Origin: Actinosynnema sp. ALI-1.44
GTDB lineage: Bacteria > Actinomycetota > Actinomycetes > Mycobacteriales > Pseudonocardiaceae
Length of the DNA stretch: 64,000 bases
Assembly: GCF_001984155.1 (NCBI RefSeq)
Contig: NZ_MTQO01000038.1
Coordinates: 1 to 64,000 of the forward strand
Reading direction: 5' to 3'
Position numbers and translations under genes: made by a program. The notes below the pieces were generated by a model. The model did no database searches. It saw nothing but the letters and a program-made list of their open reading frames with translations, and was not told the origin of the DNA. This document shows positions 1 through 64,000 of the stretch, piece after piece (positions within the stretch are counted from its first letter, which is position 1; the number at the start of each line of letters is the position of its first letter).

Positions 1-152
<152 letters not shown>

Positions 153-161
153 CACACGCGG

Positions 162-205
162 GTGACCCCGCTGTCCGGCACGGGCAGCGGGGTCACTGCT
201 GTTTC
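162..205 (+). terminator. Rho-independent-like terminator after sucD
   Basis: A perfect 12-bp inverted repeat (GTGACCCCGCTG at 162-173, CAGCGGGGTCAC at 185-196) with an 11-nt loop, followed by the T-rich run TGCTGTTTCGG. It starts 10 bp after the sucD stop, as expected for the end of a sucCD transcript. Confidence 0.75.
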
Positions 206-590
206 GGTCCTTTGTGGAAGGACACGGCCCCGGCCGTCGAAACCGTCGAGCACTCAGCCGAACCATTCGGCTACTCGTTGTGCCGGAAAGATCGGCGAGA
301 TGAAAACGGCATCTCCCATGTCGGGACACGAGTCGGGCATGTGATCAAAACTTTGCCCGCGCGTCCGTTGCTTCTTTCCGGCAGTCGTCGCTGGTCAACA
401 GCCTTGTGCCGGGCGGGGCCGCCCAGGTGCGGCGCACCGGGCTTCAGAGTCCCGCACTCACCTGACCGGGTGCTGGTGTAGCGTCCGGCCCTGCCAAGTG
501 CAGCGTTCGGCCCATCCGGGGAACCAAGATGTGCCACGCTGCGTCAAAGGTGGAAAAATTTGTCCGAACTATCGCGGTGAGCACCAGCTG
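206..590. other. Intergenic region, no gene seen
   Basis: About 385 bp between the sucD terminator and the next gene. Reading frames here have no recognisable protein, no good ribosome site and non-actinobacterial codon patterns. It presumably carries the promoter of the gene at 605, but no confident -35/-10 pair was identified. Confidence 0.4.
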
Positions 591-604
591 AGGAGAAGCA
601 CGCG

Positions 605-1327
605 ATGACCTTCCCGAGCGGAGCGCCGGGCGGCTACCCGGGTCAAGGCCCGCACCAGCCCCCGCCCGGCCCAGCAGGTTACGGCCCCCCGCCCGGCCAC
701 GGGGGTGGCGGCCTCAAACTGGGCCTCCCGCAGATGCTCGCACTCGGTGCGGGCGGTCTGGGGCTGCTGAATCTCTTCCTCGGCTTCGCCCCCGTCGTCA
801 CCGGCGCCTCCTTCTACGAGGCGTTCTTCGGCTGGGTTCCGGCCCTGTTCGCGGCCGGTGGCCTTGCCGTGCTGCCGGTGATCCTGCCGGGCGGTGAGAA
901 GAAGGCCGGCCTCCTGCCCGTCGTGCTGACCGTGTCGGTCATGTTGGCGTTCCTGTTCAGCGTGTTCTCCGCTCGCGGGGACATCGCCGCCGGCGGCATC
1001 ATGATCCTGATCTTCGGCATCCTGCAGACCGGTGCCGCGGTCGCCGCCTTCCTCTTCGAGCAGGGCATCATCAAGCCCCCGGCGCCGAACCCGTACGGCG
1101 CGCCCGGTGGCTACCCGCAGCAGCCGCCTGGTGCGTACCCGCCCAGCGGTACCTTCCCGGCGCAGCAGCCGCCGGGTGGTGCGCAGGCGACCGCGCAGCA
1201 GTCGCAGCCTGGTCAGCAGCCGTTCGGCGGACCTGGCCAGCAGACGCAGTTCGCGCCGCAGCAGGGCCAGTTCGGCGCGCCCGGCACCCCGCCGGGTGGC
1301 TACCCGCAGCAGCCGCCGCAGCAGTAG
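605..1327 (+). CDS. DUF5336 (34-kDa antigenic protein) family membrane protein
   Basis: A 240-aa protein resembling mycobacterial Rv0954. Residues 1-35 are Gly/Pro-rich and cytosolic-looking. Residues about 38-155 hold four hydrophobic helices. The last 85 residues are a Pro/Gln/Gly-rich tail with repeated YPQQPP-type units. GGAG sits 9 bp before the ATG. Its place between sucD and the PerM-like gene reproduces the Rv0952-Rv0954-Rv0955 order. Rv0954 has been linked to the cell envelope and division machinery, but no enzymatic role is known. A 16-bp-stem terminator follows, so it is probably transcribed alone. Confidence 0.82.
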   Translation: MTFPSGAPGGYPGQGPHQPPPGPAGYGPPPGHGGGGLKLGLPQMLALGAGGLGLLNLFLGFAPVVTGASFYEAFFGWVPALFAAGGLAVLPVILPGGEKKAGLLPVVLTVSVMLAFLFSVFSARGDIAAGGIMILIFGILQTGAAVAAFLFEQGIIKPPAPNPYGAPGGYPQQPPGAYPPSGTFPAQQPPGGAQATAQQSQPGQQPFGGPGQQTQFAPQQGQFGAPGTPPGGYPQQPPQQ

Positions 1328-1337
1328 ACCTCTTCTC

Positions 1338-1380
1338 GACGGGCGGGCCGTGATCTTCACGGCCCGCCCGTCGTCTTGTG
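1338..1380 (+). terminator. Strong hairpin terminator
   Basis: Perfect 16-bp stem (1338-1353 pairing with 1357-1372, loop TCT) followed by GTCTTGTG. It begins 10 bp after the stop of the DUF5336 gene. Confidence 0.85.
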
Positions 1381-1478
1381 TAGACGCACTGTGACCAGGT
1401 GCGACATGGTTCACTTGATCGGTTGACGGGCGGCGTGCCTGCTGGCCTGGGCACCTTGCGTGGTGTCAGGGTGACTGT

Positions 1479-2816
1479 ATGTCCCTGTCCCCACCCGACT
1501 TCGCGGAAGACGTGGACGAGCCGCTCACCAGTCGGGCCCGGGTGCTGTTCGTTGCCGGGATCGGCCCGTTGATCCTCGGCTACGCGGCCGTGGCCGGTCT
1601 GCTCGCGCTTGTCATCTCCGTCGCGACCAAGACAGACATCGCCACGTTGAGCGTGTTGTCAGCCGCTATGCCGAGTTGGCTGGCGGCGTACCAGACGCCG
1701 TTGTCGCTCGACGGGCACGCGTTGGGTGCGTTGCCCCTGCTGCCGACGTTGCTGGTCATGTTGTTGGTCGGCCGCGCGGTCACGAACGCGGCGGATCGGC
1801 TGGACTTGGAGTCCCCACGGGACGTTGTGCCGATCATCGCGACCGTCATGGCCACCCATGCCGTCACGGGTGTGGTTCTCGCCGGGGTGACGGGGACGGC
1901 GACGATACCCGCCGGGTTGCTTGTCCCTGCTGGTGTCGCAGGCCTTGCGGCGGTCATCGGTCTGGCCAGGCGCGGCTACTTCGACGAGGTTCTCGATCGT
2001 TGCGACGAGTTGGTGGTGCACGGGCTGCGTGCGGGCCTGATGGGCCTCGTGACCATGGTCGGGCTCGGTGCGGCGTTGTTCCTCTTGGGACTGTCCACGT
2101 CGTTCTCGACGGCCGCGTCGCTGTTCGCACCCGGGTTCGGCGACGGCTTGGGCATGTTCCTGATGTCGGTCGCGTACTTGCCCAACGCCGTCGTCGGTGG
2201 CGTCTCCTTCATCGCGGGCCCTGGTGTGACGATCGGCCAGTTGAACGTCGCGCCACTGCACTTCACGGGTGGTCCGTTGCCGAGTGTGCCGATTCTCGCC
2301 GCGTTGCCCGAGGGAGGCGGTCCGTGGTGGCCGATTCTCTTCCTGCTGCCGATGGCGGCGGGCGCGCTGGTCGGCTGGGTCCTGCGTGACGCGAGCGAAG
2401 ACCCGATCGCCCGGCTGCGTGCTGTCGGCACGGCGGCTGTTGTCGTGGCAGGCGGTTGTGTCCTGCTGGGCGTCGGGGCAGGCGGACGGCTGGCCGACGG
2501 TGTGTTCGACCCGCTGAGCGTGCACCCGTGGAGCACGGGCCTGGCGATGCTGCTGTGGATCGCGTTGCCCGCCGCGACAGTCACCTGGTGGGCTGGTCCG
2601 CGGTTGGTGCTCGCTCCGGGGCGTGGGCTGCTGGACGATGCCGTCGAGGCCGAGGCAGTCCCCGAAGACGAAATCGAAGGCGAAACCGGCGAAGACGAAG
2701 ACACGTCACAGGCCGAGCTCGAGGACGAGGAACCCACTGAGCAGGACGAGGACGAGCCGTCGCCCGGTGACGACGACGGCGACGAGCCGGACCTGCCCGA
2801 AGAGATCCAGAAGTGA
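1479..2816 (+). CDS. PerM-like (DUF6350) integral membrane protein
   Basis: A 445-aa polytopic membrane protein in the position of Rv0955 (PerM), immediately before purN. PerM supports cell division under stress in M. tuberculosis, where it has been reported to stabilise FtsB; transferring that role here is inference. About ten hydrophobic segments fill residues 25-390. The last ~55 residues are almost entirely Glu/Asp with Pro, a very acidic cytosolic tail. ATG at 1479 has only a weak Shine-Dalgarno. The gap of 41 bp to the purN start suggests the purine genes may share its transcript. Confidence 0.8.
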   Translation: MSLSPPDFAEDVDEPLTSRARVLFVAGIGPLILGYAAVAGLLALVISVATKTDIATLSVLSAAMPSWLAAYQTPLSLDGHALGALPLLPTLLVMLLVGRAVTNAADRLDLESPRDVVPIIATVMATHAVTGVVLAGVTGTATIPAGLLVPAGVAGLAAVIGLARRGYFDEVLDRCDELVVHGLRAGLMGLVTMVGLGAALFLLGLSTSFSTAASLFAPGFGDGLGMFLMSVAYLPNAVVGGVSFIAGPGVTIGQLNVAPLHFTGGPLPSVPILAALPEGGGPWWPILFLLPMAAGALVGWVLRDASEDPIARLRAVGTAAVVVAGGCVLLGVGAGGRLADGVFDPLSVHPWSTGLAMLLWIALPAATVTWWAGPRLVLAPGRGLLDDAVEAEAVPEDEIEGETGEDEDTSQAELEDEEPTEQDEDEPSPGDDDGDEPDLPEEIQK

Positions 2817-2857
2817 GCACTTAGGCTGGCCGTAACCGACCAGGCCAGGAGATCACG

Positions 2858-3490
2858 CTGAGCGCCCACCCGCATTCGCTGCCCACCCCCGCCAAGGTCG
2901 TCGTGCTCGTCTCCGGATCGGGCACCCTCCTGCAGGCGCTGCTCGACGAGATCGGCGACGGGTCCGTCCCCGCCGTTGTCGTCGCGGTCGGTGCCGATCG
3001 CGCTGGTATCGAAGGCCTTGCGCGTGCCGAGCGCGCCGGAGTGCCCACGTTCGTCGAGCGGGTGCGTGACCACGCCGACCGCGCCGCGTGGGACGAGGCG
3101 CTCGCCAAGAAGGTCGCGTCGTACGAACCGGATCTGGTGATCTCGGCCGGGTTCATGAAGATCCTCGGCGAGGCGTTCCTGACCCGGTTCGCCGGGCGCG
3201 TGATCAACACGCATCCCGCGCTGCTGCCCGCTTTCCCCGGCGCGCACGCGGTCGAGGAAGCCGTCGGCTACGGCGTCAAAGTCACCGGCTGCACCGTGCA
3301 CCTCGTGGACACGGGCGTGGACACCGGGCCGATCCTCGCCCAACAGGCGGTGCCGGTCGAGCCCGGTGACGATGTGGCCGGACTGCACGAACGGATCAAG
3401 ACGGTGGAGCGGCGGCTGCTGGTCGACGTGCTCACGCGCCTGGTGCGCGAGGGATACACCGTGGATGGACGAAAGGTGAGCTTCCCGTGA
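2858..3490 (+). CDS. purN: Phosphoribosylglycinamide formyltransferase, apparent CTG start
   Basis: GAR transformylase transfers a formyl group from 10-formyl-THF to GAR in de novo purine synthesis. The formyltransferase fold is visible: [10 protein letters not shown] nucleotide loop near the N terminus, [15 protein letters not shown] with the catalytic Asn and His, and [12 protein letters not shown] with the catalytic Asp. Start choice is unusual. The frame is closed by TAG at 2822-2824 and has no ATG, GTG or TTG until GTG 2903, which would remove the first beta strand (AKVVVLVSG). AGGAG at 2847-2851 stands 6 nt before CTG 2858, giving 210 aa. The stop overlaps the purH start by 4 bp (GTGA). 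Confidence 0.93.
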
Positions 3491-5052
3491 ACTCAGAGAC
3501 ACGCCCGGTTCGGCGCGCGCTGATCGGCGTCTCGGACAAGGCCGGTCTGCTGGAGCTGGCGACCGGGCTGCACGCGGCCGGCGTGGAGATCATCTCCACC
3601 GGTGGCACCGCGAAGGTGCTCGCCGACGCGGGCGTGCCCGTCACGCCGGTCGAGGAGGTCACCGGTTTCCCCGAGTCGCTCGACGGCCGGGTCAAGACGT
3701 TGCACCCGCGTGTGCACGCCGGCCTGCTGGCCGACATGCGCCGCCCTGAGCACGTGCAGCAGCTCGCCGATCTGGACATCAAGGCGTTCGACCTGCTCGT
3801 GGTGAACCTGTACCCGTTCGAGCGGACGGTCGCGTCCGGTGCGTCGCCGGACGAGTGCGTCGAGCAGATCGACATCGGCGGCCCGGCGATGCTGCGCGCG
3901 GCGGCCAAGAACCACGCTTCGGTCGCGGTCGTGATCGACCCGTCCCGCTACTCGTGGGTTCTCGAGAAGGTCAACGCGGGCGGATTCACGTTGGCGGACC
4001 GCAAGCAGCTGGCGCTGGAGACCTACCGGCACACCGCGTCCTACGACATCGCCGTGGCGTCCTGGATGGGCAGCGCGCTGTCGCCGGACGACGAAGGCAG
4101 CACCTTCCCCGGCTGGGTCGGCGCCAGCTGGAAGCGGTCGAACGTGTTGCGGTACGGCGAAAACCCGCACCAGGGCGCGGCACTGTACGTCTCCGGCCAC
4201 GGCGGGGCGGGCCTTGCGACGGCAGAGCAGTTGCACGGCAAGGAGATGTCGTACAACAACTACGTCGACTCCGACGCCGCCTACCGTGCGGCATACGACC
4301 ACGCTGAGCCGTGTGTCGCGATCATCAAGCACGCCAACCCGTGTGGCATCGCGGTATCCACTGTGGACATCGCGGAGGCGCACCGCAAGGCGCACGAGTG
4401 CGACCCGGTGAGCGCCTACGGCGGCGTGATCGCGACGAACCGCGAAGTCACGGTGGAGATGGCCGAGCAGGTCGCGGACATCTTCACCGAGGTGATCGTG
4501 GCGCCGTCGTACGCCGACGGAGCGGTGGACGTGTTGACGCGCAAGAAGAACATCCGAATCCTGGTCGCTCCCGAGCCGCAGCGCGGCGGTGCCGAACTGC
4601 GCCCGGTGTCCGGTGGTCTGCTCCTGCAGACCAAGGACACGCTGCAGGCAGACGGCGACGACCCGGCGAACTGGACGCTGGCGACCGGGTCCCCGGTCGA
4701 CGACGAGACGCTGGCGGACTTGGCTTTCGCGTGGCGCGCGTGCCGTGCGGTGAAGTCCAACGCGATCCTGCTGGCGTCCGGCGGCGCGACCGTCGGCGTC
4801 GGGATGGGCCAGGTCAACCGGGTCGACTCCTGCCGACTGGCGGTGACCCGCGCCGGTGACAGGGCGAAGGGAGCCGTTGCGGCGTCCGACGCGTTCTTCC
4901 CGTTCCCCGACGGTCCGCAGGTGCTGATCGAGGGTGGCGTGAAGGCGATCGTGCAGCCCGGCGGTTCGATCCGTGACCAGGAGACCATCGCCGCGGCGGA
5001 AACCGCTGGTGTCGCGGTGTACCTGACCGGGACCCGCCACTTCGCCCACTGA
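3487..5052 (+). CDS. purH: Bifunctional AICAR formyltransferase / IMP cyclohydrolase
   Basis: A 521-aa PurH catalysing the last two steps to IMP. The N-terminal third is the IMP cyclohydrolase/MGS-like domain ([25 protein letters not shown]). The rest is AICAR transformylase, with the catalytic Lys-His in [10 protein letters not shown] and the NNYVD and PFPDG-type folate-site motifs. Length is normal. The GTG start at 3487 overlaps the purN TGA, so translation is likely coupled. Confidence 0.97.
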
Positions 5053-5093
5053 CGTTCGTCCGCCGTTCACAGTCGCCCGGCAGGATCCCGTGG

Positions 5094-5546
5094 ATGCGAA
5101 GAGTCCTGCTCGTAGTGTTCATCGCGATCCTCGCCGGGCAACACCCCGCTGTGGCCACGGGGTACCCGCAGGTCGATGCCCGGGTGGAGACGCCCGGCCT
5201 GTTCGACGACGCTGAAGGCGGCAACGCCGACGCCGACGACCCCGCGATCTGGGTGAACGAACGCGACCCCAGCCGCAGCATCGTCTTCGCCACAGCGTCG
5301 AGCCAGGGAGACAACACGTTCGCGGCCTACGACCTGCCGGGAAGATACCGGACATCGTTCCAGGTCAAATACGGCAACGACCTGGTGCAGGAAAGCGACG
5401 GCGCAGCGGTGATCGATACAGGTCTCGGCCCGCGATCCCCCCATGGCCTGCTTGTGGTGCAGGACGGCGACAATTCCGGAGAACCGAGAGACAGCACCAA
5501 CTTCAAGTTCGTCCGCTGGGACGACGTGTCCCATGCGATCCGGTGA
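5094..5546 (+). pseudogene. Internally deleted beta-propeller phytase
   Basis: A 150-aa ORF that joins the two ends of a beta-propeller (BPP) 3-phytase. Residues 1-22 look like a signal peptide. Residues ~38-85 (DDAEGG..ADDPAIWV..DPSRSIV) match the first blade. From about residue 95 (ESDGAAVIDTGLGPRSPHGLLVVQDG, then STNFKFV) it matches the final blade with the conserved DG and NFK motifs. Family members are usually around 400 aa or more, so some 250 residues of the middle propeller are absent, with the frame kept open. A closed propeller cannot form, so phosphate-ester hydrolysis is not expected. Domain recognition is from memory of the family. Confidence 0.7.
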
Positions 5547-5695
5547 AAACCGCCCAACGGCGGCCCCGGTCGACGAGCAGGCAGGCGCAGAGCAGCCAGC
5601 TTGCACGCCAGCGCAGAAGTGGGCGGCTTGCGCGCACGCCGCCTGCTCCGCACATTCCCGGCCGACTCTGTTCGTCGAACTCCTACTTCGCTTGG

Positions 5696-6472
5696 TCAGC
5701 AGTTGGCCATGATCCGGTACGTCTCGTCAGGCACATCCGTGACGAACATGTGCCCAGGCGAATGCGTTATCGCGAACGGCGGGCAAGACGTCATCAGTGC
5801 GGCTTGCGGAGTAACCCCGCAAGCCCAATACATCGGTACGTCACCATCTTCTGCGTCGACCGCGTCGCCGAAGTCCGGTGTGGACAGATCTTTGATGCCG
5901 AGTCCGCCCGGGTCTCCGATGTGCACCGGGGCGCCGTGCACGTCCGGCATCATGGCGCTGATCCTGCTCGCCTTCTCCACCATGTCCGCCGGGATCGGTC
6001 TCATCGACACCACGAGTGGTCCGCGAATGCGTCCCGCTGGTCGGCAGTCTCGGTCGGTGATGTACATCGACACGTTGCGGCCCTGTTCGATGTGCCTGAG
6101 TGGGATTCCGGCCGCGATCAGTCCGTGTTCGAACGTGAAGCTGCATCCGAGCAGGAACGCCACCAGGTCCGAGCGCCACATCCGCGTCACGTCTCGCACC
6201 TCGCACAGCAGCTCGCCGTTCTCCCACACGCGGTAGCTCGGTATGTCTGTACGCAGGTCGGCGTCGGGTGCCAGTGGTGTGCTTGTCACGCCTGGGTCTG
6301 TTACGTCGAGGATCGGGCAGGGCTTCCGGTTCCGTTGCGCGAAAAGGAGGAAGTCGTATGCCCAGTCGCGGGGCACCGCGATCAGGTTCGCCTGCGCGTA
6401 GCCTGGCGCCCAGCCGCTTGTCGGTGCTACTTTCCCTGCCCTGAAGGACTTCCTAGCCTCTTCCGGGGTCAT
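5696..6472 (-). CDS. DUF1445 family putative hydro-lyase (D-glutamate cyclase-like)
   Basis: A 258-aa protein of the DUF1445/YcsI family, annotated as putative hydro-lyases; one member is mitochondrial D-glutamate cyclase. Typical features are ARKSFRAG near the N terminus, [13 protein letters not shown], and the C-terminal [11 protein letters not shown]. The ATG overlaps the stop of the upstream MFS gene by 4 bp (ATGA), so the two are translationally coupled. Together with the transporter and the divergent GntR regulator it suggests uptake and conversion of a small organic acid; the substrate cannot be read from the sequence. Confidence 0.88.
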
Positions 6473-7722
6473 GTCAGTTCCCTCCCCAAGGTTTCCGGCA
6501 GTCCGAGCAACGCCAGCACCGCTATGCCGTACGCGACCGCTCCGAACACCATTGCACCACCGACACCCCAACCGGTGGCCATGAAACCGACCAGCGTGGG
6601 GAACAGCGCGCCGACCGCGCGGCCGAAGTTGTACGTGAATCCCTGGCCTGTGCCGCGCAACGCGGTCGGGTACAGCTCCGCCAGGAATGACCCGAACCCG
6701 CTGAAGATCGCCGAGGCGCAGAAGCCGAGCGGGAAGCCCAGTATCAGGACCAGGGTGTTCGCGCCTTCCGGGATGTTGATGTACGCGATGATCAGCACCG
6801 CGGACAGCACCGCGAAGATCGTGAACGTCTTCTTGCGTCCCAGCCAGTCGGTCAGGTAGCCGCCGGTGACGTAGCCGAGGAACGCACCGGAGATCAGGAA
6901 CGCCAGGTAGCCGCCGGTTCCGACGACAGTCAGTCCCCGTTCGGTCTTCAGGAACGTGGGCAGCCACGTCGCCAGCGTGTAGTAGCCGCCCTGCACGCCG
7001 GTCGCGAGCAGCGCGGCGAACAGCGTGGTCCGGGTGAACTCGCCTTTGAAGATCGCGGTGAAGGAACCGCGGTTCTTGCTTTCCTTGCGTTGTTGTTCGA
7101 CGTGCGGTGCGTCGGTGACGTTGCGGCGGACGTACCAGATCAGCACCGCGGGCAACGCGCCTGTCCAGAACAGGATCCGCCATGCGATGTCGGGGTCGGC
7201 GAGGCTGAAGACCACCGTGTAGACGATCACCGACAGACCCCAGCCGACCGCCCACGCGCTCTGGATGAACGCGACCGCGCGGCCCCGGTACTCGGGTTTG
7301 GCGTACTCCGCGATCAGGATGGCGCCCGCCGCCCACTCGCCGCCGAAGCCGAGGCCCTGGAACGCGCGCAGGACGAGCAAAGTCTCGTAGTTCGAGGCGA
7401 ACCCGCACGCCACGGTGAAGACCGCGTACGTGATCACCGTGACGACCAGCGTCCGGACGCGGCCGATCCGGTCGGCCAGAACCCCCGCGATCGCGCCGCC
7501 GATCGCGGACACCACCAGCGTGACCGTGGTGAGCAGGCCCGCTTCCGCCTTGGTCAGGCTGAAGTACGCCGTGATGGCCACCATGCTGAGCGGCAGCACT
7601 TGGAAGTCGTACGAGTCGAGGCCGTATCCGCCGAACGCGCCGACGAACGCGCGCCGTCCGCGCGCGCCGAGCGACCTGAACCACTCGAACGGCCTGGATT
7701 TGCCCTGGGTTGTCGTGCTCAT
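6469..7722 (-). CDS. MFS transporter, carboxylate/sugar-acid type
   Basis: A 417-aa major facilitator with about 12 hydrophobic helices. It carries the family loop motif after helix 2 ([11 protein letters not shown]) and the [10 protein letters not shown] segment typical of the aromatic acid/sialate:H+ symporter branch. An upstream in-frame ATG gives 24 more residues, but ATG 7722 has GGGAGG 4-5 nt before it and removes a non-membrane leader that would overlap the promoter at 7774-7802. It heads a two-gene operon with the DUF1445 enzyme. Confidence 0.88.
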
Positions 7723-7773
7723 GGCACCTCCCGAGGATGCTGTTCGCAGGTGTGTTGGCCCAGCAGTGTGTTG

Positions 7774-7802
7774 ACTGTAAGGATCGTTCAACAATCCTTC
7801 AA
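7774..7802 (-). promoter_or_regulatory. Promoter of the MFS-DUF1445 operon with palindromic operator in the spacer
   Basis: Reading leftward, TTGAAG (7797-7802) and TACAGT (7774-7779) are separated by exactly 17 bp. The 21-bp near-perfect palindrome AAGGATCGTTCAACAATCCTT (7779-7799, one mismatched pair) fills the spacer. Its core GTTCAAC fits the GT-N-AC pattern known for FadR/FCD-type GntR regulators. The adjacent GntR gene is the obvious ligand. Confidence 0.7.
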
Positions 7803-7818
7803 GAGGTAAGCTGGACGA

Positions 7819-8511
7819 ATGTCGGCCGAGACGTCAGGACTGATCGCCGACCGGGCGCTGCTCGGCCGGACAAGCACTGCCGAGCGGGTAGCCGACGTCC
7901 TGCGGACGCGGATCAGCGAAGGCTTCTTCTCGCCGGGCACGCGCCTGGCCGAAGACGCGATCGCCGGTGCGCTTGCCGTGTCCCGCAACACTTTGCGCGA
8001 GGCCTTCCGGTTGCTGACGCACGAGCGCCTGCTGACGCACGAGCTCAACCGCGGCGTGTTCGTCCGTGTGCTCACGACCGACGACGTGATCGACATCTAC
8101 CGCGTCCGCAAGCTGGTCGAATGCGCTGCGGTTCGTGACCTGACCGAGCCGCCAACTGGCCTGGATTCGTTGCTCGCGGCGGTTTCCGATGGCGCCGCGG
8201 CGGCCGAGCAGGCCGATTGGCGCGGTCTCGGCACCGCCAACATCCGGTTCCACCAGGTGATCGCCTCGTTCACGGGCAGCCATCGGGTGGACGAGTTGAT
8301 GCGCGGCATCCTCGCGGAGTTGCGTCTGGTGTTCTACGTGATGCAGGACCCGCGCTGGTTCCACGAGCCCTATCTGGTGCGCAACGGCGAGATCGCCGCG
8401 CGCCTGCAAGAGGGGGACGGAGCCGGTGCGGCGACGATGCTGGCTGTCTACCTTGACGACGCCGAACACCAGTTGGTCGGCGCGTACGCGAACCACAACC
8501 CGGCAGAGTGA
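7819..8511 (+). CDS. GntR family (FCD/FadR subfamily) transcriptional regulator
   Basis: A 230-aa regulator. Residues ~19-85 are the GntR winged helix (RVADVLRTRISEGFFSPGTRLAED, VSRNTLREAFRLLTHE). Residues ~90-225 are the all-helical FCD ligand domain with the metal-binding pattern D..FH....F...H. It is divergent from the MFS-DUF1445 operon and separated by 96 bp containing a palindromic operator. It probably represses that operon, and perhaps itself, until an organic-acid effector binds. Confidence 0.92.
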   Translation: MSAETSGLIADRALLGRTSTAERVADVLRTRISEGFFSPGTRLAEDAIAGALAVSRNTLREAFRLLTHERLLTHELNRGVFVRVLTTDDVIDIYRVRKLVECAAVRDLTEPPTGLDSLLAAVSDGAAAAEQADWRGLGTANIRFHQVIASFTGSHRVDELMRGILAELRLVFYVMQDPRWFHEPYLVRNGEIAARLQEGDGAGAATMLAVYLDDAEHQLVGAYANHNPAE

Positions 8512-8517
8512 CCCGCC

Positions 8518-8547
8518 TTGCGGCCCCTCTCGGCGGCCCGCTAAGCT
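8518..8547 (+). promoter_or_regulatory. Predicted imuA promoter
   Basis: TTGCGG (8518-8523) and TAAGCT (8542-8547) with an 18-bp spacer. The LexA box begins 12 bp downstream, so repression would cover the expected start of transcription near 8554. Confidence 0.5.
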
Positions 8548-8558
8548 AACCTCAGCGC

Positions 8559-8574
8559 TCGAACACATGTTCGA
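8559..8574 (+). promoter_or_regulatory. LexA (SOS) box for imuA
   Basis: TCGAACACATGTTCGA is a perfect match to the actinobacterial SOS box TCGAAC-N4-GTTCGA and is identical to the box at 14980. It lies 49 bp before the imuA start codon, implying LexA repression and DNA-damage induction. Confidence 0.92.
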
Positions 8575-8623
8575 GACGCGCCGGCTCCCCACGGCGGTCG
8601 TTCGGTGTGCGGGAGGTGTTCCG

Positions 8624-9379
8624 GTGTCGGGGTCAGCAGTGACGAGAGCGGCGTCGCTGATGTCCGGGGCCATGCCCGACGGGGTGGGAGTGGCCAGCGG
8701 CCTGACCCTGACATCGGTCGACCGGGAACGGGTGCTGCCGGTGAGTCAAGCACTGGCTGGCCTCTTCCCGTGGGGTGGCTTGCGGCGTGGCAGCACGGTG
8801 GCGGTACGCGGGTCCGTCACAGTGCTGCTCGCGCTGCTTGCCGAAGCCACGGCCAGTGGGTCGTGGGCCGGGGTGGTAGGCATGCCGCGACTGGGGGTCG
8901 TCGCCGCGGCGGAACTCGGTGTCGCTGTGTCCCGATTGGCCTTGGTGCCAAGGCCGGGGCCCGATCTTCCCGCCGTGGCCGGGGCATTGCTCGACGGGAT
9001 GGACATCGTGGTGATCGCGGCGGCCGGGCGGTTGCAGGAGTCGCATGCTCGCCGGTTGTCCGCGCGGGCCCGTCATCGGGGCGCGGTCCTCGTCCCGTTC
9101 GGCCCGTGGCCCGGAGCGGACCTGGAACTCACGCACGTCCGCAGCCACTGGGCCGGGCTGGCGAAAGGCTACGGCCACTTCCACAGCCGTGAGCTCACCA
9201 TTGCCGCTCGGGGCAGGGGTTCCGCGGCGCGGCCGACCACGGCAACGGTTTTCGTGAGCCGGGACGGCATGGCGGCCACGCCGACGCCGTTGCCTTCCGA
9301 CGGTGTCTGGCCGCCTGAGACCGGGCCGGTGCCGGTCGAGCCGTCCATGGTGGAAAACGTCACGCGTCTGCGTGCCTGA
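8624..9379 (+). CDS. imuA: ImuA-like mutasome accessory protein
   Basis: A 251-aa protein with a RecA-like layout, as in mycobacterial ImuA'. It has the entry segment GLFPWGGLRRGSTVAV and the C-terminal LTHVRSHWAGL..GYGHFHSRELTI. The Walker A lysine is absent (RGSVTVLLAL where RecA has a P-loop), so ATP binding is not expected. GTG 8624 was chosen because GGGAGG lies 7-8 nt before it; longer in-frame starts run into the LexA box and the GntR gene. ImuA', ImuB and DnaE2 act together in damage-induced translesion synthesis and mutagenesis. ImuB follows after 211 bp. Confidence 0.85.
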   Translation: MSGSAVTRAASLMSGAMPDGVGVASGLTLTSVDRERVLPVSQALAGLFPWGGLRRGSTVAVRGSVTVLLALLAEATASGSWAGVVGMPRLGVVAAAELGVAVSRLALVPRPGPDLPAVAGALLDGMDIVVIAAAGRLQESHARRLSARARHRGAVLVPFGPWPGADLELTHVRSHWAGLAKGYGHFHSRELTIAARGRGSAARPTTATVFVSRDGMAATPTPLPSDGVWPPETGPVPVEPSMVENVTRLRA

Positions 9380-9555
9380 TCCTCTGTGCCCGGCAGGACC
9401 GGTCGGGAATCGAGAAGCACCAGGCACCGCGCCGGGTTCAACGTGACTGCCGGTCGTGTCTCCGATGTTTGATGTTGTTGCGGCGCAAAGGAACCGCTGA
9501 TATGTCCGCTCGGAGCTCCTAAGTAGACAAAGATCACATCTACTCGATCGAGTGA

Positions 9556-9590
9556 TTGACCCGCCGATAAACGGAACCTATGTTCGAATC
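9556..9590 (+). promoter_or_regulatory. imuB promoter overlapping a degenerate LexA box
   Basis: TTGACC (9556-9561), 17-bp spacer, TATGTT (9579-9584). The predicted start of transcription coincides with the imuB ATG at 9591, so the mRNA would be leaderless. CGGAACCTATGTTCGA (9572-9587) matches 10 of the 12 fixed bases of the SOS box and overlaps the -10. A separate 12-bp palindrome ACTCGATCGAGT lies at 9542-9553. Confidence 0.65.
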
Positions 9591-11141
9591 ATGAGAACGG
9601 CGGTGATCTGGTGCCCGGACTGGCCGGTGGTGGCGGCCGCTTCGAGTGCCGGGCTGCCCGTGACGATCCCCATGGCGGTGGTGGCGGCCAACCGGGTGGT
9701 CGCCAGCTCGGCTGTGGCCAGGGCCGAGGGCATCCGGCGGGGCATGCGCCGCCGGGAGGCCCAGGGGCGTTGTCCCGAGTTGGTCGTGTTCGACGACGAC
9801 CCGGTCAGGGACGCGCGGCTGTTCGAGGCGGTCGCGGCGGCGGTGGAGGAGCTGGCCGTCGGCGTCGAGATCGTCCGACCGGGGTTGGTGGCCGTGCCCG
9901 CGCGGGGGCCGGCCGGCTACTTCGGCGGTGAGGAGGCGGCGGCCGAGCGGCTGATCGATCAGGTCGCCGACCGGGTCGGGGTGGAGTGTCAGGTCGGTGT
10001 GGCCGACGGCCTGTTCGCCGCCACCCTGGCCGCGCACCGCGGGGTGCTGGTGGAACCGGGGGCCAGCGCGGGGTTCCTGGCGCCATTGGCCGTCAACGAG
10101 TTGGCGCAACCAGGCGGTCCGGAGCGCACAGAGCTGATCGACCTGTTGCGCCGCCTGGGTTTGCGGACTCTCGGCGCGTTCGCCGGGATCACCGAGCGCG
10201 ATGTGGCCACCCGGTTCGACGCGGACGCGATCCGAGCCCACCGCCTGGCCAGAGGCCTGGACGAACGTCCGCCGTCCAGGCGCAGGCCACCGCCGGACCT
10301 CGCGATCAGCGAGGAGCTCGACCCACCGGTCGACCGGGTGGACGCGGCTGCCTTCGTGGCCAAATCCCTCGCGGACCGATTACACGCGGGCCTGGCCGCA
10401 CACGGCCTTGCCTGCACCCGCTTGGGCATCTACGCGCGCAGTGAGCGGGAGGAGGAGCTGGGCCGCGTCTGGCGGTGCGCGGAACCGTTGACACCCAACG
10501 GAATCGCCGACCGAGTGCGATGGCAACTGGATGGTTGGTTGCGAACCGGCGGACCAACCGCCGGGATCAGGACACTGTGGCTCGAACCTGAGGAGGTAGT
10601 CGAAGGCAAAGCACTACAACTGGATCTATGGCGAGGCGAAGGGCACGCCGAAGCCGGGGAGAAAGCCGGACGGGCCATGGTCCGCGTCCAAGGCCTCCTG
10701 GGCCCGGAATCCGTGTACACGCCAGTACTGGGCGGTGGCCGCGACCCCGCCGAGCGCGTGCGGCTGGTGCCGTGGGGCGAGGAGCTCACCCCGGCGGCAG
10801 ACCCGGACCTCCCCTGGCCAGGGCAGCTCCCCGCGCCATCACCGGCGGTGGTGTTCCCCGACCCGGTCCCCGTGACCGTCGTCGACAAGACCGGCGAGCC
10901 CGTCCGAGTGACGGACCGCGACCTGCTCACAGCAGACCCCGCAACGGTAGGCGTCAACGGCGCCCCACCCCGCCCGGTGACCGGCTGGGCAGGCCCATGG
11001 CCGGCCAACGAACGCTGGTGGGCAAAGGAAACCCGCTGCCAAGCCCGAATCCAGGTCCTCATCGGCACCGAACCGGCCCAAGCCGCCCTCCTCCTCGCCT
11101 ACCACGAGGGAGCATGGACAGCACACGCCCACTACGACTGA
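9591..11141 (+). CDS. imuB: ImuB, Y-family polymerase-like mutasome hub
   Basis: A 516-aa Y-family (UmuC/DinB) homologue. The N terminus reads RTAVIWCPDWPVVAA, the ImuB signature in which the first catalytic Asp of true Y-family polymerases is missing, so it is a pseudo-polymerase. A beta-clamp-binding-like peptide QLDLW lies at about residues 343-347, and the conserved DLPWPGQLPAPSPA occurs near residue 410. In mycobacteria ImuB bridges ImuA', DnaE2 and the clamp. ATG 9591 was preferred to ATG 9552, which lies inside the promoter. Confidence 0.9.
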   Translation: MRTAVIWCPDWPVVAAASSAGLPVTIPMAVVAANRVVASSAVARAEGIRRGMRRREAQGRCPELVVFDDDPVRDARLFEAVAAAVEELAVGVEIVRPGLVAVPARGPAGYFGGEEAAAERLIDQVADRVGVECQVGVADGLFAATLAAHRGVLVEPGASAGFLAPLAVNELAQPGGPERTELIDLLRRLGLRTLGAFAGITERDVATRFDADAIRAHRLARGLDERPPSRRRPPPDLAISEELDPPVDRVDAAAFVAKSLADRLHAGLAAHGLACTRLGIYARSEREEELGRVWRCAEPLTPNGIADRVRWQLDGWLRTGGPTAGIRTLWLEPEEVVEGKALQLDLWRGEGHAEAGEKAGRAMVRVQGLLGPESVYTPVLGGGRDPAERVRLVPWGEELTPAADPDLPWPGQLPAPSPAVVFPDPVPVTVVDKTGEPVRVTDRDLLTADPATVGVNGAPPRPVTGWAGPWPANERWWAKETRCQARIQVLIGTEPAQAALLLAYHEGAWTAHAHYD

Positions 11142-11176
11142 ACAAGCCATTCGCAACAGCTCCCGCAGTGGCCTCT

Positions 11177-11227
11177 GTAGCCGGTGCTGAAGTCGTCGAT
11201 GCCCAGCCCAACGCCCATCTCCCTGAT
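11177..11227 (-). pseudogene. Short remnant of an EAL-domain (cyclic-di-GMP phosphodiesterase) sequence
   Basis: On the minus strand these bases read IREMGVGLGIDDFSTGY, very close to the EAL signature LGVxLAIDDFGTGY that contains the metal-binding DD. Neither flank continues the domain and the frame soon closes. This is at most a relic of about 17 codons inside a gene-poor patch. A chance match is possible. Confidence 0.3.
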
Positions 11228-11368
11228 AGGCGGAATCCATGGCCGCGATGAACACCGTGGCAGCGCTACAAGCGCGTGCACACAACAAGCTCAAACTATG
11301 TACGGGCCGCCGTTGGGGCCCGTCAGGCAACAATCCCGACGTGCCCCACGGAGCACTGGGGGCGGCTC

Positions 11369-11542
11369 CTACGGCGGCCTGCGGGTGCGCTTGCTGCTGA
11401 GCAGTTCGAGAACACGGATCGCATGCCTGCGCCCTTTCTCGTCCGCCCGCAGCGACCAGACGATGACCACGAAAAGGGCCACGTACCGGAGCGCCACCGC
11501 TGCACCGACAACACTGCTGACGAGCACAACATCACCAATCAA
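11369..11542 (-). CDS. Small single-pass membrane protein
   Basis: A 57-aa protein of unknown function. One hydrophobic helix (about residues 3-26) is followed by a basic cytosolic tail rich in Arg/Lys/Glu (SLRADEKGRRHAIRVLELL). This is the usual build of small actinobacterial membrane proteins. The TTG start at 11542 is preceded by GAGAGGAG with 7-nt spacing, which is why it is favoured over the upstream ATG at 11608. Confidence 0.55.
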   Translation of the reverse strand: MIGDVVLVSSVVGAAVALRYVALFVVIVWSLRADEKGRRHAIRVLELLSSKRTRRPP

Positions 11543-11846
11543 GGCGGCGCTCCTCTCCGCGCTGCCAACCGATCGAATGATCGGAAGTCCTGTAGAACGC
11601 ACCCCCACGCGCGATCAACAGGACTCTGGCTGGTCAGAGAGAACAGTCAGCTATGCAGTTGGTGCAACTAGGTCGAGCCTAGATCGTGCGGACCTGCTCG
11701 ACAATGAGTATCGCCCGTTCGCCGTACGCCAGTTGGAGTCCGCTCACGCTGGTCTGCCCTGTCGGAGGCGATGTCGACGAGTACGGCGGTTGCGGAAGTT
11801 CGTGGTCGTGGGTGTCCAGGAACACCCGGTGTGCGCACCACAGTGA
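11543..11846. other. Gene-poor stretch
   Basis: About 300 bp of somewhat lower GC between two small minus-strand ORFs. A minus-strand frame at 11679-11825 (48 codons, GTG start, no ribosome site) shows moderately biased codon use but no recognisable protein. Nothing else is supported. Confidence 0.3.
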
Positions 11847-12014
11847 TCAACCGGGCTTCTGTGCGGTGTCACCCTGGTCCTGGGCAGGTACCTCGCTGTC
11901 CGAGTCGTTGACGTATCGTGGTACGGGCTGACAGTTCGGGCATCCGCGACAGCCATGACCGGACACCGAGAACCCGCACCGGGGGTGGCGTTCCGGCTCA
12001 CTCGTCTTCGTCAT
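11847..12014 (-). CDS. Small cysteine-rich protein of unknown function
   Basis: A 55-aa hydrophilic protein. Its centre holds four cysteines in 16 residues, spaced C-x8-C-x2-C-x2-C, with a His just before the second Cys, which suggests a small zinc- or iron-sulfur-binding knuckle. The tail is acidic. ATG 12014 has AAGGAGGAG about 9 nt upstream, a strong ribosome site that selects it over the longer frame. It lies just downstream of the MerR gene on the same strand (83 bp). No family was recognised. Confidence 0.55.
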   Translation of the reverse strand: MTKTSEPERHPRCGFSVSGHGCRGCPNCQPVPRYVNDSDSEVPAQDQGDTAQKPG

Positions 12015-12097
12015 CCTCTCACGCTCCTCCTTGTCTACATCGGACAGTTTGGGCGGCGAGAAGATCCCCCGATAGTGGTGCTGATGATCTTTGTCGG

Positions 12098-12871
12098 TCA
12101 GGGCTGGTGGGCCCGCACAGTCCGGATGAACCACGTCAACGCGGGCGTGACCGGTTCCGGTCGGTCCCAGCCGTTGATGATCGCCAGCAGTTCCATGTAA
12201 CGGTCCCGCCTCTCGTCGGCGGCGGGTTCCACCTCGGCCACGCGGTCGGCTGGGACGATGCTTGTGGCGAGCGCGTAGGCCTCCGGAGACGCCGGATCGA
12301 GCGACAGGTCGGCGTTGTCCCGGATCAGCGCGACGGCGTTCGGTTCGAGCGGGTGGTCCGCGTAGCGCTCGGCCATCCGGCGCATGGCCGCCTGGAAGTC
12401 CTTGTCCCGCGCGAGTTCGGTCAGCTCTAGCCAGGCTTCCAGCTGGCTGGCCGACGGGGTCGCGGGCAGGTGGGGTGTCATGTTCTGCGCGATTCCCGGC
12501 CGCAGCCCCAGCCGGGACGGCAGATCCGGCTCCCCAGCCAGTGCTTTCAGCGCCGCGTGCTGCTCCCGCAGTGCGCGGATCCGGGCTTCGACGGTGTTGG
12601 CGTGGTCTGCCGCTGCTTCGGCCACTGCGATCTCCTTGTCGAGGATTTCACGGACAGTGCGCAGGTCGATGCCCAGCGACCGCAGCACGCGGACGAGTTC
12701 CAGCCTGGCACCGGCCTCGGCCGAGTACTGCCGGTGACCAGCCGGGCTGCGGCCGGTCGGCGGGACGATGTCCTGGTTCGCGTAGAACCGGATGGCTTTC
12801 ACCGTCAGTCCGGTCCGTTTGGCCAGTTCGCCGATCGTGTAGCGCACGTCGTCACTCTGCGAGCTCCCCAC
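12098..12871 (-). CDS. MerR family transcriptional regulator
   Basis: A 257-aa regulator. Residues ~10-78 form the MerR winged helix and wing (YTIGELAKRTGLTVKAIRFYANQDIV, GHRQYSAEAGARLELVRVLRSLGI). A coiled-coil dimer helix follows (~85-120), then a ~130-residue helical C-terminal effector domain without MerR metal-binding cysteines. GTG 12871 lies within the operator palindrome, so the true start may be GTG 12847 (RYTIGEL), giving a leaderless or nearly leaderless message. It is divergent from the S9 peptidase gene, which it may control. Confidence 0.88.
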   Translation of the reverse strand: MGSSQSDDVRYTIGELAKRTGLTVKAIRFYANQDIVPPTGRSPAGHRQYSAEAGARLELVRVLRSLGIDLRTVREILDKEIAVAEAAADHANTVEARIRALREQHAALKALAGEPDLPSRLGLRPGIAQNMTPHLPATPSASQLEAWLELTELARDKDFQAAMRRMAERYADHPLEPNAVALIRDNADLSLDPASPEAYALATSIVPADRVAEVEPAADERRDRYMELLAIINGWDRPEPVTPALTWFIRTVRAHQP

Positions 12872-12885
12872 GGGGGAGACTCAAG
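12862..12885 (-). promoter_or_regulatory. MerR-type operator/promoter
   Basis: The inverted repeat CTCCCC-ACG-GGGGAG (12864-12878) sits directly downstream, in the leftward sense, of CTTGAG (12880-12885), a plausible -35. A dyad placed in the long spacer next to a TTGA -35 is the classic MerR-family arrangement. The matching -10 (near 12855-12860) is weak. Confidence 0.5.
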
Positions 12886-12937
12886 CACAATTTCAATTAA
12901 CAAAGCTGGACGTGCCATACGGTGGTAAGACCACGTT

Positions 12938-14899
12938 ATGATCCGCAGCCCCTTCGATGACCTCGCCGACTACGTCAAACTGCCGCGCAACGGCTCGCCA
13001 CGGCTGTCGCCGGATGGCCGCAGACTCGTCTACACGGTTGCCGTGCCCGACGAGAAGAAGAACCGGTACGTCACCTCCTTGTGGGAGGTCGACTCCGGTG
13101 GTGAACACCCGGCCAGGCGGCTCACCTGGGGCGCCGAAGGCGAGGCAAACCCCGCGTGGACGCCGGACGGTGACCTTCTGTTCACCGCCAAGCGGCCGAG
13201 TGACCAGGACAAGGCCGCGCTGTGGCTGCTGCCGTCCGGCGGCGGGGAGGCGCGGCAGGTCGTGGCGCCGTCCGGCGGCATCGACGATGTCCGGGTCAGC
13301 GACAGCGGCACGGTCGTGATCTGCTCGCCGCTGCTGCCGTCCGCCACGGATCCCGAGCACGACAAGGAACTCCGTGAGCTGCGGGACGATGCCGGGATCA
13401 CGGCCATCCTGCACGAGGAGTACCCGATCCGGTACTGGGACCGGCACATCGGACCGGACCGGCGTCGGCTGCTTGTCGTCGAGGACAACGGGTTGCGGGA
13501 CCTGACCGGGCACGTCGGCCGTGCGCTGGACAGCAACGAGACCGGTTGGGACATCTCGGCTGACGGTTCGACGGTCGTCGCGGGCTGGCTTGTCGCGGAG
13601 GCCACCGGTCACCAGCGCAGCACTCTCGTCGCCATCGACGTCGCCACCGGTGACCGCCGGGTGCTGGCCGACAATCCGGACTACGAGTACGTTTCGCCCG
13701 CGATCTCCCCGGATGGCACGCACGTCGCGGTGGTGATCCTGCGGCGCTCCGCTCCCGATGAGGTCTTCGACCGCTGGCTCGCCGTCATTCCGCTCGGTGG
13801 TGGCGATATGCGGCCGCTCGCCGGGGAATGGGACCGCTGGCCACGGGATCCGCTGTGGACGACGGATGGCCGGTCCCTCGTCGTCGTCGCGGACGACAAC
13901 GGCCGGGCGCCGCTGTGGCGCGTCGACGTCGAGACCGGTGAGCCGACGAGGTTGACGCCGGACGACGGGGCATACACCGACTTCCAGGTCTCCCGGGACG
14001 GGCAGTGGGTCTACGCGTTGCGTTCGGCCGTGGACAGCCCGCCGTCGCCGGTCAGGATCGCGCTGGACAGGTCCACAGTGGAGCGTCTGGCGGAACCGGA
14101 TTACGAGGTTCCGGGACGACTCGAGGAAGTCACCACCACAGCGGCTGACGGGACCACTGTGCGTGCGTGGATCGCGTTGCCGCAGTCGACGGAACCCGCT
14201 CCGCTGCTGCTGTGGATCCACGGCGGCCCGTACATGACGTGGAACGCGTGGACGTGGCGCTGGAACCCGTGGCTCGCGGTCGCACGCGGGTACGCCGTGC
14301 TGCTGCCCGACCCCGCGTTGTCGTCGGGTTACGGGACGGAGTTCATCCGCCGGGGCTGGGCGAACTGGGGTGGTGCGCCGTTCACGGACCTGATGTCGAT
14401 CACCGACGAGGCGCTGGAACGGCCGGATGTCGACGCGAGCCGGACCGCCGCCTTGGGCGGGTCGTTCGGCGGTTACATGGCCAACTGGGTGGCCGGGCAC
14501 ACCGACCGGTTCGACGCGATCGTCACCCACGCCTCGCTGTGGGCGATGGACCAGATGCTCTCGACCACCGACATGGCGTTCGACTTCACGCGGGAGATGA
14601 CCGATGCGGACGCCGAAGCCAATTCACCGCACCGGTCGGCCGACGCCATCAGCACGCCGATGCTGGTGATCCACGGCGACAAGGACTACCGCGTGCCGAT
14701 CGGGGAGAGCCTGCGGCTGTGGTGGGACCTGTCGTCGCGGGCAAAGGCCGACAGCCCGCACAAGTTCCTCTACTTCCCCGACGAGAACCACTGGATCCTC
14801 AAACCGAATCACACGATGGTGTGGTACTCGACTGTCTTCGCGTTCCTGGCCCAGCACGTGCTCGGGCAGCCGTGGCAGCGCCCGGAAAACCTGGGCTGA
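12938..14899 (+). CDS. S9 family serine peptidase (acylaminoacyl/oligopeptidase type)
   Basis: A 653-aa protein with no signal peptide. The N-terminal ~390 residues form a beta-propeller with WD40/TolB-like repeats (SPDG, WTPDG and WTTDG units). The C-terminal alpha/beta hydrolase carries the nucleophile in GGSFGGY (Ser509), Asp583 in HGDKDYRVP and His618 in DENHWIL. It should hydrolyse short peptides or acylated N termini in the cytosol. It is divergent from the MerR gene with a 66-bp shared control region, and a strong terminator follows. Confidence 0.93.
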   Translation: MIRSPFDDLADYVKLPRNGSPRLSPDGRRLVYTVAVPDEKKNRYVTSLWEVDSGGEHPARRLTWGAEGEANPAWTPDGDLLFTAKRPSDQDKAALWLLPSGGGEARQVVAPSGGIDDVRVSDSGTVVICSPLLPSATDPEHDKELRELRDDAGITAILHEEYPIRYWDRHIGPDRRRLLVVEDNGLRDLTGHVGRALDSNETGWDISADGSTVVAGWLVAEATGHQRSTLVAIDVATGDRRVLADNPDYEYVSPAISPDGTHVAVVILRRSAPDEVFDRWLAVIPLGGGDMRPLAGEWDRWPRDPLWTTDGRSLVVVADDNGRAPLWRVDVETGEPTRLTPDDGAYTDFQVSRDGQWVYALRSAVDSPPSPVRIALDRSTVERLAEPDYEVPGRLEEVTTTAADGTTVRAWIALPQSTEPAPLLLWIHGGPYMTWNAWTWRWNPWLAVARGYAVLLPDPALSSGYGTEFIRRGWANWGGAPFTDLMSITDEALERPDVDASRTAALGGSFGGYMANWVAGHTDRFDAIVTHASLWAMDQMLSTTDMAFDFTREMTDADAEANSPHRSADAISTPMLVIHGDKDYRVPIGESLRLWWDLSSRAKADSPHKFLYFPDENHWILKPNHTMVWYSTVFAFLAQHVLGQPWQRPENLG

Positions 14900-14915
14900 C
14901 CAGCGTGAACACCCG

Positions 14916-14948
14916 GAGGGGCCCTCGTGCGCCGCACGAGGGCCCCTC
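14916..14948 (+). terminator. Strong hairpin terminator after the S9 peptidase gene
   Basis: Perfect 15-bp stem (14916-14930 with 14934-14948, loop GCC) 17 bp after the stop codon. It insulates the peptidase gene from the SOS promoter that starts 4 bp later. Confidence 0.85.
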
Positions 14949-14951
14949 GAC

Positions 14952-14987
14952 TTGACCAAGGTGACCCGTAGGGACATACTCGAACAC
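14952..14987 (+). promoter_or_regulatory. Rightward SOS promoter
   Basis: TTGACC (14952-14957), 17-bp spacer, CATACT (14975-14980). The last base of the -10 is the first base of the LexA box, and the predicted transcription start falls at 14987/14988, on the ATG of the small ORF. The -35/-10 pair orients the otherwise symmetric LexA site to the plus strand. Confidence 0.6.
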
Positions 14988-14995
14988 ATGTTCGA
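14980..14995 (+). promoter_or_regulatory. LexA (SOS) box upstream of dnaE2 region
   Basis: TCGAACACATGTTCGA, a perfect SOS box identical to the one at imuA. It covers the predicted start of transcription and the ATG of the 55-aa ORF, so LexA binding should block that promoter. Confidence 0.9.
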
Positions 14996-15155
14996 GCACT
15001 TCTCTTCGTTGTACCGGTCGGACCGGGACATGGCCCAGGACCTCCTCACCGAGTTGATCCCGAGGCAGCGTCCGCCGATGGAGGATCAGCCGCCGAAGTT
15101 CTGGGGTCCGGGCGGCGGTGGGTATCCGGGTCCTGCCGACGCGGACTTGAAGTAG
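14988..15155 (+). CDS. Candidate SOS-induced leaderless small protein
   Basis: A 55-aa ORF whose ATG lies inside the LexA box and at the predicted +1 of a rightward promoter. Third codon positions are strongly G/C as in real genes of this window. Residues 1-35 look helical and charged (MFEHFSSLYRSDRDMAQDLL..), followed by PRQRPPMED and a Gly/Pro tail. It has no signal peptide or membrane segment. The last 70 bp overlap the 3' end of the minus-strand gene at 15086. No known family was recognised; a role with ImuA/ImuB/DnaE2 is inferred from regulation and position only. Confidence 0.5.
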   Translation: MFEHFSSLYRSDRDMAQDLLTELIPRQRPPMEDQPPKFWGPGGGGYPGPADADLK

Positions 15156-15829
15156 GCGTTCGAGTCCTGCTGGAACAGGAAGAACAGCGTCGCGCCCAGC
15201 GCGGCGACCTGGACCAGCGAGAAGATCAGCAGCACCGCGCCGAAGCCGCCGCCGACGGTGAACAGCAGGCCGAGGCTGAACAGGCCGATCAGCCCGAGCA
15301 GCGCGCCCAGCCCGCTGAGCACGGCCAGCACGATCCGGGCCCACTCCGCGCCGTTGCGCATCATCACCGAGATGACGAACAGGCCCGCGCAGATCAGCAG
15401 GCCGAAGACCGTGGCACCGCCGTTGTAGAACCCGCCGAAATAGCTGGAGAACATGATCGCGTAGACGATGTAGTACAGCGCGCTGATCAAGGCAGCCCCT
15501 GCGGACAGCAGGAAAGCCCAGATCACGCTCTTGGGCACGGGCAGCGTCGGCCGGTTGCCGCCGGTGCCCCAGTTCGCGCCGATCCCGGTGAACTTCATCG
15601 CGAAGCCGGGGACATCGGGGGTCTTGGGGTGCGCGCCACCACCGGCATGGTGGTTGCCGTAAGGCTGCTGGGGCTGGCCGTAAGGCGGTTGTGGCTGACC
15701 GTACGGCGGCTGCTGGTCGTATGGCTGTTGGCCGCCACCTTGCGGCTGGCCTTGTCCGGACGGCCCCTGACCATACGGGGAGCCGCCGGGTTGGCCCGGC
15801 TGGTACGGGCCCTGCGGGTGCTGAGTCAC
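15086..15829 (-). CDS. Proline-rich membrane protein of unknown function
   Basis: A 247-aa protein. The first ~85 residues are Pro/Gln/Gly/Tyr-rich with repeated PYGQ and QPPYGQPQ units. Residues ~125-225 hold four hydrophobic helices, and the end is the Pro-rich PGYPPPPGPQNFGG. The architecture resembles the DUF5336-like protein at 605, without clear sequence identity. GTG 15829 was chosen because upstream codons have no such composition and would overlap dnaE2. It is divergent from dnaE2 across 108 bp. Confidence 0.75.
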   Translation of the reverse strand: MTQHPQGPYQPGQPGGSPYGQGPSGQGQPQGGGQQPYDQQPPYGQPQPPYGQPQQPYGNHHAGGGAHPKTPDVPGFAMKFTGIGANWGTGGNRPTLPVPKSVIWAFLLSAGAALISALYYIVYAIMFSSYFGGFYNGGATVFGLLICAGLFVISVMMRNGAEWARIVLAVLSGLGALLGLIGLFSLGLLFTVGGGFGAVLLIFSLVQVAALGATLFFLFQQDSNAYFKSASAGPGYPPPPGPQNFGG

Positions 15830-15937
15830 GGCTGGACGGTAAACGCGTGACGCTGTGGGAAAAAGGGTTTCGGGTCCCGATTGGACCAAAGTCTGCCCGG
15901 TCGGGCAGTGTGGCCCGGTAACCGGAAGTGGAGCGAC

Positions 15938-18900
15938 ATGGGGTGGAACAACCCGCCGGTCCGCTGGACGGAACTGGAACGAGCCTTGTCCGGCAAGCCT
16001 TTCCAGAACGGCGACGGCGGTGACAGTCCAGCGTGGACCCATCACCGCGAACCGTACACCCGGCCACCGGGCATCGGCCTGCCCGGTGCGACCGACCACC
16101 CCGGCGAGGAACGGGTGCCGTACGCCGAACTGCACTGCCACTCCAACTTCAGCTTCCTCGACGGCGCCAGCCACCCGGAGGAGCTGGTGGAGGCGGCGGC
16201 GCTGCGGGGCCTCGACGCGATCGCGATCACCGACCACGACGGCATGTACGGCGTGGTCCGGTTCGCCGAGGCGGCAAAGGAACTCGGTGTGCGCACGGTG
16301 TTCGGCACCGAGCTGAGCATCGGCTTGCCCGCGCCGCAGACCGGCGTGCCCGACCCGGTCGGCGAGCACCTGTTGCTGCTGGCCCGCGGGCTGGACGGGT
16401 ACACCCGGCTGTGCCGGGCGATCAGCGCAGGGCAGCTCGCCGGTGCCGAGAAGGGCCGTCCGGTGTACGACCTCGCGCAGGTGGTCGACGTGACCAAAGG
16501 TCATTGTGTCGCACTCACCGGCTGCCGCAAGGGTCCTGTGCGCCGCGCGCTGGACGCCGGTGGACCGTCGGCGGCGGCCGAACGGCTCGGTCAACTCGTC
16601 GACATGTTCGGCAAGGACAGCGTCGTCGTCGAACTGACCGACCACGGCATGCCGGGGGACAGCTTCCGCAACGACGTGCTGTCCGGGATGGCGGCCGAGT
16701 TCGGGCTGCCGACGATCGCGACCAACGCGGTGCACTACGCGCAGCCCGACCGTGCCCGTCTGGCGGCTGCCATGGCCGCCGTGCGGTCGCGCAAAAGCCT
16801 GGACGAGATGGCCGGTTGGCTACCGCCCGCGACCGCGTACCTGCGGTCAGGGGCCGAGATGCTCGAACGGTTCGAGCCGCGTTACCCCGGCGCCGTGCAG
16901 CGGGCCGCGGTGCTCGGCGTCGAGCTCTCGTTCGATCTGCGTCTGGTGGCGCCGAAACTGCCGCCGTTCGACGTACCGCCGGGGCACACGGAGGACTCGT
17001 ACCTGCGGTACCTGACGTACAAGGGCGCGGCAGGCCGCTACGGCCCGCCGGACGGCAACGCCAGGGCGTACGAGCAGATCGAGCACGAGCTGCGTGTGAT
17101 CGAGGAACTCGGGTTCCCCGGTTACTTCCTGGTGGTGTGGGACATCGCCCGGTTCTGCCGGGAGAACGACATCCTGTGCCAGGGCCGTGGTTCCGCCGCG
17201 AACTCGGCGGTCTGCTACGCGCTCGGCATCACCGGAGTCGACGCGGTCGCGCACGACCTGCTGTTCGAACGTTTCCTCGCGCCTGCCCGTGACGGTCCAC
17301 CGGACATCGACCTCGACATCGAGTCCGACCGCCGCGAGGAGGCGATCCAGTACGTCTACCAGAAGCACGACCGCTGGTGTGCGGCGCAGGTCGCGAACGT
17401 GATCACGTACCGCGCCAAGTCGTCGGTCCGGGACATGGCGCGTGCGCTCGGGTACTCGCCCGGCCAACAGGACGCGTGGAGCAAACAGATCGACCGCTGG
17501 GGCCCGGTCCGCGACACGGTCGGCGAGAACGACCACGACATCCCCGGTGTCGTGCTCGACCTGGCCGGTCAGATCGAGGGGTTCCCGAGGCACCTCGGCA
17601 TCCACTCCGGTGGCATGGTGATCTGCGACCGGCCGGTCGGCGAGGTGTGCCCGATCGAGTGGGCGCGGATGGCCGACCGCTCGATCCTGCAGTGGGACAA
17701 GGACGACTGCGCCGCGATCGGGCTGGTCAAGTTCGACCTGCTCGGCCTCGGCATGCTCTCCGCGCTGCACTACGCGATCGACCTGGTGCGCGAGCACGAG
17801 GACATCGACGTGGACATCGCCAACCTCGACCTGAACGACCGGAACATCTACGACATGTTGTGCGAAGCCGACTCCATCGGCGTCTTCCAGGTGGAGAGCC
17901 GCGCGCAGATGGCCACGCTGCCCCGGCTGAGGCCGGAGAAGTTCTACGACCTCGTGGTGGAGGTGGCACTGATCCGGCCCGGTCCGATCCAGGGCGGGTC
18001 GGTCCACCCGTACATCCGCAGGAAGAACAAGAAGGAGGACGTCACCTACGACCACCCGCTGCTGGAACGCGCGCTGGAGAAAACCCTTGGTGTGCCGTTG
18101 TTCCAGGAGCAGCTGATGCAGATAGCCGTGGACGTCGGCGGTTTCGACGCGGCCGAGGCGGACGAGCTGCGCAGGGCGATGGGCGCGAAGAGGTCGACCC
18201 GCCGGATGGAACGCCTGCGTGAGCGGTTCCACGAAGGCGCTGCGGCCAAAGGGATCACCGGTGAGCTGGCCGAGCGGATCTACTCGAAACTGCTGGCGTT
18301 CGCCAACTTCGGTTTTCCCGAGAGCCACGCGTTGAGCTTCGCGCACCTGGTTTTCGCCAGCTCCTACTTCAAGTACTACCACCCCGCCGCGTTCTGCGCC
18401 GCGTTGTTGCGCGCCCAGCCAATGGGTTTCTACTCGCCGCAGTCCCTGGTCGCCGACGCGCGCAGACACGGCGTAGAGGTGCGCGGGCCGGACATCAACG
18501 CCAGCCTCCCGCACGCGACGCTGGAGCGCACCGACGCGAAACCCGCTGTCCGGCTGGGAATCGGCGCGATCCGTACGATCGGCCAGAAGCCCGCGGCCGC
18601 GATCGTCGCCGAACGGCAGGCGAACGGCCCCTTCAAGAGCATGACCGACCTGGCCCGGCGGGTTCAGCTGACCACCGCACAGGTCGAGGCGCTGTCCACG
18701 GCGGGTGCCTTCGGCTGCTTCGGGGTCAGCAGGCGAGCGGCGCTGTGGTCGGCCGGTGCCGTGGCGGGCGACCGGCCGGACCGGTTGCCGGGAACGACGG
18801 CGAGCGCCGCCGCGCCGACCCTGCCGGGGATGGACGCGGTCGAGCTCGCGGTGGCCGACGTATGGGCGAACGGCCTGTCACCGGACAGCTTCCCGACCCA

Positions 18901-19243
18901 GTTCGTCCGCGACCACCTCACCGGGCTCGGCGCGTTGCCTGTGGCAGAGCTCTCGGCTGTGAAGTCGGGAACCCGGATCCTCATCGGCGGCGCCGTCACC
19001 CATCGCCAGCGGCCGGCGACCGCGGGCGGGGTGACGTTCCTGAACATCGAGGACGAGACCGGAATGGTGAACGTGGTGTGCTCACCAGGTTTGTGGGCAC
19101 GCTACCGCCGGGTCGCCCGAGGCAGCGCGGCCATGCTGGTGCGTGGAATCGTCGAGAACGCCGAAGGTGTGATCAGCCTGCAGGCCGATCGCTTGCAGAA
19201 CCTGGACTTGCGCATCCCGTCGAAGTCCCGCGACTTCCGGTGA
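15938..19243 (+). CDS. dnaE2: Error-prone DNA polymerase III alpha subunit DnaE2
   Basis: A 1101-aa C-family polymerase of the DnaE2 type, shorter than replicative DnaE1. It begins with the typical MGWNNPPVRWTELERAL leader. A PHP domain follows (ELHCHSNFSFLDGAS), then the polymerase core with catalytic acidics in PPDIDLDIESDRR and the GRGSAANS and HLGIHSGGM motifs. After these come a helix-hairpin-helix region and an OB fold near the C terminus. It performs damage-tolerant, mutagenic synthesis with ImuA/ImuB. GTGGAG precedes the ATG. No LexA box is visible in the 108 bp immediately upstream; the nearest is at 14980. Confidence 0.95.
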   Translation: MGWNNPPVRWTELERALSGKPFQNGDGGDSPAWTHHREPYTRPPGIGLPGATDHPGEERVPYAELHCHSNFSFLDGASHPEELVEAAALRGLDAIAITDHDGMYGVVRFAEAAKELGVRTVFGTELSIGLPAPQTGVPDPVGEHLLLLARGLDGYTRLCRAISAGQLAGAEKGRPVYDLAQVVDVTKGHCVALTGCRKGPVRRALDAGGPSAAAERLGQLVDMFGKDSVVVELTDHGMPGDSFRNDVLSGMAAEFGLPTIATNAVHYAQPDRARLAAAMAAVRSRKSLDEMAGWLPPATAYLRSGAEMLERFEPRYPGAVQRAAVLGVELSFDLRLVAPKLPPFDVPPGHTEDSYLRYLTYKGAAGRYGPPDGNARAYEQIEHELRVIEELGFPGYFLVVWDIARFCRENDILCQGRGSAANSAVCYALGITGVDAVAHDLLFERFLAPARDGPPDIDLDIESDRREEAIQYVYQKHDRWCAAQVANVITYRAKSSVRDMARALGYSPGQQDAWSKQIDRWGPVRDTVGENDHDIPGVVLDLAGQIEGFPRHLGIHSGGMVICDRPVGEVCPIEWARMADRSILQWDKDDCAAIGLVKFDLLGLGMLSALHYAIDLVREHEDIDVDIANLDLNDRNIYDMLCEADSIGVFQVESRAQMATLPRLRPEKFYDLVVEVALIRPGPIQGGSVHPYIRRKNKKEDVTYDHPLLERALEKTLGVPLFQEQLMQIAVDVGGFDAAEADELRRAMGAKRSTRRMERLRERFHEGAAAKGITGELAERIYSKLLAFANFGFPESHALSFAHLVFASSYFKYYHPAAFCAALLRAQPMGFYSPQSLVADARRHGVEVRGPDINASLPHATLERTDAKPAVRLGIGAIRTIGQKPAAAIVAERQANGPFKSMTDLARRVQLTTAQVEALSTAGAFGCFGVSRRAALWSAGAVAGDRPDRLPGTTASAAAPTLPGMDAVELAVADVWANGLSPDSFPTQFVRDHLTGLGALPVAELSAVKSGTRILIGGAVTHRQRPATAGGVTFLNIEDETGMVNVVCSPGLWARYRRVARGSAAMLVRGIVENAEGVISLQADRLQNLDLRIPSKSRDFR

Positions 19244-19340
19244 CCCGGATCGAACGGGCCGCCGCAGGCCACCCCGCCGGAGGGGCGAAGTTGCGCACGC
19301 CGGACAGCCAGATCACCGGATAGTCCCTTACGATCCCGGT

Positions 19341-19793
19341 GTGTCCGAGGGCGCGGCCGATTTCGAGATCGGTAAGGACGGCTTGACCGTGATCATCGTG
19401 GGCGTCGACGGCAGCCCACCATCTCTGCACGCCGCCGCGTGGGCCGGTGGTCTCGCCCGCCGGGAACGGGCGCGGCTCGTCCTGGTCTACGTCGAACCGA
19501 TCGCCAGCCCGGCGTACTGGACGGCGATGGGCATGGCCGGTGCCACCGAGGCCGCGTCGGCGTTCGTCGACGAGATCCGCCAGGAGGCCGCGGCGTACCT
19601 CGACCACGCCGGGATCGCGTGGGAGCTCGTGCACCACCGGGGTGATCCGGCGCACGGCCTGGAAGCCATCGCCGAGGAGCGGCGTGCCGACTGCATCGTG
19701 GTCGGCCGGTCGCGGCACGGCGGCGGCCTGGTCGGCTCCGTGCCGAAGATGCTCGTCAAGGGCGCGAAACGACCGGTCGTGGTCGTCCCCTGA
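19341..19793 (+). CDS. Universal stress protein (UspA family)
   Basis: A 150-aa single-domain Usp. It starts with beta strand TVIIVGVDGSPPS and ends with the ATP-binding pattern G-x2-G-x9-G-S in VVGRSRHGGGLVGSV, followed by KGAKRPVVVVP. It should be an ATP-binding cytosolic protein. The GTG start has no clear ribosome site. It converges on the TNT-domain gene with a long palindrome between them. Confidence 0.92.
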   Translation: MSEGAADFEIGKDGLTVIIVGVDGSPPSLHAAAWAGGLARRERARLVLVYVEPIASPAYWTAMGMAGATEAASAFVDEIRQEAAAYLDHAGIAWELVHHRGDPAHGLEAIAEERRADCIVVGRSRHGGGLVGSVPKMLVKGAKRPVVVVP

Positions 19794-19821
19794 GCCTCGA
19801 CCCGTGCAACCCTCGACCCGT

Positions 19822-19874
19822 GCAACCAATGTGGCCTTCGTTGCGTTTCGCGCAACGAAGGCCACATTGGTTGC
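19822..19874. repeat. Long palindromic repeat (copy 1), likely bidirectional terminator
   Basis: Perfect 24-bp arms (19822-19845 and 19851-19874; outer sequence GCAACCAATGTGGCC) with loop TTTCG. It lies between two convergent genes (19793 and 19889). The same element recurs at 53411-53467 with only Y/R changes that preserve pairing. A tandem duplication of CCTCGACCCGTGCAAC precedes it (19795-19826). Confidence 0.9.
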
Positions 19875-19888
19875 CAACAACAGCGGTG

Positions 19889-21736
19889 TCAGGCGAGCGG
19901 TGGGCGTTCCCTGCCGGGGACCTCGACGAGGTAGCCGTCCTCGATCAGGTCCTCGACCGCGTGCGGCAGCAGGAACGCCGTGCCGCCACCCGGCTGCTCG
20001 AACCACGGGATGGCCACCCCGGTCAGCGCCTCGAACGGCTGCTGCACGCGGTAGACGCGGTAGTCCCGGTTCACCCAGTCCGGTACGAGCGACCGCAGCG
20101 GGAACGGCGTGCCGACGGCGTACGTCAGGTTGCCGTCGCCCTCGCCGAACCGGTCGATCTCGGTGCCGGGGTGCAGCTCGATCATCCGCTTGCCGCGGAA
20201 CAGCGTCAGCGGTGGTTCGCCGTACAGCGGCTGGATCGGCCAGTCCTGCGCGCGGGGCTCGGATGCCGCGCTGCCAGCCGTGTTGACCCCACCGCCACCA
20301 CCGTTGTTCCGGTTCGGTGCGGGCAGCAACGCCGTCGAGTTGCCGACCTCCGGCGCGGGTGCGCTGGGCACGGACACAGGCTCACGTGCGTCCGTGTCCT
20401 CCAAGTCGGACAGCGGTGGCAACGACAGGAGCGTCCGGTCCAGGTCGTCGTTCTCCAGCACGGGAGGCGCTGGTGACGGCGGAGGCGGTTGTGGGGGCGG
20501 CGCCGTGGCGACCGGCGGCGGTTCCGGCAGCGCGGGCCGTGGCCCGTCCAGCAACACCTTGCCGAGCAGGAACGCTGTGGCGTCCGCCACGTCGTCGAAG
20601 TCCGACGGCGCGACGTACTGGTCCCGTTCGAACCAGCCGACCCGCCAGCCCTCGTCCACCCGCTCCAGCGTCCAGGTCCGCTCGACCGGCGGGCCGATCC
20701 GGTACGCCGACTCCGGTACACCCAGATCCGCGAACTTGGCCCTGACCTGGGTCAGCGCGGGTCCCGGCTGAGGTGGCGCGGGCACCGCGGGAACAGGCGG
20801 CGGCGCGGGCGCGGCCGCGGGCATCGGCGGCGGGGGTGGCGGTGCCACCGGACGTCCCGGAGGCGGTGGCGGGGCACCCCGGTTGACGAACGCGGCCGCT
20901 TCCGCGACCGTCGGCTCGTCCACCACCGGCAGCTCGAAACCCTGCCTGCGGATGTGCGCGACCAGGTCCGGCTCGGGGCTCACGCCGTAGGTGCGCAAGT
21001 AGTAGTTCACCGACGCGGGCCAGATCCACGTGCCGTCCGTGTGGAACGCGATCGGCACCGAGTTGCGGCCCTCGGGGTCGAGCCGGTCGACGTCGTAGCC
21101 GCGGCCCGGCATCGCGAACTCGGCCTCTTCCAGGTAGGCCAGCATCGCTTCGGTGTCCAGCTCGTCGACCGGTGGGCGGTTGACGATCGGACGGCCCTGC
21201 GGGCCCATCCCGTCGAAGGTCCTCGCCACCCGGAACCGCGGCCGTTCGAAACCACCCGGAGGGGTGGGCGGCTGCGGCGCCATCGGCGGCGGTGGGGGCG
21301 GAGGCGGCGCGGCGAGACGCCTGGCCAGCCACTCCGGGATGTTCTCGTCCTCACGGGGGAACATCTGCAGCTCATCGGGGTACGCCGGGGGCGGCGGCGG
21401 GTTGTCCCACTGCGGCTCGTCGCGGTCGTACTCGAGGTTGTAGCTCGACGGTCGGTCCAGCTGGTAGCGCGCGTTGAACCAGGTCCCGCGGCCGTCGCGG
21501 TACATGCCCGCGCGCAGCCGCGCGAACAACGCCGCCATGTCCGGCGACACCGTCCACGCCCTCGGGTCCTCGTTCTCGCAAGTCAGCTCGGCCGTCATCT
21601 CGTTGTAGCGGCCGACCGCCCGGTAGTGCACGACGACCTGCTGCCATTCGGGCGGCGCCGCCCGCAGCAATGCCAAGCCGATCTGCTTGACCAGGGTGTC
21701 CTGCTCGGTCGGATCCAGCTGGGTCGGTTGCGTCAC
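19889..21736 (-). CDS. TNT-domain (tuberculosis necrotizing toxin fold) protein
   Basis: A 615-aa multidomain protein. Residues ~1-110 are an alpha/beta domain (WQQVVVHYRAVGRYNEMTAEL). Residues ~170-300 are a second domain with FHTDGTWIWPASVNYYL. Proline-rich linkers separate these from a third domain at ~345-420. The C-terminal ~110 residues form a TNT domain: IDRFGEGDGNLTYAVGTPFPLRSL, then GVAIPWFEQPGGGTAF. TNT domains cleave NAD+. The position after GGGT, where active relatives appear to carry Gln, is Ala here, so activity is doubtful. GTG 21736 has GGGAGG 8 nt upstream. No signal peptide, and no immunity gene was identified next to it. Confidence 0.75.
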   Translation of the reverse strand: MTQPTQLDPTEQDTLVKQIGLALLRAAPPEWQQVVVHYRAVGRYNEMTAELTCENEDPRAWTVSPDMAALFARLRAGMYRDGRGTWFNARYQLDRPSSYNLEYDRDEPQWDNPPPPPAYPDELQMFPREDENIPEWLARRLAAPPPPPPPPMAPQPPTPPGGFERPRFRVARTFDGMGPQGRPIVNRPPVDELDTEAMLAYLEEAEFAMPGRGYDVDRLDPEGRNSVPIAFHTDGTWIWPASVNYYLRTYGVSPEPDLVAHIRRQGFELPVVDEPTVAEAAAFVNRGAPPPPPGRPVAPPPPPPMPAAAPAPPPVPAVPAPPQPGPALTQVRAKFADLGVPESAYRIGPPVERTWTLERVDEGWRVGWFERDQYVAPSDFDDVADATAFLLGKVLLDGPRPALPEPPPVATAPPPQPPPPSPAPPVLENDDLDRTLLSLPPLSDLEDTDAREPVSVPSAPAPEVGNSTALLPAPNRNNGGGGGVNTAGSAASEPRAQDWPIQPLYGEPPLTLFRGKRMIELHPGTEIDRFGEGDGNLTYAVGTPFPLRSLVPDWVNRDYRVYRVQQPFEALTGVAIPWFEQPGGGTAFLLPHAVEDLIEDGYLVEVPGRERPPLA

Positions 21737-21863
21737 GTCGCCATCCTCCCTTTTGCGACCACGTTCGGCACACGCGGCATTCGCCATGTACCCAACCCGG
21801 CCCCGTGACCACCTTGAGAGTAATCGGTCGTGGATTGTCGGTGCCCCCTGAGACAGTGGTCGG

Positions 21864-23087
21864 GTGCTGCAGCCGTACCGCGACCTCGCCGCCGTCCCCA
21901 AAGTGCCCAGCTTGCTGGTCTGGGCGTCGATCGGCAGGTTGCACATGACGGGCACGCCGCTGGCGATGTCGTTCCTGATCGCCGGGTGGACGGGGTCGTA
22001 CGCGATCGCGGGTGTGATCGGTGCCGCACTGCTGACGGGCAACGGGGTGGCCGGTCCGGTCCGCGGCCGCGCGGCGGACCGCCGGGGTCCAGTCGGACTG
22101 CTGCTGATCACGGGTGTCAGTTACGGCGTCGGACTGATGCTGCTGGCGCTCGTCCCGCTCTGGTTACCCGGCTCGGCCTGGCCGCTGATGGCGGTGGCCG
22201 CGTTCGTCGTCGGCCTGTTCAACCCGCCGGTCGTCCCGGTCAGCCGAGCGGTCTGGCCCCGGATGCTCTCCGGCGCGGCGCTGCAGTCGGTGTACACCGT
22301 CGACGCGACGCTGACCGAGCTGATGTTCGTCGTCGGCCCGTTGCTGGCTGCCGCGTTGGTCGCCGCGGTCAACCCGGAAGTGTCGTTGGTCATCTCCGGT
22401 GCGCTGGCCCTGCTCGGTGCTGCGGCGTTCGCCCGCGCGTTGTCCAGGGCGGGGCAGACGAAGCCCGTCGGCACCAGTGACCAGGCCAAGTCGCGGAAGG
22501 TCGGGTTGTTCGGCGTGCCTGGTGTCGTCGCGTCGCTGGCGCTGTCGTTCTTCCTGGTCGCCGCCCTGCTGATGGTCGACATGACGATCGTGGCGTGGGC
22601 GCGCAACGTCGACATCCCGATCCTGGCCGGTGTGCTCGGCGCGGTCTGGGCGATCGGGTCCGGGATCGGCGGTCTGATCGCGGGCGGGCTGACCGGCAGG
22701 CCCCGGCTGACCAGGCGGGTGATGCTCAACCTGGTGGGCGTGGCCGCGCTGGTGCCCGTCCTACCCCCGGTGTTCGACCCGGCCTCGCCCTGGCTGATCG
22801 GGCTGGTGCTGCTGCTCGGCGGTGCCGCGATCGCGCCCGCCGCGGCGGCGTCGAACGCCATCCTCGGCGAACTGGCCCCGTCCGAACGCCGGACCGAGGC
22901 GTACGGCTGGCTGTCGTCCGCGTCCACCGCGGGCTTCGCCATCGCGCTGCCCACCTCCGGTCTGTTGCTCGACCACGGCGGCCCGGCGTTCGCGGCGGCC
23001 GGCGCGGTCGTCTTCGTCGCGCTGGGTGCCGTACTGGCCATGCGCATCCCGGCTCCCGCACCCGTGGCGGAGCCCGTCGCCTCATGA
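21864..23087 (+). CDS. MFS transporter
   Basis: A 407-aa major facilitator with about 12 hydrophobic helices and the loop RGRAADRRGP after helix 2. It resembles actinobacterial drug/metabolite efflux-type MFS proteins; the substrate cannot be inferred. The GTG start lacks an obvious ribosome site. Its stop overlaps the following transporter gene (ATGA), and a chain of 4-bp overlaps continues through folD and DUF3017. Confidence 0.88.
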   Translation: MLQPYRDLAAVPKVPSLLVWASIGRLHMTGTPLAMSFLIAGWTGSYAIAGVIGAALLTGNGVAGPVRGRAADRRGPVGLLLITGVSYGVGLMLLALVPLWLPGSAWPLMAVAAFVVGLFNPPVVPVSRAVWPRMLSGAALQSVYTVDATLTELMFVVGPLLAAALVAAVNPEVSLVISGALALLGAAAFARALSRAGQTKPVGTSDQAKSRKVGLFGVPGVVASLALSFFLVAALLMVDMTIVAWARNVDIPILAGVLGAVWAIGSGIGGLIAGGLTGRPRLTRRVMLNLVGVAALVPVLPPVFDPASPWLIGLVLLLGGAAIAPAAAASNAILGELAPSERRTEAYGWLSSASTAGFAIALPTSGLLLDHGGPAFAAAGAVVFVALGAVLAMRIPAPAPVAEPVAS

Positions 23088-24025
23088 AGCGATGGCCCTA
23101 CGGTCTGGTGGCGGTCATTGCTGGGGTTTTGCTCGCGTCCCAGGGTCGGATCAACGGCCAGCTGGGCGCCCGGTTGCACGATGGGGTCATCGGCGGCCTG
23201 ATCTCCACAGCCTTCGGTTTTGTCGCACTTGTCACTTCGGTGGTGTGCGCGCCCGCAGGCCGTCGCAGCGCGGGCCGGGTGGCCGCGGCGCTGCGCAAGC
23301 GGGATCTGCGGTGGTGGGAGTGCCTCGGCGGGTGTGTCGGGGCGTACTTCATCGTCACCCAGGGCCTGACGATCACCGCGCTCGGCGTGGCCGTGTTCAC
23401 GGTCGCGACGATCAGCGGGCAGCTGGTGAGCGGGCTGTTCGTCGACCGCGCCGGGCTCGGCCCCGGCGGTCCGCAGCCGATCACGAGGTGGCGGGTGCTC
23501 GGCGCGGCACTGGCCGTCGGCGCGGTCACCCTCGCCGTCCAGGAGCAGTTCGTCCGGCCGCAGAGCGTGGCGCTGTTCGTGCTGCCCGCGATCGCCGGGT
23601 TCGGGATGGCCTGGCAGAGCGCGGTCAACGGCCAGGTCAAGGACGCAGCGGGCAACCCGGTGGTCGCCGCGACGGTCAACTTCGCCGCCGCGTCGACCAC
23701 GCTGCTGATCTTCGCCGTCGGCGACGTGATCCTGCGCGGCTGGCCGGTCGAGTTCCCCGGTGAATGGTGGCTTTACGCCGGCGGTGCGTTCGGGATCGTC
23801 GTGGTCGGGATCTCGGCGGCCGCCGTGCGTGCAGTCGGCGTGCTGGTGCTCAGCCTCTGCCTGGTCTCCGGGCAACTGCTCGGCGCGCTGGTGCTGGACA
23901 TCCTCGTACCCGCCCGCGGTGCGCAGCTGTCGTTCACGGAGGTGCTCGGCGTCGTCATCACGCTGTTCGCCGCGGTTGTGGCCGCGCTACCACTCAGGAC
24001 GGTCTCTGAGAGGATGACCACGTGA
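23084..24025 (+). CDS. DMT superfamily (DUF606/EamA-like) transporter
   Basis: A 313-aa protein with ten hydrophobic helices arranged as two five-helix halves. It opens with GRINGQLG, typical of the DMT/DUF606 group, and repeats a related segment ([14 protein letters not shown]) in the second half. It starts by ATGA overlap with the MFS gene and ends by GTGA overlap with folD, so it is co-transcribed with both. Substrate unknown. Confidence 0.85.
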
Positions 24026-24870
24026 GCGCGACGATCCTGGATGGCAAGGCAACCCGAGACGCGATCTACGAGGACCTCAAGGTGCGAGTGGCCGCACTGC
24101 GGGCCAAGGGCATCGCGCCCGGCCTGGGCACGGTCCTGATCGGTGACGACCCCGGCTCGGCGCTGTACGTGCGCGGCAAGCACTCGGACTGCGCCAAGGT
24201 CGGGATCACCTCGATCCGCAAGGACCTCCCCGCGGACATCTCGCAGGAAGACGCCGAGGCCGTGCTGGACGAGCTGAACGCCGACCCGGCGTGCACCGGC
24301 TACATCGTCCAGTTGCCCGTCCCCAAGCACCTGGACACGGGCAGGCTGCTCGAGCGCGTCGACCCGGCCAAGGACGCCGACGGCCTGCACCCGGCCAACC
24401 TCGGCAGGCTCGTGCTGATGGAGCCCGCGCCGCTGCCGTGCACCCCGCGCGGGATCGTCGAGCTGCTCAACCGCTACCAGGTGCCGATCGCGGGCCAGAA
24501 CATCACGGTCGTCGGGCGTGGTGTCACCGTCGGCCGCCCGCTGGGCCTGCTGCTCACCCGTCGTTCGGAGAACGCCACGGTCACGTTGTGCCACACCGGA
24601 ACCAAAGACCTGGCCAGTGAGGTCCGGCGTGCGGACATCGTGGTCGCCGGTGCGGGCGTGCCGCACCTGATCACCCCGGAGATGGTCAAGCCCGGGGCGG
24701 CGGTGCTGGACGTCGGCGTCAGCCGGACCGAGTCCGGAATGGCCGGTGACGTCCACCCCGACGTGCGCGAGGTCGCGGGTTTCCTGTCGCCCAACCCCGG
24801 CGGGATCGGCCCGATGACCAGGGCGATGCTGCTGACGAACGTGGTCGAGGCCGCCGAGGCGCAGGCGTGA
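24022..24870 (+). CDS. folD: Methylenetetrahydrofolate dehydrogenase / methenyl-THF cyclohydrolase
   Basis: A 282-aa FolD interconverting 5,10-methylene-THF and 10-formyl-THF with NADP+. Signature motifs are [14 protein letters not shown] with the catalytic Tyr and Lys, [28 protein letters not shown] (NADP site) and [14 protein letters not shown]. Length is normal. GTGA overlaps at both ends place it in a five-gene overlap chain; it feeds formyl-THF to the PurN/PurH reactions. Confidence 0.97.
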
Positions 24871-25157
24871 CCGTCGTGTCGCCGAAGTCCAAGCTCCGCG
24901 ACCAGTGGCCGTTCGCGGTCGTCCTGTCCATCGTCGTGATCGGCCTGGTGCTGGTCCTGCTGTACCACTGGCGCAAGGGCACCTCGCTGGTCGGCGGTGC
25001 CCTGCTCGTCGCCGCCGCGCTTCGGCTGCTGCTGCCGGACAGCAAGGCCGGTCTGCTGGCGGTGCGCAAACGACGCGTGGACATCCTGCTCTACGGCGGG
25101 ATCGGCCTGATGATCCTGTACATCTCGGCGTCGATCATCGGCGGTCCGCTCAACTGA
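24867..25157 (+). CDS. DUF3017 membrane protein
   Basis: A 96-aa protein with three hydrophobic helices (about residues 14-33, 40-58 and 72-90) and a basic loop. DUF3017 proteins follow folD throughout actinobacteria (Rv3355c beside Rv3356c), which matches the GTGA overlap here. Function unknown. Confidence 0.88.
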
Positions 25158-25255
25158 GCGGCTGAACGGCCGATCGGCCGTCTCGGCCAGGTGGCCGATC
25201 AGGCCGGGCTCTTCGACCGAAGTCACGGCGGCGGGAAATCCATAACGTCGTCACC

Positions 25256-25819
25256 ATGACCACGTCGCAGCTCACCGCCATCCACTTCGGACTGATCGGG
25301 TTCGCCGCGATCTGGCCCGTCGTCCTGCTGGCGCTCAGGGGCCGGGGCCGCCCGGCGGTGAGCGGAGTGGTGACGCTCTACGCGGTGCTGGCGCTCGCGG
25401 TCGTCTTCCTGCCACTGCCCGGCCCGCACACGCCGAGGCTGCGGCAGACGATCCAGCTGGTGCCGTTCCAGTGGGTGCTGGACACCGTCGGCGGTGACTT
25501 TATGGCCGTCAAGCAGGCGCTGCTGAACGTCCTGTTGTTCGTGCCGCTGGGGTTCTTCGCCCGCGCGCTGTGGCGCCGGACCGCGCGGCAGGCCGTCGTG
25601 ATCGGCTTCGCGGCATCGCTGATGATCGAGATCACCCAGTTGAGCGGCAACTTCGGTACCGCACCGTTCGTGTACCGGATCTTCGACGTGGACGACCTGA
25701 TGACGAACACCTTCGGTGCGCTCGCGGGTTACCTGCTGGCGAACGCGGTACTGCAGATCCGTGTCCCGGCGAGCATGAGGGCTTTGTCACCGGTCCGGGA
25801 CCACGCAGTGCGGGGTTGA
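25256..25819 (+). CDS. VanZ family membrane protein
   Basis: A 187-aa protein with about five membrane helices and the VanZ pattern: QLVPFQW, NVLLFVPLGFF, SLMIEITQLSG and DVDDLMTNTFGALAGYLL. VanZ homologues confer low-level teicoplanin resistance in enterococci, but most actinobacterial members are uncharacterised. Confidence 0.88.
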   Translation: MTTSQLTAIHFGLIGFAAIWPVVLLALRGRGRPAVSGVVTLYAVLALAVVFLPLPGPHTPRLRQTIQLVPFQWVLDTVGGDFMAVKQALLNVLLFVPLGFFARALWRRTARQAVVIGFAASLMIEITQLSGNFGTAPFVYRIFDVDDLMTNTFGALAGYLLANAVLQIRVPASMRALSPVRDHAVRG

Positions 25820-25899
25820 TAGCCTGCCGGGGCAGGTCCCGGCGCCGAGACCGTGACTCTCGTAGCTGGTCGCGCCCGAGACCCCACCTGAACGCTTGA

Positions 25900-26904
<1,005 letters not shown>

Positions 26905-26918
26905 TTCGCACTGGGAGG

Positions 26919-26956
26919 ACAGTCCCTCGCTTTTGGGCGGGGGACTGTTTCTCTTT
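26919..26956 (+). terminator. Rho-independent terminator after mdh
   Basis: Twelve-base arms (26919-26930 and 26937-26948, one G-T pair) with loop TTTTGG, followed by TTTCTCTTTC. It begins 14 bp after the mdh stop. Confidence 0.88.
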
Positions 26957-26966
26957 CAGGATTTTC

Positions 26967-27009
26967 TCGCCGGGCGGCAGACCTCTGGGGCAGGAGACAC
27001 CCCCGAAGG
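26967..27009. repeat. Isolated copy of a dispersed repeat module
   Basis: The segment reading TCGCCGGG-GGCAGACCTCTG-GGCAGGAG-ACACCCCCGAAG combines stretches also present in the inverted-repeat arms at 45359-45387 and 45579-45597. GGCAGGAGACACCCCCGAAG is shared exactly (20 bases). It lies between the mdh terminator and the 3' end of the P450 gene. Family name unknown. Confidence 0.6.
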
Positions 27010-27022
27010 CCTTCCTGTGCTG

Positions 27023-28204
27023 TTACCAGGCGACTGGCAGTGAGTGAACTCCGTAGATCGTCATGTCGTCACGCATCGGTACTTCTTCCGGTGCAATCGC
27101 GAGTCGCAGCCTGGGGAACTCGCGCAGCAGCGTCGTGAAGCCGATGCGCATTTCGATGCGGGCCAGTTGTTGTCCCAGGCATTGGTGGATACCGTGTCCG
27201 AATGCCACGTGCCCGCTGGGGGTTCCGTTCAGTGCCAGCTTGTCCGGGTCGACGAATCGCATCGGGTCGCGATTGGCCGCCGGTAGTGAGATCGCCAGCG
27301 GCTCGCCTGCCTTGATCAGCTGGCCGTCCAGTTCCACGTCCTCGAGCGCTGTTCGTGCTGTTCCGAAGTGGACGATGGTCAGGTAGCGCAGCAGTTCCTC
27401 GACCGCGTTCTCCACCAGGCTGGGATCGTTGCGCAGCAGTGTCAGTTGGTCCGGGTTGGTCAGCAGGGTGTATGTGCCCAGTGCCAACATGTTCGCGGTT
27501 GTCTCGTGTCCGGCGATGAGCAGCAGCAGACCGATGTTGCTCATTTCCTCGTCGGTCAGGGTTTCTTCCGCTATCAGGCCGGACATCAGTGCGTCGTCCG
27601 GCTGTGCTCGTTTCATCCTGATCAGGTCGAGCATGTAGTTCTCGATCGACTCGACGGCCGCCCTGACCTCCTGCTGGGAGGCAGTCAGCGACAGCAAGCG
27701 GCTTGAGTCTTGCTGGAAGCGCTCGCGGTCGGCGTACGGGACGCCCAGCAGTTCGCAGATCACCAGCGAGGGGATCGGCAGCGCGAACTCCGGCACCAGG
27801 TCCGCTGGGGAGCCATGCCTGCGCATGCTTTCGGCGTGGTCGTTCGTGATCTCCTGTACTCGGGGGATCAGGTGGTTCATCCGGCGCACGGTGAACTGGC
27901 CGGTCAGCAGTCGCCGGTAGCGGGTGTGCTCCGGTGCGTCCTGGGCGATGAACATGCCTGGTTTGGTCGGTTCGTTGGTGATGTTGTCGCGGATCGGTGA
28001 TTTCCGCAGCTCGCCCCGGGAACTGAAGCGTGGGTCCGCGAGCACCGCGCGGGTCAGCTTGTGCGTGGTCACCAGCCAGCCGACTGTGCCGTCGGCGAAC
28101 GTGATCCGGCTCAACGGCCCGCGGTCGGCGAGGTCCGGTGGTGGGTCGAGCGGTGTCGTCCGCTGCTGGGGCATCAGCGGGGCGCCGGGAAGTGTTTCGG
28201 TCAT
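27023..28204 (-). CDS. Cytochrome P450 (paralogue 1)
   Basis: A 393-aa soluble bacterial P450 without membrane anchor. The I-helix oxygen motif is AGHETT, the K-helix ExxR is in EELLRYL, and the heme loop is FGHGIHQCLG with the thiolate Cys342. It is close to the next upstream P450 over its whole length (shared starts such as GPLSR.TFADGT.GWLVTTHKL and identical ends LPVAW), so the pair arose by tandem duplication. The 10-bp gap implies one transcript. No ferredoxin or reductase is adjacent. Substrate unknown. Confidence 0.93.
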   Translation of the reverse strand: MTETLPGAPLMPQQRTTPLDPPPDLADRGPLSRITFADGTVGWLVTTHKLTRAVLADPRFSSRGELRKSPIRDNITNEPTKPGMFIAQDAPEHTRYRRLLTGQFTVRRMNHLIPRVQEITNDHAESMRRHGSPADLVPEFALPIPSLVICELLGVPYADRERFQQDSSRLLSLTASQQEVRAAVESIENYMLDLIRMKRAQPDDALMSGLIAEETLTDEEMSNIGLLLLIAGHETTANMLALGTYTLLTNPDQLTLLRNDPSLVENAVEELLRYLTIVHFGTARTALEDVELDGQLIKAGEPLAISLPAANRDPMRFVDPDKLALNGTPSGHVAFGHGIHQCLGQQLARIEMRIGFTTLLREFPRLRLAIAPEEVPMRDDMTIYGVHSLPVAW

Positions 28205-28214
28205 CCGCTTCCCT

Positions 28215-29402
28215 TCACCAGGCCACGGGGAGTTCGTGGACGCCGAAGATCGCCATCTGCTCGCGCAACCGCACGTCCTGCGGCGCGGTCGCCAACCGGA
28301 GGGTCGGGAACTCGCGCAGCAGTGTGGCGAAGCCGATGCGCATCTCGATGCGGGCCAGTTGCTGTCCGAGGCACTGGTGGATGCCGTGCCCGAACGCCAC
28401 GTGGCCGGTCGCGGTTCCGTTGAGCGCCAGCCGGTCCGGGTCGACGAACCGCATCGGGTCGCGGTTGGCGGCAGGCAGTGAGATCGAGATCGGGTCGCCT
28501 GCTTTGATCAGCTGCCCGTCCAGTTCCAGGTCCTCGGCCGCGGTCCGTATCGTTCCGAAGTGGATGATCGTCAGGTAGCGCAGCAGTTCCTCGACCGCGT
28601 TCTCGGCAAGTCCGGGGTCGTCGCGCAGCAGTGCCAACTGGTCCGGATGGGTCAGCAACGTGAATGTGCCGAGTCCCAGCATGTTCGCGGTCGTCTCGTG
28701 GCCGGCGATGAGCAGCAGGAACCCCATGTTGGCGATTTCCTCGTCGCTCAGCCCGCTGTCGGTGACCAGGCCGCTGAGCATGTCGTCACCCGGAGCGCGC
28801 CGCTTGGTCCTGACCAGGTCGAGCAGGAAGTTCTCGATGTCCTCGATCGCCGCCTTGATCTCCTCCGTCGTCCTGGTCAGGTCGACCAGCTTGTGGGTGT
28901 TCTCCTGGAACCGCACCCGATCGGCGTACGGCACACCGAGGATCTCGCAGATCACCAGCGACGGGATCGGCAGTGCGTACGCCTGCACGAGGTCCACCGG
29001 CGGGCCCTGCTCGCGCATGGCCTTGGCGTGGGCGTCCGCGATTTCCTGGATGCGGGGGACGAGCTGGTTCATCCGGCGCACGGTGAACTGGCCGGTCAGC
29101 AGCCGCCGGTAGTGCGTGTGGTCCGGTGGGTCCTGGGACAGGAACATCCCTGGCTTGGCCGGTTCGTTGGACACCTCGGCGCGGATCGGTGACTTGCGGT
29201 TCTCGGGGTTGACACTGAAGCGCTGGTCGGCGAGTACCGCCCTGGCCAGCTTGTGCGTGGTGACCAGCCAGCCGATCGTGCCGTCGGCGAACGTCAACCT
29301 GCTCAGCGGGCCGCGTTCGTGCAGTTCGGCCGGTGGATCGAGGGGATTGACCCGGTCAACGGGCAACCGTGGGATGTCGGTCGCGGGCAGAGTCTCAGTC
29401 AT
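28215..29402 (-). CDS. Cytochrome P450 (paralogue 2)
   Basis: A 395-aa P450 with AGHETT, EELLRYL and FGHGIHQCLG (Cys344). It is the upstream member of the tandem pair. The ATG is preceded by AAGGAG with 7-nt spacing, and the gene probably carries the operon promoter in the 58 bp that separate it from the histidine kinase. Differences from paralogue 1 concentrate in the B-C loop and F-G region, as expected for divergent substrate choice. Confidence 0.93.
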   Translation of the reverse strand: MTETLPATDIPRLPVDRVNPLDPPAELHERGPLSRLTFADGTIGWLVTTHKLARAVLADQRFSVNPENRKSPIRAEVSNEPAKPGMFLSQDPPDHTHYRRLLTGQFTVRRMNQLVPRIQEIADAHAKAMREQGPPVDLVQAYALPIPSLVICEILGVPYADRVRFQENTHKLVDLTRTTEEIKAAIEDIENFLLDLVRTKRRAPGDDMLSGLVTDSGLSDEEIANMGFLLLIAGHETTANMLGLGTFTLLTHPDQLALLRDDPGLAENAVEELLRYLTIIHFGTIRTAAEDLELDGQLIKAGDPISISLPAANRDPMRFVDPDRLALNGTATGHVAFGHGIHQCLGQQLARIEMRIGFATLLREFPTLRLATAPQDVRLREQMAIFGVHELPVAW

Positions 29403-29460
29403 GGTGCACTCCTTGGCCTCGTCCCCATCGACGTTTCCGTGCGAACCTGACTACCCCCTG

Positions 29461-30756
29461 TCACTTTCCTGACGAAGAGCTGACGCCTCCCAGCACCACG
29501 GTGAATGTCGTGCCCGTCCCGGGCGCCGTGGACACGTGCACCTCGCCGCCGTGCGCCTGCACGATGCGTTGCACGATCGCCAGCCCGAGCCCCGCGCCGC
29601 CGTCGGACTGCCGCTTCTCCGCGCGGTAGAAGCGTTCGAAGATCCGCGAGGCGACCTCCGGCGACATCCCCGGCCCCTCGTCGGAGACCGACAACCGGTC
29701 GCCGTGCACGCTGACGGTGATCGGCGTGTCCTGCGGGGTGTGCTGCAGCGCGTTGCCGACCAGGTTGAGCACGACGTGCCGGAGCAGGCGTTCGTCGCCT
29801 TCGACGATCACCTCGGCGGGGGCGTCGAGCGAGATCGTCCGGTTCGGCGCGATCACCGACGTGTCCGCGACGACCTCGGCGGCGATTCCGCGCAGGTCGA
29901 CCTCCTCCCGCTCCAGCTCCCTGTTCAGGTCGAGGCGGCTTATCTCGAGCAGTTGGTCGACCAGCGAGTTCATCCGGTTGGCCTCCTGCTCGATGCGGCT
30001 CAGCGCCTTGGCGGCCAGCTCGGGTTTGCCGGAAACCCGGTGCAGCTCCGCCCAGCCACGGATCGTGGTCAGCGGCGTGCGCAGTTCGTGCGACGCCGCC
30101 GCGAGGAACTGCAGCAGGCCCCTTTCCAGGTCACGTTGCTCTTTCAGCGACCGGTTGAGCACGTGCACACCGAACAGGGTCACCGCGACCACCGCGGCGC
30201 CGGTCGCGATCAGCTCGAACACCAGCAACTGCGCGACCGCGTCCTCACCTGGGCCGAGGCTGCCCGCGACGACCACGGACCTGAACCGCACCGGATCCGG
30301 CCTGCCGTGCAGCTGGATCATCGCGTTCGGGCCGATGTCGAACGCCTGCACCCGCCACCGGGTGTCCGAAGAGGACACTGTGGTCGGCCGGAGCGCCCAG
30401 TGCGGCGGCACCGGATCGGGGATCGGCGGCGCGGTGATCGGGTCGCCGGACAGCAGGTACGGCTTCGTCGCCACGAGCACACGCCCGTCCTCGGCCAGGA
30501 TGGCCGCGAAGAACCCTTCCGGCAGCTGCTGCTCGAGCGTCAGGCCGTCCACGTTGATCCGCCGGCTGCCGAGCACCGGCAACGCCCGTTGCACCTCGCC
30601 CAGCGTGCGTTCCACCCGGTTGAGCGCGTACAGGTCGACGACGAACAGCGCGGCGATGTCGATGATCGCCATCCCGAGCAGGGTCAACGAGATCAAGCCG
30701 AGCAGCAGCTTGCCGCGGACCGCGCGGATCCCACGGCGTGGATGTCCACGCGGCAC
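29461..30756 (-). CDS. Sensor histidine kinase
   Basis: A 431-aa two-component sensor. A membrane helix (~17-41), an extracellular domain of about 130 residues and a second helix (~175-200) are followed by the dimerisation domain with phospho-acceptor His223 in AAASHELRTPL. The ATPase domain carries N-box HVVLNLVGNALQH, DEGPGM and GAGLGLAIV. The GTG start lies 6 bp after the response regulator stop, so both form one operon transcribed leftward. Confidence 0.93.
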   Translation of the reverse strand: MPRGHPRRGIRAVRGKLLLGLISLTLLGMAIIDIAALFVVDLYALNRVERTLGEVQRALPVLGSRRINVDGLTLEQQLPEGFFAAILAEDGRVLVATKPYLLSGDPITAPPIPDPVPPHWALRPTTVSSSDTRWRVQAFDIGPNAMIQLHGRPDPVRFRSVVVAGSLGPGEDAVAQLLVFELIATGAAVVAVTLFGVHVLNRSLKEQRDLERGLLQFLAAASHELRTPLTTIRGWAELHRVSGKPELAAKALSRIEQEANRMNSLVDQLLEISRLDLNRELEREEVDLRGIAAEVVADTSVIAPNRTISLDAPAEVIVEGDERLLRHVVLNLVGNALQHTPQDTPITVSVHGDRLSVSDEGPGMSPEVASRIFERFYRAEKRQSDGGAGLGLAIVQRIVQAHGGEVHVSTAPGTGTTFTVVLGGVSSSSGK

Positions 30757-30762
30757 CGGGTG

Positions 30763-31449
30763 TCAGCTCTCGGCGATGCGGTAGCCGAAGCCGCGGACGG
30801 TGTGGATCAACGGCAGCCGCCCGGCGTCGACCTTGTGCCGCAGCCGGGAGACCAGCTTCTCCACCACGCCCTCGCCGAAGTCGTGCTGCCACACGTGCTG
30901 CAGGATCTGCTCCTTCGTCATCACCTGGCCCATGTTGACCATCAGGTACCGCAGCAGCTTGTACTCCGTCGGAGTGAGATCCAGCGCCTCGCCGCCGCGG
31001 ATGGCCTGGAACTTCGCCTCGTCGAGCACCAGGTCGGCGCTGCGCAGCACCTGCTCGTCCGGCGCACGGCCGGACCTGCGCAGCAGCGCGTGCACCCGGG
31101 CGAGGAGTTCGAGGACGTGGAACGGCTTGGTGACGTAGTCGTCGCCACCGATCCGCAGGCCGGTGACCGTGTCCTCGATCGACCCCCGCGCGGTCAGGAA
31201 CAGCACGGGCGGCGCGTGCCCGCGCTCAGCCAGCTTGCGGCACACCGTGAAACCGTCCATGTCGGGCAGCATCACGTCCAGGATCACCATGTCGGGTCGT
31301 TCCGCCTCGACAGCCGCCAGCGCGGCCTGGCCGGAGCAGACCGCCGACACGCGGTAACCGGCCAGGTCGAGGGTGGTGGACAGCAGCTCGGTGATCCCGG
31401 GTTCGTCGTCGACCACCAGCAGGTGCTGGCCATCCCCGGTGTGTTGCAC
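30763..31449 (-). CDS. OmpR-family response regulator
   Basis: A 228-aa regulator. The receiver domain has phospho-acceptor Asp58 (VILDVMLPD), acidic pocket VVDDEP and Lys in DYVTKPF. The C-terminal winged helix is of the PhoB/OmpR type (LTPTEYKLLRYLMVN, HTVRGFGYRI). GTG 31449 has GGAGG 5 nt upstream. Partner of the kinase immediately downstream; targets unknown. Confidence 0.94.
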   Translation of the reverse strand: MQHTGDGQHLLVVDDEPGITELLSTTLDLAGYRVSAVCSGQAALAAVEAERPDMVILDVMLPDMDGFTVCRKLAERGHAPPVLFLTARGSIEDTVTGLRIGGDDYVTKPFHVLELLARVHALLRRSGRAPDEQVLRSADLVLDEAKFQAIRGGEALDLTPTEYKLLRYLMVNMGQVMTKEQILQHVWQHDFGEGVVEKLVSRLRHKVDAGRLPLIHTVRGFGYRIAES

Positions 31450-31534
31450 AACGCCTCCTTACGGTCACGCAACGAACACAAGTCCATCGCTGTTCCCCTT
31501 GGACTGCCGCGTGGCCCGCTCGTACCGTGCACTC

Positions 31535-32347
31535 ATGTCGAAGATCAGTTGGCCGGTGCCCGTCCCCAGCCTGCCCGAAGGGATCTACCCCCCGCTCGCC
31601 GAGGCCGCGCGGGCCGCCGCGGTCGCGTACGGGGCCGCGCGGGCCGAGTATCCGCGCGTGGAGTTGGCCGAGGAGGTCGCGACCGGTGCGGACGGCACGC
31701 CGACCATGCGGGTCGACGCGCTGGTGGAGGCCGCGATCGTCGACGTGATCGACGCCGCCAAGGTCAACCTGTTGAGCGAGGAAGCCGGGTTCATCGACCA
31801 CGGCTCGGCCGTGACACTGGTGATCGACCCGATGGACGGCTCGGCCAACGCCGCGATGGGTGTCCCGCTGTCCTGCTTCGCGGGCGCGGTCTTCCGGGAC
31901 GGTGTGGCGACCGAAGCGCTGACGGTCTGGCTGGACACCGGTCGAGCGTGGTGGGCCGCGGCGGAGCAGGCAACGCCCTATCGGACAACCGGGCGTACCA
32001 CAGTGGACGGCTCATCGATCTCCATGCTGCGGCCGAAGGACAACAGCCGCGACGCCTGGCTGCGGGTGGCGAGCCGGGTGGACCGCGTCCGCGTGCTGGC
32101 CACGACGTGCCTGGAGACGGCGCTGGTCGCCGAGGGATCGATGGACGCGTTCGTCGACCCGGGCTCCGACACCCACCGGATCATGGACCTGGCCGCGGCC
32201 ATGGTGACGTTGCCCGCGGCGGGTGGTGTCGTGCTGGACGTGCGTGGCAGGCCGCTCGAGTTCGACATCGACCTGTCCCGCCGCTGGTCGGGGATCGCCG
32301 CCGCGACCAGGGAACTCGCCGACGAACTCGCCGAGCTCGCCTGCTGA
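31535..32347 (+). CDS. Inositol monophosphatase family protein
   Basis: A 270-aa member of the IMPase/FBPase superfamily. It keeps the metal-binding pattern in LLSEEAGF and DPMDGSANA (the DPxDGT motif with Ser for Thr) and a late Asp in DTHRIMDLAAAM. It is divergent enough from canonical SuhB/CysQ that the substrate cannot be given. Divergent from the response regulator gene. The stop overlaps a small membrane ORF (TGATG). Confidence 0.85.
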   Translation: MSKISWPVPVPSLPEGIYPPLAEAARAAAVAYGAARAEYPRVELAEEVATGADGTPTMRVDALVEAAIVDVIDAAKVNLLSEEAGFIDHGSAVTLVIDPMDGSANAAMGVPLSCFAGAVFRDGVATEALTVWLDTGRAWWAAAEQATPYRTTGRTTVDGSSISMLRPKDNSRDAWLRVASRVDRVRVLATTCLETALVAEGSMDAFVDPGSDTHRIMDLAAAMVTLPAAGGVVLDVRGRPLEFDIDLSRRWSGIAAATRELADELAELAC

Positions 32348-32517
32348 TGGCGGTGCGGAACCACCTGCTGGCGATCGGCACGTTCGCGGCGTTGGGTCCG
32401 GTGGCCGCCGTGATCGCGTCGGCGGCCCTCGGCGTGTTCGTCTTCGCCTGCCGCGCTCAGTCGCCGTTCGCGGGCCGCACAATGGAATCGGGGCCGGGGA
32501 AGACCAGCGCCTCGTGA
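32347..32517 (+). CDS. Small single-pass membrane protein (tentative)
   Basis: A 56-aa ORF starting at the ATG of a TGATG overlap with the preceding gene, which suggests translational coupling. One hydrophobic stretch spans about residues 7-34 (LLAIGTFAALGPVAAVIASAAL); the remainder is polar. Its last 61 bp overlap the convergent DUF1918 gene, which lowers confidence. No family recognised. Confidence 0.4.
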   Translation: MAVRNHLLAIGTFAALGPVAAVIASAALGVFVFACRAQSPFAGRTMESGPGKTSAS

Positions 32518-32648
32518 CCGTCCGCGAACCGGACGAGGTAGGGCGGAGCCCCGTTGTCGCCGCGTACTTCGATGATCTCGCCTTGCCTGTCGGCAAGGCC
32601 CACGTTCTTGCCGTGGACCAGAAGCTGGTCACCTACCGTCGCTTGCAT
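32457..32648 (-). CDS. DUF1918 domain protein
   Basis: A 63-aa protein covering one DUF1918 domain (VGDQLLVHGKNVGLADRQGEIIEV, PPYLVRFADGHEALVFPGPD). The domain has an SH3-like beta-barrel pattern and is widespread in actinobacteria, of unknown function. ATG 32648 has a perfect GGAGGTGA 8 nt upstream; the GTG three codons earlier lies inside that ribosome site. Confidence 0.88.
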   Translation of the reverse strand: MQATVGDQLLVHGKNVGLADRQGEIIEVRGDNGAPPYLVRFADGHEALVFPGPDSIVRPANGD

Positions 32649-32709
32649 GGTTCTCACCTCCGGTCAACCAGAGTAAAACCGGACACAAGGGGTAGTCACC
32701 AGGCGCGGC

Positions 32710-33285
32710 TCATTTCGCCTTCGCGGCGGCCTTCGTCGCCTTCTTGAACGCACGGACCTCGGCCAGCGTCTCGGCGCTGGTGACATCGGCGATGGACCGC
32801 CGAGAGCCGTCCTCGCCGTACGCGCCCGCGGCCTCCCGCCAGCCCTCGGCCTTCAGGGCGAACTGCTTGCCAAGCAGCGCAAGGAAGATCTTGGCCTTCT
32901 GCTCGCCGTACCCGGGCAAAGCCTTGAGCCGCCTGAAGATCTCGGGGCCGTCCGGCTTGCCCTGCTTCCAGATCCGATCGGCCTTGCCGTCGTAGGTCTC
33001 GACGATGTACTGGCACAACGCCTGCACTCGCTTGGCCATCGCGCCGCCATACCGGTGGATTCCCGGCGGGGTGGTGGCGAGGGTGGCGAACGCGTCCGGG
33101 TCGTATTCGGCGATCTCGTGCACGTCGAGCTTGCCCATCTTGGTGACCAGCTTCTGCGGGCCCTTGAAGGCCACCTCCATCGGGATCTGCTGGTCGAGCA
33201 GCATGCCGATCAGCAACGCGAGCGGGTCCCTTGCCAGCAGGGCGTCCGCTTCCGGTTCACCGGCGAGGTGCAGCTTGCGCGTCAT
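32710..33285 (-). CDS. HhH-GPD-type DNA repair glycosylase-like protein
   Basis: A 191-aa member of the HhH-GPD base-excision superfamily. The helix-hairpin-helix is ALPGYGEQKAKIFLALLG, preceded by QQIPMEVAFKGPQKL and GIHRYGGAMAKRVQAL. The strongly conserved Pro-Val-Asp that normally follows the hairpin by ~15-20 residues is not seen (FALKAEGW instead), so glycosylase chemistry may differ or be lost. The C terminus is Lys/Ala-rich. Confidence 0.82.
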   Translation of the reverse strand: MTRKLHLAGEPEADALLARDPLALLIGMLLDQQIPMEVAFKGPQKLVTKMGKLDVHEIAEYDPDAFATLATTPPGIHRYGGAMAKRVQALCQYIVETYDGKADRIWKQGKPDGPEIFRRLKALPGYGEQKAKIFLALLGKQFALKAEGWREAAGAYGEDGSRRSIADVTSAETLAEVRAFKKATKAAAKAK

Positions 33286-33348
33286 GGCCGCAATCGTGAC
33301 ACATTAGGGTGGCTTCCTCTTCCGGGCGACCCGTCGCGTCCGAATCAG

Positions 33349-33368
33349 CCATAGCATCGATGCTATGG
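33349..33368 (+). promoter_or_regulatory. Palindromic operator at the toxin-antitoxin promoter
   Basis: CCATAGCATCGATGCTATGG is a perfect 20-bp palindrome that overlaps the toxin ATG (33365-33367). TAGCAT within it can serve as the -10 of a leaderless message. This placement is typical for autoregulation by an antitoxin or toxin-antitoxin complex. Confidence 0.8.
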
Positions 33369-33715
33369 ATTGGGGTACCGTCGAGCTGGAGCCGGAGATC
33401 TGCGAATGGCTCAGAGGGCTCGGCGAAGCTGCGGTGAACCACGTCGCGTTCTATATCGATCTGCTGGCTGAACGCGGTCCGCTGCTTGGCGAGCCGTACA
33501 CCCGTCAACTGGAGGGCAAGCTACGCGAGCTGCGGTTCTGGCTGGACGAAAGGCAGACCCGGATCAGCTACTGGATCGCGCCGGGGCGGCGGATCATCCT
33601 GTTGACGACGTGGCACAAGACGAAGATGCGTGAGACTGCCGAAGTCGAGCGGGCTCACCGAGCGATGCGACAATGCCAGGAAGAGCAGCGCACTGTGGAC
33701 GAGGAGGAGCTGTGA
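33365..33715 (+). CDS. HigB/RelE-type toxin (Gp49-like)
   Basis: A 116-aa basic protein with the RelE/HigB (phage-derived Gp49-like) pattern: LPYTRQLEGKLRELRF-type strand (YTRQLEGKLRELRFWL), RISYWIAPGRRIILLTTWHKT, and a Lys/Arg-rich end of the core. Such toxins cleave mRNA at the ribosome. As in higBA loci the toxin precedes the antitoxin, and its stop overlaps the antitoxin GTG (GTGA). Confidence 0.88.
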   Translation: MDWGTVELEPEICEWLRGLGEAAVNHVAFYIDLLAERGPLLGEPYTRQLEGKLRELRFWLDERQTRISYWIAPGRRIILLTTWHKTKMRETAEVERAHRAMRQCQEEQRTVDEEEL

Positions 33716-33999
33716 CCGAGCGGAAGGCGTGGACTGAACTGCGCAAGGAGCTCGGGGTCGATCCTGCTCACCCCGCCTACGACGCTGCGCGTATCGCTTT
33801 CGAGCTCGGAGCCGCAGTGCGAGCGCTGCGGGAACAGCGTGGCTGGTCACAGACTGAATTGGCCGAGCGCGCCGGGATGACGCAGTCCGCCATGGCTCGT
33901 TTCGAGGCGGGTGGCACTGTGCCCACTCTGCCGGTGCTCGAACGGATCGCTGCGGCGTTGGACATGCGTCTGTCCATCGAACTCAAGCCCGCGTCCTGA
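33712..33999 (+). CDS. HigA-type antitoxin, XRE family
   Basis: A 95-aa protein with a Cro/C1 helix-turn-helix at about residues 35-85 (LREQRGWSQTELAERAGMTQSAMARFEAG, PTLPVLERIAAAL). GTG 33712 has GAGGAGGAG just upstream and overlaps the toxin stop, coupling translation. It should neutralise the toxin and bind the palindrome at 33349. Confidence 0.9.
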   Translation: MTERKAWTELRKELGVDPAHPAYDAARIAFELGAAVRALREQRGWSQTELAERAGMTQSAMARFEAGGTVPTLPVLERIAAALDMRLSIELKPAS

Positions 34000-34031
34000 C
34001 CAATTGCGGGATCTTCCACCTTGGCACGGGG

Positions 34032-34625
34032 TCAGCAGGTCGCGTACACGAGGAACACGATGCGTGACGACACCTCGAGTTTGTGGGAGACCACGTCCGA
34101 GTACCCGGCGTCCAGCGCGATCCTGGCGGCGTCGTCGACCGACGACGGCAGTGGGATGTCGGACGCGACTAAGGACGCGAACGCGGGCGACGGGGTGAAC
34201 GTGTCGCCGAACGGCATGCTGAACGCCAGCCTGCCCGCCGGGCGGAGCACCCGCAACCAGTCCTTCAACGCCGCCGTGCCCAGGAAGTGCAGCGAGGACG
34301 CGCACACCACCAGGTCCGCGCTCGACGCCTGCACGGGCGCGGGCACAGCCTGGCCGACGTGCCAGTCGATCTTGCCCGACGGGTCCTGGACGGCGGCTTT
34401 CGCCTTGGCGCGTTCGATCATCCTCGGCGACGAGTCGATCGCGACCACTGAGCGGGCGCCCAGGTGCTGCAGGGCCGCGAAGGCCGCCGCGCCCGTTCCG
34501 GTCGCCACGTCCAGCACCAGGTCCGGCTTCGGGGCGTCCGCCACCCCGTTCACCAGTTTTTCCGCGACGACCTGGTGGAAGAGGTCGTCGTCATACCCCG
34601 CCGCGATCTCGTCGAACACGCTCAC
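34032..34625 (-). CDS. SAM-dependent methyltransferase
   Basis: A 197-aa class I methyltransferase. Motif I is LVLDVATGTGAAAF, followed by VVAIDSSPRMIERA and the post-motif ADLVVCASSLHFL (Methyltransf_11-like). The GTG start lies 10 bp after the stop of the upstream YdjM-type gene, so the two are likely co-transcribed. Substrate unknown. Confidence 0.88.
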   Translation of the reverse strand: MSVFDEIAAGYDDDLFHQVVAEKLVNGVADAPKPDLVLDVATGTGAAAFAALQHLGARSVVAIDSSPRMIERAKAKAAVQDPSGKIDWHVGQAVPAPVQASSADLVVCASSLHFLGTAALKDWLRVLRPAGRLAFSMPFGDTFTPSPAFASLVASDIPLPSSVDDAARIALDAGYSDVVSHKLEVSSRIVFLVYATC

Positions 34626-34634
34626 CGACGGATT

Positions 34635-35441
34635 CTAGCGAGGCAGGAAGGTGAAACCCCACAACGAAGGAATGGCTCCGGCCTGCTGCAACGCCGCCAG
34701 CGACAGCCAGACCGACGCCACGGTGATCAACGGGCCGATCAGCGTCATCTCCACCTTGCCGCCGGTCTGCATCCGCAGGATCTTCGGCGGCGCCACCGGG
34801 TACCAGGTCTTGCCGCCGAGCGGGATCGGCCACAGCATCGGGCAGCCCTGCTCGGTGATCGCGTCGCCGATGTAGTGCGCGATGCAGCCGATCCCCACCG
34901 CCACACCACAGGCGGCCGCGTTCGCCGACGTCTGCTCGGTCCACAGCAGGCACACCGCGGTCACACCCGCCGAGGTCAGCGTGATCACCAGCGCGTCCTT
35001 GCGTGGGTGCCATTTGTGCAGGATGCCGCGCACGGCCAAGCCCGCGAACACGAACATCAGCGCGGGCAGCGCCCACTTCTGGCTGGTCTGCACGATCGCT
35101 GTCGTGATCACCGCGGCGATCACCGCGAACACGAGCGTGTGCGTCAGGCCGCGGTGGCCGCCGTCGCGGTTGGAGTCACGTCTGGTCCTGGTCAGCCGGT
35201 AGACGCCGTGGCTGAGGGCGTTGATCCCGCTGGAGAAGCCCTGGCTGATCGAGCCGAACGTCCGCGACACCGTCGACGACGGGTGGTCGAGGTCCGGCAG
35301 CAGCGCCGCGCCCGACGCGAGGACCGCGCCGACCACCCACGCCCTGGGGCTGAGTTGCCCGATCGAGTGACTCGTGGCCAGCGCCGTGGTCGCCGACCAC
35401 GCCAGTAAGCCACTCATCGCATGCGTCGGCCCAGTTGCCAT
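34635..35441 (-). CDS. YdjM/DUF457-type metal-dependent membrane hydrolase
   Basis: A 268-aa integral membrane protein with the family's His/Asp motifs: GPTHAMSGLLAW near the N terminus, LLPDLDHPSS, HRGLTHT and CIAHYIGDAIT. Related E. coli YdjM is SOS-regulated, but no LexA box was seen here. ATG 35441 has GAGGGGG about 9 nt upstream; a longer frame starts within the divergent gene. Confidence 0.85.
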   Translation of the reverse strand: MATGPTHAMSGLLAWSATTALATSHSIGQLSPRAWVVGAVLASGAALLPDLDHPSSTVSRTFGSISQGFSSGINALSHGVYRLTRTRRDSNRDGGHRGLTHTLVFAVIAAVITTAIVQTSQKWALPALMFVFAGLAVRGILHKWHPRKDALVITLTSAGVTAVCLLWTEQTSANAAACGVAVGIGCIAHYIGDAITEQGCPMLWPIPLGGKTWYPVAPPKILRMQTGGKVEMTLIGPLITVASVWLSLAALQQAGAIPSLWGFTFLPR

Positions 35442-35579
35442 CCCGGTGTCCCCCTCAAGATCGCCAAGGACCGCAGGATAGCGGTTTTCCGGCCGTGAGC
35501 TGGGGATCTCGACCCGACCGGTGCGCCAGGGTGTCGGGGTGTGCATGATCTTGGCCTCGAACCACCTGGGAGCGCCCGC

Positions 35580-36200
35580 ATGCACCGTCACACCCGTCGT
35601 GTACTGGCAATACTCACTGTCACCTTATGTTTGGCGCCGGGTGCCACGGCGGCCGCGACACCGCTGCCTCCGGACACGCGTGCGACGACAGTGACGGGCG
35701 CTCCGAAGACGTGCCGTTCGGCCGCCATCCCCGGCGAGATCATCGACGTGACGGCCGAGGTCAGACAGCAGACGTCGGTGGACATCACCGCCATCCCCGG
35801 TGGTTACCAGGTGCTCGGCGTGGTGGTTCAGGGCGCGTCGTCGTACAACAAGTACCCCAACCTCGGCACGTTGCCGTGGAAGGACCTCCGGGCTCCGGGC
35901 GACGGGACCACCGCGATAACCAACTGGTTCGCGTGCGCCAAGCCACGGTCGACGTCCTCGTCGCAGCCCACGACCACGACCACGACCACGGTCACCAGTT
36001 CGTCAACCTCTGCACCAGCGACCGCCACGTCCACGACGAGCACCAGTTCGGCGGTCGTCGCGCGGCCACCGCAGGACGATGACCTGGCACGGACCGGGTT
36101 CGACGCCGGTGGCTTGTTGATCGTGGCCACCCTGCTTGTCCTCGCCGGTGCGGTGATCCTCGCGGTGGTGCGCAGGCGGCATACGATCCAGCCCAAGTGA
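35580..36200 (+). CDS. LARTG-type sortase-anchored surface protein
   Basis: A 206-aa exported protein. The signal peptide ends near Ala26. A ~95-residue domain of unknown fold contains two Cys. A Thr/Ser-rich stalk follows (~125-160), then a C-terminal sorting signal: LARTG, a 20-residue hydrophobic helix and RRRHT. LAxTG motifs are used by actinobacterial class E sortases. No sortase gene lies nearby. GGGAG precedes the ATG. Confidence 0.82.
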
Positions 36201-36294
36201 CGGCCGCGACACGGCCACGACAAGCTACCAGTACGCTTGTACCGTTAAGTGCAGACTCAAAGACGAGAACATCCCGGGAGAGGAACCCAGGCAG

Positions 36295-37509
36295 ATGGCC
36301 AAGATCAAGGTCCAGGGGACGATCGCCGAGCTCGACGGCGACGAGATGACCCGCATCATCTGGCAGTTCATCAAGGACAAGCTGATCCACCCGTACCTGG
36401 ACATCAACCTGGACTACTACGACCTGGGCATCGAGCACCGCGACGCCACCGACGACCAGGTCACGGTGGACGCGGCCAACGCGATCGCCCGGCACGGCGT
36501 CGGCGTCAAGTGCGCGACCATCACGCCGGACGAGGCGCGGGTCGAGGAGTTCGGCCTGAAGAAGATGTGGCTCTCGCCCAACGGCACGATCCGCAACATC
36601 CTCGGCGGCGTGATCTTCCGCGAGCCGATCGTCATCTCCAACATCCCCCGGCTGGTGCCCGGCTGGACCAAGCCGATCATCATCGGCCGTCACGCACACG
36701 GCGACCAGTACAAGGCGCAGAACTTCAAGGTGCCCGGCCCCGGCACGCTGACCATCAGCTACAAGCCGGAAGACGGCTCCGAGCCGATGGAGTTCGAGGT
36801 CGCCAACTTCCCCGAGGGCGGCGGCGTCGCCATGGGGATGTTCAACTTCCGCAAGTCGATCGAGGACTTCGCGCGCGCCTCGCTGCGCTACGGCCTCGAC
36901 CGGGAGTTCCCGGTCTACATGTCGACCAAGAACACGATCCTCAAGGCCTACGACGGCATGTTCAAGGACGTGTTCCAGGAGATCTTCGACGCGGAGTTCA
37001 AGGCGGACTTCGACGCCAAGGGCCTGACCTACGAGCACCGGCTGATCGACGACATGGTCGCCGCGGCGCTGAAGTGGGAAGGCGGCTACGTCTGGGCCTG
37101 CAAGAACTACGACGGTGACGTGCAGTCCGACACCGTGGCGCAGGGGTTCGGCTCGCTCGGCCTGATGACCTCCGTGCTGATGACCCCGGACGGCAAGGTC
37201 GAGGCCGAGGCCGCGCACGGCACGGTCACCCGGCACTACCGCCAGCACCAGGCAGGCAAGCCGACCTCGACCAACCCGATCGCGTCGATCTACGCGTGGA
37301 CCCGCGGCCTGGACGCGCGGGCCAAGCAGGACAGCACCCCCGAGGTGGCCGGCTTCGCGCACGCGCTGGAGCAGGTCGTCGTCGAGACCGTCGAGAGCGG
37401 CAAGATGACCAAGGACCTCGCCCTGCTCATCGGCCCTGACCAGGCGTGGCAGACCACCGAGGAGTTCCTGGCCACCCTGGACGAGAACCTCCAGAAGAAG
37501 ATGGCCTGA
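36295..37509 (+). CDS. icd: NADP-dependent isocitrate dehydrogenase (homodimeric type)
   Basis: A 404-aa enzyme of the eukaryote-like (subfamily II) NADP-IDH, oxidising isocitrate to 2-oxoglutarate. Motifs are [12 protein letters not shown], the substrate loop [12 protein letters not shown], the metal-site Asp residues around [12 protein letters not shown] and [15 protein letters not shown], and the NADP site [12 protein letters not shown]. Length is typical. A terminator follows. Confidence 0.97.
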
Positions 37510-37525
37510 AAGTTCACCCGCGGAG

Positions 37526-37556
37526 AAACCCCCATGGCCCATGTCCATGGGGGTTT
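37526..37556 (+). terminator. Terminator after icd
   Basis: AAACCCCCATGG (37526-37537) pairs perfectly with CCATGGGGGTTT (37545-37556) across a 7-nt loop, 16 bp after the icd stop. Confidence 0.85.
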
Positions 37557-37693
37557 CGCCAAGGCATAATCACCGTGGGTGGCTGATCGCTGACTTGGGT
37601 GGTTCTCGGGCTCAGCGGTTCTACCTGGCTGTGAGCTGCGTTATACGTGGTCTCATGGTGACGAAATTGTGGGCCAGGGCGAGAGAGGTGATC

Positions 37694-38023
37694 GTGTTGG
37701 CACCGAAGCGGACACTGATCGTGGTCGCGGTGCTGGTCGGGGTCGTCATCTTGTACGTGCTTGGCAGCGACAAACAGCGACAGGGCGGCACGAACAACGC
37801 CAACGCCCCGGCGGCGAGTTCGAGCGCGTGCCGGGTGGCGGTGACCGCCGACATCCTCAACGTCCGGCAGGCGCCGGACGCGAAGGCCCAGATCGTCGGC
37901 AAGTTCCAGCGCAACGCCGAGGCGGACGCGGAGAAGCTCGTGCAGAACGGCTTCCGCAAGCTCTCGGAGAACCGCTGGGTGTCCAACGACTACATCAAGC
38001 CACTGCAGGGCCGCGACTGTTGA
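37694..38023 (+). CDS. Membrane-anchored bacterial SH3-like domain protein
   Basis: A 109-aa protein. A hydrophobic helix (~8-26) is followed by a low-complexity linker and an extracellular SH3b-like domain (VTADILNVRQAPDAKAQIVGKF, RWVSNDYIKPL) with two Cys. SH3b domains commonly bind peptidoglycan. GTG 37694 has AGAGAGG 5 nt upstream; ATG 37655 would add 13 residues but lacks a ribosome site. Confidence 0.72.
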   Translation: MLAPKRTLIVVAVLVGVVILYVLGSDKQRQGGTNNANAPAASSSACRVAVTADILNVRQAPDAKAQIVGKFQRNAEADAEKLVQNGFRKLSENRWVSNDYIKPLQGRDC

Positions 38024-38129
38024 CTTGGCCGCGCCGGGCGTTTACGCCACGCAACACGCCCGGCATCGCCCCAGCCACGTCGACGGTAGGCTCACCGCGA
38101 AGATGCCGGTCGCGTGGGGCGGGGTGGAA

Positions 38130-38993
38130 ATGGTCGGCTTTGGCGGCCGAGTCAGCCGAGCGGAGCGAGGCAGTCCAACACTGTTGATCCTTTCTTCGAT
38201 AAACGTGAACGGCCTGCGGGCTGCCGCGCGCAAGGACAACGGCTTCTCCGAGTGGCTCGACGCCACCGACGCCGACGTCGTGTGCATCCAGGAAGTCCGG
38301 GCCACGCTGGACCAGTTGCCCGCCGAGGTCCGTAACCCGGACGGGTGGTTCGCAACGCATGCGCCCGCGGCTGTGAAAGGCCGTGCGGGTGTGGCGGTCT
38401 ACAGCCGTGTCGAGCCGGAGTCGGTGCGGATCGGTTTCGGTGCGCCGGAGTTCGAGGACAGCGGCCGGTACGTCGAGGTCGCGCTGCCCGGCGTCGTGGT
38501 CGGCAGCGTGTACGTGCCCAGCGGTGACGTGGGCACCGAGCGGCAGTTGGAGAAGGAACGCTTCATGGACGCGTTCCTGCCGTACCTCGCCGAACTTCGG
38601 GACAAAGCCGCCGCGGTCGGCTCGGAGGTCCTGATCGCCGGGGACTGGAACATCGCGCACCAGCAGTCGGACCTGAAGAACTGGAAGGGAAACCAGAAGT
38701 CGTCCGGGTTCCTGCCGGAGGAACGCGCCTGGTTGTCCCGCATCTTCGACGAGGTCGGCTACGTCGACGTCGTCCGCGCCCTGCACCCGGAAGGCCCCGG
38801 CCCGTACACGTGGTGGAGCTACCGCGGTCAGGCCTTCGACAACGACTCGGGCTGGCGCATCGACCTGCAGATCGCCACTCCAGGCCTCGCCGCCCGCGCC
38901 ACGACTGCGGTCGTCGAACGCGCCGCCAGCTACGGCGAACGCTGGTCGGACCACGCGCCGGTGACGGTCACCTTCGCCGATCAGTCGCTGTAG
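38130..38993 (+). CDS. xth: Exodeoxyribonuclease III (AP endonuclease)
   Basis: An EEP-superfamily nuclease, about 287 aa from ATG 38130. Core motifs are INVNGLRAA, CIQEVRATLDQLP (metal-binding Glu), AGDWNIAH (Asp and Asn), GYVDVVRALHP, WRIDLQIAT and the catalytic His in RWSDHAPV. It cleaves abasic sites and degrades 3' ends. The start is uncertain: the conserved fold begins only at TLLILSSINVNG, so TTG 38183 is a reasonable alternative. Confidence 0.9.
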   Translation: MVGFGGRVSRAERGSPTLLILSSINVNGLRAAARKDNGFSEWLDATDADVVCIQEVRATLDQLPAEVRNPDGWFATHAPAAVKGRAGVAVYSRVEPESVRIGFGAPEFEDSGRYVEVALPGVVVGSVYVPSGDVGTERQLEKERFMDAFLPYLAELRDKAAAVGSEVLIAGDWNIAHQQSDLKNWKGNQKSSGFLPEERAWLSRIFDEVGYVDVVRALHPEGPGPYTWWSYRGQAFDNDSGWRIDLQIATPGLAARATTAVVERAASYGERWSDHAPVTVTFADQSL

Positions 38994-39111
38994 TACGCTG
39001 CCCAGCGCTGTGGGCAGGACATGACAGTGGCGTTCATCCGGGCCCACCCACGAGAGTTCACCCCGGTGTCGCGCGTGCGCGTCCTGGCGAACAAGAAGTG
39101 GAGGCCAGCTC

Positions 39112-40143
39112 TTGACTGCGAAGGCGGACAGTCGTCCGACTCCGAAGCACAAGGCCGCGTTGGACTCGTTACGCTCGCAGGCGGACAAGATTCGCTATGC
39201 GTGTGAACAGGTTCCGCAGCCGACCACCGCCGCTGTGCGTGAGTGGCTGGGGTTGTACAAGGTGCGGCCCGACCGGTCCCACCTCTCCAGTGTGGTCAGC
39301 GCATGGCGCAAGCAGAACGGTGTCGGATCGACGGGTGAGCTGGTCACGCTGACGCCGGAACTCATCGCGGAACTGGACGCCATCGCGAACTCGCCGGAGC
39401 AGGTGCCGGTCGTCGTGGAGAAGCCGCGAGCCGTGCCGAGCGAGCCACCGGCCGACAAACCGCAGAAGCGTTTCAGTACTTGGGTTTTCCTTCTTGGCGC
39501 ACTGGTCGGTCTGGTTGTCTCGGTCGACACCAGTTGGCGGTTCTTCGGCGACGAACTCGGCGTGACCAACATCCCCGAGCGGATCGCCATGTTCGCGGGC
39601 ATGGAAATCGTCCTTGTCGCGTGCGGTATCTCGATGTTCGAGGGTGTTCGTCGCCGCGGTGGCACGCCTGGTCCCGCTCGTTGGCTGGCGTGGGCGTTGT
39701 GTGGCGCGTCCGCGTACGCCGCGCTTGTCCTGTCAGGGCCTTTTCTCGGCACGGCACGAGTGGTCTTCGGTCCCGTTCTGTCCGTTGTCGCACTGCATTT
39801 CGCGCTGGGCGTCGAACTCCGGGCCCGTGGTTACCAGCGGACGGGCACGCTGGCCCGGATCGGTCGTGAACTGCGGGAGCGTTTCCTGTCCCGGTTCGGC
39901 CTGGCCGACGATGAGCGGGATGCGTTGACGCGTACTCGCGATCGCGCCGCTCGTCGCGTCGCGCGGTTGGCGTTGGCGCCGAAGTGGACGCCCTTGCGGC
40001 AGTCGCGGCTCGATCGCAACCTGCGCAAGTCCAACGCCGCCCACGATCCGGAGGCCCGGGAACGGATGCTCGCCGAGCTCGCCGCCATCCGCCACGCCAG
40101 GGACCTGAGGAACCTGAGTCAGGAGTCGCCTTGGCAGGCATGA
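39112..40143 (+). CDS. Winged-helix/membrane protein, DUF2637-like
   Basis: A 343-aa protein of unknown function. Residues ~10-70 look like a helical DNA-binding unit (KAALDSLRSQADKIRYACEQVPQP). A polar linker leads to four hydrophobic helices (~125-230) and a long basic C-terminal region rich in Arg. A membrane block with cytoplasmic basic tail recalls DUF2637-type proteins of actinomycete integrative elements, but no integrase or transfer gene is near. The TTG start has GGAGG 7 nt upstream. A terminator separates it from convergent metG. Confidence 0.6.
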   Translation: MTAKADSRPTPKHKAALDSLRSQADKIRYACEQVPQPTTAAVREWLGLYKVRPDRSHLSSVVSAWRKQNGVGSTGELVTLTPELIAELDAIANSPEQVPVVVEKPRAVPSEPPADKPQKRFSTWVFLLGALVGLVVSVDTSWRFFGDELGVTNIPERIAMFAGMEIVLVACGISMFEGVRRRGGTPGPARWLAWALCGASAYAALVLSGPFLGTARVVFGPVLSVVALHFALGVELRARGYQRTGTLARIGRELRERFLSRFGLADDERDALTRTRDRAARRVARLALAPKWTPLRQSRLDRNLRKSNAAHDPEARERMLAELAAIRHARDLRNLSQESPWQA

Positions 40144-40165
40144 GAGGCGTACGCACGCGCTGAGC

Positions 40166-40193
40166 GGGCGGTGGTCACTGGTGACCACCGCCC
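40166..40193. terminator. Bidirectional terminator between convergent genes
   Basis: Thirteen-base perfect arms (GGGCGGTGGTCAC 40166-40178, GTGACCACCGCCC 40181-40193) followed rightward by CTTTCGT. It sits between the stops of the gene at 39112 and of metG. Confidence 0.8.
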
Positions 40194-40206
40194 CTTTCGT
40201 CGGTGT

Positions 40207-41583
40207 TCACACCGGCGTTTTCGCGTTGTCCGCCAGACGCGGAAATGCCTTTGACGCATCAAGCAATCGCGCCGCGCCGGACGGGATGAACGCTGACAGC
40301 TCGTGCGCGATCGTCCGGCAGGCGCCGCCGAGTTGGCTCAGTATCCCGCTTCTCTCCGCCTCGGAGCGCTCCCAGGGTTTCGTCGTCTCAATGAGACGGT
40401 TGGCGTCGTCTACCGCCGCGACGATCGCACCCGTCGCCGCCCGGAAGTCGAAGTCCCGCAGTGCCGTGTCCACTGTGGACGAAAGGTCGATGGTGGGGCC
40501 GTCCGGGATGGATCCTCCGGAGAGGCCCCTGACCCGGTTGAACAGGTTGCCGACGCCGTTGGCCAGTTCGCTGTCCGCGCGGTCGACCAGCCGCTGCTCG
40601 GTGAAGTCCGTGTCGCCGAGTTTCGCCGGTTCGCGCAGCAGCCACCAGCGCACCGCGTCCACGCCGTACCTGTCGATCAGGTCCACAGGGGACACCCGGA
40701 CCCCCGAGCTCTTGGAGATCTTGGCGCCGTGCGACGTCAGGTACTCGTGCACGAAGATCGTCTTGGGCAGCGGCAACCCCGCCGACAGCAGCAACGCGGG
40801 CCAGTAGACCGCGTGGAACCGGATGATGCCCTTGCCGATCACGTGCACCTGGTCGGCGTCGCGCCACCACTGGTCGAACGAGTCACCCAGCGTTGTCACG
40901 TAGTTCGCCAACGCGTCCCACCACACGTAGATGACCTGCGACGGGTCGTCCGGCACGGGGATGCCCCAGCCGCCCGACCGGGCCGCGGGCCTGGACACGC
41001 TGATGTCCGACAAACCGGATCGGACGAACGACAGCACCTCGTTGCGGCGTGCCTCGGGCTCGATGCGGATCTCGTGCTCCAGGGCGTGCAGGATCCGGTC
41101 GGCGTACTTCGACAACCGGAAGAACCAGTTCTCCTCGGTGACGGTCTCCGCCTTGGTGCCGTGTTCCGGGCAGTACGGCTCGGTCACGAACGCCTCGCAG
41201 CCCGCGCAGTAGTACCCCGTGTACGACTTCCGGTAGAAGTCGCCACGCTCGGCGGAGGCTCGCCACAGGCGTTCGACGCCCGCGAGATGCCGGGCATCCG
41301 AGCTGGTGCTGACGAAGTCGTCGTATGACAGGTCCAATGGTTCACGCAGCGCCGCGAAGCGCGCCGAGTTGCCGTGGACGAATGACCGGACGTCGACACC
41401 GGCCGCGCGTGCGGCGGTTGCGTTCTTGAACGCGTTGTCGTCCGTGCCGGTCTGGAACCTGACTGGTTCGCCGCGTAACCGGCGGTTGCGGGCGAGCGCG
41501 TCCGCCTGGACGAGCTCCAGCGCGTACCCGATGTGTGGTTCGGCGTTGACGTACGCGATGGATGTGGCAACGTAGAAGTTCAC
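40207..41583 (-). CDS. metG: Methionyl-tRNA synthetase (short form)
   Basis: A 458-aa class I synthetase. The HIGH motif is PHIGYALELVQADAL, the zinc knuckle CAGCEAF...YCPEHG, and KMSKS appears as KISKSSG. It has the catalytic and anticodon-binding domains but no C-terminal tRNA-binding extension. The divergent KMSKS loop and compact size suggest it may be a second MetRS besides a housekeeping copy elsewhere; that is inference. GTG 41583 has AGGGAG 7 nt upstream. Confidence 0.88.
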   Translation of the reverse strand: MNFYVATSIAYVNAEPHIGYALELVQADALARNRRLRGEPVRFQTGTDDNAFKNATAARAAGVDVRSFVHGNSARFAALREPLDLSYDDFVSTSSDARHLAGVERLWRASAERGDFYRKSYTGYYCAGCEAFVTEPYCPEHGTKAETVTEENWFFRLSKYADRILHALEHEIRIEPEARRNEVLSFVRSGLSDISVSRPAARSGGWGIPVPDDPSQVIYVWWDALANYVTTLGDSFDQWWRDADQVHVIGKGIIRFHAVYWPALLLSAGLPLPKTIFVHEYLTSHGAKISKSSGVRVSPVDLIDRYGVDAVRWWLLREPAKLGDTDFTEQRLVDRADSELANGVGNLFNRVRGLSGGSIPDGPTIDLSSTVDTALRDFDFRAATGAIVAAVDDANRLIETTKPWERSEAERSGILSQLGGACRTIAHELSAFIPSGAARLLDASKAFPRLADNAKTPV

Positions 41584-41757
41584 TGTCGTTCTCCCTGGTG
41601 GCTTGGCCGCCGACCGGAGGGACGAACCGCTGTACCCGGTCACAGGCCGGGTACTGGGTGCGAAGGATTCAGCGCACGCTGACGTAGCCCGGAGGGGGCC
41701 ACATCGTGACGGTGCTCACCACGCTCTTTCGCATGCTCCAACTGTACTCAATGCGCC

Positions 41758-41769
41758 TAGGCTAATTCG
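41758..41769 (+). promoter_or_regulatory. Predicted -10 of a leaderless fbiC message
   Basis: TAGGCT (41758-41763) is followed by 6 nt and the GTG start at 41770, so the expected transcription start is the first base of the start codon. No ribosome site precedes the GTG. A good -35 was not identified. Confidence 0.5.
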
Positions 41770-44301
<2,532 letters not shown>

Positions 44302-44308
44302 CGCAGGT

Positions 44309-44336
44309 ACCCGCCGTGTCCCCGGACGCGGCGGGT
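44309..44336 (+). terminator. Terminator after fbiC
   Basis: ACCCGCCGTGTCC (44309-44321) pairs with GGACGCGGCGGGT (44324-44336, one G-T pair), followed by CTTG, 7 bp after the fbiC stop. Confidence 0.7.
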
Positions 44337-44500
44337 CTTGATCGACACCCCGCCAAGCCCGCGCGCCCGAACGAGCGATAGCCTCCGTGACCGCAAGCCC
44401 GAGTGACGCTCCACCGCTTGACACACTCGGTAGCTTTTCCTTGGCTCAGGATCCCTCGATCGGGGGACGTCAGATCGGTTGTGGCGCAGGAGGCGAACCA

Positions 44501-44839
44501 GTGCGTGACCGGGTGGTCAGAACCCGTTCCCTGGTGACGATGACGTTCACGACCCTCTTCATGGTGCTGCCCGCAGGAGCAGCCCTCGCACAGGACAACG
44601 CACAGGCAATGCCCGCCACCTTCGGCGGACCAGTCGGAATCGGCGTGGCAGCGGTCGGACTGACCGGAATGGTGCTCGGCTTCCTGAGGTTCTTCCGCAA
44701 ATCGGTGAAGGACGCCAAAGCCAGGAAGACAGTCGAGACCCCGGCGGAAGCGACCCCGGCAGCGGCTGTTGTCCTGCCTGCGGTCGCGGCTGTGGTCGGA
44801 GAACCGGAAGCCGCTCCCCAACCTGCTCGCACTGCTTGA
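44501..44839 (+). CDS. Small exported/membrane protein
   Basis: A 112-aa protein of unknown function. A signal-like helix (~10-30, ending GAALAQ), a second hydrophobic helix (~42-60) followed by FFRKSVKDAKARK, and an Ala/Pro-rich tail. GTG 44501 has GGAGG 8 nt upstream, which selects it over the longer frame. Confidence 0.6.
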   Translation: MRDRVVRTRSLVTMTFTTLFMVLPAGAALAQDNAQAMPATFGGPVGIGVAAVGLTGMVLGFLRFFRKSVKDAKARKTVETPAEATPAAAVVLPAVAAVVGEPEAAPQPARTA

Positions 44840-44966
44840 TCGATCTGACACGGCAGCCGCAACTGTCGCGCGAAGTGTGAGCACGCAAACCCACCCAACC
44901 CAGCCATAACGGGCGCGCGCAAGCGCAGAGCAGGCGGCCTGCGCGCCAGCGCGGGGGGTGCGGCGT

Positions 44967-45229
44967 GCGCGCAAGCGCAGAGTGGTGCTTCGGGGGTGTC
45001 TCCTGCCCGTCGGCCTGGGCGAAGCCAACCACGGGCTGTCCAGAGGTCGGCCTACCCGAAGAGCCCCAGCGACAGCCATACCGATCCTCTTGATAGACCG
45101 TGGTTCCCTGGGGCAGGTCGACGGGCAGGAGGCGCCCGCGCCTCACAACCCCGGGTCATGAAGGTATGCGCCGGGAGAAACACGACGCGAAGAACCTCCT
45201 GCCCAGAGGTCTGCTCCCGGCGAGGGGCT
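44967..45229. repeat. Left arm of a large inverted repeat
   Basis: About 263 bp that pair with 45356-45618. The outer 16 bp (44967-44982) and a 61-bp block (44988-45048) are perfect complements of 45603-45618 and 45537-45597. The inner ~140 bp are about 85% complementary. A third direct copy of the outer GCGCGCAAGCGCAGAG lies near 44915. No gene with coding signals is seen on either strand. Confidence 0.9.
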
Positions 45230-45306
45230 ATCTTTCCCCACAGGATCCCGAGCCTTGACCAGGAGTAAGGCGTGGTCACCAGACCCGCAATGGAGATCCT
45301 GGGTCT

Positions 45307-45346
45307 GAAAAGACGAAAAGACGAAAAGACGAAAAAACGAAAAGAC
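45307..45346 (+). repeat. A-rich tandem repeat at the centre of the inverted repeat
   Basis: Five 8-bp units, three GAAAAGAC, one GAAAAAAC, one GAAAAGAC, at the midpoint of the loop between the two arms. The purine-only A-rich strand is conspicuous in a high-GC genome. Confidence 0.9.
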
Positions 45347-45355
45347 AAAGAAGGT

Positions 45356-45618
45356 CCCTCGCCGGGAGGCAGACCTCTGAGCAGGAGGTCTTCGCGCCGT
45401 GTTTCTCCCGGCGCACGCTTTTCATGTCCCGGGGGTTCAGGGCGCGGGTGTCCCCTGCCCGTCGACCTGCCCCAGGGAACCACGGACTGTCAAGAGGTCC
45501 GTAGGGCTGTCGCTGGGCCCGCCTGTTGGGGAGGCGGACCTCTGGACAGCCCGTGGTTGGCTTCGCCCAGGCCGACGGGCAGGAGACACCCCCGAAGCGG
45601 ACCTCTGCGCTTGCGCGC
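45356..45618. repeat. Right arm of a large inverted repeat
   Basis: Mirror of 44967-45229. It includes TCGCCGGGAGGCAGACCTC at its inner end and the 61-bp perfect block 45537-45597 near its outer end. The ~126-bp loop contains the A-rich tandem repeat. Pieces of the arm recur at 26967-27009. Confidence 0.9.
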
Positions 45619-45697
45619 CAGCCGCAAACTCCCGCGCTCGCGGGCACGCGAGCCGCCTGCAAGCTCCTGCGCGAGCCGCGAGCCGCGAGCCGCCCTT

Positions 45698-45732
45698 GCA
45701 CGCTCACCACCGTCGGAGCACGCTCACCACCG
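45698..45732 (+). repeat. 15-bp direct repeat upstream of trpS
   Basis: GCACGCTCACCACCG occurs at 45698-45712 and again at 45718-45732, a 20-bp period. It follows a run of GAGCCGC units (45671-45694) and ends about 53 bp before the trpS -10. Confidence 0.7.
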
Positions 45733-45784
45733 CAGGACGACGAGCCACTGGCGGTGCCGGGTGCCCGCTCCACACGCTGGCGAA

Positions 45785-46804
<1,020 letters not shown>

Positions 46805-46849
46805 GCGTTTCATCATGCGGAGCCCGTGTGGCGGACTTAGCGTCGGTAC

Positions 46850-47824
46850 GTGGGCAAGCTGGATGATTACCGCAGGAAGTGGTCGTGGCTCGACCACTTG
46901 ATCCGGGCGGGCGACGCGTTCTCCGAGCGGTACGGCAACCAGTTCGCGGCTGCGATCACTTATTTCAGTGTGCTGTCGCTGTTCCCGCTGCTCATGATCG
47001 CGTTCGCGGTCGCCGGTTTCGTGCTTCAGGCTCAGCCGGAGTTGTTGACGGAGCTCAAGAACGGCATCAGTGAGGCCGTTCCCGGCAGCCTCGGCACCAC
47101 GATCAACGACGTCGTCACCACCGCTCTGCAGTCCAAAAGCACCGTCGGTGTGATCGGTCTGCTCGCCGCCCTGTACTCCGGCATCGGCTGGATGAGCAAC
47201 CTGCGGGACGCCCTCACCGCGCAGTGGGGTCAGAAAGGCGGCCAGCAGCCGCTGATCCCCACGCTGTTCAAGGACTTGGTCGCGCTGCTGAGCCTCGGTG
47301 TCGCGCTCGTCGTCTCGTTCGGCCTCACCGCGGCCGGGACCGGGCTGGCGAACCTGCTGCTCGAGCTCGTCGGCCTGCGGGAGGTCGGCTGGGCGCGGTT
47401 CCTGCTGTTCGTCGCCACCCTGGCGTTGTCGATCATCGCGAACTGGTTGGTGTTCCTCTGGGTACTCACCCGACTGCCCCGGGAGAAGGTCGACGTCCGC
47501 AGCGCGGTCAAGGGCGCGCTGGCGGCCGCGATCGGCTTCGAGATCCTCAAGCAGGTCGGTGCGATCTACCTGACCACCGTCACCAATTCACCGACCGGCG
47601 CGCTGTTCGGCCCGGTCATCGGTCTGCTGGTGTTCGCCAACCTCGTCGCGCGGTTCCTGCTGTTCATCACGGCGTGGACGGCGACAGCCAAGGTCAGCGA
47701 TCGTCCCGATACCGCTCGATCCACACAGTCCGCTCAGGATCCGTCTCCTCAGGAATCCCCGCAGGCTCGGCCTGACGCGAGTACCGCAGCCGAATCCGCC
47801 AGATCAGGAACCCGAGGATCGTGA
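46850..47824 (+). CDS. YihY/BrkB family inner-membrane protein
   Basis: A 324-aa protein with six hydrophobic helices and the family pattern GNQFAAAITYFSVLSLFPLL, followed by LYSGIGWMSNLRDAL and PGALFGPVIGLLVFANL-like segments. A polar Ser/Ala/Pro-rich tail of ~45 residues follows. Despite older names (ribonuclease BN) these are membrane proteins of unknown function. Its last 131 bp overlap the convergent dacB 3' end. Confidence 0.88.
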   Translation: MGKLDDYRRKWSWLDHLIRAGDAFSERYGNQFAAAITYFSVLSLFPLLMIAFAVAGFVLQAQPELLTELKNGISEAVPGSLGTTINDVVTTALQSKSTVGVIGLLAALYSGIGWMSNLRDALTAQWGQKGGQQPLIPTLFKDLVALLSLGVALVVSFGLTAAGTGLANLLLELVGLREVGWARFLLFVATLALSIIANWLVFLWVLTRLPREKVDVRSAVKGALAAAIGFEILKQVGAIYLTTVTNSPTGALFGPVIGLLVFANLVARFLLFITAWTATAKVSDRPDTARSTQSAQDPSPQESPQARPDASTAAESARSGTRGS

Positions 47825-48989
47825 CGCCGGAGATCGCCATCGCCGCCGTCGGCAGCACGCCGCCCTGGTTGTTGATCGGCTTGCCCGCCGCGTCTGTGGT
47901 CCCCGATCCGTTGCTGCCCTGTGCGTTGGGGGCGTCCGGGGAATCCGGTTTCGGCTGAGGCGTGTTGAGGGTGCCGACCGGCTCGACCTGCTTGCCTCCC
48001 AGGGCGAAACCCCAGGTCATCAGGTGTGCTGCCTGGTCAGTCATCCTGACCGGAGTCTGCTCGCCACGCATCAGCACGACGACCAGCTTGCGGCCTTTCT
48101 GCTGCGCGCCGCCGATGTAGGTGTGCCGCGCGTCGTCGGTGAAACCCGTTTTGCCGCCAAGGAAACCGTCGTACTTGCCGAGCAGGCGGTTGTCGTTGTT
48201 GACCTTGAAGCCCGCTTTCGTGCCCCAGCCAGGCCAGTCGATCTGCTTGGTGGTGATCGCCTTGCCGAACTCCGGGCGCTTCATCGCCTCGCGGTAGAAC
48301 AACGCCAGGTCGTAGGCCGAGGTCATCATGCCCGGCCCGTCCAGGCCGGACGGGGTGGCGACCTGGGTGTCCAGCGCACCGAGCTTCTTCGCCGTCTCGT
48401 TCATCTTGGCGACGGTCTTGTCCATGCCACCGAGCTGCCTGGCCAACGCGTGCGCCGCGTCGTTGCCCGAGTGCATCAGCAACGCGTGGAACAGCTGGTC
48501 CACGGTGTACTGCCCGCCTGGGCCCATGCCGACCTTGGTGCCGTCCTGGTTGGCGTCCTCCTGCGTGCCCGCGACGACCGTCTTCATGTCCAGTTCGTTC
48601 ATCACCACGATGGACAGCAGGATCTTGATCACCGACGCGGGGCGTTGCCGGGCGTGCGCGTCCTTCGCCGCGATCACGTCACCGCTGGTCAGATCGGCCA
48701 GCAGCCACGACGCGGTGGTCACGTCAGCGGGTACGGCGGGCACACCCTGCGGCGTGACGACCGTGCACTCGCCCAGCCGTTCACCGCCGACCGGCTTGTC
48801 CGGTACGGGGATCGGCTCGGGTGACTTCTGGCCTGGCTTCGGCCGCTCCGAGGTGTCCACCGGTGCGGGTGGAGCCGTCTTGTTCGGGCACGAGCCGCCT
48901 GGTTGCGCGGTCGCCGTGAAGCTCGCGGACGCGAACAAGCACAACGAGGCGAACAGGAGGGCGAACAACCGCCGTGACGTCAGGACCAC
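47694..48989 (-). CDS. dacB: D-alanyl-D-alanine carboxypeptidase (DacB1-like)
   Basis: A 431-aa penicillin-binding protein of the S11 family. Signal peptide (~1-28), Pro-rich linker, then the catalytic domain with Ser119-x-x-Lys122 (RPASVIK), Ser174-Gly-Asn176 and Lys280-Thr-Gly282, followed by a C-terminal membrane helix (~383-402) and a charged tail. It trims D-Ala from peptidoglycan pentapeptides outside the membrane. Corresponds to Rv3330. The 3' end overlaps the convergent YihY gene by 131 bp. Confidence 0.95.
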   Translation of the reverse strand: MVLTSRRLFALLFASLCLFASASFTATAQPGGSCPNKTAPPAPVDTSERPKPGQKSPEPIPVPDKPVGGERLGECTVVTPQGVPAVPADVTTASWLLADLTSGDVIAAKDAHARQRPASVIKILLSIVVMNELDMKTVVAGTQEDANQDGTKVGMGPGGQYTVDQLFHALLMHSGNDAAHALARQLGGMDKTVAKMNETAKKLGALDTQVATPSGLDGPGMMTSAYDLALFYREAMKRPEFGKAITTKQIDWPGWGTKAGFKVNNDNRLLGKYDGFLGGKTGFTDDARHTYIGGAQQKGRKLVVVLMRGEQTPVRMTDQAAHLMTWGFALGGKQVEPVGTLNTPQPKPDSPDAPNAQGSNGSGTTDAAGKPINNQGGVLPTAAMAISGVTILGFLIWRIRLRYSRQAEPAGIPEETDPERTVWIERYRDDR

Positions 48990-49022
48990 GACCTCAGGTT
49001 AGGCCGTAACGGCGAAGTCAAG

Positions 49023-50366
49023 TCAACGGGTCTGCGCGCGCAACCGCCTGGCACGAGCCATCTTGCGTTTCGCCGTCAACACCAGAGCGATGAGCACGAC
49101 GACACCGGCGAGGATCGTGACAGGCAGACCGAACGTGCCGAACGCCGAGCGGTGCACCGCTGCGTTGCTCGCCTGGTTGTTCGACTCCTTCTCGTCGCTG
49201 CTCGGGGTGTCCGTGCTGCGGCTGGTCTGCGGCGGCTCGCTGGCGCCGGACAGCTTGCCGACGGGCTTCGAGTGCGCCGCGGTCAGCGTGAACCCGTACT
49301 CCAGCAGCGACTCCGCCTGTTCGAACGGCTGCTCCCCTGAGCGCATGACCGCGACGATCAGCTTTTTGCCGTCCCGTTCGGCGCTGCCGACGAGCACGCT
49401 CTTGGCCGCGAGGGTGCTGCCCAGCTTGCCGCCGGTCGCGCCCTTGAACTTCTTCAGCAACTCGTTGTCGTTGCTGCGGGAGATCGGCTTGTTGCGGTTG
49501 CCCTGCGGCTTGATCTGCACCGTCTTCAAACCGGTCGCCTCGGCGAACTCGGGGATGCGCATCGCCTCGCGGTAGATCAGCGCCGTGTCGAACGCCGAGG
49601 TGCTCTGGCCGGGCACGTCGTTGCCGTTCGGGTTGACGACCCTCGTGTCCTGCGCGTTGAGCTCACGGGCGAGGTCGTTCATCTTCTGCGCGGCCACGTC
49701 GGGGCCGCCGAGTTCACGGGCGAGCGCGTTGGCCGCGTCGGCGGCCGGGGTGACGATCAGCGCGCGGATCAGGTCCTTGGCCGCGTACTTGCCGTCCGCG
49801 ACGATGCCGACCCGGGTCCCCGTCTGCCTGGTGTCCTCGCGGGTGCCCTCGATGACCTTGTCCGGGGCGATCTCCTTGAGCGCGACCATCGCCAGCAGCA
49901 CCTTGACCGTGCCGGCCGGGCGCTGCCGGGCGTGCGGCCCGAAACCGGCGAGCACGTCACCGGTGTCCTGGTCGGCGATCAGCCACGAGTCCGCGGTCAG
50001 CCCGTCCGGGGGGAACGGCGCGTCCTTGGGGAGCACTCCGTTGCAGCTGCCCATCGCCGGGCCGCCGATCGGCTCCTTGGGCAGCGGCAACGGCGGCAGC
50101 TGGTCGCCGTTGCCCTCGTTGGCAGGCGGCGGGACGGCCTTGGCCGCGCAGTTGGTCGCCGGTTCGCTGTCGGCGGACTTGTCGGGCTGCTTGCTGCCCG
50201 AGCTGCCGGGCTTGGGGGTGTTCTTGCCGGACGACGCCCCTGGCGGCTTCGGGGTGCTCGTGGACGACTGAGCGCTCGCCGCGGGCGCGGCCGCGAACGT
50301 CACGACAGCGGCCATGCTGAGGCTCAGGTTCAGTAGACGGGCCAGTTGCCGAGCTCGTTCAGGCAC
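49023..50366 (-). CDS. Catalytically dead D-Ala-D-Ala carboxypeptidase paralogue
   Basis: A 447-aa S11-family homologue of the neighbouring dacB. Signal peptide (~1-32), long Pro/Ser/Lys linker, catalytic-like domain and C-terminal membrane helix (~415-435) are intact. All three active-site motifs are changed: SxxK is G152-T-V-K155, SGN is P207-A-A209 and KTG is K314-L-G316. Acyl-enzyme chemistry is therefore impossible, while the fold and open frame are kept. It probably binds peptidoglycan or a partner protein as a pseudoenzyme. It lies 33 bp upstream of dacB in the same direction, likely one transcript. Confidence 0.9.
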   Translation of the reverse strand: MPERARQLARLLNLSLSMAAVVTFAAAPAASAQSSTSTPKPPGASSGKNTPKPGSSGSKQPDKSADSEPATNCAAKAVPPPANEGNGDQLPPLPLPKEPIGGPAMGSCNGVLPKDAPFPPDGLTADSWLIADQDTGDVLAGFGPHARQRPAGTVKVLLAMVALKEIAPDKVIEGTREDTRQTGTRVGIVADGKYAAKDLIRALIVTPAADAANALARELGGPDVAAQKMNDLARELNAQDTRVVNPNGNDVPGQSTSAFDTALIYREAMRIPEFAEATGLKTVQIKPQGNRNKPISRSNDNELLKKFKGATGGKLGSTLAAKSVLVGSAERDGKKLIVAVMRSGEQPFEQAESLLEYGFTLTAAHSKPVGKLSGASEPPQTSRSTDTPSSDEKESNNQASNAAVHRSAFGTFGLPVTILAGVVVLIALVLTAKRKMARARRLRAQTR

Positions 50367-50504
50367 CCCTGCAGGCTAGTCACTCGAAAGTGATGTCGGT
50401 TGGCGGGGTGAGTCCGAGGACCGGTCGGTGTCGCGTTCGGTGATGGGCGAATAATGCCGTTCTGGCTGTTTGCACCCCCCTTCCCACCACGAGGGAGAAG
50501 TTCA

Positions 50505-50852
50505 GTGGAGTTCGTCCGGCACCTGCTCGTGTTCCTGCACCTGCTCGGTATGGCGATGCTGATCGGCACGCTGATGCTGCAGCTCAAGGCCGGAAAGGGC
50601 GCGCCTGTGAACAAGGGCTGGCTGCACGGCGCCGGTCTGCAGCTGGTCACAGGCCTCGCGTTGATGCTGCTCGCGCCGTTGACCAACGCGGACTACGACC
50701 ACATGAAACTGGGGATCAAGCTGCTGGTTCTCGTCGTGATCGGCGTGCTCGCGGTGCTCTACGTGACCAAGGACAAGGCGCCGAAGTGGTTCGCCGGGAC
50801 GCTCGGCGGTCTCGTGGTGCTCAACGTGGGGCTGGCGGTGTTCTGGACCTGA
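50505..50852 (+). CDS. Small four-helix membrane protein
   Basis: A 115-aa integral membrane protein with four hydrophobic helices. It starts with VEFVRHLLVFLHLLGMAMLIG, a His-containing first helix also seen in CopD-like and other small actinobacterial membrane proteins. GTG 50505 has GGGAGAAG 5 nt upstream. Function unknown; divergent from the pseudo-carboxypeptidase. Confidence 0.72.
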   Translation: MEFVRHLLVFLHLLGMAMLIGTLMLQLKAGKGAPVNKGWLHGAGLQLVTGLALMLLAPLTNADYDHMKLGIKLLVLVVIGVLAVLYVTKDKAPKWFAGTLGGLVVLNVGLAVFWT

Positions 50853-50858
50853 TCGTGT

Positions 50859-50893
50859 GAAAGATCAACATGTGCTGCGGGAAAGATCAACAT
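50859..50893 (+). promoter_or_regulatory. Two direct repeats upstream of the M6 protease
   Basis: GAAAGATCAACAT occurs at 50859-50871 and 50881-50893, a 22-bp period, i.e. two turns of the helix, so both copies face the same side of the DNA. They are followed by an AT-rich stretch (50905-50960) that could hold the promoter of the gene at 51017. A candidate activator or repressor site. Confidence 0.5.
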
Positions 50894-51016
50894 ATGGCAG
50901 GATGGCAATAACCCTACGTATGGCGTATTTCACTCCATAGAGTTAATCCGTACTGTCAGCCCGTTCGTCTGTGGCCGGAGAGTGATCCCTCCGGCGATCA
51001 GAGCACGGGAGGGCAA

Positions 51017-53398
51017 GTGCATCGAAGAAGTTCCGCCGGCCTGGCGCTGCTCGCGCTGGTCGGCTTGGGCGTCAGCTCCTTATCGGCGCCCGCCATGGCC
51101 GCGCCCAGCGCGTCACCGTCCGGTTTCGAGTACGCGCCGGGCGAGCACGATCTGCCGAACAAGTTCGAGGAGAAGCGCCGGGCGCTGCGCCAGGAGGCGC
51201 TCGCCGAGGTGCTCTCCGGCCAGGCCAAGGTGGAGAAGCGCGGCGCGAGCACGGTCGCCAGGATCGGCGACAAGCCCGCCGAGGCCGCACGCGGTGCAGC
51301 CAAGGGGCAGCGCGTCGACCAGTACGTCGAGTTGGCCAGGGAGAAGACCGACAAGATCTTCGTGGTCCTTGCCGAATTCGGAAACAAGCGCGACCCGCGT
51401 TACCCCGACGTGGACACCGCGCCCGCGGTGCCGGGACCGACGAAGTTCGACGGCCCGCTGCGCAACGAGATCCCGGCGCCCAACCGGTCGGTCGACAACA
51501 GCACGATCTGGCAGCCGGACTACTCCCGTGAGCACTACCAGCAGATGTACTTCGGCCAGGGCGCCGGAGTCGAGTCGCTGAAGACGTTCTACGAGAAGCA
51601 GTCATCCGGCCGCTATTCGGTCGACGGCACCGTCACCGACTGGGTCAAGGTCGACTACAACGAAGCGCGCTACGGCCGGTCCAACGGCTTCCCGTGCGCG
51701 GGCAACGTCTGCAACAACACCTGGGACCTGGTTCGCGACTCGCTGAACAAGTGGGCCGACGGTCGCGTCGCCGCCGGTGCCACCCCGGAGCAGATCCGCG
51801 AGGAGCTCAAGTCCTACGACACATGGGACCGCTACGACTTCGACAACGACGGGGACTTCAACGAGCCCGACGGCTACCTCGACCACTTCCAGATCGTGCA
51901 CTCGGGCGGCGACCAGTCCGACGGTGACCCGATCCAGGGCGAGGACGCGATCTGGAGCCACCGCTGGTACGCGTACTCCAACGCGCCGGACGGTCCCACG
52001 AACAACAAGCGCGGCGGCACCCAGATCGGCACGACCGGCCTGTGGGTCGGCGACTACACCATCCAGCCGGAGAACGGCGGCCTCGGCGTGTTCGCGCACG
52101 AGTACGGCCACGACCTCGGCCTGCCGGACCACTACGACACCGTCGGACCCGGCGGTGCGCAGGAGAACGGCGTCAACTGGTGGTCGCTGATGGGCCAGAG
52201 CCGCGTGTCGGCGCCGGGTGAGGCGATCGGTACGCGCGCGGCCGACCTGTCCGCCTGGGACAAGCTGCAACTGGGCTGGCTCGACTACGAGGTCGTGGTG
52301 GCGGGCCAGGACCGCCGGATCGACCTCGGCCCGCACGAGTACAACACCGACAAGGCACAAGGCGTCGTGGTCGTCCTGCCGGACAAGAAGAAGACCACGG
52401 AGTACGGCAAGCCCTTCGCCGGGACGAAGATGTACTGGAGCGGCAAGGGCGACGACGTCGACAACAACATGGTCAGGGACGTCGACCTGACCGGCAAGAC
52501 GTCGGCATCGCTGACCCTCAAGTCGCGTTACGACATCGAAGAGGACTTCGACTACCTGTACGTGCAGGCGTCGACCGACGGTGGCACGACGTGGACGCCG
52601 CTCGACGGCACGGTGAACGGTGCGCCGTTCAAGAAGGACGGCTCGAACGCCCCGGCGCTGACCGGGACGCAGGCGAGCTGGGCCGACGTGTCCGTCTCGC
52701 TGAACTCGTTGGCGGGCAAGCAGGCCAAGCTGCGCTTCCGCTACGTGACCGACGGTGGTGTGGCGCCGGACGGCTTCTTCGCCGACGACATCAAGATCAC
52801 CGCCGACGGCGCGGTCCTGCTCGACGACGGTGCCGAAGGCGCGCCCGCGGGCTGGACCCTCAACGGGTTCAAGCAGACCACGGGCACGGAGACGGCGACG
52901 TTCGACCACTTCTACATCGCCACCAACCGCACGTACGCGTCGTTCGACAAGTACATGCAGACGGGCCCGTACAACTTCGGTGAGCCGGCCCGTCCGGACT
53001 GGGTGGAGCACTTCCCGTACCAGGACGGCCTTCTGGTGTCCTACTGGGACACGTCGCAGGCGGACAACAACACCAGCGCCCACCCGGGTGAGGGTCTGAT
53101 CCTGCCGATCGACGCCAACCCCGAGCCGATATACAACCTGCAGGGCCAGCCGTGGCGTCCGCGCATCGCGGGCTACGACGCGCCGTTCTCGTTGCAGAAG
53201 TCGGACTCGTTCACGTTGAAGGCGGACGGCCGGGCCAGCTACATCCGTGGCCGGGACGCCCAGCCGCTGTTCGACGACACCAAGCCGTACTGGTCCGCCG
53301 GTCAGCCGACCGCGGGCGTGAAGCTGCCCGCGGCCGGTGTGAAGATCAGGGTGCAGTCGCAGCAGGGCACTTCGATGACGGTTCGCGTCTTCAAGTAA
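51017..53398 (+). CDS. Secreted immune inhibitor A-like metalloprotease (M6)
   Basis: A 793-aa exported peptidase. Signal peptide ends near residue 29 (APAMAA). An N-terminal propeptide/FTP-like region precedes the M6 catalytic domain with zinc motif HEYGH at 361-365 followed by DLGLPD. C-terminal beta domains include a MAM/CUB-like jelly roll (YVQASTDGGTTW, GFFADDIKI). GTG 51017 has GGGAGG 5 nt upstream. It should degrade extracellular proteins. Upstream direct repeats suggest dedicated control. Confidence 0.93.
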   Translation: MHRRSSAGLALLALVGLGVSSLSAPAMAAPSASPSGFEYAPGEHDLPNKFEEKRRALRQEALAEVLSGQAKVEKRGASTVARIGDKPAEAARGAAKGQRVDQYVELAREKTDKIFVVLAEFGNKRDPRYPDVDTAPAVPGPTKFDGPLRNEIPAPNRSVDNSTIWQPDYSREHYQQMYFGQGAGVESLKTFYEKQSSGRYSVDGTVTDWVKVDYNEARYGRSNGFPCAGNVCNNTWDLVRDSLNKWADGRVAAGATPEQIREELKSYDTWDRYDFDNDGDFNEPDGYLDHFQIVHSGGDQSDGDPIQGEDAIWSHRWYAYSNAPDGPTNNKRGGTQIGTTGLWVGDYTIQPENGGLGVFAHEYGHDLGLPDHYDTVGPGGAQENGVNWWSLMGQSRVSAPGEAIGTRAADLSAWDKLQLGWLDYEVVVAGQDRRIDLGPHEYNTDKAQGVVVVLPDKKKTTEYGKPFAGTKMYWSGKGDDVDNNMVRDVDLTGKTSASLTLKSRYDIEEDFDYLYVQASTDGGTTWTPLDGTVNGAPFKKDGSNAPALTGTQASWADVSVSLNSLAGKQAKLRFRYVTDGGVAPDGFFADDIKITADGAVLLDDGAEGAPAGWTLNGFKQTTGTETATFDHFYIATNRTYASFDKYMQTGPYNFGEPARPDWVEHFPYQDGLLVSYWDTSQADNNTSAHPGEGLILPIDANPEPIYNLQGQPWRPRIAGYDAPFSLQKSDSFTLKADGRASYIRGRDAQPLFDDTKPYWSAGQPTAGVKLPAAGVKIRVQSQQGTSMTVRVFK

Positions 53399-53410
53399 CC
53401 CCCGTTTTGT

Positions 53411-53467
53411 GTGCAACCAATGTGGCCTTTGTTGCGTTTTGCGCAACAAAGGCCACATTGGTTGCAC
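53411..53467. repeat. Long palindromic repeat (copy 2), likely bidirectional terminator
   Basis: Perfect 26-bp arms (53411-53436, 53442-53467) with loop TTTTG, 12 bp after the M6 protease stop and before the convergent gene ending at 53500. Same element as 19822-19874; differences are transitions that keep base pairing. Confidence 0.92.
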
Positions 53468-53499
53468 GGGTTGGCGGGGTGCGGGTGCGGGTGCGGGGG

Positions 53500-54504
53500 T
53501 CAGAGGGCTTCGATGAGCTCGGCCGCGTGGGTGAGCAGGTCCGCGTTGAACTTGTTCGCGATGATCGCCACGCCTGTGCGTGACTCGCGCGAGAACGCGG
53601 CCATGCTGGTGAACCCGCCGGTCCCGCCGTCGTGGAAGGTCGCTTCGCGTCCGCCCGGCAGCGTGAGCATGTGCCAGCCGAGCCCGACCTTGGCCTGCGG
53701 GTTGATGTCGAACCGAGGGCGTTGCACGAGATCCAGCGCGGGCCTCAGCCAGAACGGCGCTTCGCCGACGTGCGCCCGCATGTATCGCAGCAGGTCGTTG
53801 ACTGTGCCGTACAACGCGCCAGCGCCGGGGATGACCGGCAGGCGCCAGTCCGGCGTCGCCTTGCCCTCCGCGTCATAGCCCTGGACCTTGCGCCGCCGCT
53901 GAAGCGGGTTGAGCGTCAGCACAGTGTCGTTGAGCCCCAACGGAAGCGTGATCCGCGCGCGGACGAGCGCCTCGTAGTTCCTGGTCAACGCGAGCCCCAG
54001 CAGACCCGCGCCGTAGTTGGAGTACGCGTACTTCGTGCCCGGCGGCGTGACCAGGGTGGTCTTCCGCAGTGCCTCGATGAGGAAGTCCTCGGTGATGCGG
54101 GCGTACGGGTCCCGCAGGTCGAAATCGGGGTCTTCGAGCAGACCTGGTGGCAGCGGGGGCATTCCTGAGGTGTGCGAGGACAACTGCGCCATCGTCACGC
54201 CCTGCGGCGCGGGGAACCGGCGTGGCAGGTGCTTGCTCAGCGGGTCGTCGACGCGGCCGGTCAACGCCAGCAGCACGGCGGTGAAGGTCTTGGTGATCGA
54301 GCCGATCTGGAAGATCGAGTCGCCACGCAGGGCGTACGCCTCCCGGCCGCGGAACGCGCCGATGGCGACCGTGTCGTAGCCGGTGATCTTGGCGGCTTGC
54401 TTGTCCACCAAGGTTTTCAGTGAGCTCGATGCGGTCGCGGGTGTCGCGGTCAGCGCGAGCCCGGTCGCCGCGGTCGCGGCGAGGACTGTTCGTCTGCTCG
54501 GCAC
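53500..54504 (-). CDS. Secreted serine hydrolase, beta-lactamase/class C fold
   Basis: A 334-aa protein with a Tat-like signal (RR at 4-5, cleavage near ATAS). Catalytic motifs are Ser69-x-x-Lys72 (GSITK), Tyr161-Ser-Asn163 (AYSNYGAG) and HDGGTGG as the KTG equivalent. The family includes D-aminopeptidases, esterases and class C beta-lactamases; which it is cannot be told. It lies 13 bp downstream of an ArsR-type regulator gene and is probably co-transcribed. Confidence 0.88.
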   Translation of the reverse strand: MPSRRTVLAATAATGLALTATPATASSSLKTLVDKQAAKITGYDTVAIGAFRGREAYALRGDSIFQIGSITKTFTAVLLALTGRVDDPLSKHLPRRFPAPQGVTMAQLSSHTSGMPPLPPGLLEDPDFDLRDPYARITEDFLIEALRKTTLVTPPGTKYAYSNYGAGLLGLALTRNYEALVRARITLPLGLNDTVLTLNPLQRRRKVQGYDAEGKATPDWRLPVIPGAGALYGTVNDLLRYMRAHVGEAPFWLRPALDLVQRPRFDINPQAKVGLGWHMLTLPGGREATFHDGGTGGFTSMAAFSRESRTGVAIIANKFNADLLTHAAELIEAL

Positions 54505-54517
54505 GGTGTTTCCCCCG

Positions 54518-55000
54518 TCATGCTGGATCCTGGACAGCGGTGAGCACTGTGAGCAGCGGGATCACCTTCGCGCCCGGCACGGCGTAGTGCCCGCGGGACG
54601 TCAGTTGCAGCCAGCCTGCCGCCACCAGTTGACGCAGGTGGTGGTAGAGCTGGCCGGTCGTGCCCAGTGACTCGTGCTCCTGGAGTTCGGCGGTGGTCTG
54701 GACGCCCGTGAGGATCAGCCGCAGCAACAGCAGCCGGACCGGGTTGCCGAGCGCGGCGATGGTGGCGCTCAGCTGGGACCAATCCATCCCCAGCAGGTTC
54801 TCGACCGTTTCGCCCTGTTGCCACTCGTAGTGGTGCCCGGTGGGCAGCGGGACGGCGCCGGTGAACAGCACCGCGCCGTCCGGCGCGCGCTCCTTGACGC
54901 CTTCCAACGCCCAGAACGCGCCTGTGGGCACCGGTTTCGGCTGTCCTTCCAGTGCGGCGACCCGCTCCTCCAGCGCGGACAGCCGCTCGTCGAACTCCAT
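54518..55000 (-). CDS. ArsR-like winged-helix regulator
   Basis: A 160-aa protein. An N-terminal coiled coil (FDERLSALEERVAALEG) and a ~45-residue segment precede a winged helix at about residues 76-145 (LSATIAALGNPVRLLLLRLILTG, TTGQLYHHLRQLVAAGWL). It has no obvious metal-binding cysteines. First gene of an operon with the serine hydrolase; a palindrome lies just upstream of its start. Confidence 0.85.
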   Translation of the reverse strand: MEFDERLSALEERVAALEGQPKPVPTGAFWALEGVKERAPDGAVLFTGAVPLPTGHHYEWQQGETVENLLGMDWSQLSATIAALGNPVRLLLLRLILTGVQTTAELQEHESLGTTGQLYHHLRQLVAAGWLQLTSRGHYAVPGAKVIPLLTVLTAVQDPA

Positions 55001-55010
55001 GCGACCATGC

Positions 55011-55024
55011 TGCGTAATTACGTA
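55011..55024 (-). promoter_or_regulatory. Palindromic operator upstream of the ArsR-like gene
   Basis: TGCGTAATTACGTA, whose inner ten bases CGTAATTACG form a perfect palindrome, ends 11 bp from the start codon. AT-rich dyads at this distance are typical autoregulatory sites of ArsR-family repressors. Confidence 0.55.
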
Positions 55025-55050
55025 GAAGTTGCAAGACCGTAGACGTCAGT

Positions 55051-55089
55051 CAGCCGGTCGTCCCCCTGGGGGTAGGGGACGACCGGCTG
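55051..55089 (-). terminator. Hairpin terminator of the trypsin-like gene
   Basis: Perfect 15-bp arms (CAGCCGGTCGTCCCC 55051-55065, GGGGACGACCGGCTG 55075-55089) with a 9-nt loop, about 50 bp downstream of the protease stop in the leftward sense. No long T tract follows. Confidence 0.65.
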
Positions 55090-55141
55090 GGAAATGTCGC
55101 TTCCGGCGTTTACGCGTCCGGCCGGAAATGGTCAGTTCGAA

Positions 55142-55834
55142 TCAGACACCGGCGGTGCTGCGGATGAACGACCGGCTGTTCGCGACGCTCGCGTAATTCT
55201 GGGTGCCCTGCGGGTTGCTGCCGCTGTTCGACCCGGTCGAGCAGACGCCGACCTGAACACCGTTGGCGATCTGCGGGCCGCCGGAGTCGCCGTGCCACGC
55301 GGCACCGTTCACGCCGACACTGGCGATCGCCGGGCCGCCGTACGCGTCCGAGCTGGTGCCGGTGACGCGGACGTTCGCGGTCTTGAGCACCGGGGACGGC
55401 GGGTTGCTGCCCTGGGTGCGGCCCCAGCCGTAGATCTGGTTGGTCGACCCGGTGGCCGGGTTCGAGTCGGCCAGCTTGATGTAGGTGGTCTGCACAGCGG
55501 AGCTCAAGTGCAGCAACAAGATGTCACCGCTGGGTGCGGTCGCCTTGCGGTCGACCGTGCGGTTCTGGCCCTGGCCGAGGTTGACGTTGCCGACCTTGAC
55601 CGACAGGCTCGACCCGTCGCAGTGCCGGGCGGTGAGCACCCACTGCGGCGCGATGATCGACCCGGAGCAGTTGAACTGGCCGTTGACGTAGACCTGCGCG
55701 CCCCAGGGTGCGGAGCTGACAGTGCCGCCACCGATGATCATCGGCTCGACGGACGGGGTGTCGGCGAGCGCGGCGGGTGCGCCGACGCCGGAAATGGCGA
55801 CCGCGAGCGCGGCGGCCGAAACAAACTTACGCAT
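55142..55834 (-). CDS. Secreted trypsin-like serine protease (S1 family)
   Basis: A 230-aa exported protease. Signal peptide to about residue 24, a very short propeptide, and the mature end IIGGG at residue 33. The catalytic triad is His71 (TARHC), Asp104 (GDILLL) and Ser184 (GDSGGP). Two Cys pairs fit the usual disulfides. The compact size is typical of actinomycete S1A enzymes. It stands alone between a terminator and a 270-bp intergenic gap. Confidence 0.93.
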   Translation of the reverse strand: MRKFVSAAALAVAISGVGAPAALADTPSVEPMIIGGGTVSSAPWGAQVYVNGQFNCSGSIIAPQWVLTARHCDGSSLSVKVGNVNLGQGQNRTVDRKATAPSGDILLLHLSSAVQTTYIKLADSNPATGSTNQIYGWGRTQGSNPPSPVLKTANVRVTGTSSDAYGGPAIASVGVNGAAWHGDSGGPQIANGVQVGVCSTGSNSGSNPQGTQNYASVANSRSFIRSTAGV

Positions 55835-56106
55835 GAAAGCGCATTCCTTTCAATGCAGGGAGAAAAGGAATGGCTCGGGGGCTGCCCTCGAAACGCGCCC
55901 CGAACGCTCTTTCACGCTAGGCCGCACGCGGAGACCAGGTAAACCCGTCGATCGTAGGGTTAGGCCGAACGGCCCATCGGGCGCAAAGTAGACATAGATA
56001 TATGAACGTGAAAAACGACGCCCGGCTGACGCGGGACGTTCTTACGCTTTCGCATACATGACACCGTTATGAAAGATGGCGTCTGGCGACCGGTACGCTG
56101 CTCCTC

Positions 56107-56454
56107 ATGGCTCAGCCTGACGACATCGAGGCCCGTGTGGCCGCCCTGGAGAGGCAGGTTCGCGAACTGACCAGCGTCGTGCGCCACACGGCCAAGGACG
56201 CGGCGGCCGCTCGGGTCCTGGCGGGTGGGGCGGATCGCGACGTCGCGGAGATTCGCACGGAAATCCGGGACTTCCGCCAGGCGACCTCGTCCAGCTTCAA
56301 CGCGATGCGCGAGGACCTCACCGACTTGCGGGACAAGACGGACCGAGGGTTTGCCGAGATGCGTGGCAAACTCGACGCCACCGCCGCCGGACAACAGCAG
56401 ATCGTCGACCTCTTGAACACGATCATCGATCGCGACCAGCAAGACGGTCAGTAG
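56107..56454 (+). CDS. Coiled-coil protein of unknown function
   Basis: A 115-aa hydrophilic, predicted all-helical protein with heptad spacing throughout (IEARVAALERQVRELTSVV, REDLTDLRDKTDRGFAEMRGKL). It contains the motif ARVLAGGADRDV found in a small actinobacterial family I recall only as hypothetical. No signal or membrane segment. It probably oligomerises. Confidence 0.7.
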   Translation: MAQPDDIEARVAALERQVRELTSVVRHTAKDAAAARVLAGGADRDVAEIRTEIRDFRQATSSSFNAMREDLTDLRDKTDRGFAEMRGKLDATAAGQQQIVDLLNTIIDRDQQDGQ

Positions 56455-56704
56455 ACCGCTCGCCAACCTACGACGGACGCACCTGTCTTTCTCACGGCAT
56501 CCGGTTGGCGGCTTTGTTTGCTTGGGACCCGCAGGTGGAAGTCCATCTTCGTTGCCCGTCGAAGAGAGTCGACATCTGGTGGAGTCGATCTTGAAGGATG
56601 GAAGCCGTACTGGCAACTTCGACCTGGCGGAAGGCATCGCGGTCGACGCCCGACCACTCCTGCGTTGAAATCGCTCGACCTGTTGCGAGCCGAACGTGGT
56701 CGGG

Positions 56705-56857
56705 TTACGGGATTCGAAGAACCGCCATGATCTCGTCGGTGGTCATCTGCACGTCGCCACCGTTGCGCAGTCGTGCCACGATCCGATGACCTCGCGTGCC
56801 GTCCCCGGCGATGAAGCCAACGTCATCGCCGGGCTGCGGATCTGCGTGGTCGCTCAT
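56705..56857 (-). CDS. Small ORF downstream of sdhB (tentative)
   Basis: A 50-aa ORF (MSDHADPQPGDDVGF...MAVLRIP) with an alternation of short strands and a C-terminal helix. Codon bias fits the genome and it starts 38 bp after the sdhB stop on the same strand. It lacks a clear ribosome site and was not recognised as a family. The 250 bp beyond it (56455-56704) hold no supported gene. Confidence 0.4.
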   Translation of the reverse strand: MSDHADPQPGDDVGFIAGDGTRGHRIVARLRNGGDVQMTTDEIMAVLRIP

Positions 56858-56895
56858 GGCAGTGAGGGTAGATCTGTTCCTCTCTGCTACTCAAC

Positions 56896-57674
56896 TCAGC
56901 GGCGGAACAGCAGTGCTCGCTTGACTTCCTGGATGGCCTTGGTGACCTGGATGCCACGCGGGCACGCGTCCGTGCAGTTGAACGTGGTGCGGCAGCGCCA
57001 GACACCCTCGGTGTCGTTGAGGATGTCGAGGCGGTCGCCCGCACCCTCGTCACGGCTGTCGAAGATGAACCGGTGCGCGTTGACGATCGCGGCGGGGCCG
57101 AAGTACGAGCCGTCGGTCCAGTACACCGGACATGAGGTCGTGCAGCAGGCGCACAGGATGCACTTGGTCGTGTCGTCGAAGCGCTCGCGGTCGGCCACGG
57201 ACTGGATCCGCTCACGTGTCGGCTCGTTGCCGTAGGTGATCAGGTACGGCTTCACCGCGCGGAACGCTTCGAAGAACGGCTCCATGTCGACCAGGAGGTC
57301 CTTGCGGGCTTCCAGGCCCTTGATCGGCGCGAGCGTGATCGTGGTCTGCTTGCCCTTGCGGGCCAGCAGGTCTTTCACCAGCACCTTGCACGCCAGCCGG
57401 TTGATGCCGTTGATCTGCATCGCGTCCGACCCGCAGATGCCGTGTGCGCAGGACCGGCGGAAGGTCAGCGTGCCGTCGATGTACCACTTCACGTAGTGCA
57501 GCAGGTTCAGCACGCGATCCGTCGGCAGCGCGGGGATGTCGTACGTCTCCCAGTGCGGCTCGTCGTCGACTTCCGGGTTGTAGCGCAGGATCTTCAGTGC
57601 GACCATGACCGCGTCCTTGGGGACGACGGGAACTTCGCCGCGGGTGCCCGAAGTGGACTCAACTGTTGCGGTCA

Positions 57675-57675
<1 letters not shown>
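56896..57675 (-). CDS. sdhB: Succinate dehydrogenase iron-sulfur subunit
   Basis: A 259-aa SdhB. Cluster ligands are visible for [2Fe-2S] (Cys76, Cys81, Cys96; the motif CAHGICGSD), [4Fe-4S] (Cys172/175/178 with Cys238) and [3Fe-4S] (Cys182, Cys228, Cys234). It passes electrons from SdhA to the membrane anchor. The ATG overlaps the sdhA stop by one base (TGATG). Confidence 0.97.
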
Positions 57676-59429
<1,754 letters not shown>

Positions 59430-59459
59430 TCGTTGATTCGCCTTCGTGGTGGGGGTGGA

Positions 59460-59867
59460 TCAGGCGTCGAAGTTCGGGTCGAACGTGAAGATCACGAACG
59501 TGCCGAGCGCGAGGATCAGCACCATCGAGACGTACAGCAGCACCTTCAGCCAGAACCGGGTGGCGTCCTTGCGGGCGTAGTCGTTGATGATCGTGCGCAG
59601 GCCGTTGCCGCCGTGGATCTCGGCGAGCCACAGCATGGCCAGGTCCCAGAACTGCCAGAACGGCGACGACCAGCGGCCGGCCACGAAGCCCCAGTTGATC
59701 CGGTGCACACCACCGTCGAGGATGTTCATGATCAGCAGGTGGCCGAGCACGAGGACCAGCAGCGCGACGCCGGACACGCGCATGAAGACCCAGCTGGCCA
59801 GCTCCCAGTTGTTGCGCCGGGCGGCGGGGCGGCGCGGTGTCCGCGGCTTGTCCAGAGCGAGTGTCAT
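59460..59867 (-). CDS. sdhD: Succinate dehydrogenase membrane anchor subunit D
   Basis: A 135-aa anchor with three hydrophobic helices and the conserved heme/quinone-region residues in VLGHLLIMNILDGG and AEIHGGNGLRTIINDY. The ATG at 59867 overlaps the sdhC stop (TGATG); a GTG one codon earlier is possible. Confidence 0.92.
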   Translation of the reverse strand: MTLALDKPRTPRRPAARRNNWELASWVFMRVSGVALLVLVLGHLLIMNILDGGVHRINWGFVAGRWSSPFWQFWDLAMLWLAEIHGGNGLRTIINDYARKDATRFWLKVLLYVSMVLILALGTFVIFTFDPNFDA

Positions 59868-60283
59868 CACGAGCCCCCGAACATCTCGGTGACGGTCCGG
59901 ACCAGCATGAAGTAGGCGCCGGGCACCATCACCAGCAGCCAGACCACGAGGATGCCCCAGAGCATCTGCTTCTGGTAGCGCGGCCCCTTGGCCCAGAAGT
60001 CCACGAGCATCACCCGCACGCCGTTGAGCGCGTGGTAGAGCACCGCGCCGACCAGGCCGACCTCCATCAGGTTGACCAGAGGCGTCTTGTACGTCTCGAT
60101 GATCTCGTTGTAGGCCTGCGGCGACACCCGGACCAGCGCGGTGTCCAGCACGTGGGCGAACAGGAAGAAGAACGTGAGCACACCGGTGATCCGGTGCGCC
60201 ACCCAAGACCACATACCCGGGTCACCGCGGTACAGCGTCCCGCGTCGGCTGGGCCGCGACACCTCAGCGGCTTCGGCGGACAT
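59867..60283 (-). CDS. sdhC: Succinate dehydrogenase cytochrome b subunit
   Basis: A 138-aa cytochrome b556 subunit with three helices. It has the N-terminal signature TLYRGDPGMWSWVAHRITGVL and axial-His candidates in FLFAHVLDTAL and LYHALNGVRV. ATG 60283 gives an MSAEAAE start like relatives. ATG 60304 (GGAG 6 nt upstream) is an alternative adding seven residues. First gene of sdhCDAB. Confidence 0.92.
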   Translation of the reverse strand: MSAEAAEVSRPSRRGTLYRGDPGMWSWVAHRITGVLTFFFLFAHVLDTALVRVSPQAYNEIIETYKTPLVNLMEVGLVGAVLYHALNGVRVMLVDFWAKGPRYQKQMLWGILVVWLLVMVPGAYFMLVRTVTEMFGGS

Positions 60284-60490
60284 CGGCTCTCTAGCCTCCA
60301 ACATCGCTGGCTCCGGCTGGGATGGGCTGGGAGTCCAACCGGGACGGTTACCCACCGCGCCTTGACCCGAGGGATGCTAGTCCGGTCGTCCGCGGCTGGC
60401 CCAACCAGCGGCTGGCGTCTGTGACCCACCGAACACCCCGGTTGCGCCAAATGCCCGCAGGGCCGCCTCCGCGGTGACAGGCTGTCGGCC

Positions 60491-61672
60491 GTGGTCCCTC
60501 TGATCGGTCTCGTCCTCGGCGTCGCCGCCCTCCAGCCCGCTGACGTGCCCAAGCTCGACGTTCCGGCGGCCATCAGGGCGTTGGAGACCCAGCAGGTCTA
60601 CCGGGCTCCCGGCGTGGTCACGCACATCGACGTCGACGTGGTGAAGCGCGAGATGGGGCCGGACACGAAACTGCTCATCGCGCCGTTCGAACAGGGCTAC
60701 AAGGACGAGGAGCACTACGAACAGGTGTCCGAGCCGCTGAAGAAATGGGCGGACGCCAGGAAAGTGCGACTGATCACAGTGGAGGGCCTGTACACGAGGT
60801 GGGGGCCGTCGACACTGCCCGAGTTGCGCCAGCAGACGGCGTACATGGACATCACCGGCCCGGCTTTGGCTTCGGTCAGGGAGATCAACCGGGTTCCGGT
60901 CGGCCGGGCCTACCCGGCGTACCAGGTGCTCGCGCCCACGCAGGCGCAGGTCACGGACCTGGCCGGGAAGTTGCGGCAGGACCGCGTGTACAACGCGCCG
61001 GGCCGGGCCGACAGGTTCACGCTGTCGACCAAAACGATTCAGCAGAAGACAGGTCTCACCATCCGGGTCGCGGCGCTGCCGGCGCTCAACCCGGGCGAAC
61101 CGTTCGTCGACTACGCGCCCGCACTGGCGCGGGAATTCCCTGACGACATCGTCTTGGTAGCCCAAGGCTATTGGGTTGAGGTCGCGGGCAAGGACAAGGA
61201 ACGCATCGACTCGGCGCGCAACTACGCCTTCGGCCGGTACGAGATCGGCACCTTCAGCAAGGGCGGGACGGTCGACGGCCGCGTGGCCACCATCCTCACG
61301 CGACTCGACGAACTCAGCCGTCGCAAGCCTTTCGGCCGCCCGCAACCGGAGACCTACGACCCGGCGCGGACGATCGCCCGCTACACCCCGCTGGCGTGGG
61401 GCGGGTCGGCGGTGGTGCTCGGCGGCGGCGCGCTCACCGGGTTCGCACTGCGCCGCAGGCGGCGTCAGCAGCGCGAAGAGGCGGCGTTGCGGAAGGCGAA
61501 AGCCAAGGCGTACGCCAGGATCAGCGAACTCGGCACGGCGGTGGCCGGGCACGGGTCACCGGAGGCGGCCGAGCGGTACACGACCGCGCGTGACCTGTTC
61601 GAGCAGGCGCACACCGCCGAGGCGATGGCCGAGGTGGAGCGCATCGCGGACGAAGGGCTGGCCCTGCTGTGA
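60491..61672 (+). CDS. Uncharacterised exported membrane protein (paralogue A1)
   Basis: A 393-aa protein. A short N-terminal hydrophobic segment is followed by a ~280-residue extracellular domain of alternating strands and helices (TKLLIAPFEQ, RLITVEGLY, LRQQTAYMD, FVDYAPALAREFPDDIVLVAQGYWVEVAG). A membrane helix (~302-320) and a basic, helical cytosolic tail of ~70 residues end it. No known family was recognised. It is the first gene of an operon with overlapping starts (GTGA to the next gene) and has a close paralogue at 62973. Confidence 0.75.
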   Translation: MVPLIGLVLGVAALQPADVPKLDVPAAIRALETQQVYRAPGVVTHIDVDVVKREMGPDTKLLIAPFEQGYKDEEHYEQVSEPLKKWADARKVRLITVEGLYTRWGPSTLPELRQQTAYMDITGPALASVREINRVPVGRAYPAYQVLAPTQAQVTDLAGKLRQDRVYNAPGRADRFTLSTKTIQQKTGLTIRVAALPALNPGEPFVDYAPALAREFPDDIVLVAQGYWVEVAGKDKERIDSARNYAFGRYEIGTFSKGGTVDGRVATILTRLDELSRRKPFGRPQPETYDPARTIARYTPLAWGGSAVVLGGGALTGFALRRRRRQQREEAALRKAKAKAYARISELGTAVAGHGSPEAAERYTTARDLFEQAHTAEAMAEVERIADEGLALL

Positions 61673-62589
61673 ACAAGCGCGAACAGGGCCCGGTCGAGCG
61701 CTTCCTGTGGCGTGATCGGTACTTCGGCGTACCGAGGTGGGTCGTCGGGGGCGTGCTGGTCGGCGTGATCGTGTGCGTCGCACTGGTACGCGGTCAGGTC
61801 ACGATCACCGACCGGGTCCGCGCGGTCGTCGAGGGGTTCCGGCACAGCTCGGTGTACGTGGAGCCCGGCGCGCCGCCGACGGTGAACGCGGACCACGTCC
61901 GGCAGGTGCTCGGCGACCGCCCGATCGTGGTGGCGATCCTGTCGGAGGAACCGATGCCGCCGTCCGGCAAGCCACTGGTCACCGCCGGGCTGAAGCTGTG
62001 CGACGACATCGCGAACCTGGTGCCGACCAACCTGGTGATCGTCTACGGCAACGAGCCGGGCAAGGGCTACAAGCCGGCGTTCTGCGTGGGCCCCAAGTTC
62101 ACCAACGAGGACCACCCGGTCAACGCGTCCAACTTCGACTTCGTCCTGATCGCCAAGGCGGAAACGGCGTGGAAGTACCGGGCGTCGCCCGCGGACCTGA
62201 CCCCGCAGGTCGAGGAGTACGTCCTGGCCTACGACGCGCAGGCGGCCAAGGACTACCCCGACAGCGTGCCGCGACGCGGTGCCGTGCCGGACAAGCTGGC
62301 GACGGGCGAGATCGTGCTGTCGCTCGGTGGGATAGTCGCGGCCTGTGTCGCGGTGTTCTTCCTGCTGCACCTGGCGGCCAGGGCTGTCGGCAGGCGCACC
62401 CCGCGCAACCGCAGGCAGTTGGCGACGGGAGCCCGGCTGAGCAGGATCGGCGAGTACGTGATGTCGGCCGATCCGCAGGGCGCCGAGCAGGCGGAAGTGG
62501 CCAGGCAGTACGTGCTCGTGTTGCAGGGGCACGAGTCCGGCGCGAACGTGGAGCGGCAGGTCGAGGAGTTGGAGAGGCGGATCCGGTGA
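61669..62589 (+). CDS. Uncharacterised membrane protein (B)
   Basis: A 306-aa protein with two membrane helices (~27-42 and ~220-243) flanking a ~175-residue extracellular domain with two Cys (LKLCDDIANLVP, YKPAFCVGPKF). A cytosolic tail (RTPRNRRQLATGARLSRIGEYV, VEELERRIR) is predicted helical. GTG starts and stops overlap both neighbours by 4 bp. Function unknown. Confidence 0.72.
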   Translation: MNKREQGPVERFLWRDRYFGVPRWVVGGVLVGVIVCVALVRGQVTITDRVRAVVEGFRHSSVYVEPGAPPTVNADHVRQVLGDRPIVVAILSEEPMPPSGKPLVTAGLKLCDDIANLVPTNLVIVYGNEPGKGYKPAFCVGPKFTNEDHPVNASNFDFVLIAKAETAWKYRASPADLTPQVEEYVLAYDAQAAKDYPDSVPRRGAVPDKLATGEIVLSLGGIVAACVAVFFLLHLAARAVGRRTPRNRRQLATGARLSRIGEYVMSADPQGAEQAEVARQYVLVLQGHESGANVERQVEELERRIR

Positions 62590-62903
62590 CGTGGGTGCTG
62601 ATCGCGGGCGCGGTCGCCCTGCTGGGTGCGGGCGCGCTGGTACCCGTGTTGCTCGGCAGGCGCGAACACAGCAGCAACGACGAGGCGATCGCGGCGAGAT
62701 CACGGCACAACCAGCTCGGCGTGCACGTCGAGGTCCTGCCGCCAACTGCTGACGAACGCGCGGTCGCCCTGCTCAAGCAGGCCAGGGAACGCTGGGTCAC
62801 CGCAGGTGGCGTGCTCGCCGAAGCCCGCACCGAGGAGGAGTTCGACCTGGCGGAGCGGATCTGCCTCGAAGGCCTCGACCTGGTGGCCCGAGCCGGGCGC
62901 TGA
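62586..62903 (+). CDS. Small membrane-anchored helical protein (C)
   Basis: A 105-aa protein with an N-terminal membrane helix (~3-23) and a cytosolic domain of predicted helices (ADERAVALLKQARERWVTAGGVL, TEEEFDLAERICLEGLDLV). Its last helix resembles the C-terminal tail of A1 (AMAEVERIADEGLALL), suggesting shared or interacting cytosolic helical modules. GTGA overlap with the previous gene. Confidence 0.7.
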   Translation: MTWVLIAGAVALLGAGALVPVLLGRREHSSNDEAIAARSRHNQLGVHVEVLPPTADERAVALLKQARERWVTAGGVLAEARTEEEFDLAERICLEGLDLVARAGR

Positions 62904-62972
62904 GCGCGCACCCGGTTCGCCGTCCCCGGAAAGCGCCGACGCGATCGGGTGATCACTGCCAAAGTGGGTGGG

Positions 62973-64000
62973 GTGGTTCCCCTGATCGGCCTCGCGCTCG
63001 GCCTCGCCGTCCTGCAACCCCCGTCGCCACCCGGAAAGCTGGATGTCGCCGCCGCGATCAGCGCGTTGGAGACGCAACCGGTGTACCGAGCGCCCGGGGC
63101 CGTCGCCGACGTCGACGTCGCCGCGGTCACCCGTGAGATGAAGCCGAACATGAGGCTGGTCATCGCACCCTTCGCCACCAATGACTGGCAGTACGTCGAC
63201 AACGTGTACAAGCCGTTGCAGAAATGGGGCGACAGCAAGGGCATACGTGTGATCACGGTGACGGGTTTGCTGGGCTGGCGCCAACCGCCGGGCGTGACGC
63301 AGTTGCGGCAACAGACGGCGTACATGGACCTCACTGGGCCCACGCTGAGCTGGATCCGCGAGGAGGCCAAGGCGCCGATCGGCGAAGCGTGGCCGTCCTA
63401 CCGGGTGATCCCGCCGACTGCGGACCAGGTCGCTGATCTCGCCGAGAAGCTGCGGCGCGATCCTGTCCACAACGCGGAGGGGCTGACGGACAGGGTCACC
63501 CGGAGTTACGGCTCCACCCGGGTCGTGGTGTTGCCCCCGCTCAAGGCCGGTGAGCCGTTCGTGGATTACGCGCCCGCACTGGCCAAGGAGTTCCCCGACG
63601 ACATCGTCCTGGTGGCACAGGGCTATTGGGTCGAGGTGGCGGGTGAGGACCAGGACCGCCTCGTCGCGGCGCGGAACTACGTCTACGCCGAGTCCGAGCG
63701 AGGCTTCATGTTCGAAGGGTCGACGGTCGGCAGCCGGGTCGACAGGGTGCTGAGCCGGATCGCCGAACTGAACCACCGCAAGCCTTTCGGCGCGCCGCCC
63801 GCGGCGCCCCGCGGCTTGGCGCAGCGGATCGCCGACTACGCGCCGGGGGTGATGGGTGGCGCGGCCGTGATCCTCGGCGCCGGAGCCTTGGCCAGCGCAC
63901 TCACCCGGCGCAGACGGCGTCGAAGGGCGGACGAAGCCGCGCTGCGCATGGCGAAAGCAACGGCGTACGCCAGAATCACCGAGCTGGCCGCGGCACTGGA
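62973..64000 (+). CDS. Uncharacterised exported membrane protein (paralogue A2, partial)
   Basis: The frame from GTG 62973 (VPLIGLALGLAVLQPP) is open to the window end, about 342 residues. It is a full-length paralogue of A1: shared blocks include LETQ.VYRAPG, LRQQTAYMD, EPFVDYAPALA, FPDDIVLVAQGYWVEVAG and RKPFG, then a membrane helix and an Arg-rich stretch. The start was placed by matching A1; GTG 62949 in frame is an alternative. The C-terminal end is outside the window. Confidence 0.75.
   Translation, partial: MVPLIGLALGLAVLQPPSPPGKLDVAAAISALETQPVYRAPGAVADVDVAAVTREMKPNMRLVIAPFATNDWQYVDNVYKPLQKWGDSKGIRVITVTGLLGWRQPPGVTQLRQQTAYMDLTGPTLSWIREEAKAPIGEAWPSYRVIPPTADQVADLAEKLRRDPVHNAEGLTDRVTRSYGSTRVVVLPPLKAGEPFVDYAPALAKEFPDDIVLVAQGYWVEVAGEDQDRLVAARNYVYAESERGFMFEGSTVGSRVDRVLSRIAELNHRKPFGAPPAAPRGLAQRIADYAPGVMGGAAVILGAGALASALTRRRRRRRADEAALRMAKATAYARITELAAAL

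Follow-up and report, generated by a model that had tools for sequence, protein, structure and literature searches.

A candidate leaderless, LexA-repressed microprotein gene near dnaE2, a possible divergent member of a mutasome-linked small-protein family in Pseudonocardiaceae

The ImuA'-ImuB-DnaE2 mutasome (actinobacterial ImuA2-ImuB2-DnaE2A type) has been described as an assembly of three proteins. As far as the accessible parts of these sources go, ImuB acts as a hub, with binding to the clamp and presumed binding to both ImuA' and DnaE2 (PMC10421592), and DnaE2 and ImuB have been modelled with their main contact formed by the PHP domain and the C-terminal barrel of ImuB (PMC12926913). According to the latter, other mutasomes use small subunits, including UmuD', YqjX/YolD and shortened 'arm-only' variants, which have been modelled to act via a short unstructured segment inserted into the polymerase (PMC12926913). 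No fourth small protein is named for the ImuA'-ImuB-DnaE2 complex in the accessible parts of three papers (PMC12926913, PMC6511836, PMC10421592), and no description in print of a small protein between imuB and dnaE2 was found in the literature at hand, which comprised main texts, mostly of openly readable articles rather than subscription papers or preprints, and no supplements.

Here, we present a comparative analysis of a 55-codon open reading frame (the microORF) from Actinosynnema sp. ALI-1.44 (Pseudonocardiaceae). The window is the whole stretch of DNA that was analysed, i.e. 64,000 nucleotides of contig NZ_MTQO01000038.1, in which imuA', imuB and dnaE2 all lie within 11 kb (Table 1). The microORF shares with these mutasome genes both the locus and the predicted LexA control, and its product would come in addition to the three proteins described. 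Small size and LexA control also recall SidA, YneA, SosA and ChiZ/DivS, which are SOS-induced small division inhibitors with a membrane segment and, in some of them, a LysM domain.

Table 1. Features of the mutasome locus and of the microORF region in the window
Feature	Position	Strand	Basis or remark
Further perfect LexA box, covering the start codon of imuA'	8559..8574		Identical to the microORF box
imuA' (NF058630), start ATG inside its own LexA box	8567..9379	+	NCBIfam match
imuB promoter TTGACC-N17-TATGTT	9556-9584	+	Ends 6 nt before imuB ATG 9591; by eye
LexA-type box CGGAACCTATGTTCGA, two outer mismatches	9572..9587		Within the imuB promoter
imuB	9591..11141	+	Domain match
-35 element TTGACC	14952..14957	+	Unchanged in 8/8 genus members
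-10 element CATACT	14975..14980	+	Unchanged in 8/8 genus members
LexA (SOS) box TCGAACACATGTTCGA	14980..14995		Overlaps the end of the -10 element and the start codon; perfect in 8/8 genus members
Putative microprotein gene (microORF), 55 codons, stop ends at 15155	14988..15155	+	Genus conservation, profile match
Conserved core MFEHFSSLYRSDRDMAQDLLTELIPRQR, codons 1-28	14988-15071	+	Alignment of genus members
LIPRQR motif, codons 23-28, putative equivalent of the operon-ORF [LIV][IV]Px[PQ]R	15054..15071	+	HMM alignment
Membrane-protein gene, convergent, no Pfam/NCBIfam hit	15086..15829	-	3' end overlaps the 3' third of the microORF; beside dnaE2 in 8/8 genus members
dnaE2, error-prone polymerase	15938..19243	+	Domain match

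The dnaE2 start lies 782 nt downstream of the microORF on the same strand, with one opposing gene between them, an arrangement found in all eight Kibdelosporangium/Actinocrispum genomes, the source genome included (hereafter, the genus members). The initial annotation had located the microORF between two mutasome components, a loose description: dnaE2 is indeed nearby, but imuB ends at 11141 and MerR and S9 peptidase genes intervene. As judged by eye, the box-on-start layout is common to the microORF, imuA' (MFE start at 8567) and imuB. The product of imuA' likewise begins with MFE inside an identical box, its start codon being part of the operator, but the residues that it has in common with the microprotein are the box-encoded first ones only. 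An Rfam scan of the window returned 0 matches, hence no known structured leader RNA. Elsewhere in the source genome, two further DnaE-type polymerases (G000:C49:643239-645980 and G000:C51:456589-459330), 33-35% identical to DnaE2, are perhaps two replicative alpha subunits.

From the letters alone, the initial annotation had proposed a perfect SOS box, a -35/-10 pair and an ATG at 14988 so stacked that the predicted transcription start is the start codon, and these elements were all recovered and found conserved across the genus members (Table 1). The pair TTGACC-N17-CATACT is the sole sigma-70-type match in 14700-16200 (1 found versus 0.1 expected in shuffles). The ATG sits inside the LexA box, 8 nt past the -10 element, where transcription is expected to start (7-8 nt past it), and no Shine-Dalgarno-like sequence was seen by eye ahead of it; as predicted from this layout, the transcript should be leaderless. 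An alternative 67-codon frame from TTG 14952 exists and is unlikely, because its start would fall inside the -35 element. LexA sites of the TCGAAC... type have been measured in Streptomyces venezuelae (accessible part of PMC9380542). The 15-base string CGAACACATGTTCGA occurs in 201/390 Pseudonocardiaceae genomes, its read-backwards control in one row. A LexA-type pattern allowing one mismatch, run over the whole genome, matched 1546 times versus 423 for the control pattern, and was discarded as too loose for a regulon list.

Judged by its pattern of conservation, the 55-codon frame is a real gene, in agreement with the coding status initially assigned to it. It was found in 8/8 genus members with 80-100% identity, and frame and LexA box, whose joint conservation had been singled out in the initial annotation as a point to check, are kept together in all of them; an unconserved frame, which would have refuted the initial annotation, is not what was found. 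The conserved unit, codons 1-28, reads MFE.FSS...SDRDMAQDLL.ELIP.QR and is followed by a glycine/proline-rich remainder that differs in length among the genus members and lies across the antisense membrane-protein gene; past codon ~33 conservation is not independent, because the codons there overlap the 3' end of that gene. Codons 4-28 lie outside both the antisense gene and the box, save the last box base in codon 3, and their variable sites among genus members are distributed over codon positions 1/2/3 as 5/4/13, with a dN/dS of ~0.085 (mean dN 0.054, mean dS 0.63, the inputs being those of the 28 pairs with positive dS).

The microprotein matched 0 families at E<=1 in Pfam and NCBIfam, and a search of the named genome collection gave 7 loci, in the same taxa only. 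With the full 55-residue protein as a single-sequence query, 378/390 Pseudonocardiaceae genomes returned something at E<=10; the matches beyond the eight genus members and Amycolatopsis taiwanensis, the best of which (E 3.8e-4) lies inside a 422-aa frame, were treated as chance. In Amycolatopsis taiwanensis (L042/L013, contig C38), a degenerate microORF lies beside the membrane-protein gene; it is cut off by a TAG following codon 27, its box spacer is 2 nt short and no dnaE2 adjoins it. The dnaE2 of this species is elsewhere, near a contig end, so placed that its upstream region is not readable. A record titled Rhodococcus rhodnii (L044, JOAA01000002.1) carries a Kibdelosporangium-type locus, and its title looks wrong.

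In other Pseudonocardiaceae genera, imuB is often directly upstream of dnaE2, often with a short ORF between them, and reading these loci revealed a new family of small ORFs behind imuB in 21 of the 38 other genera read (22/39 counting Kibdelosporangium/Actinocrispum). These ORFs end in a [LIV][IV]Px[PQ]R-R-S-P-E-N-like motif and usually stand just before dnaE2. A small ORF with the motif follows imuB in 44 of the 84 readable non-genus dnaE2 loci (18/37 genera), examples being MQDEYWDLLETLIPLPRKAPEQGI (L113, 24 aa), MAHEEDPATVLDWWDLVDLAALIPEQRRSPEDGPEWR (L184) and MIHDEEFADWVDLIDLAELIPEQRRSPENRLPG (L106), and measures 24-92 residues in these 44 loci and 135 in one further genome. Its start overlaps the imuB stop in 37/44, while its end lies within -10..+13 of the dnaE2 start in 38/44 and overlaps that start in 18/44, a spacing to both neighbours that, as read from the sequence, is that of co-translated partners. 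Two cases, present in no profile, surfaced only via the whole-genome profile search: in one g33 genome, a GTG start overlaps the imuB stop and the ORF ends in LEALIPVPRRSPENPG just before dnaE2 (two other g33 loci read, L130 and L134, are without a small ORF), and in one g17 genome a 135-aa ORF begins right behind imuB and ends in VVVPAPRRPLDDAPVDG, more than 500 nt from dnaE2. In g23, the small ORF stands behind imuB in 4/4 and dnaE2 has moved away with its own box. The motif is also kept where the ORF lies 468-901 nt from dnaE2 (L105, L106, L111); since it persists at a distance in these loci, in g17, in g23 and in Kibdelosporangium, the small ORF is not merely a ribosome-binding leader of dnaE2. 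A LexA box was found within ~0.8 kb ahead of the imuA' match in all 19 relatives examined further, 17 of which carry the small ORF; L259 and L260 have the box before imuA' and are without the small ORF.

The distribution of this family is patchy and, in our sample, bounded to Pseudonocardiaceae. At the loci read (which include 60 loci, and later 14 more, hand-picked from search lists; L146, too short to read, was left out), 17/38 other genera are without the small ORF, with imuB abutting dnaE2 or another spacing without the motif, and the mutasome can therefore work without the small protein. Where no small ORF is present, ImuB or DnaE2 might carry the motif as a fusion; a search of 680 ORFs from 28 family loci gave no hit, the lowest E being 0.07. 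Outside Pseudonocardiaceae, the profile found nothing comparable (3159 ORFs from 64 loci, lowest E 0.19), and the motif was absent <=600 nt before dnaE2 in 48 loci, save three low-complexity strings in L209, and <=800 nt behind imuB in 16 loci. Seven members of the small-ORF family searched against Pfam and NCBIfam gave one irrelevant weak Pfam hit (E 0.15), the family being in neither database.

Several loci showed particular arrangements. In three (L292, L293 and L294, in G057, G066 and G068), the operon is largely eroded: the LexA box, the beginning of imuA', a remnant of the imuB C-terminal part and an intact small ORF are left, and dnaE2 is missing from the locus; no dnaE2-grade match exists genome-wide in G057 and G066, G068 lying outside that sample. 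Because imuA' and imuB look largely eroded there, these loci are neutral on the tie between small ORF and dnaE2. Second dnaE2 copies in G389 and G329 (L152, L161) have no small ORF just upstream and carry their own LexA-type box, and G220 has a second imuB (G220:C16:10157-11722). In genus g11 (L149-L151, L153, L155), the small protein appears to hold two motif copies, AIPVQR and FVPxPR.

Profiles built from these small ORFs without any Kibdelosporangium/Actinocrispum member singled out the window frame among the 691 ORFs of the window. It ranked 1st with the 41-ORF profile (E 0.005/0.0084; next 0.21/0.29), which included gaps of 50-420 nt only and from which L160, L162, L163, L167 and L168, gap ORFs without the motif, had been dropped by eye, again with the 44-ORF profile, which three more distant cases had joined (E 1.6e-4/0.0073; next 0.18/0.34), and with the 48-ORF profile (E 9.6e-4; runner-up 0.015). 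In the seven sister loci, all 7 matches at E<=0.05 among 1214 ORFs were the seven orthologues. None of 100 column-shuffled profiles reached E 0.005 (best 0.084), and one of the 100 ranked the window frame first. The aligned part of the window frame is the motif region only, ~20 residues, in which LIPRQR is present and RPPMED takes the place of the motif's RRSPEN half. A 25-row family profile searched against the 390 whole genomes gave 110 genomes at E<=0.01, none of them among the eight genus members (18/607 first-look own-genome candidates scored), and the weaker of these 110 hits are probably chance. Because this whole-genome search missed the genus members at that threshold, homology of the window frame rests on the targeted tests and on context. 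With these combined, we hold with good confidence that the frame is a divergent family member, recognised by its place and a short motif.

Unlike the small ORFs elsewhere, the microORF is not directly behind imuB (six genus members checked), and no small ORF with the motif was found behind imuB in the window. One of these six loci (L037, in G218, a genus member) has a motif-like PLIPAPR string at 5494-5530, which follows the imuB stop after 10 nt and, by eye, has no start codon in its frame. Chance alone would give ~0.13 such strings per locus, and this one is either chance or a remnant of the original small ORF; in the latter case, the microORF would be a second copy, not a relocated original.

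Taken together, the reading we favour, with reasonable rather than high confidence, is that 14988-15155 is a leaderless LexA-repressed gene and a divergent, relocated member of the small-protein family of the Pseudonocardiaceae imuA'-imuB-small-dnaE2 SOS mutasome. It draws directly on the coding selection, on the conservation of box and promoter, on the family context with its linkage to imuB/dnaE2 and on the profile match. A rather unlikely alternative is that box and promoter mainly serve dnaE2, through an SOS transcript from 14988 that crosses the membrane-protein gene antisense and reaches dnaE2 ~0.8 kb on, the microORF being a leader peptide or a leftover of the old operon. In 8/8 genus members, the 250 nt upstream of dnaE2 contain no LexA box; further upstream on the dnaE2 strand, the first perfect box is that of the microORF, at 887-982 nt in the five genus members measured. 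This absence is unusual, because where dnaE2 has no imuB in the stretch read before it, an exact GAACN4GTTC box stands <=120 nt from dnaE2 in 11/18 loci outside the family and in 9/12 readable loci inside it. Furthermore, the box palindrome itself is the only terminator-like site found on the + strand from the microORF box to dnaE2. Since dnaE2 has no LexA box of its own in this genus, the microORF promoter may also reach it by read-through. Against this alternative, a mere leader is not expected to show coding selection on its peptide, the transcript would need putative read-through of an opposing gene, and dnaE2 may have a promoter of its own in a conserved element directly ahead of it. The palindrome CTGCCCGGTCGGGCAG (15893-15908) and the preceding GGACCAAAGT, which lie between the membrane-protein gene and dnaE2, are largely conserved in 8/8 genus members and could be an operator or promoter, either for dnaE2 or for the divergent gene. 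In this genus dnaE2 may depend either on the microORF promoter, across the opposing gene, or on its own conserved upstream element, and the read-through and microprotein-gene readings can both hold.

The remaining alternatives fare worse. Overlaps with the imuB stop and the dnaE2 start, as counted above, are what would be seen if the small ORFs acted only in cis, coupling imuB to dnaE2 translation through a peptide whose sequence hardly matters; yet the motif is common to 21 other genera and persists in ORFs distant from dnaE2 (L105, L106, L111, g17, g23), which makes a purely cis role in dnaE2 translation unlikely, and coupling is impossible in Kibdelosporangium/Actinocrispum, so that we regard this explanation as improbable. 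Still less probable is an SOS-induced inhibitor of cell division or of a checkpoint, with a function resembling that of SidA, YneA, SosA or ChiZ and near dnaE2 by chance: SOS control and small size would fit, but the 55 residues contain, by eye, no membrane segment nor any long hydrophobic run, there is no LysM or other domain, and homology and position point to imuB/dnaE2. Of the role in translesion synthesis or checkpoint control initially suggested, the first half gains support from the non-genus imuB-ORF profiles, which pick out the frame; the checkpoint half finds none, the frame showing neither a membrane segment by eye nor a Pfam/NCBIfam domain. Finally, the frame could be no gene at all, held open by the conserved LexA promoter and the antisense membrane-protein gene, given that its last third overlaps that gene and its first codons are dictated by the box. 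This non-gene reading is strongly disfavoured: in codons 4-28, free of both constraints save one box base, 13 of the 22 variable sites are third positions and dN/dS is 0.085, and the family profile match also speaks for a gene.

Under the favoured reading of a relocated mutasome small-protein gene, the microprotein is probably a small subunit or clip of the ImuA'-ImuB-DnaE2 complex. From the sequence evidence we infer its expression, leaderless start, helix, binding partner and function, including any effect on mutagenesis. In Kibdelosporangium/Actinocrispum, the operon would have been broken up, with imuA', imuB and the small gene each under a LexA promoter overlapping its own start codon. 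RecA-driven LexA cleavage would then lead to the small protein being made along with ImuA', ImuB and DnaE2, from its own LexA promoter in this genus and in step with ImuB in operon-type species. Its LIPRQR-type linear motif and short helix-prone segment would most likely dock on ImuB, at the C-terminal barrel, or on DnaE2, and the docked protein would help to build the translesion complex or to tune it, in the way that small subunits do for other mutasomes. UmuD' and YqjX/YolD offer a likeness in being small proteins encoded beside their Y-family partner. However, neither the microprotein nor the seven family members match YqjX, YolD or UmuD in Pfam/NCBIfam, or show a recognisable domain or arm; the operon small ORFs also differ from YqjX/YolD in carrying their conserved segment at the C-terminal end, and their partner would be the inactive ImuB or DnaE2. 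Extended to the whole family, and proposed here tentatively, as something we lean slightly against rather than towards, the mutasome would have a fourth subunit, short and for the most part disordered, that acts as a clip through a LIPxPRRSPEN-type motif and in Kibdelosporangium has been split off with its own leaderless LexA promoter, so that its dose would be set separately and the same SOS transcript may feed dnaE2.

Open questions in damage-induced mutagenesis include what holds ImuB, ImuA' and DnaE2 together and how they are regulated. A small protein encoded beside imuB or dnaE2 in about half of one family's genera, and in none of the other families sampled at the loci scanned, constitutes a natural experiment on these questions, and a peptide this short could be deleted, mutated or used as a probe. 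The case also illustrates how such genes escape notice: they may have only 24 codons, overlap the genes on both sides, or be leaderless. For these Pseudonocardiaceae, the microprotein may be a missing part of the error-prone DNA-copying machinery.
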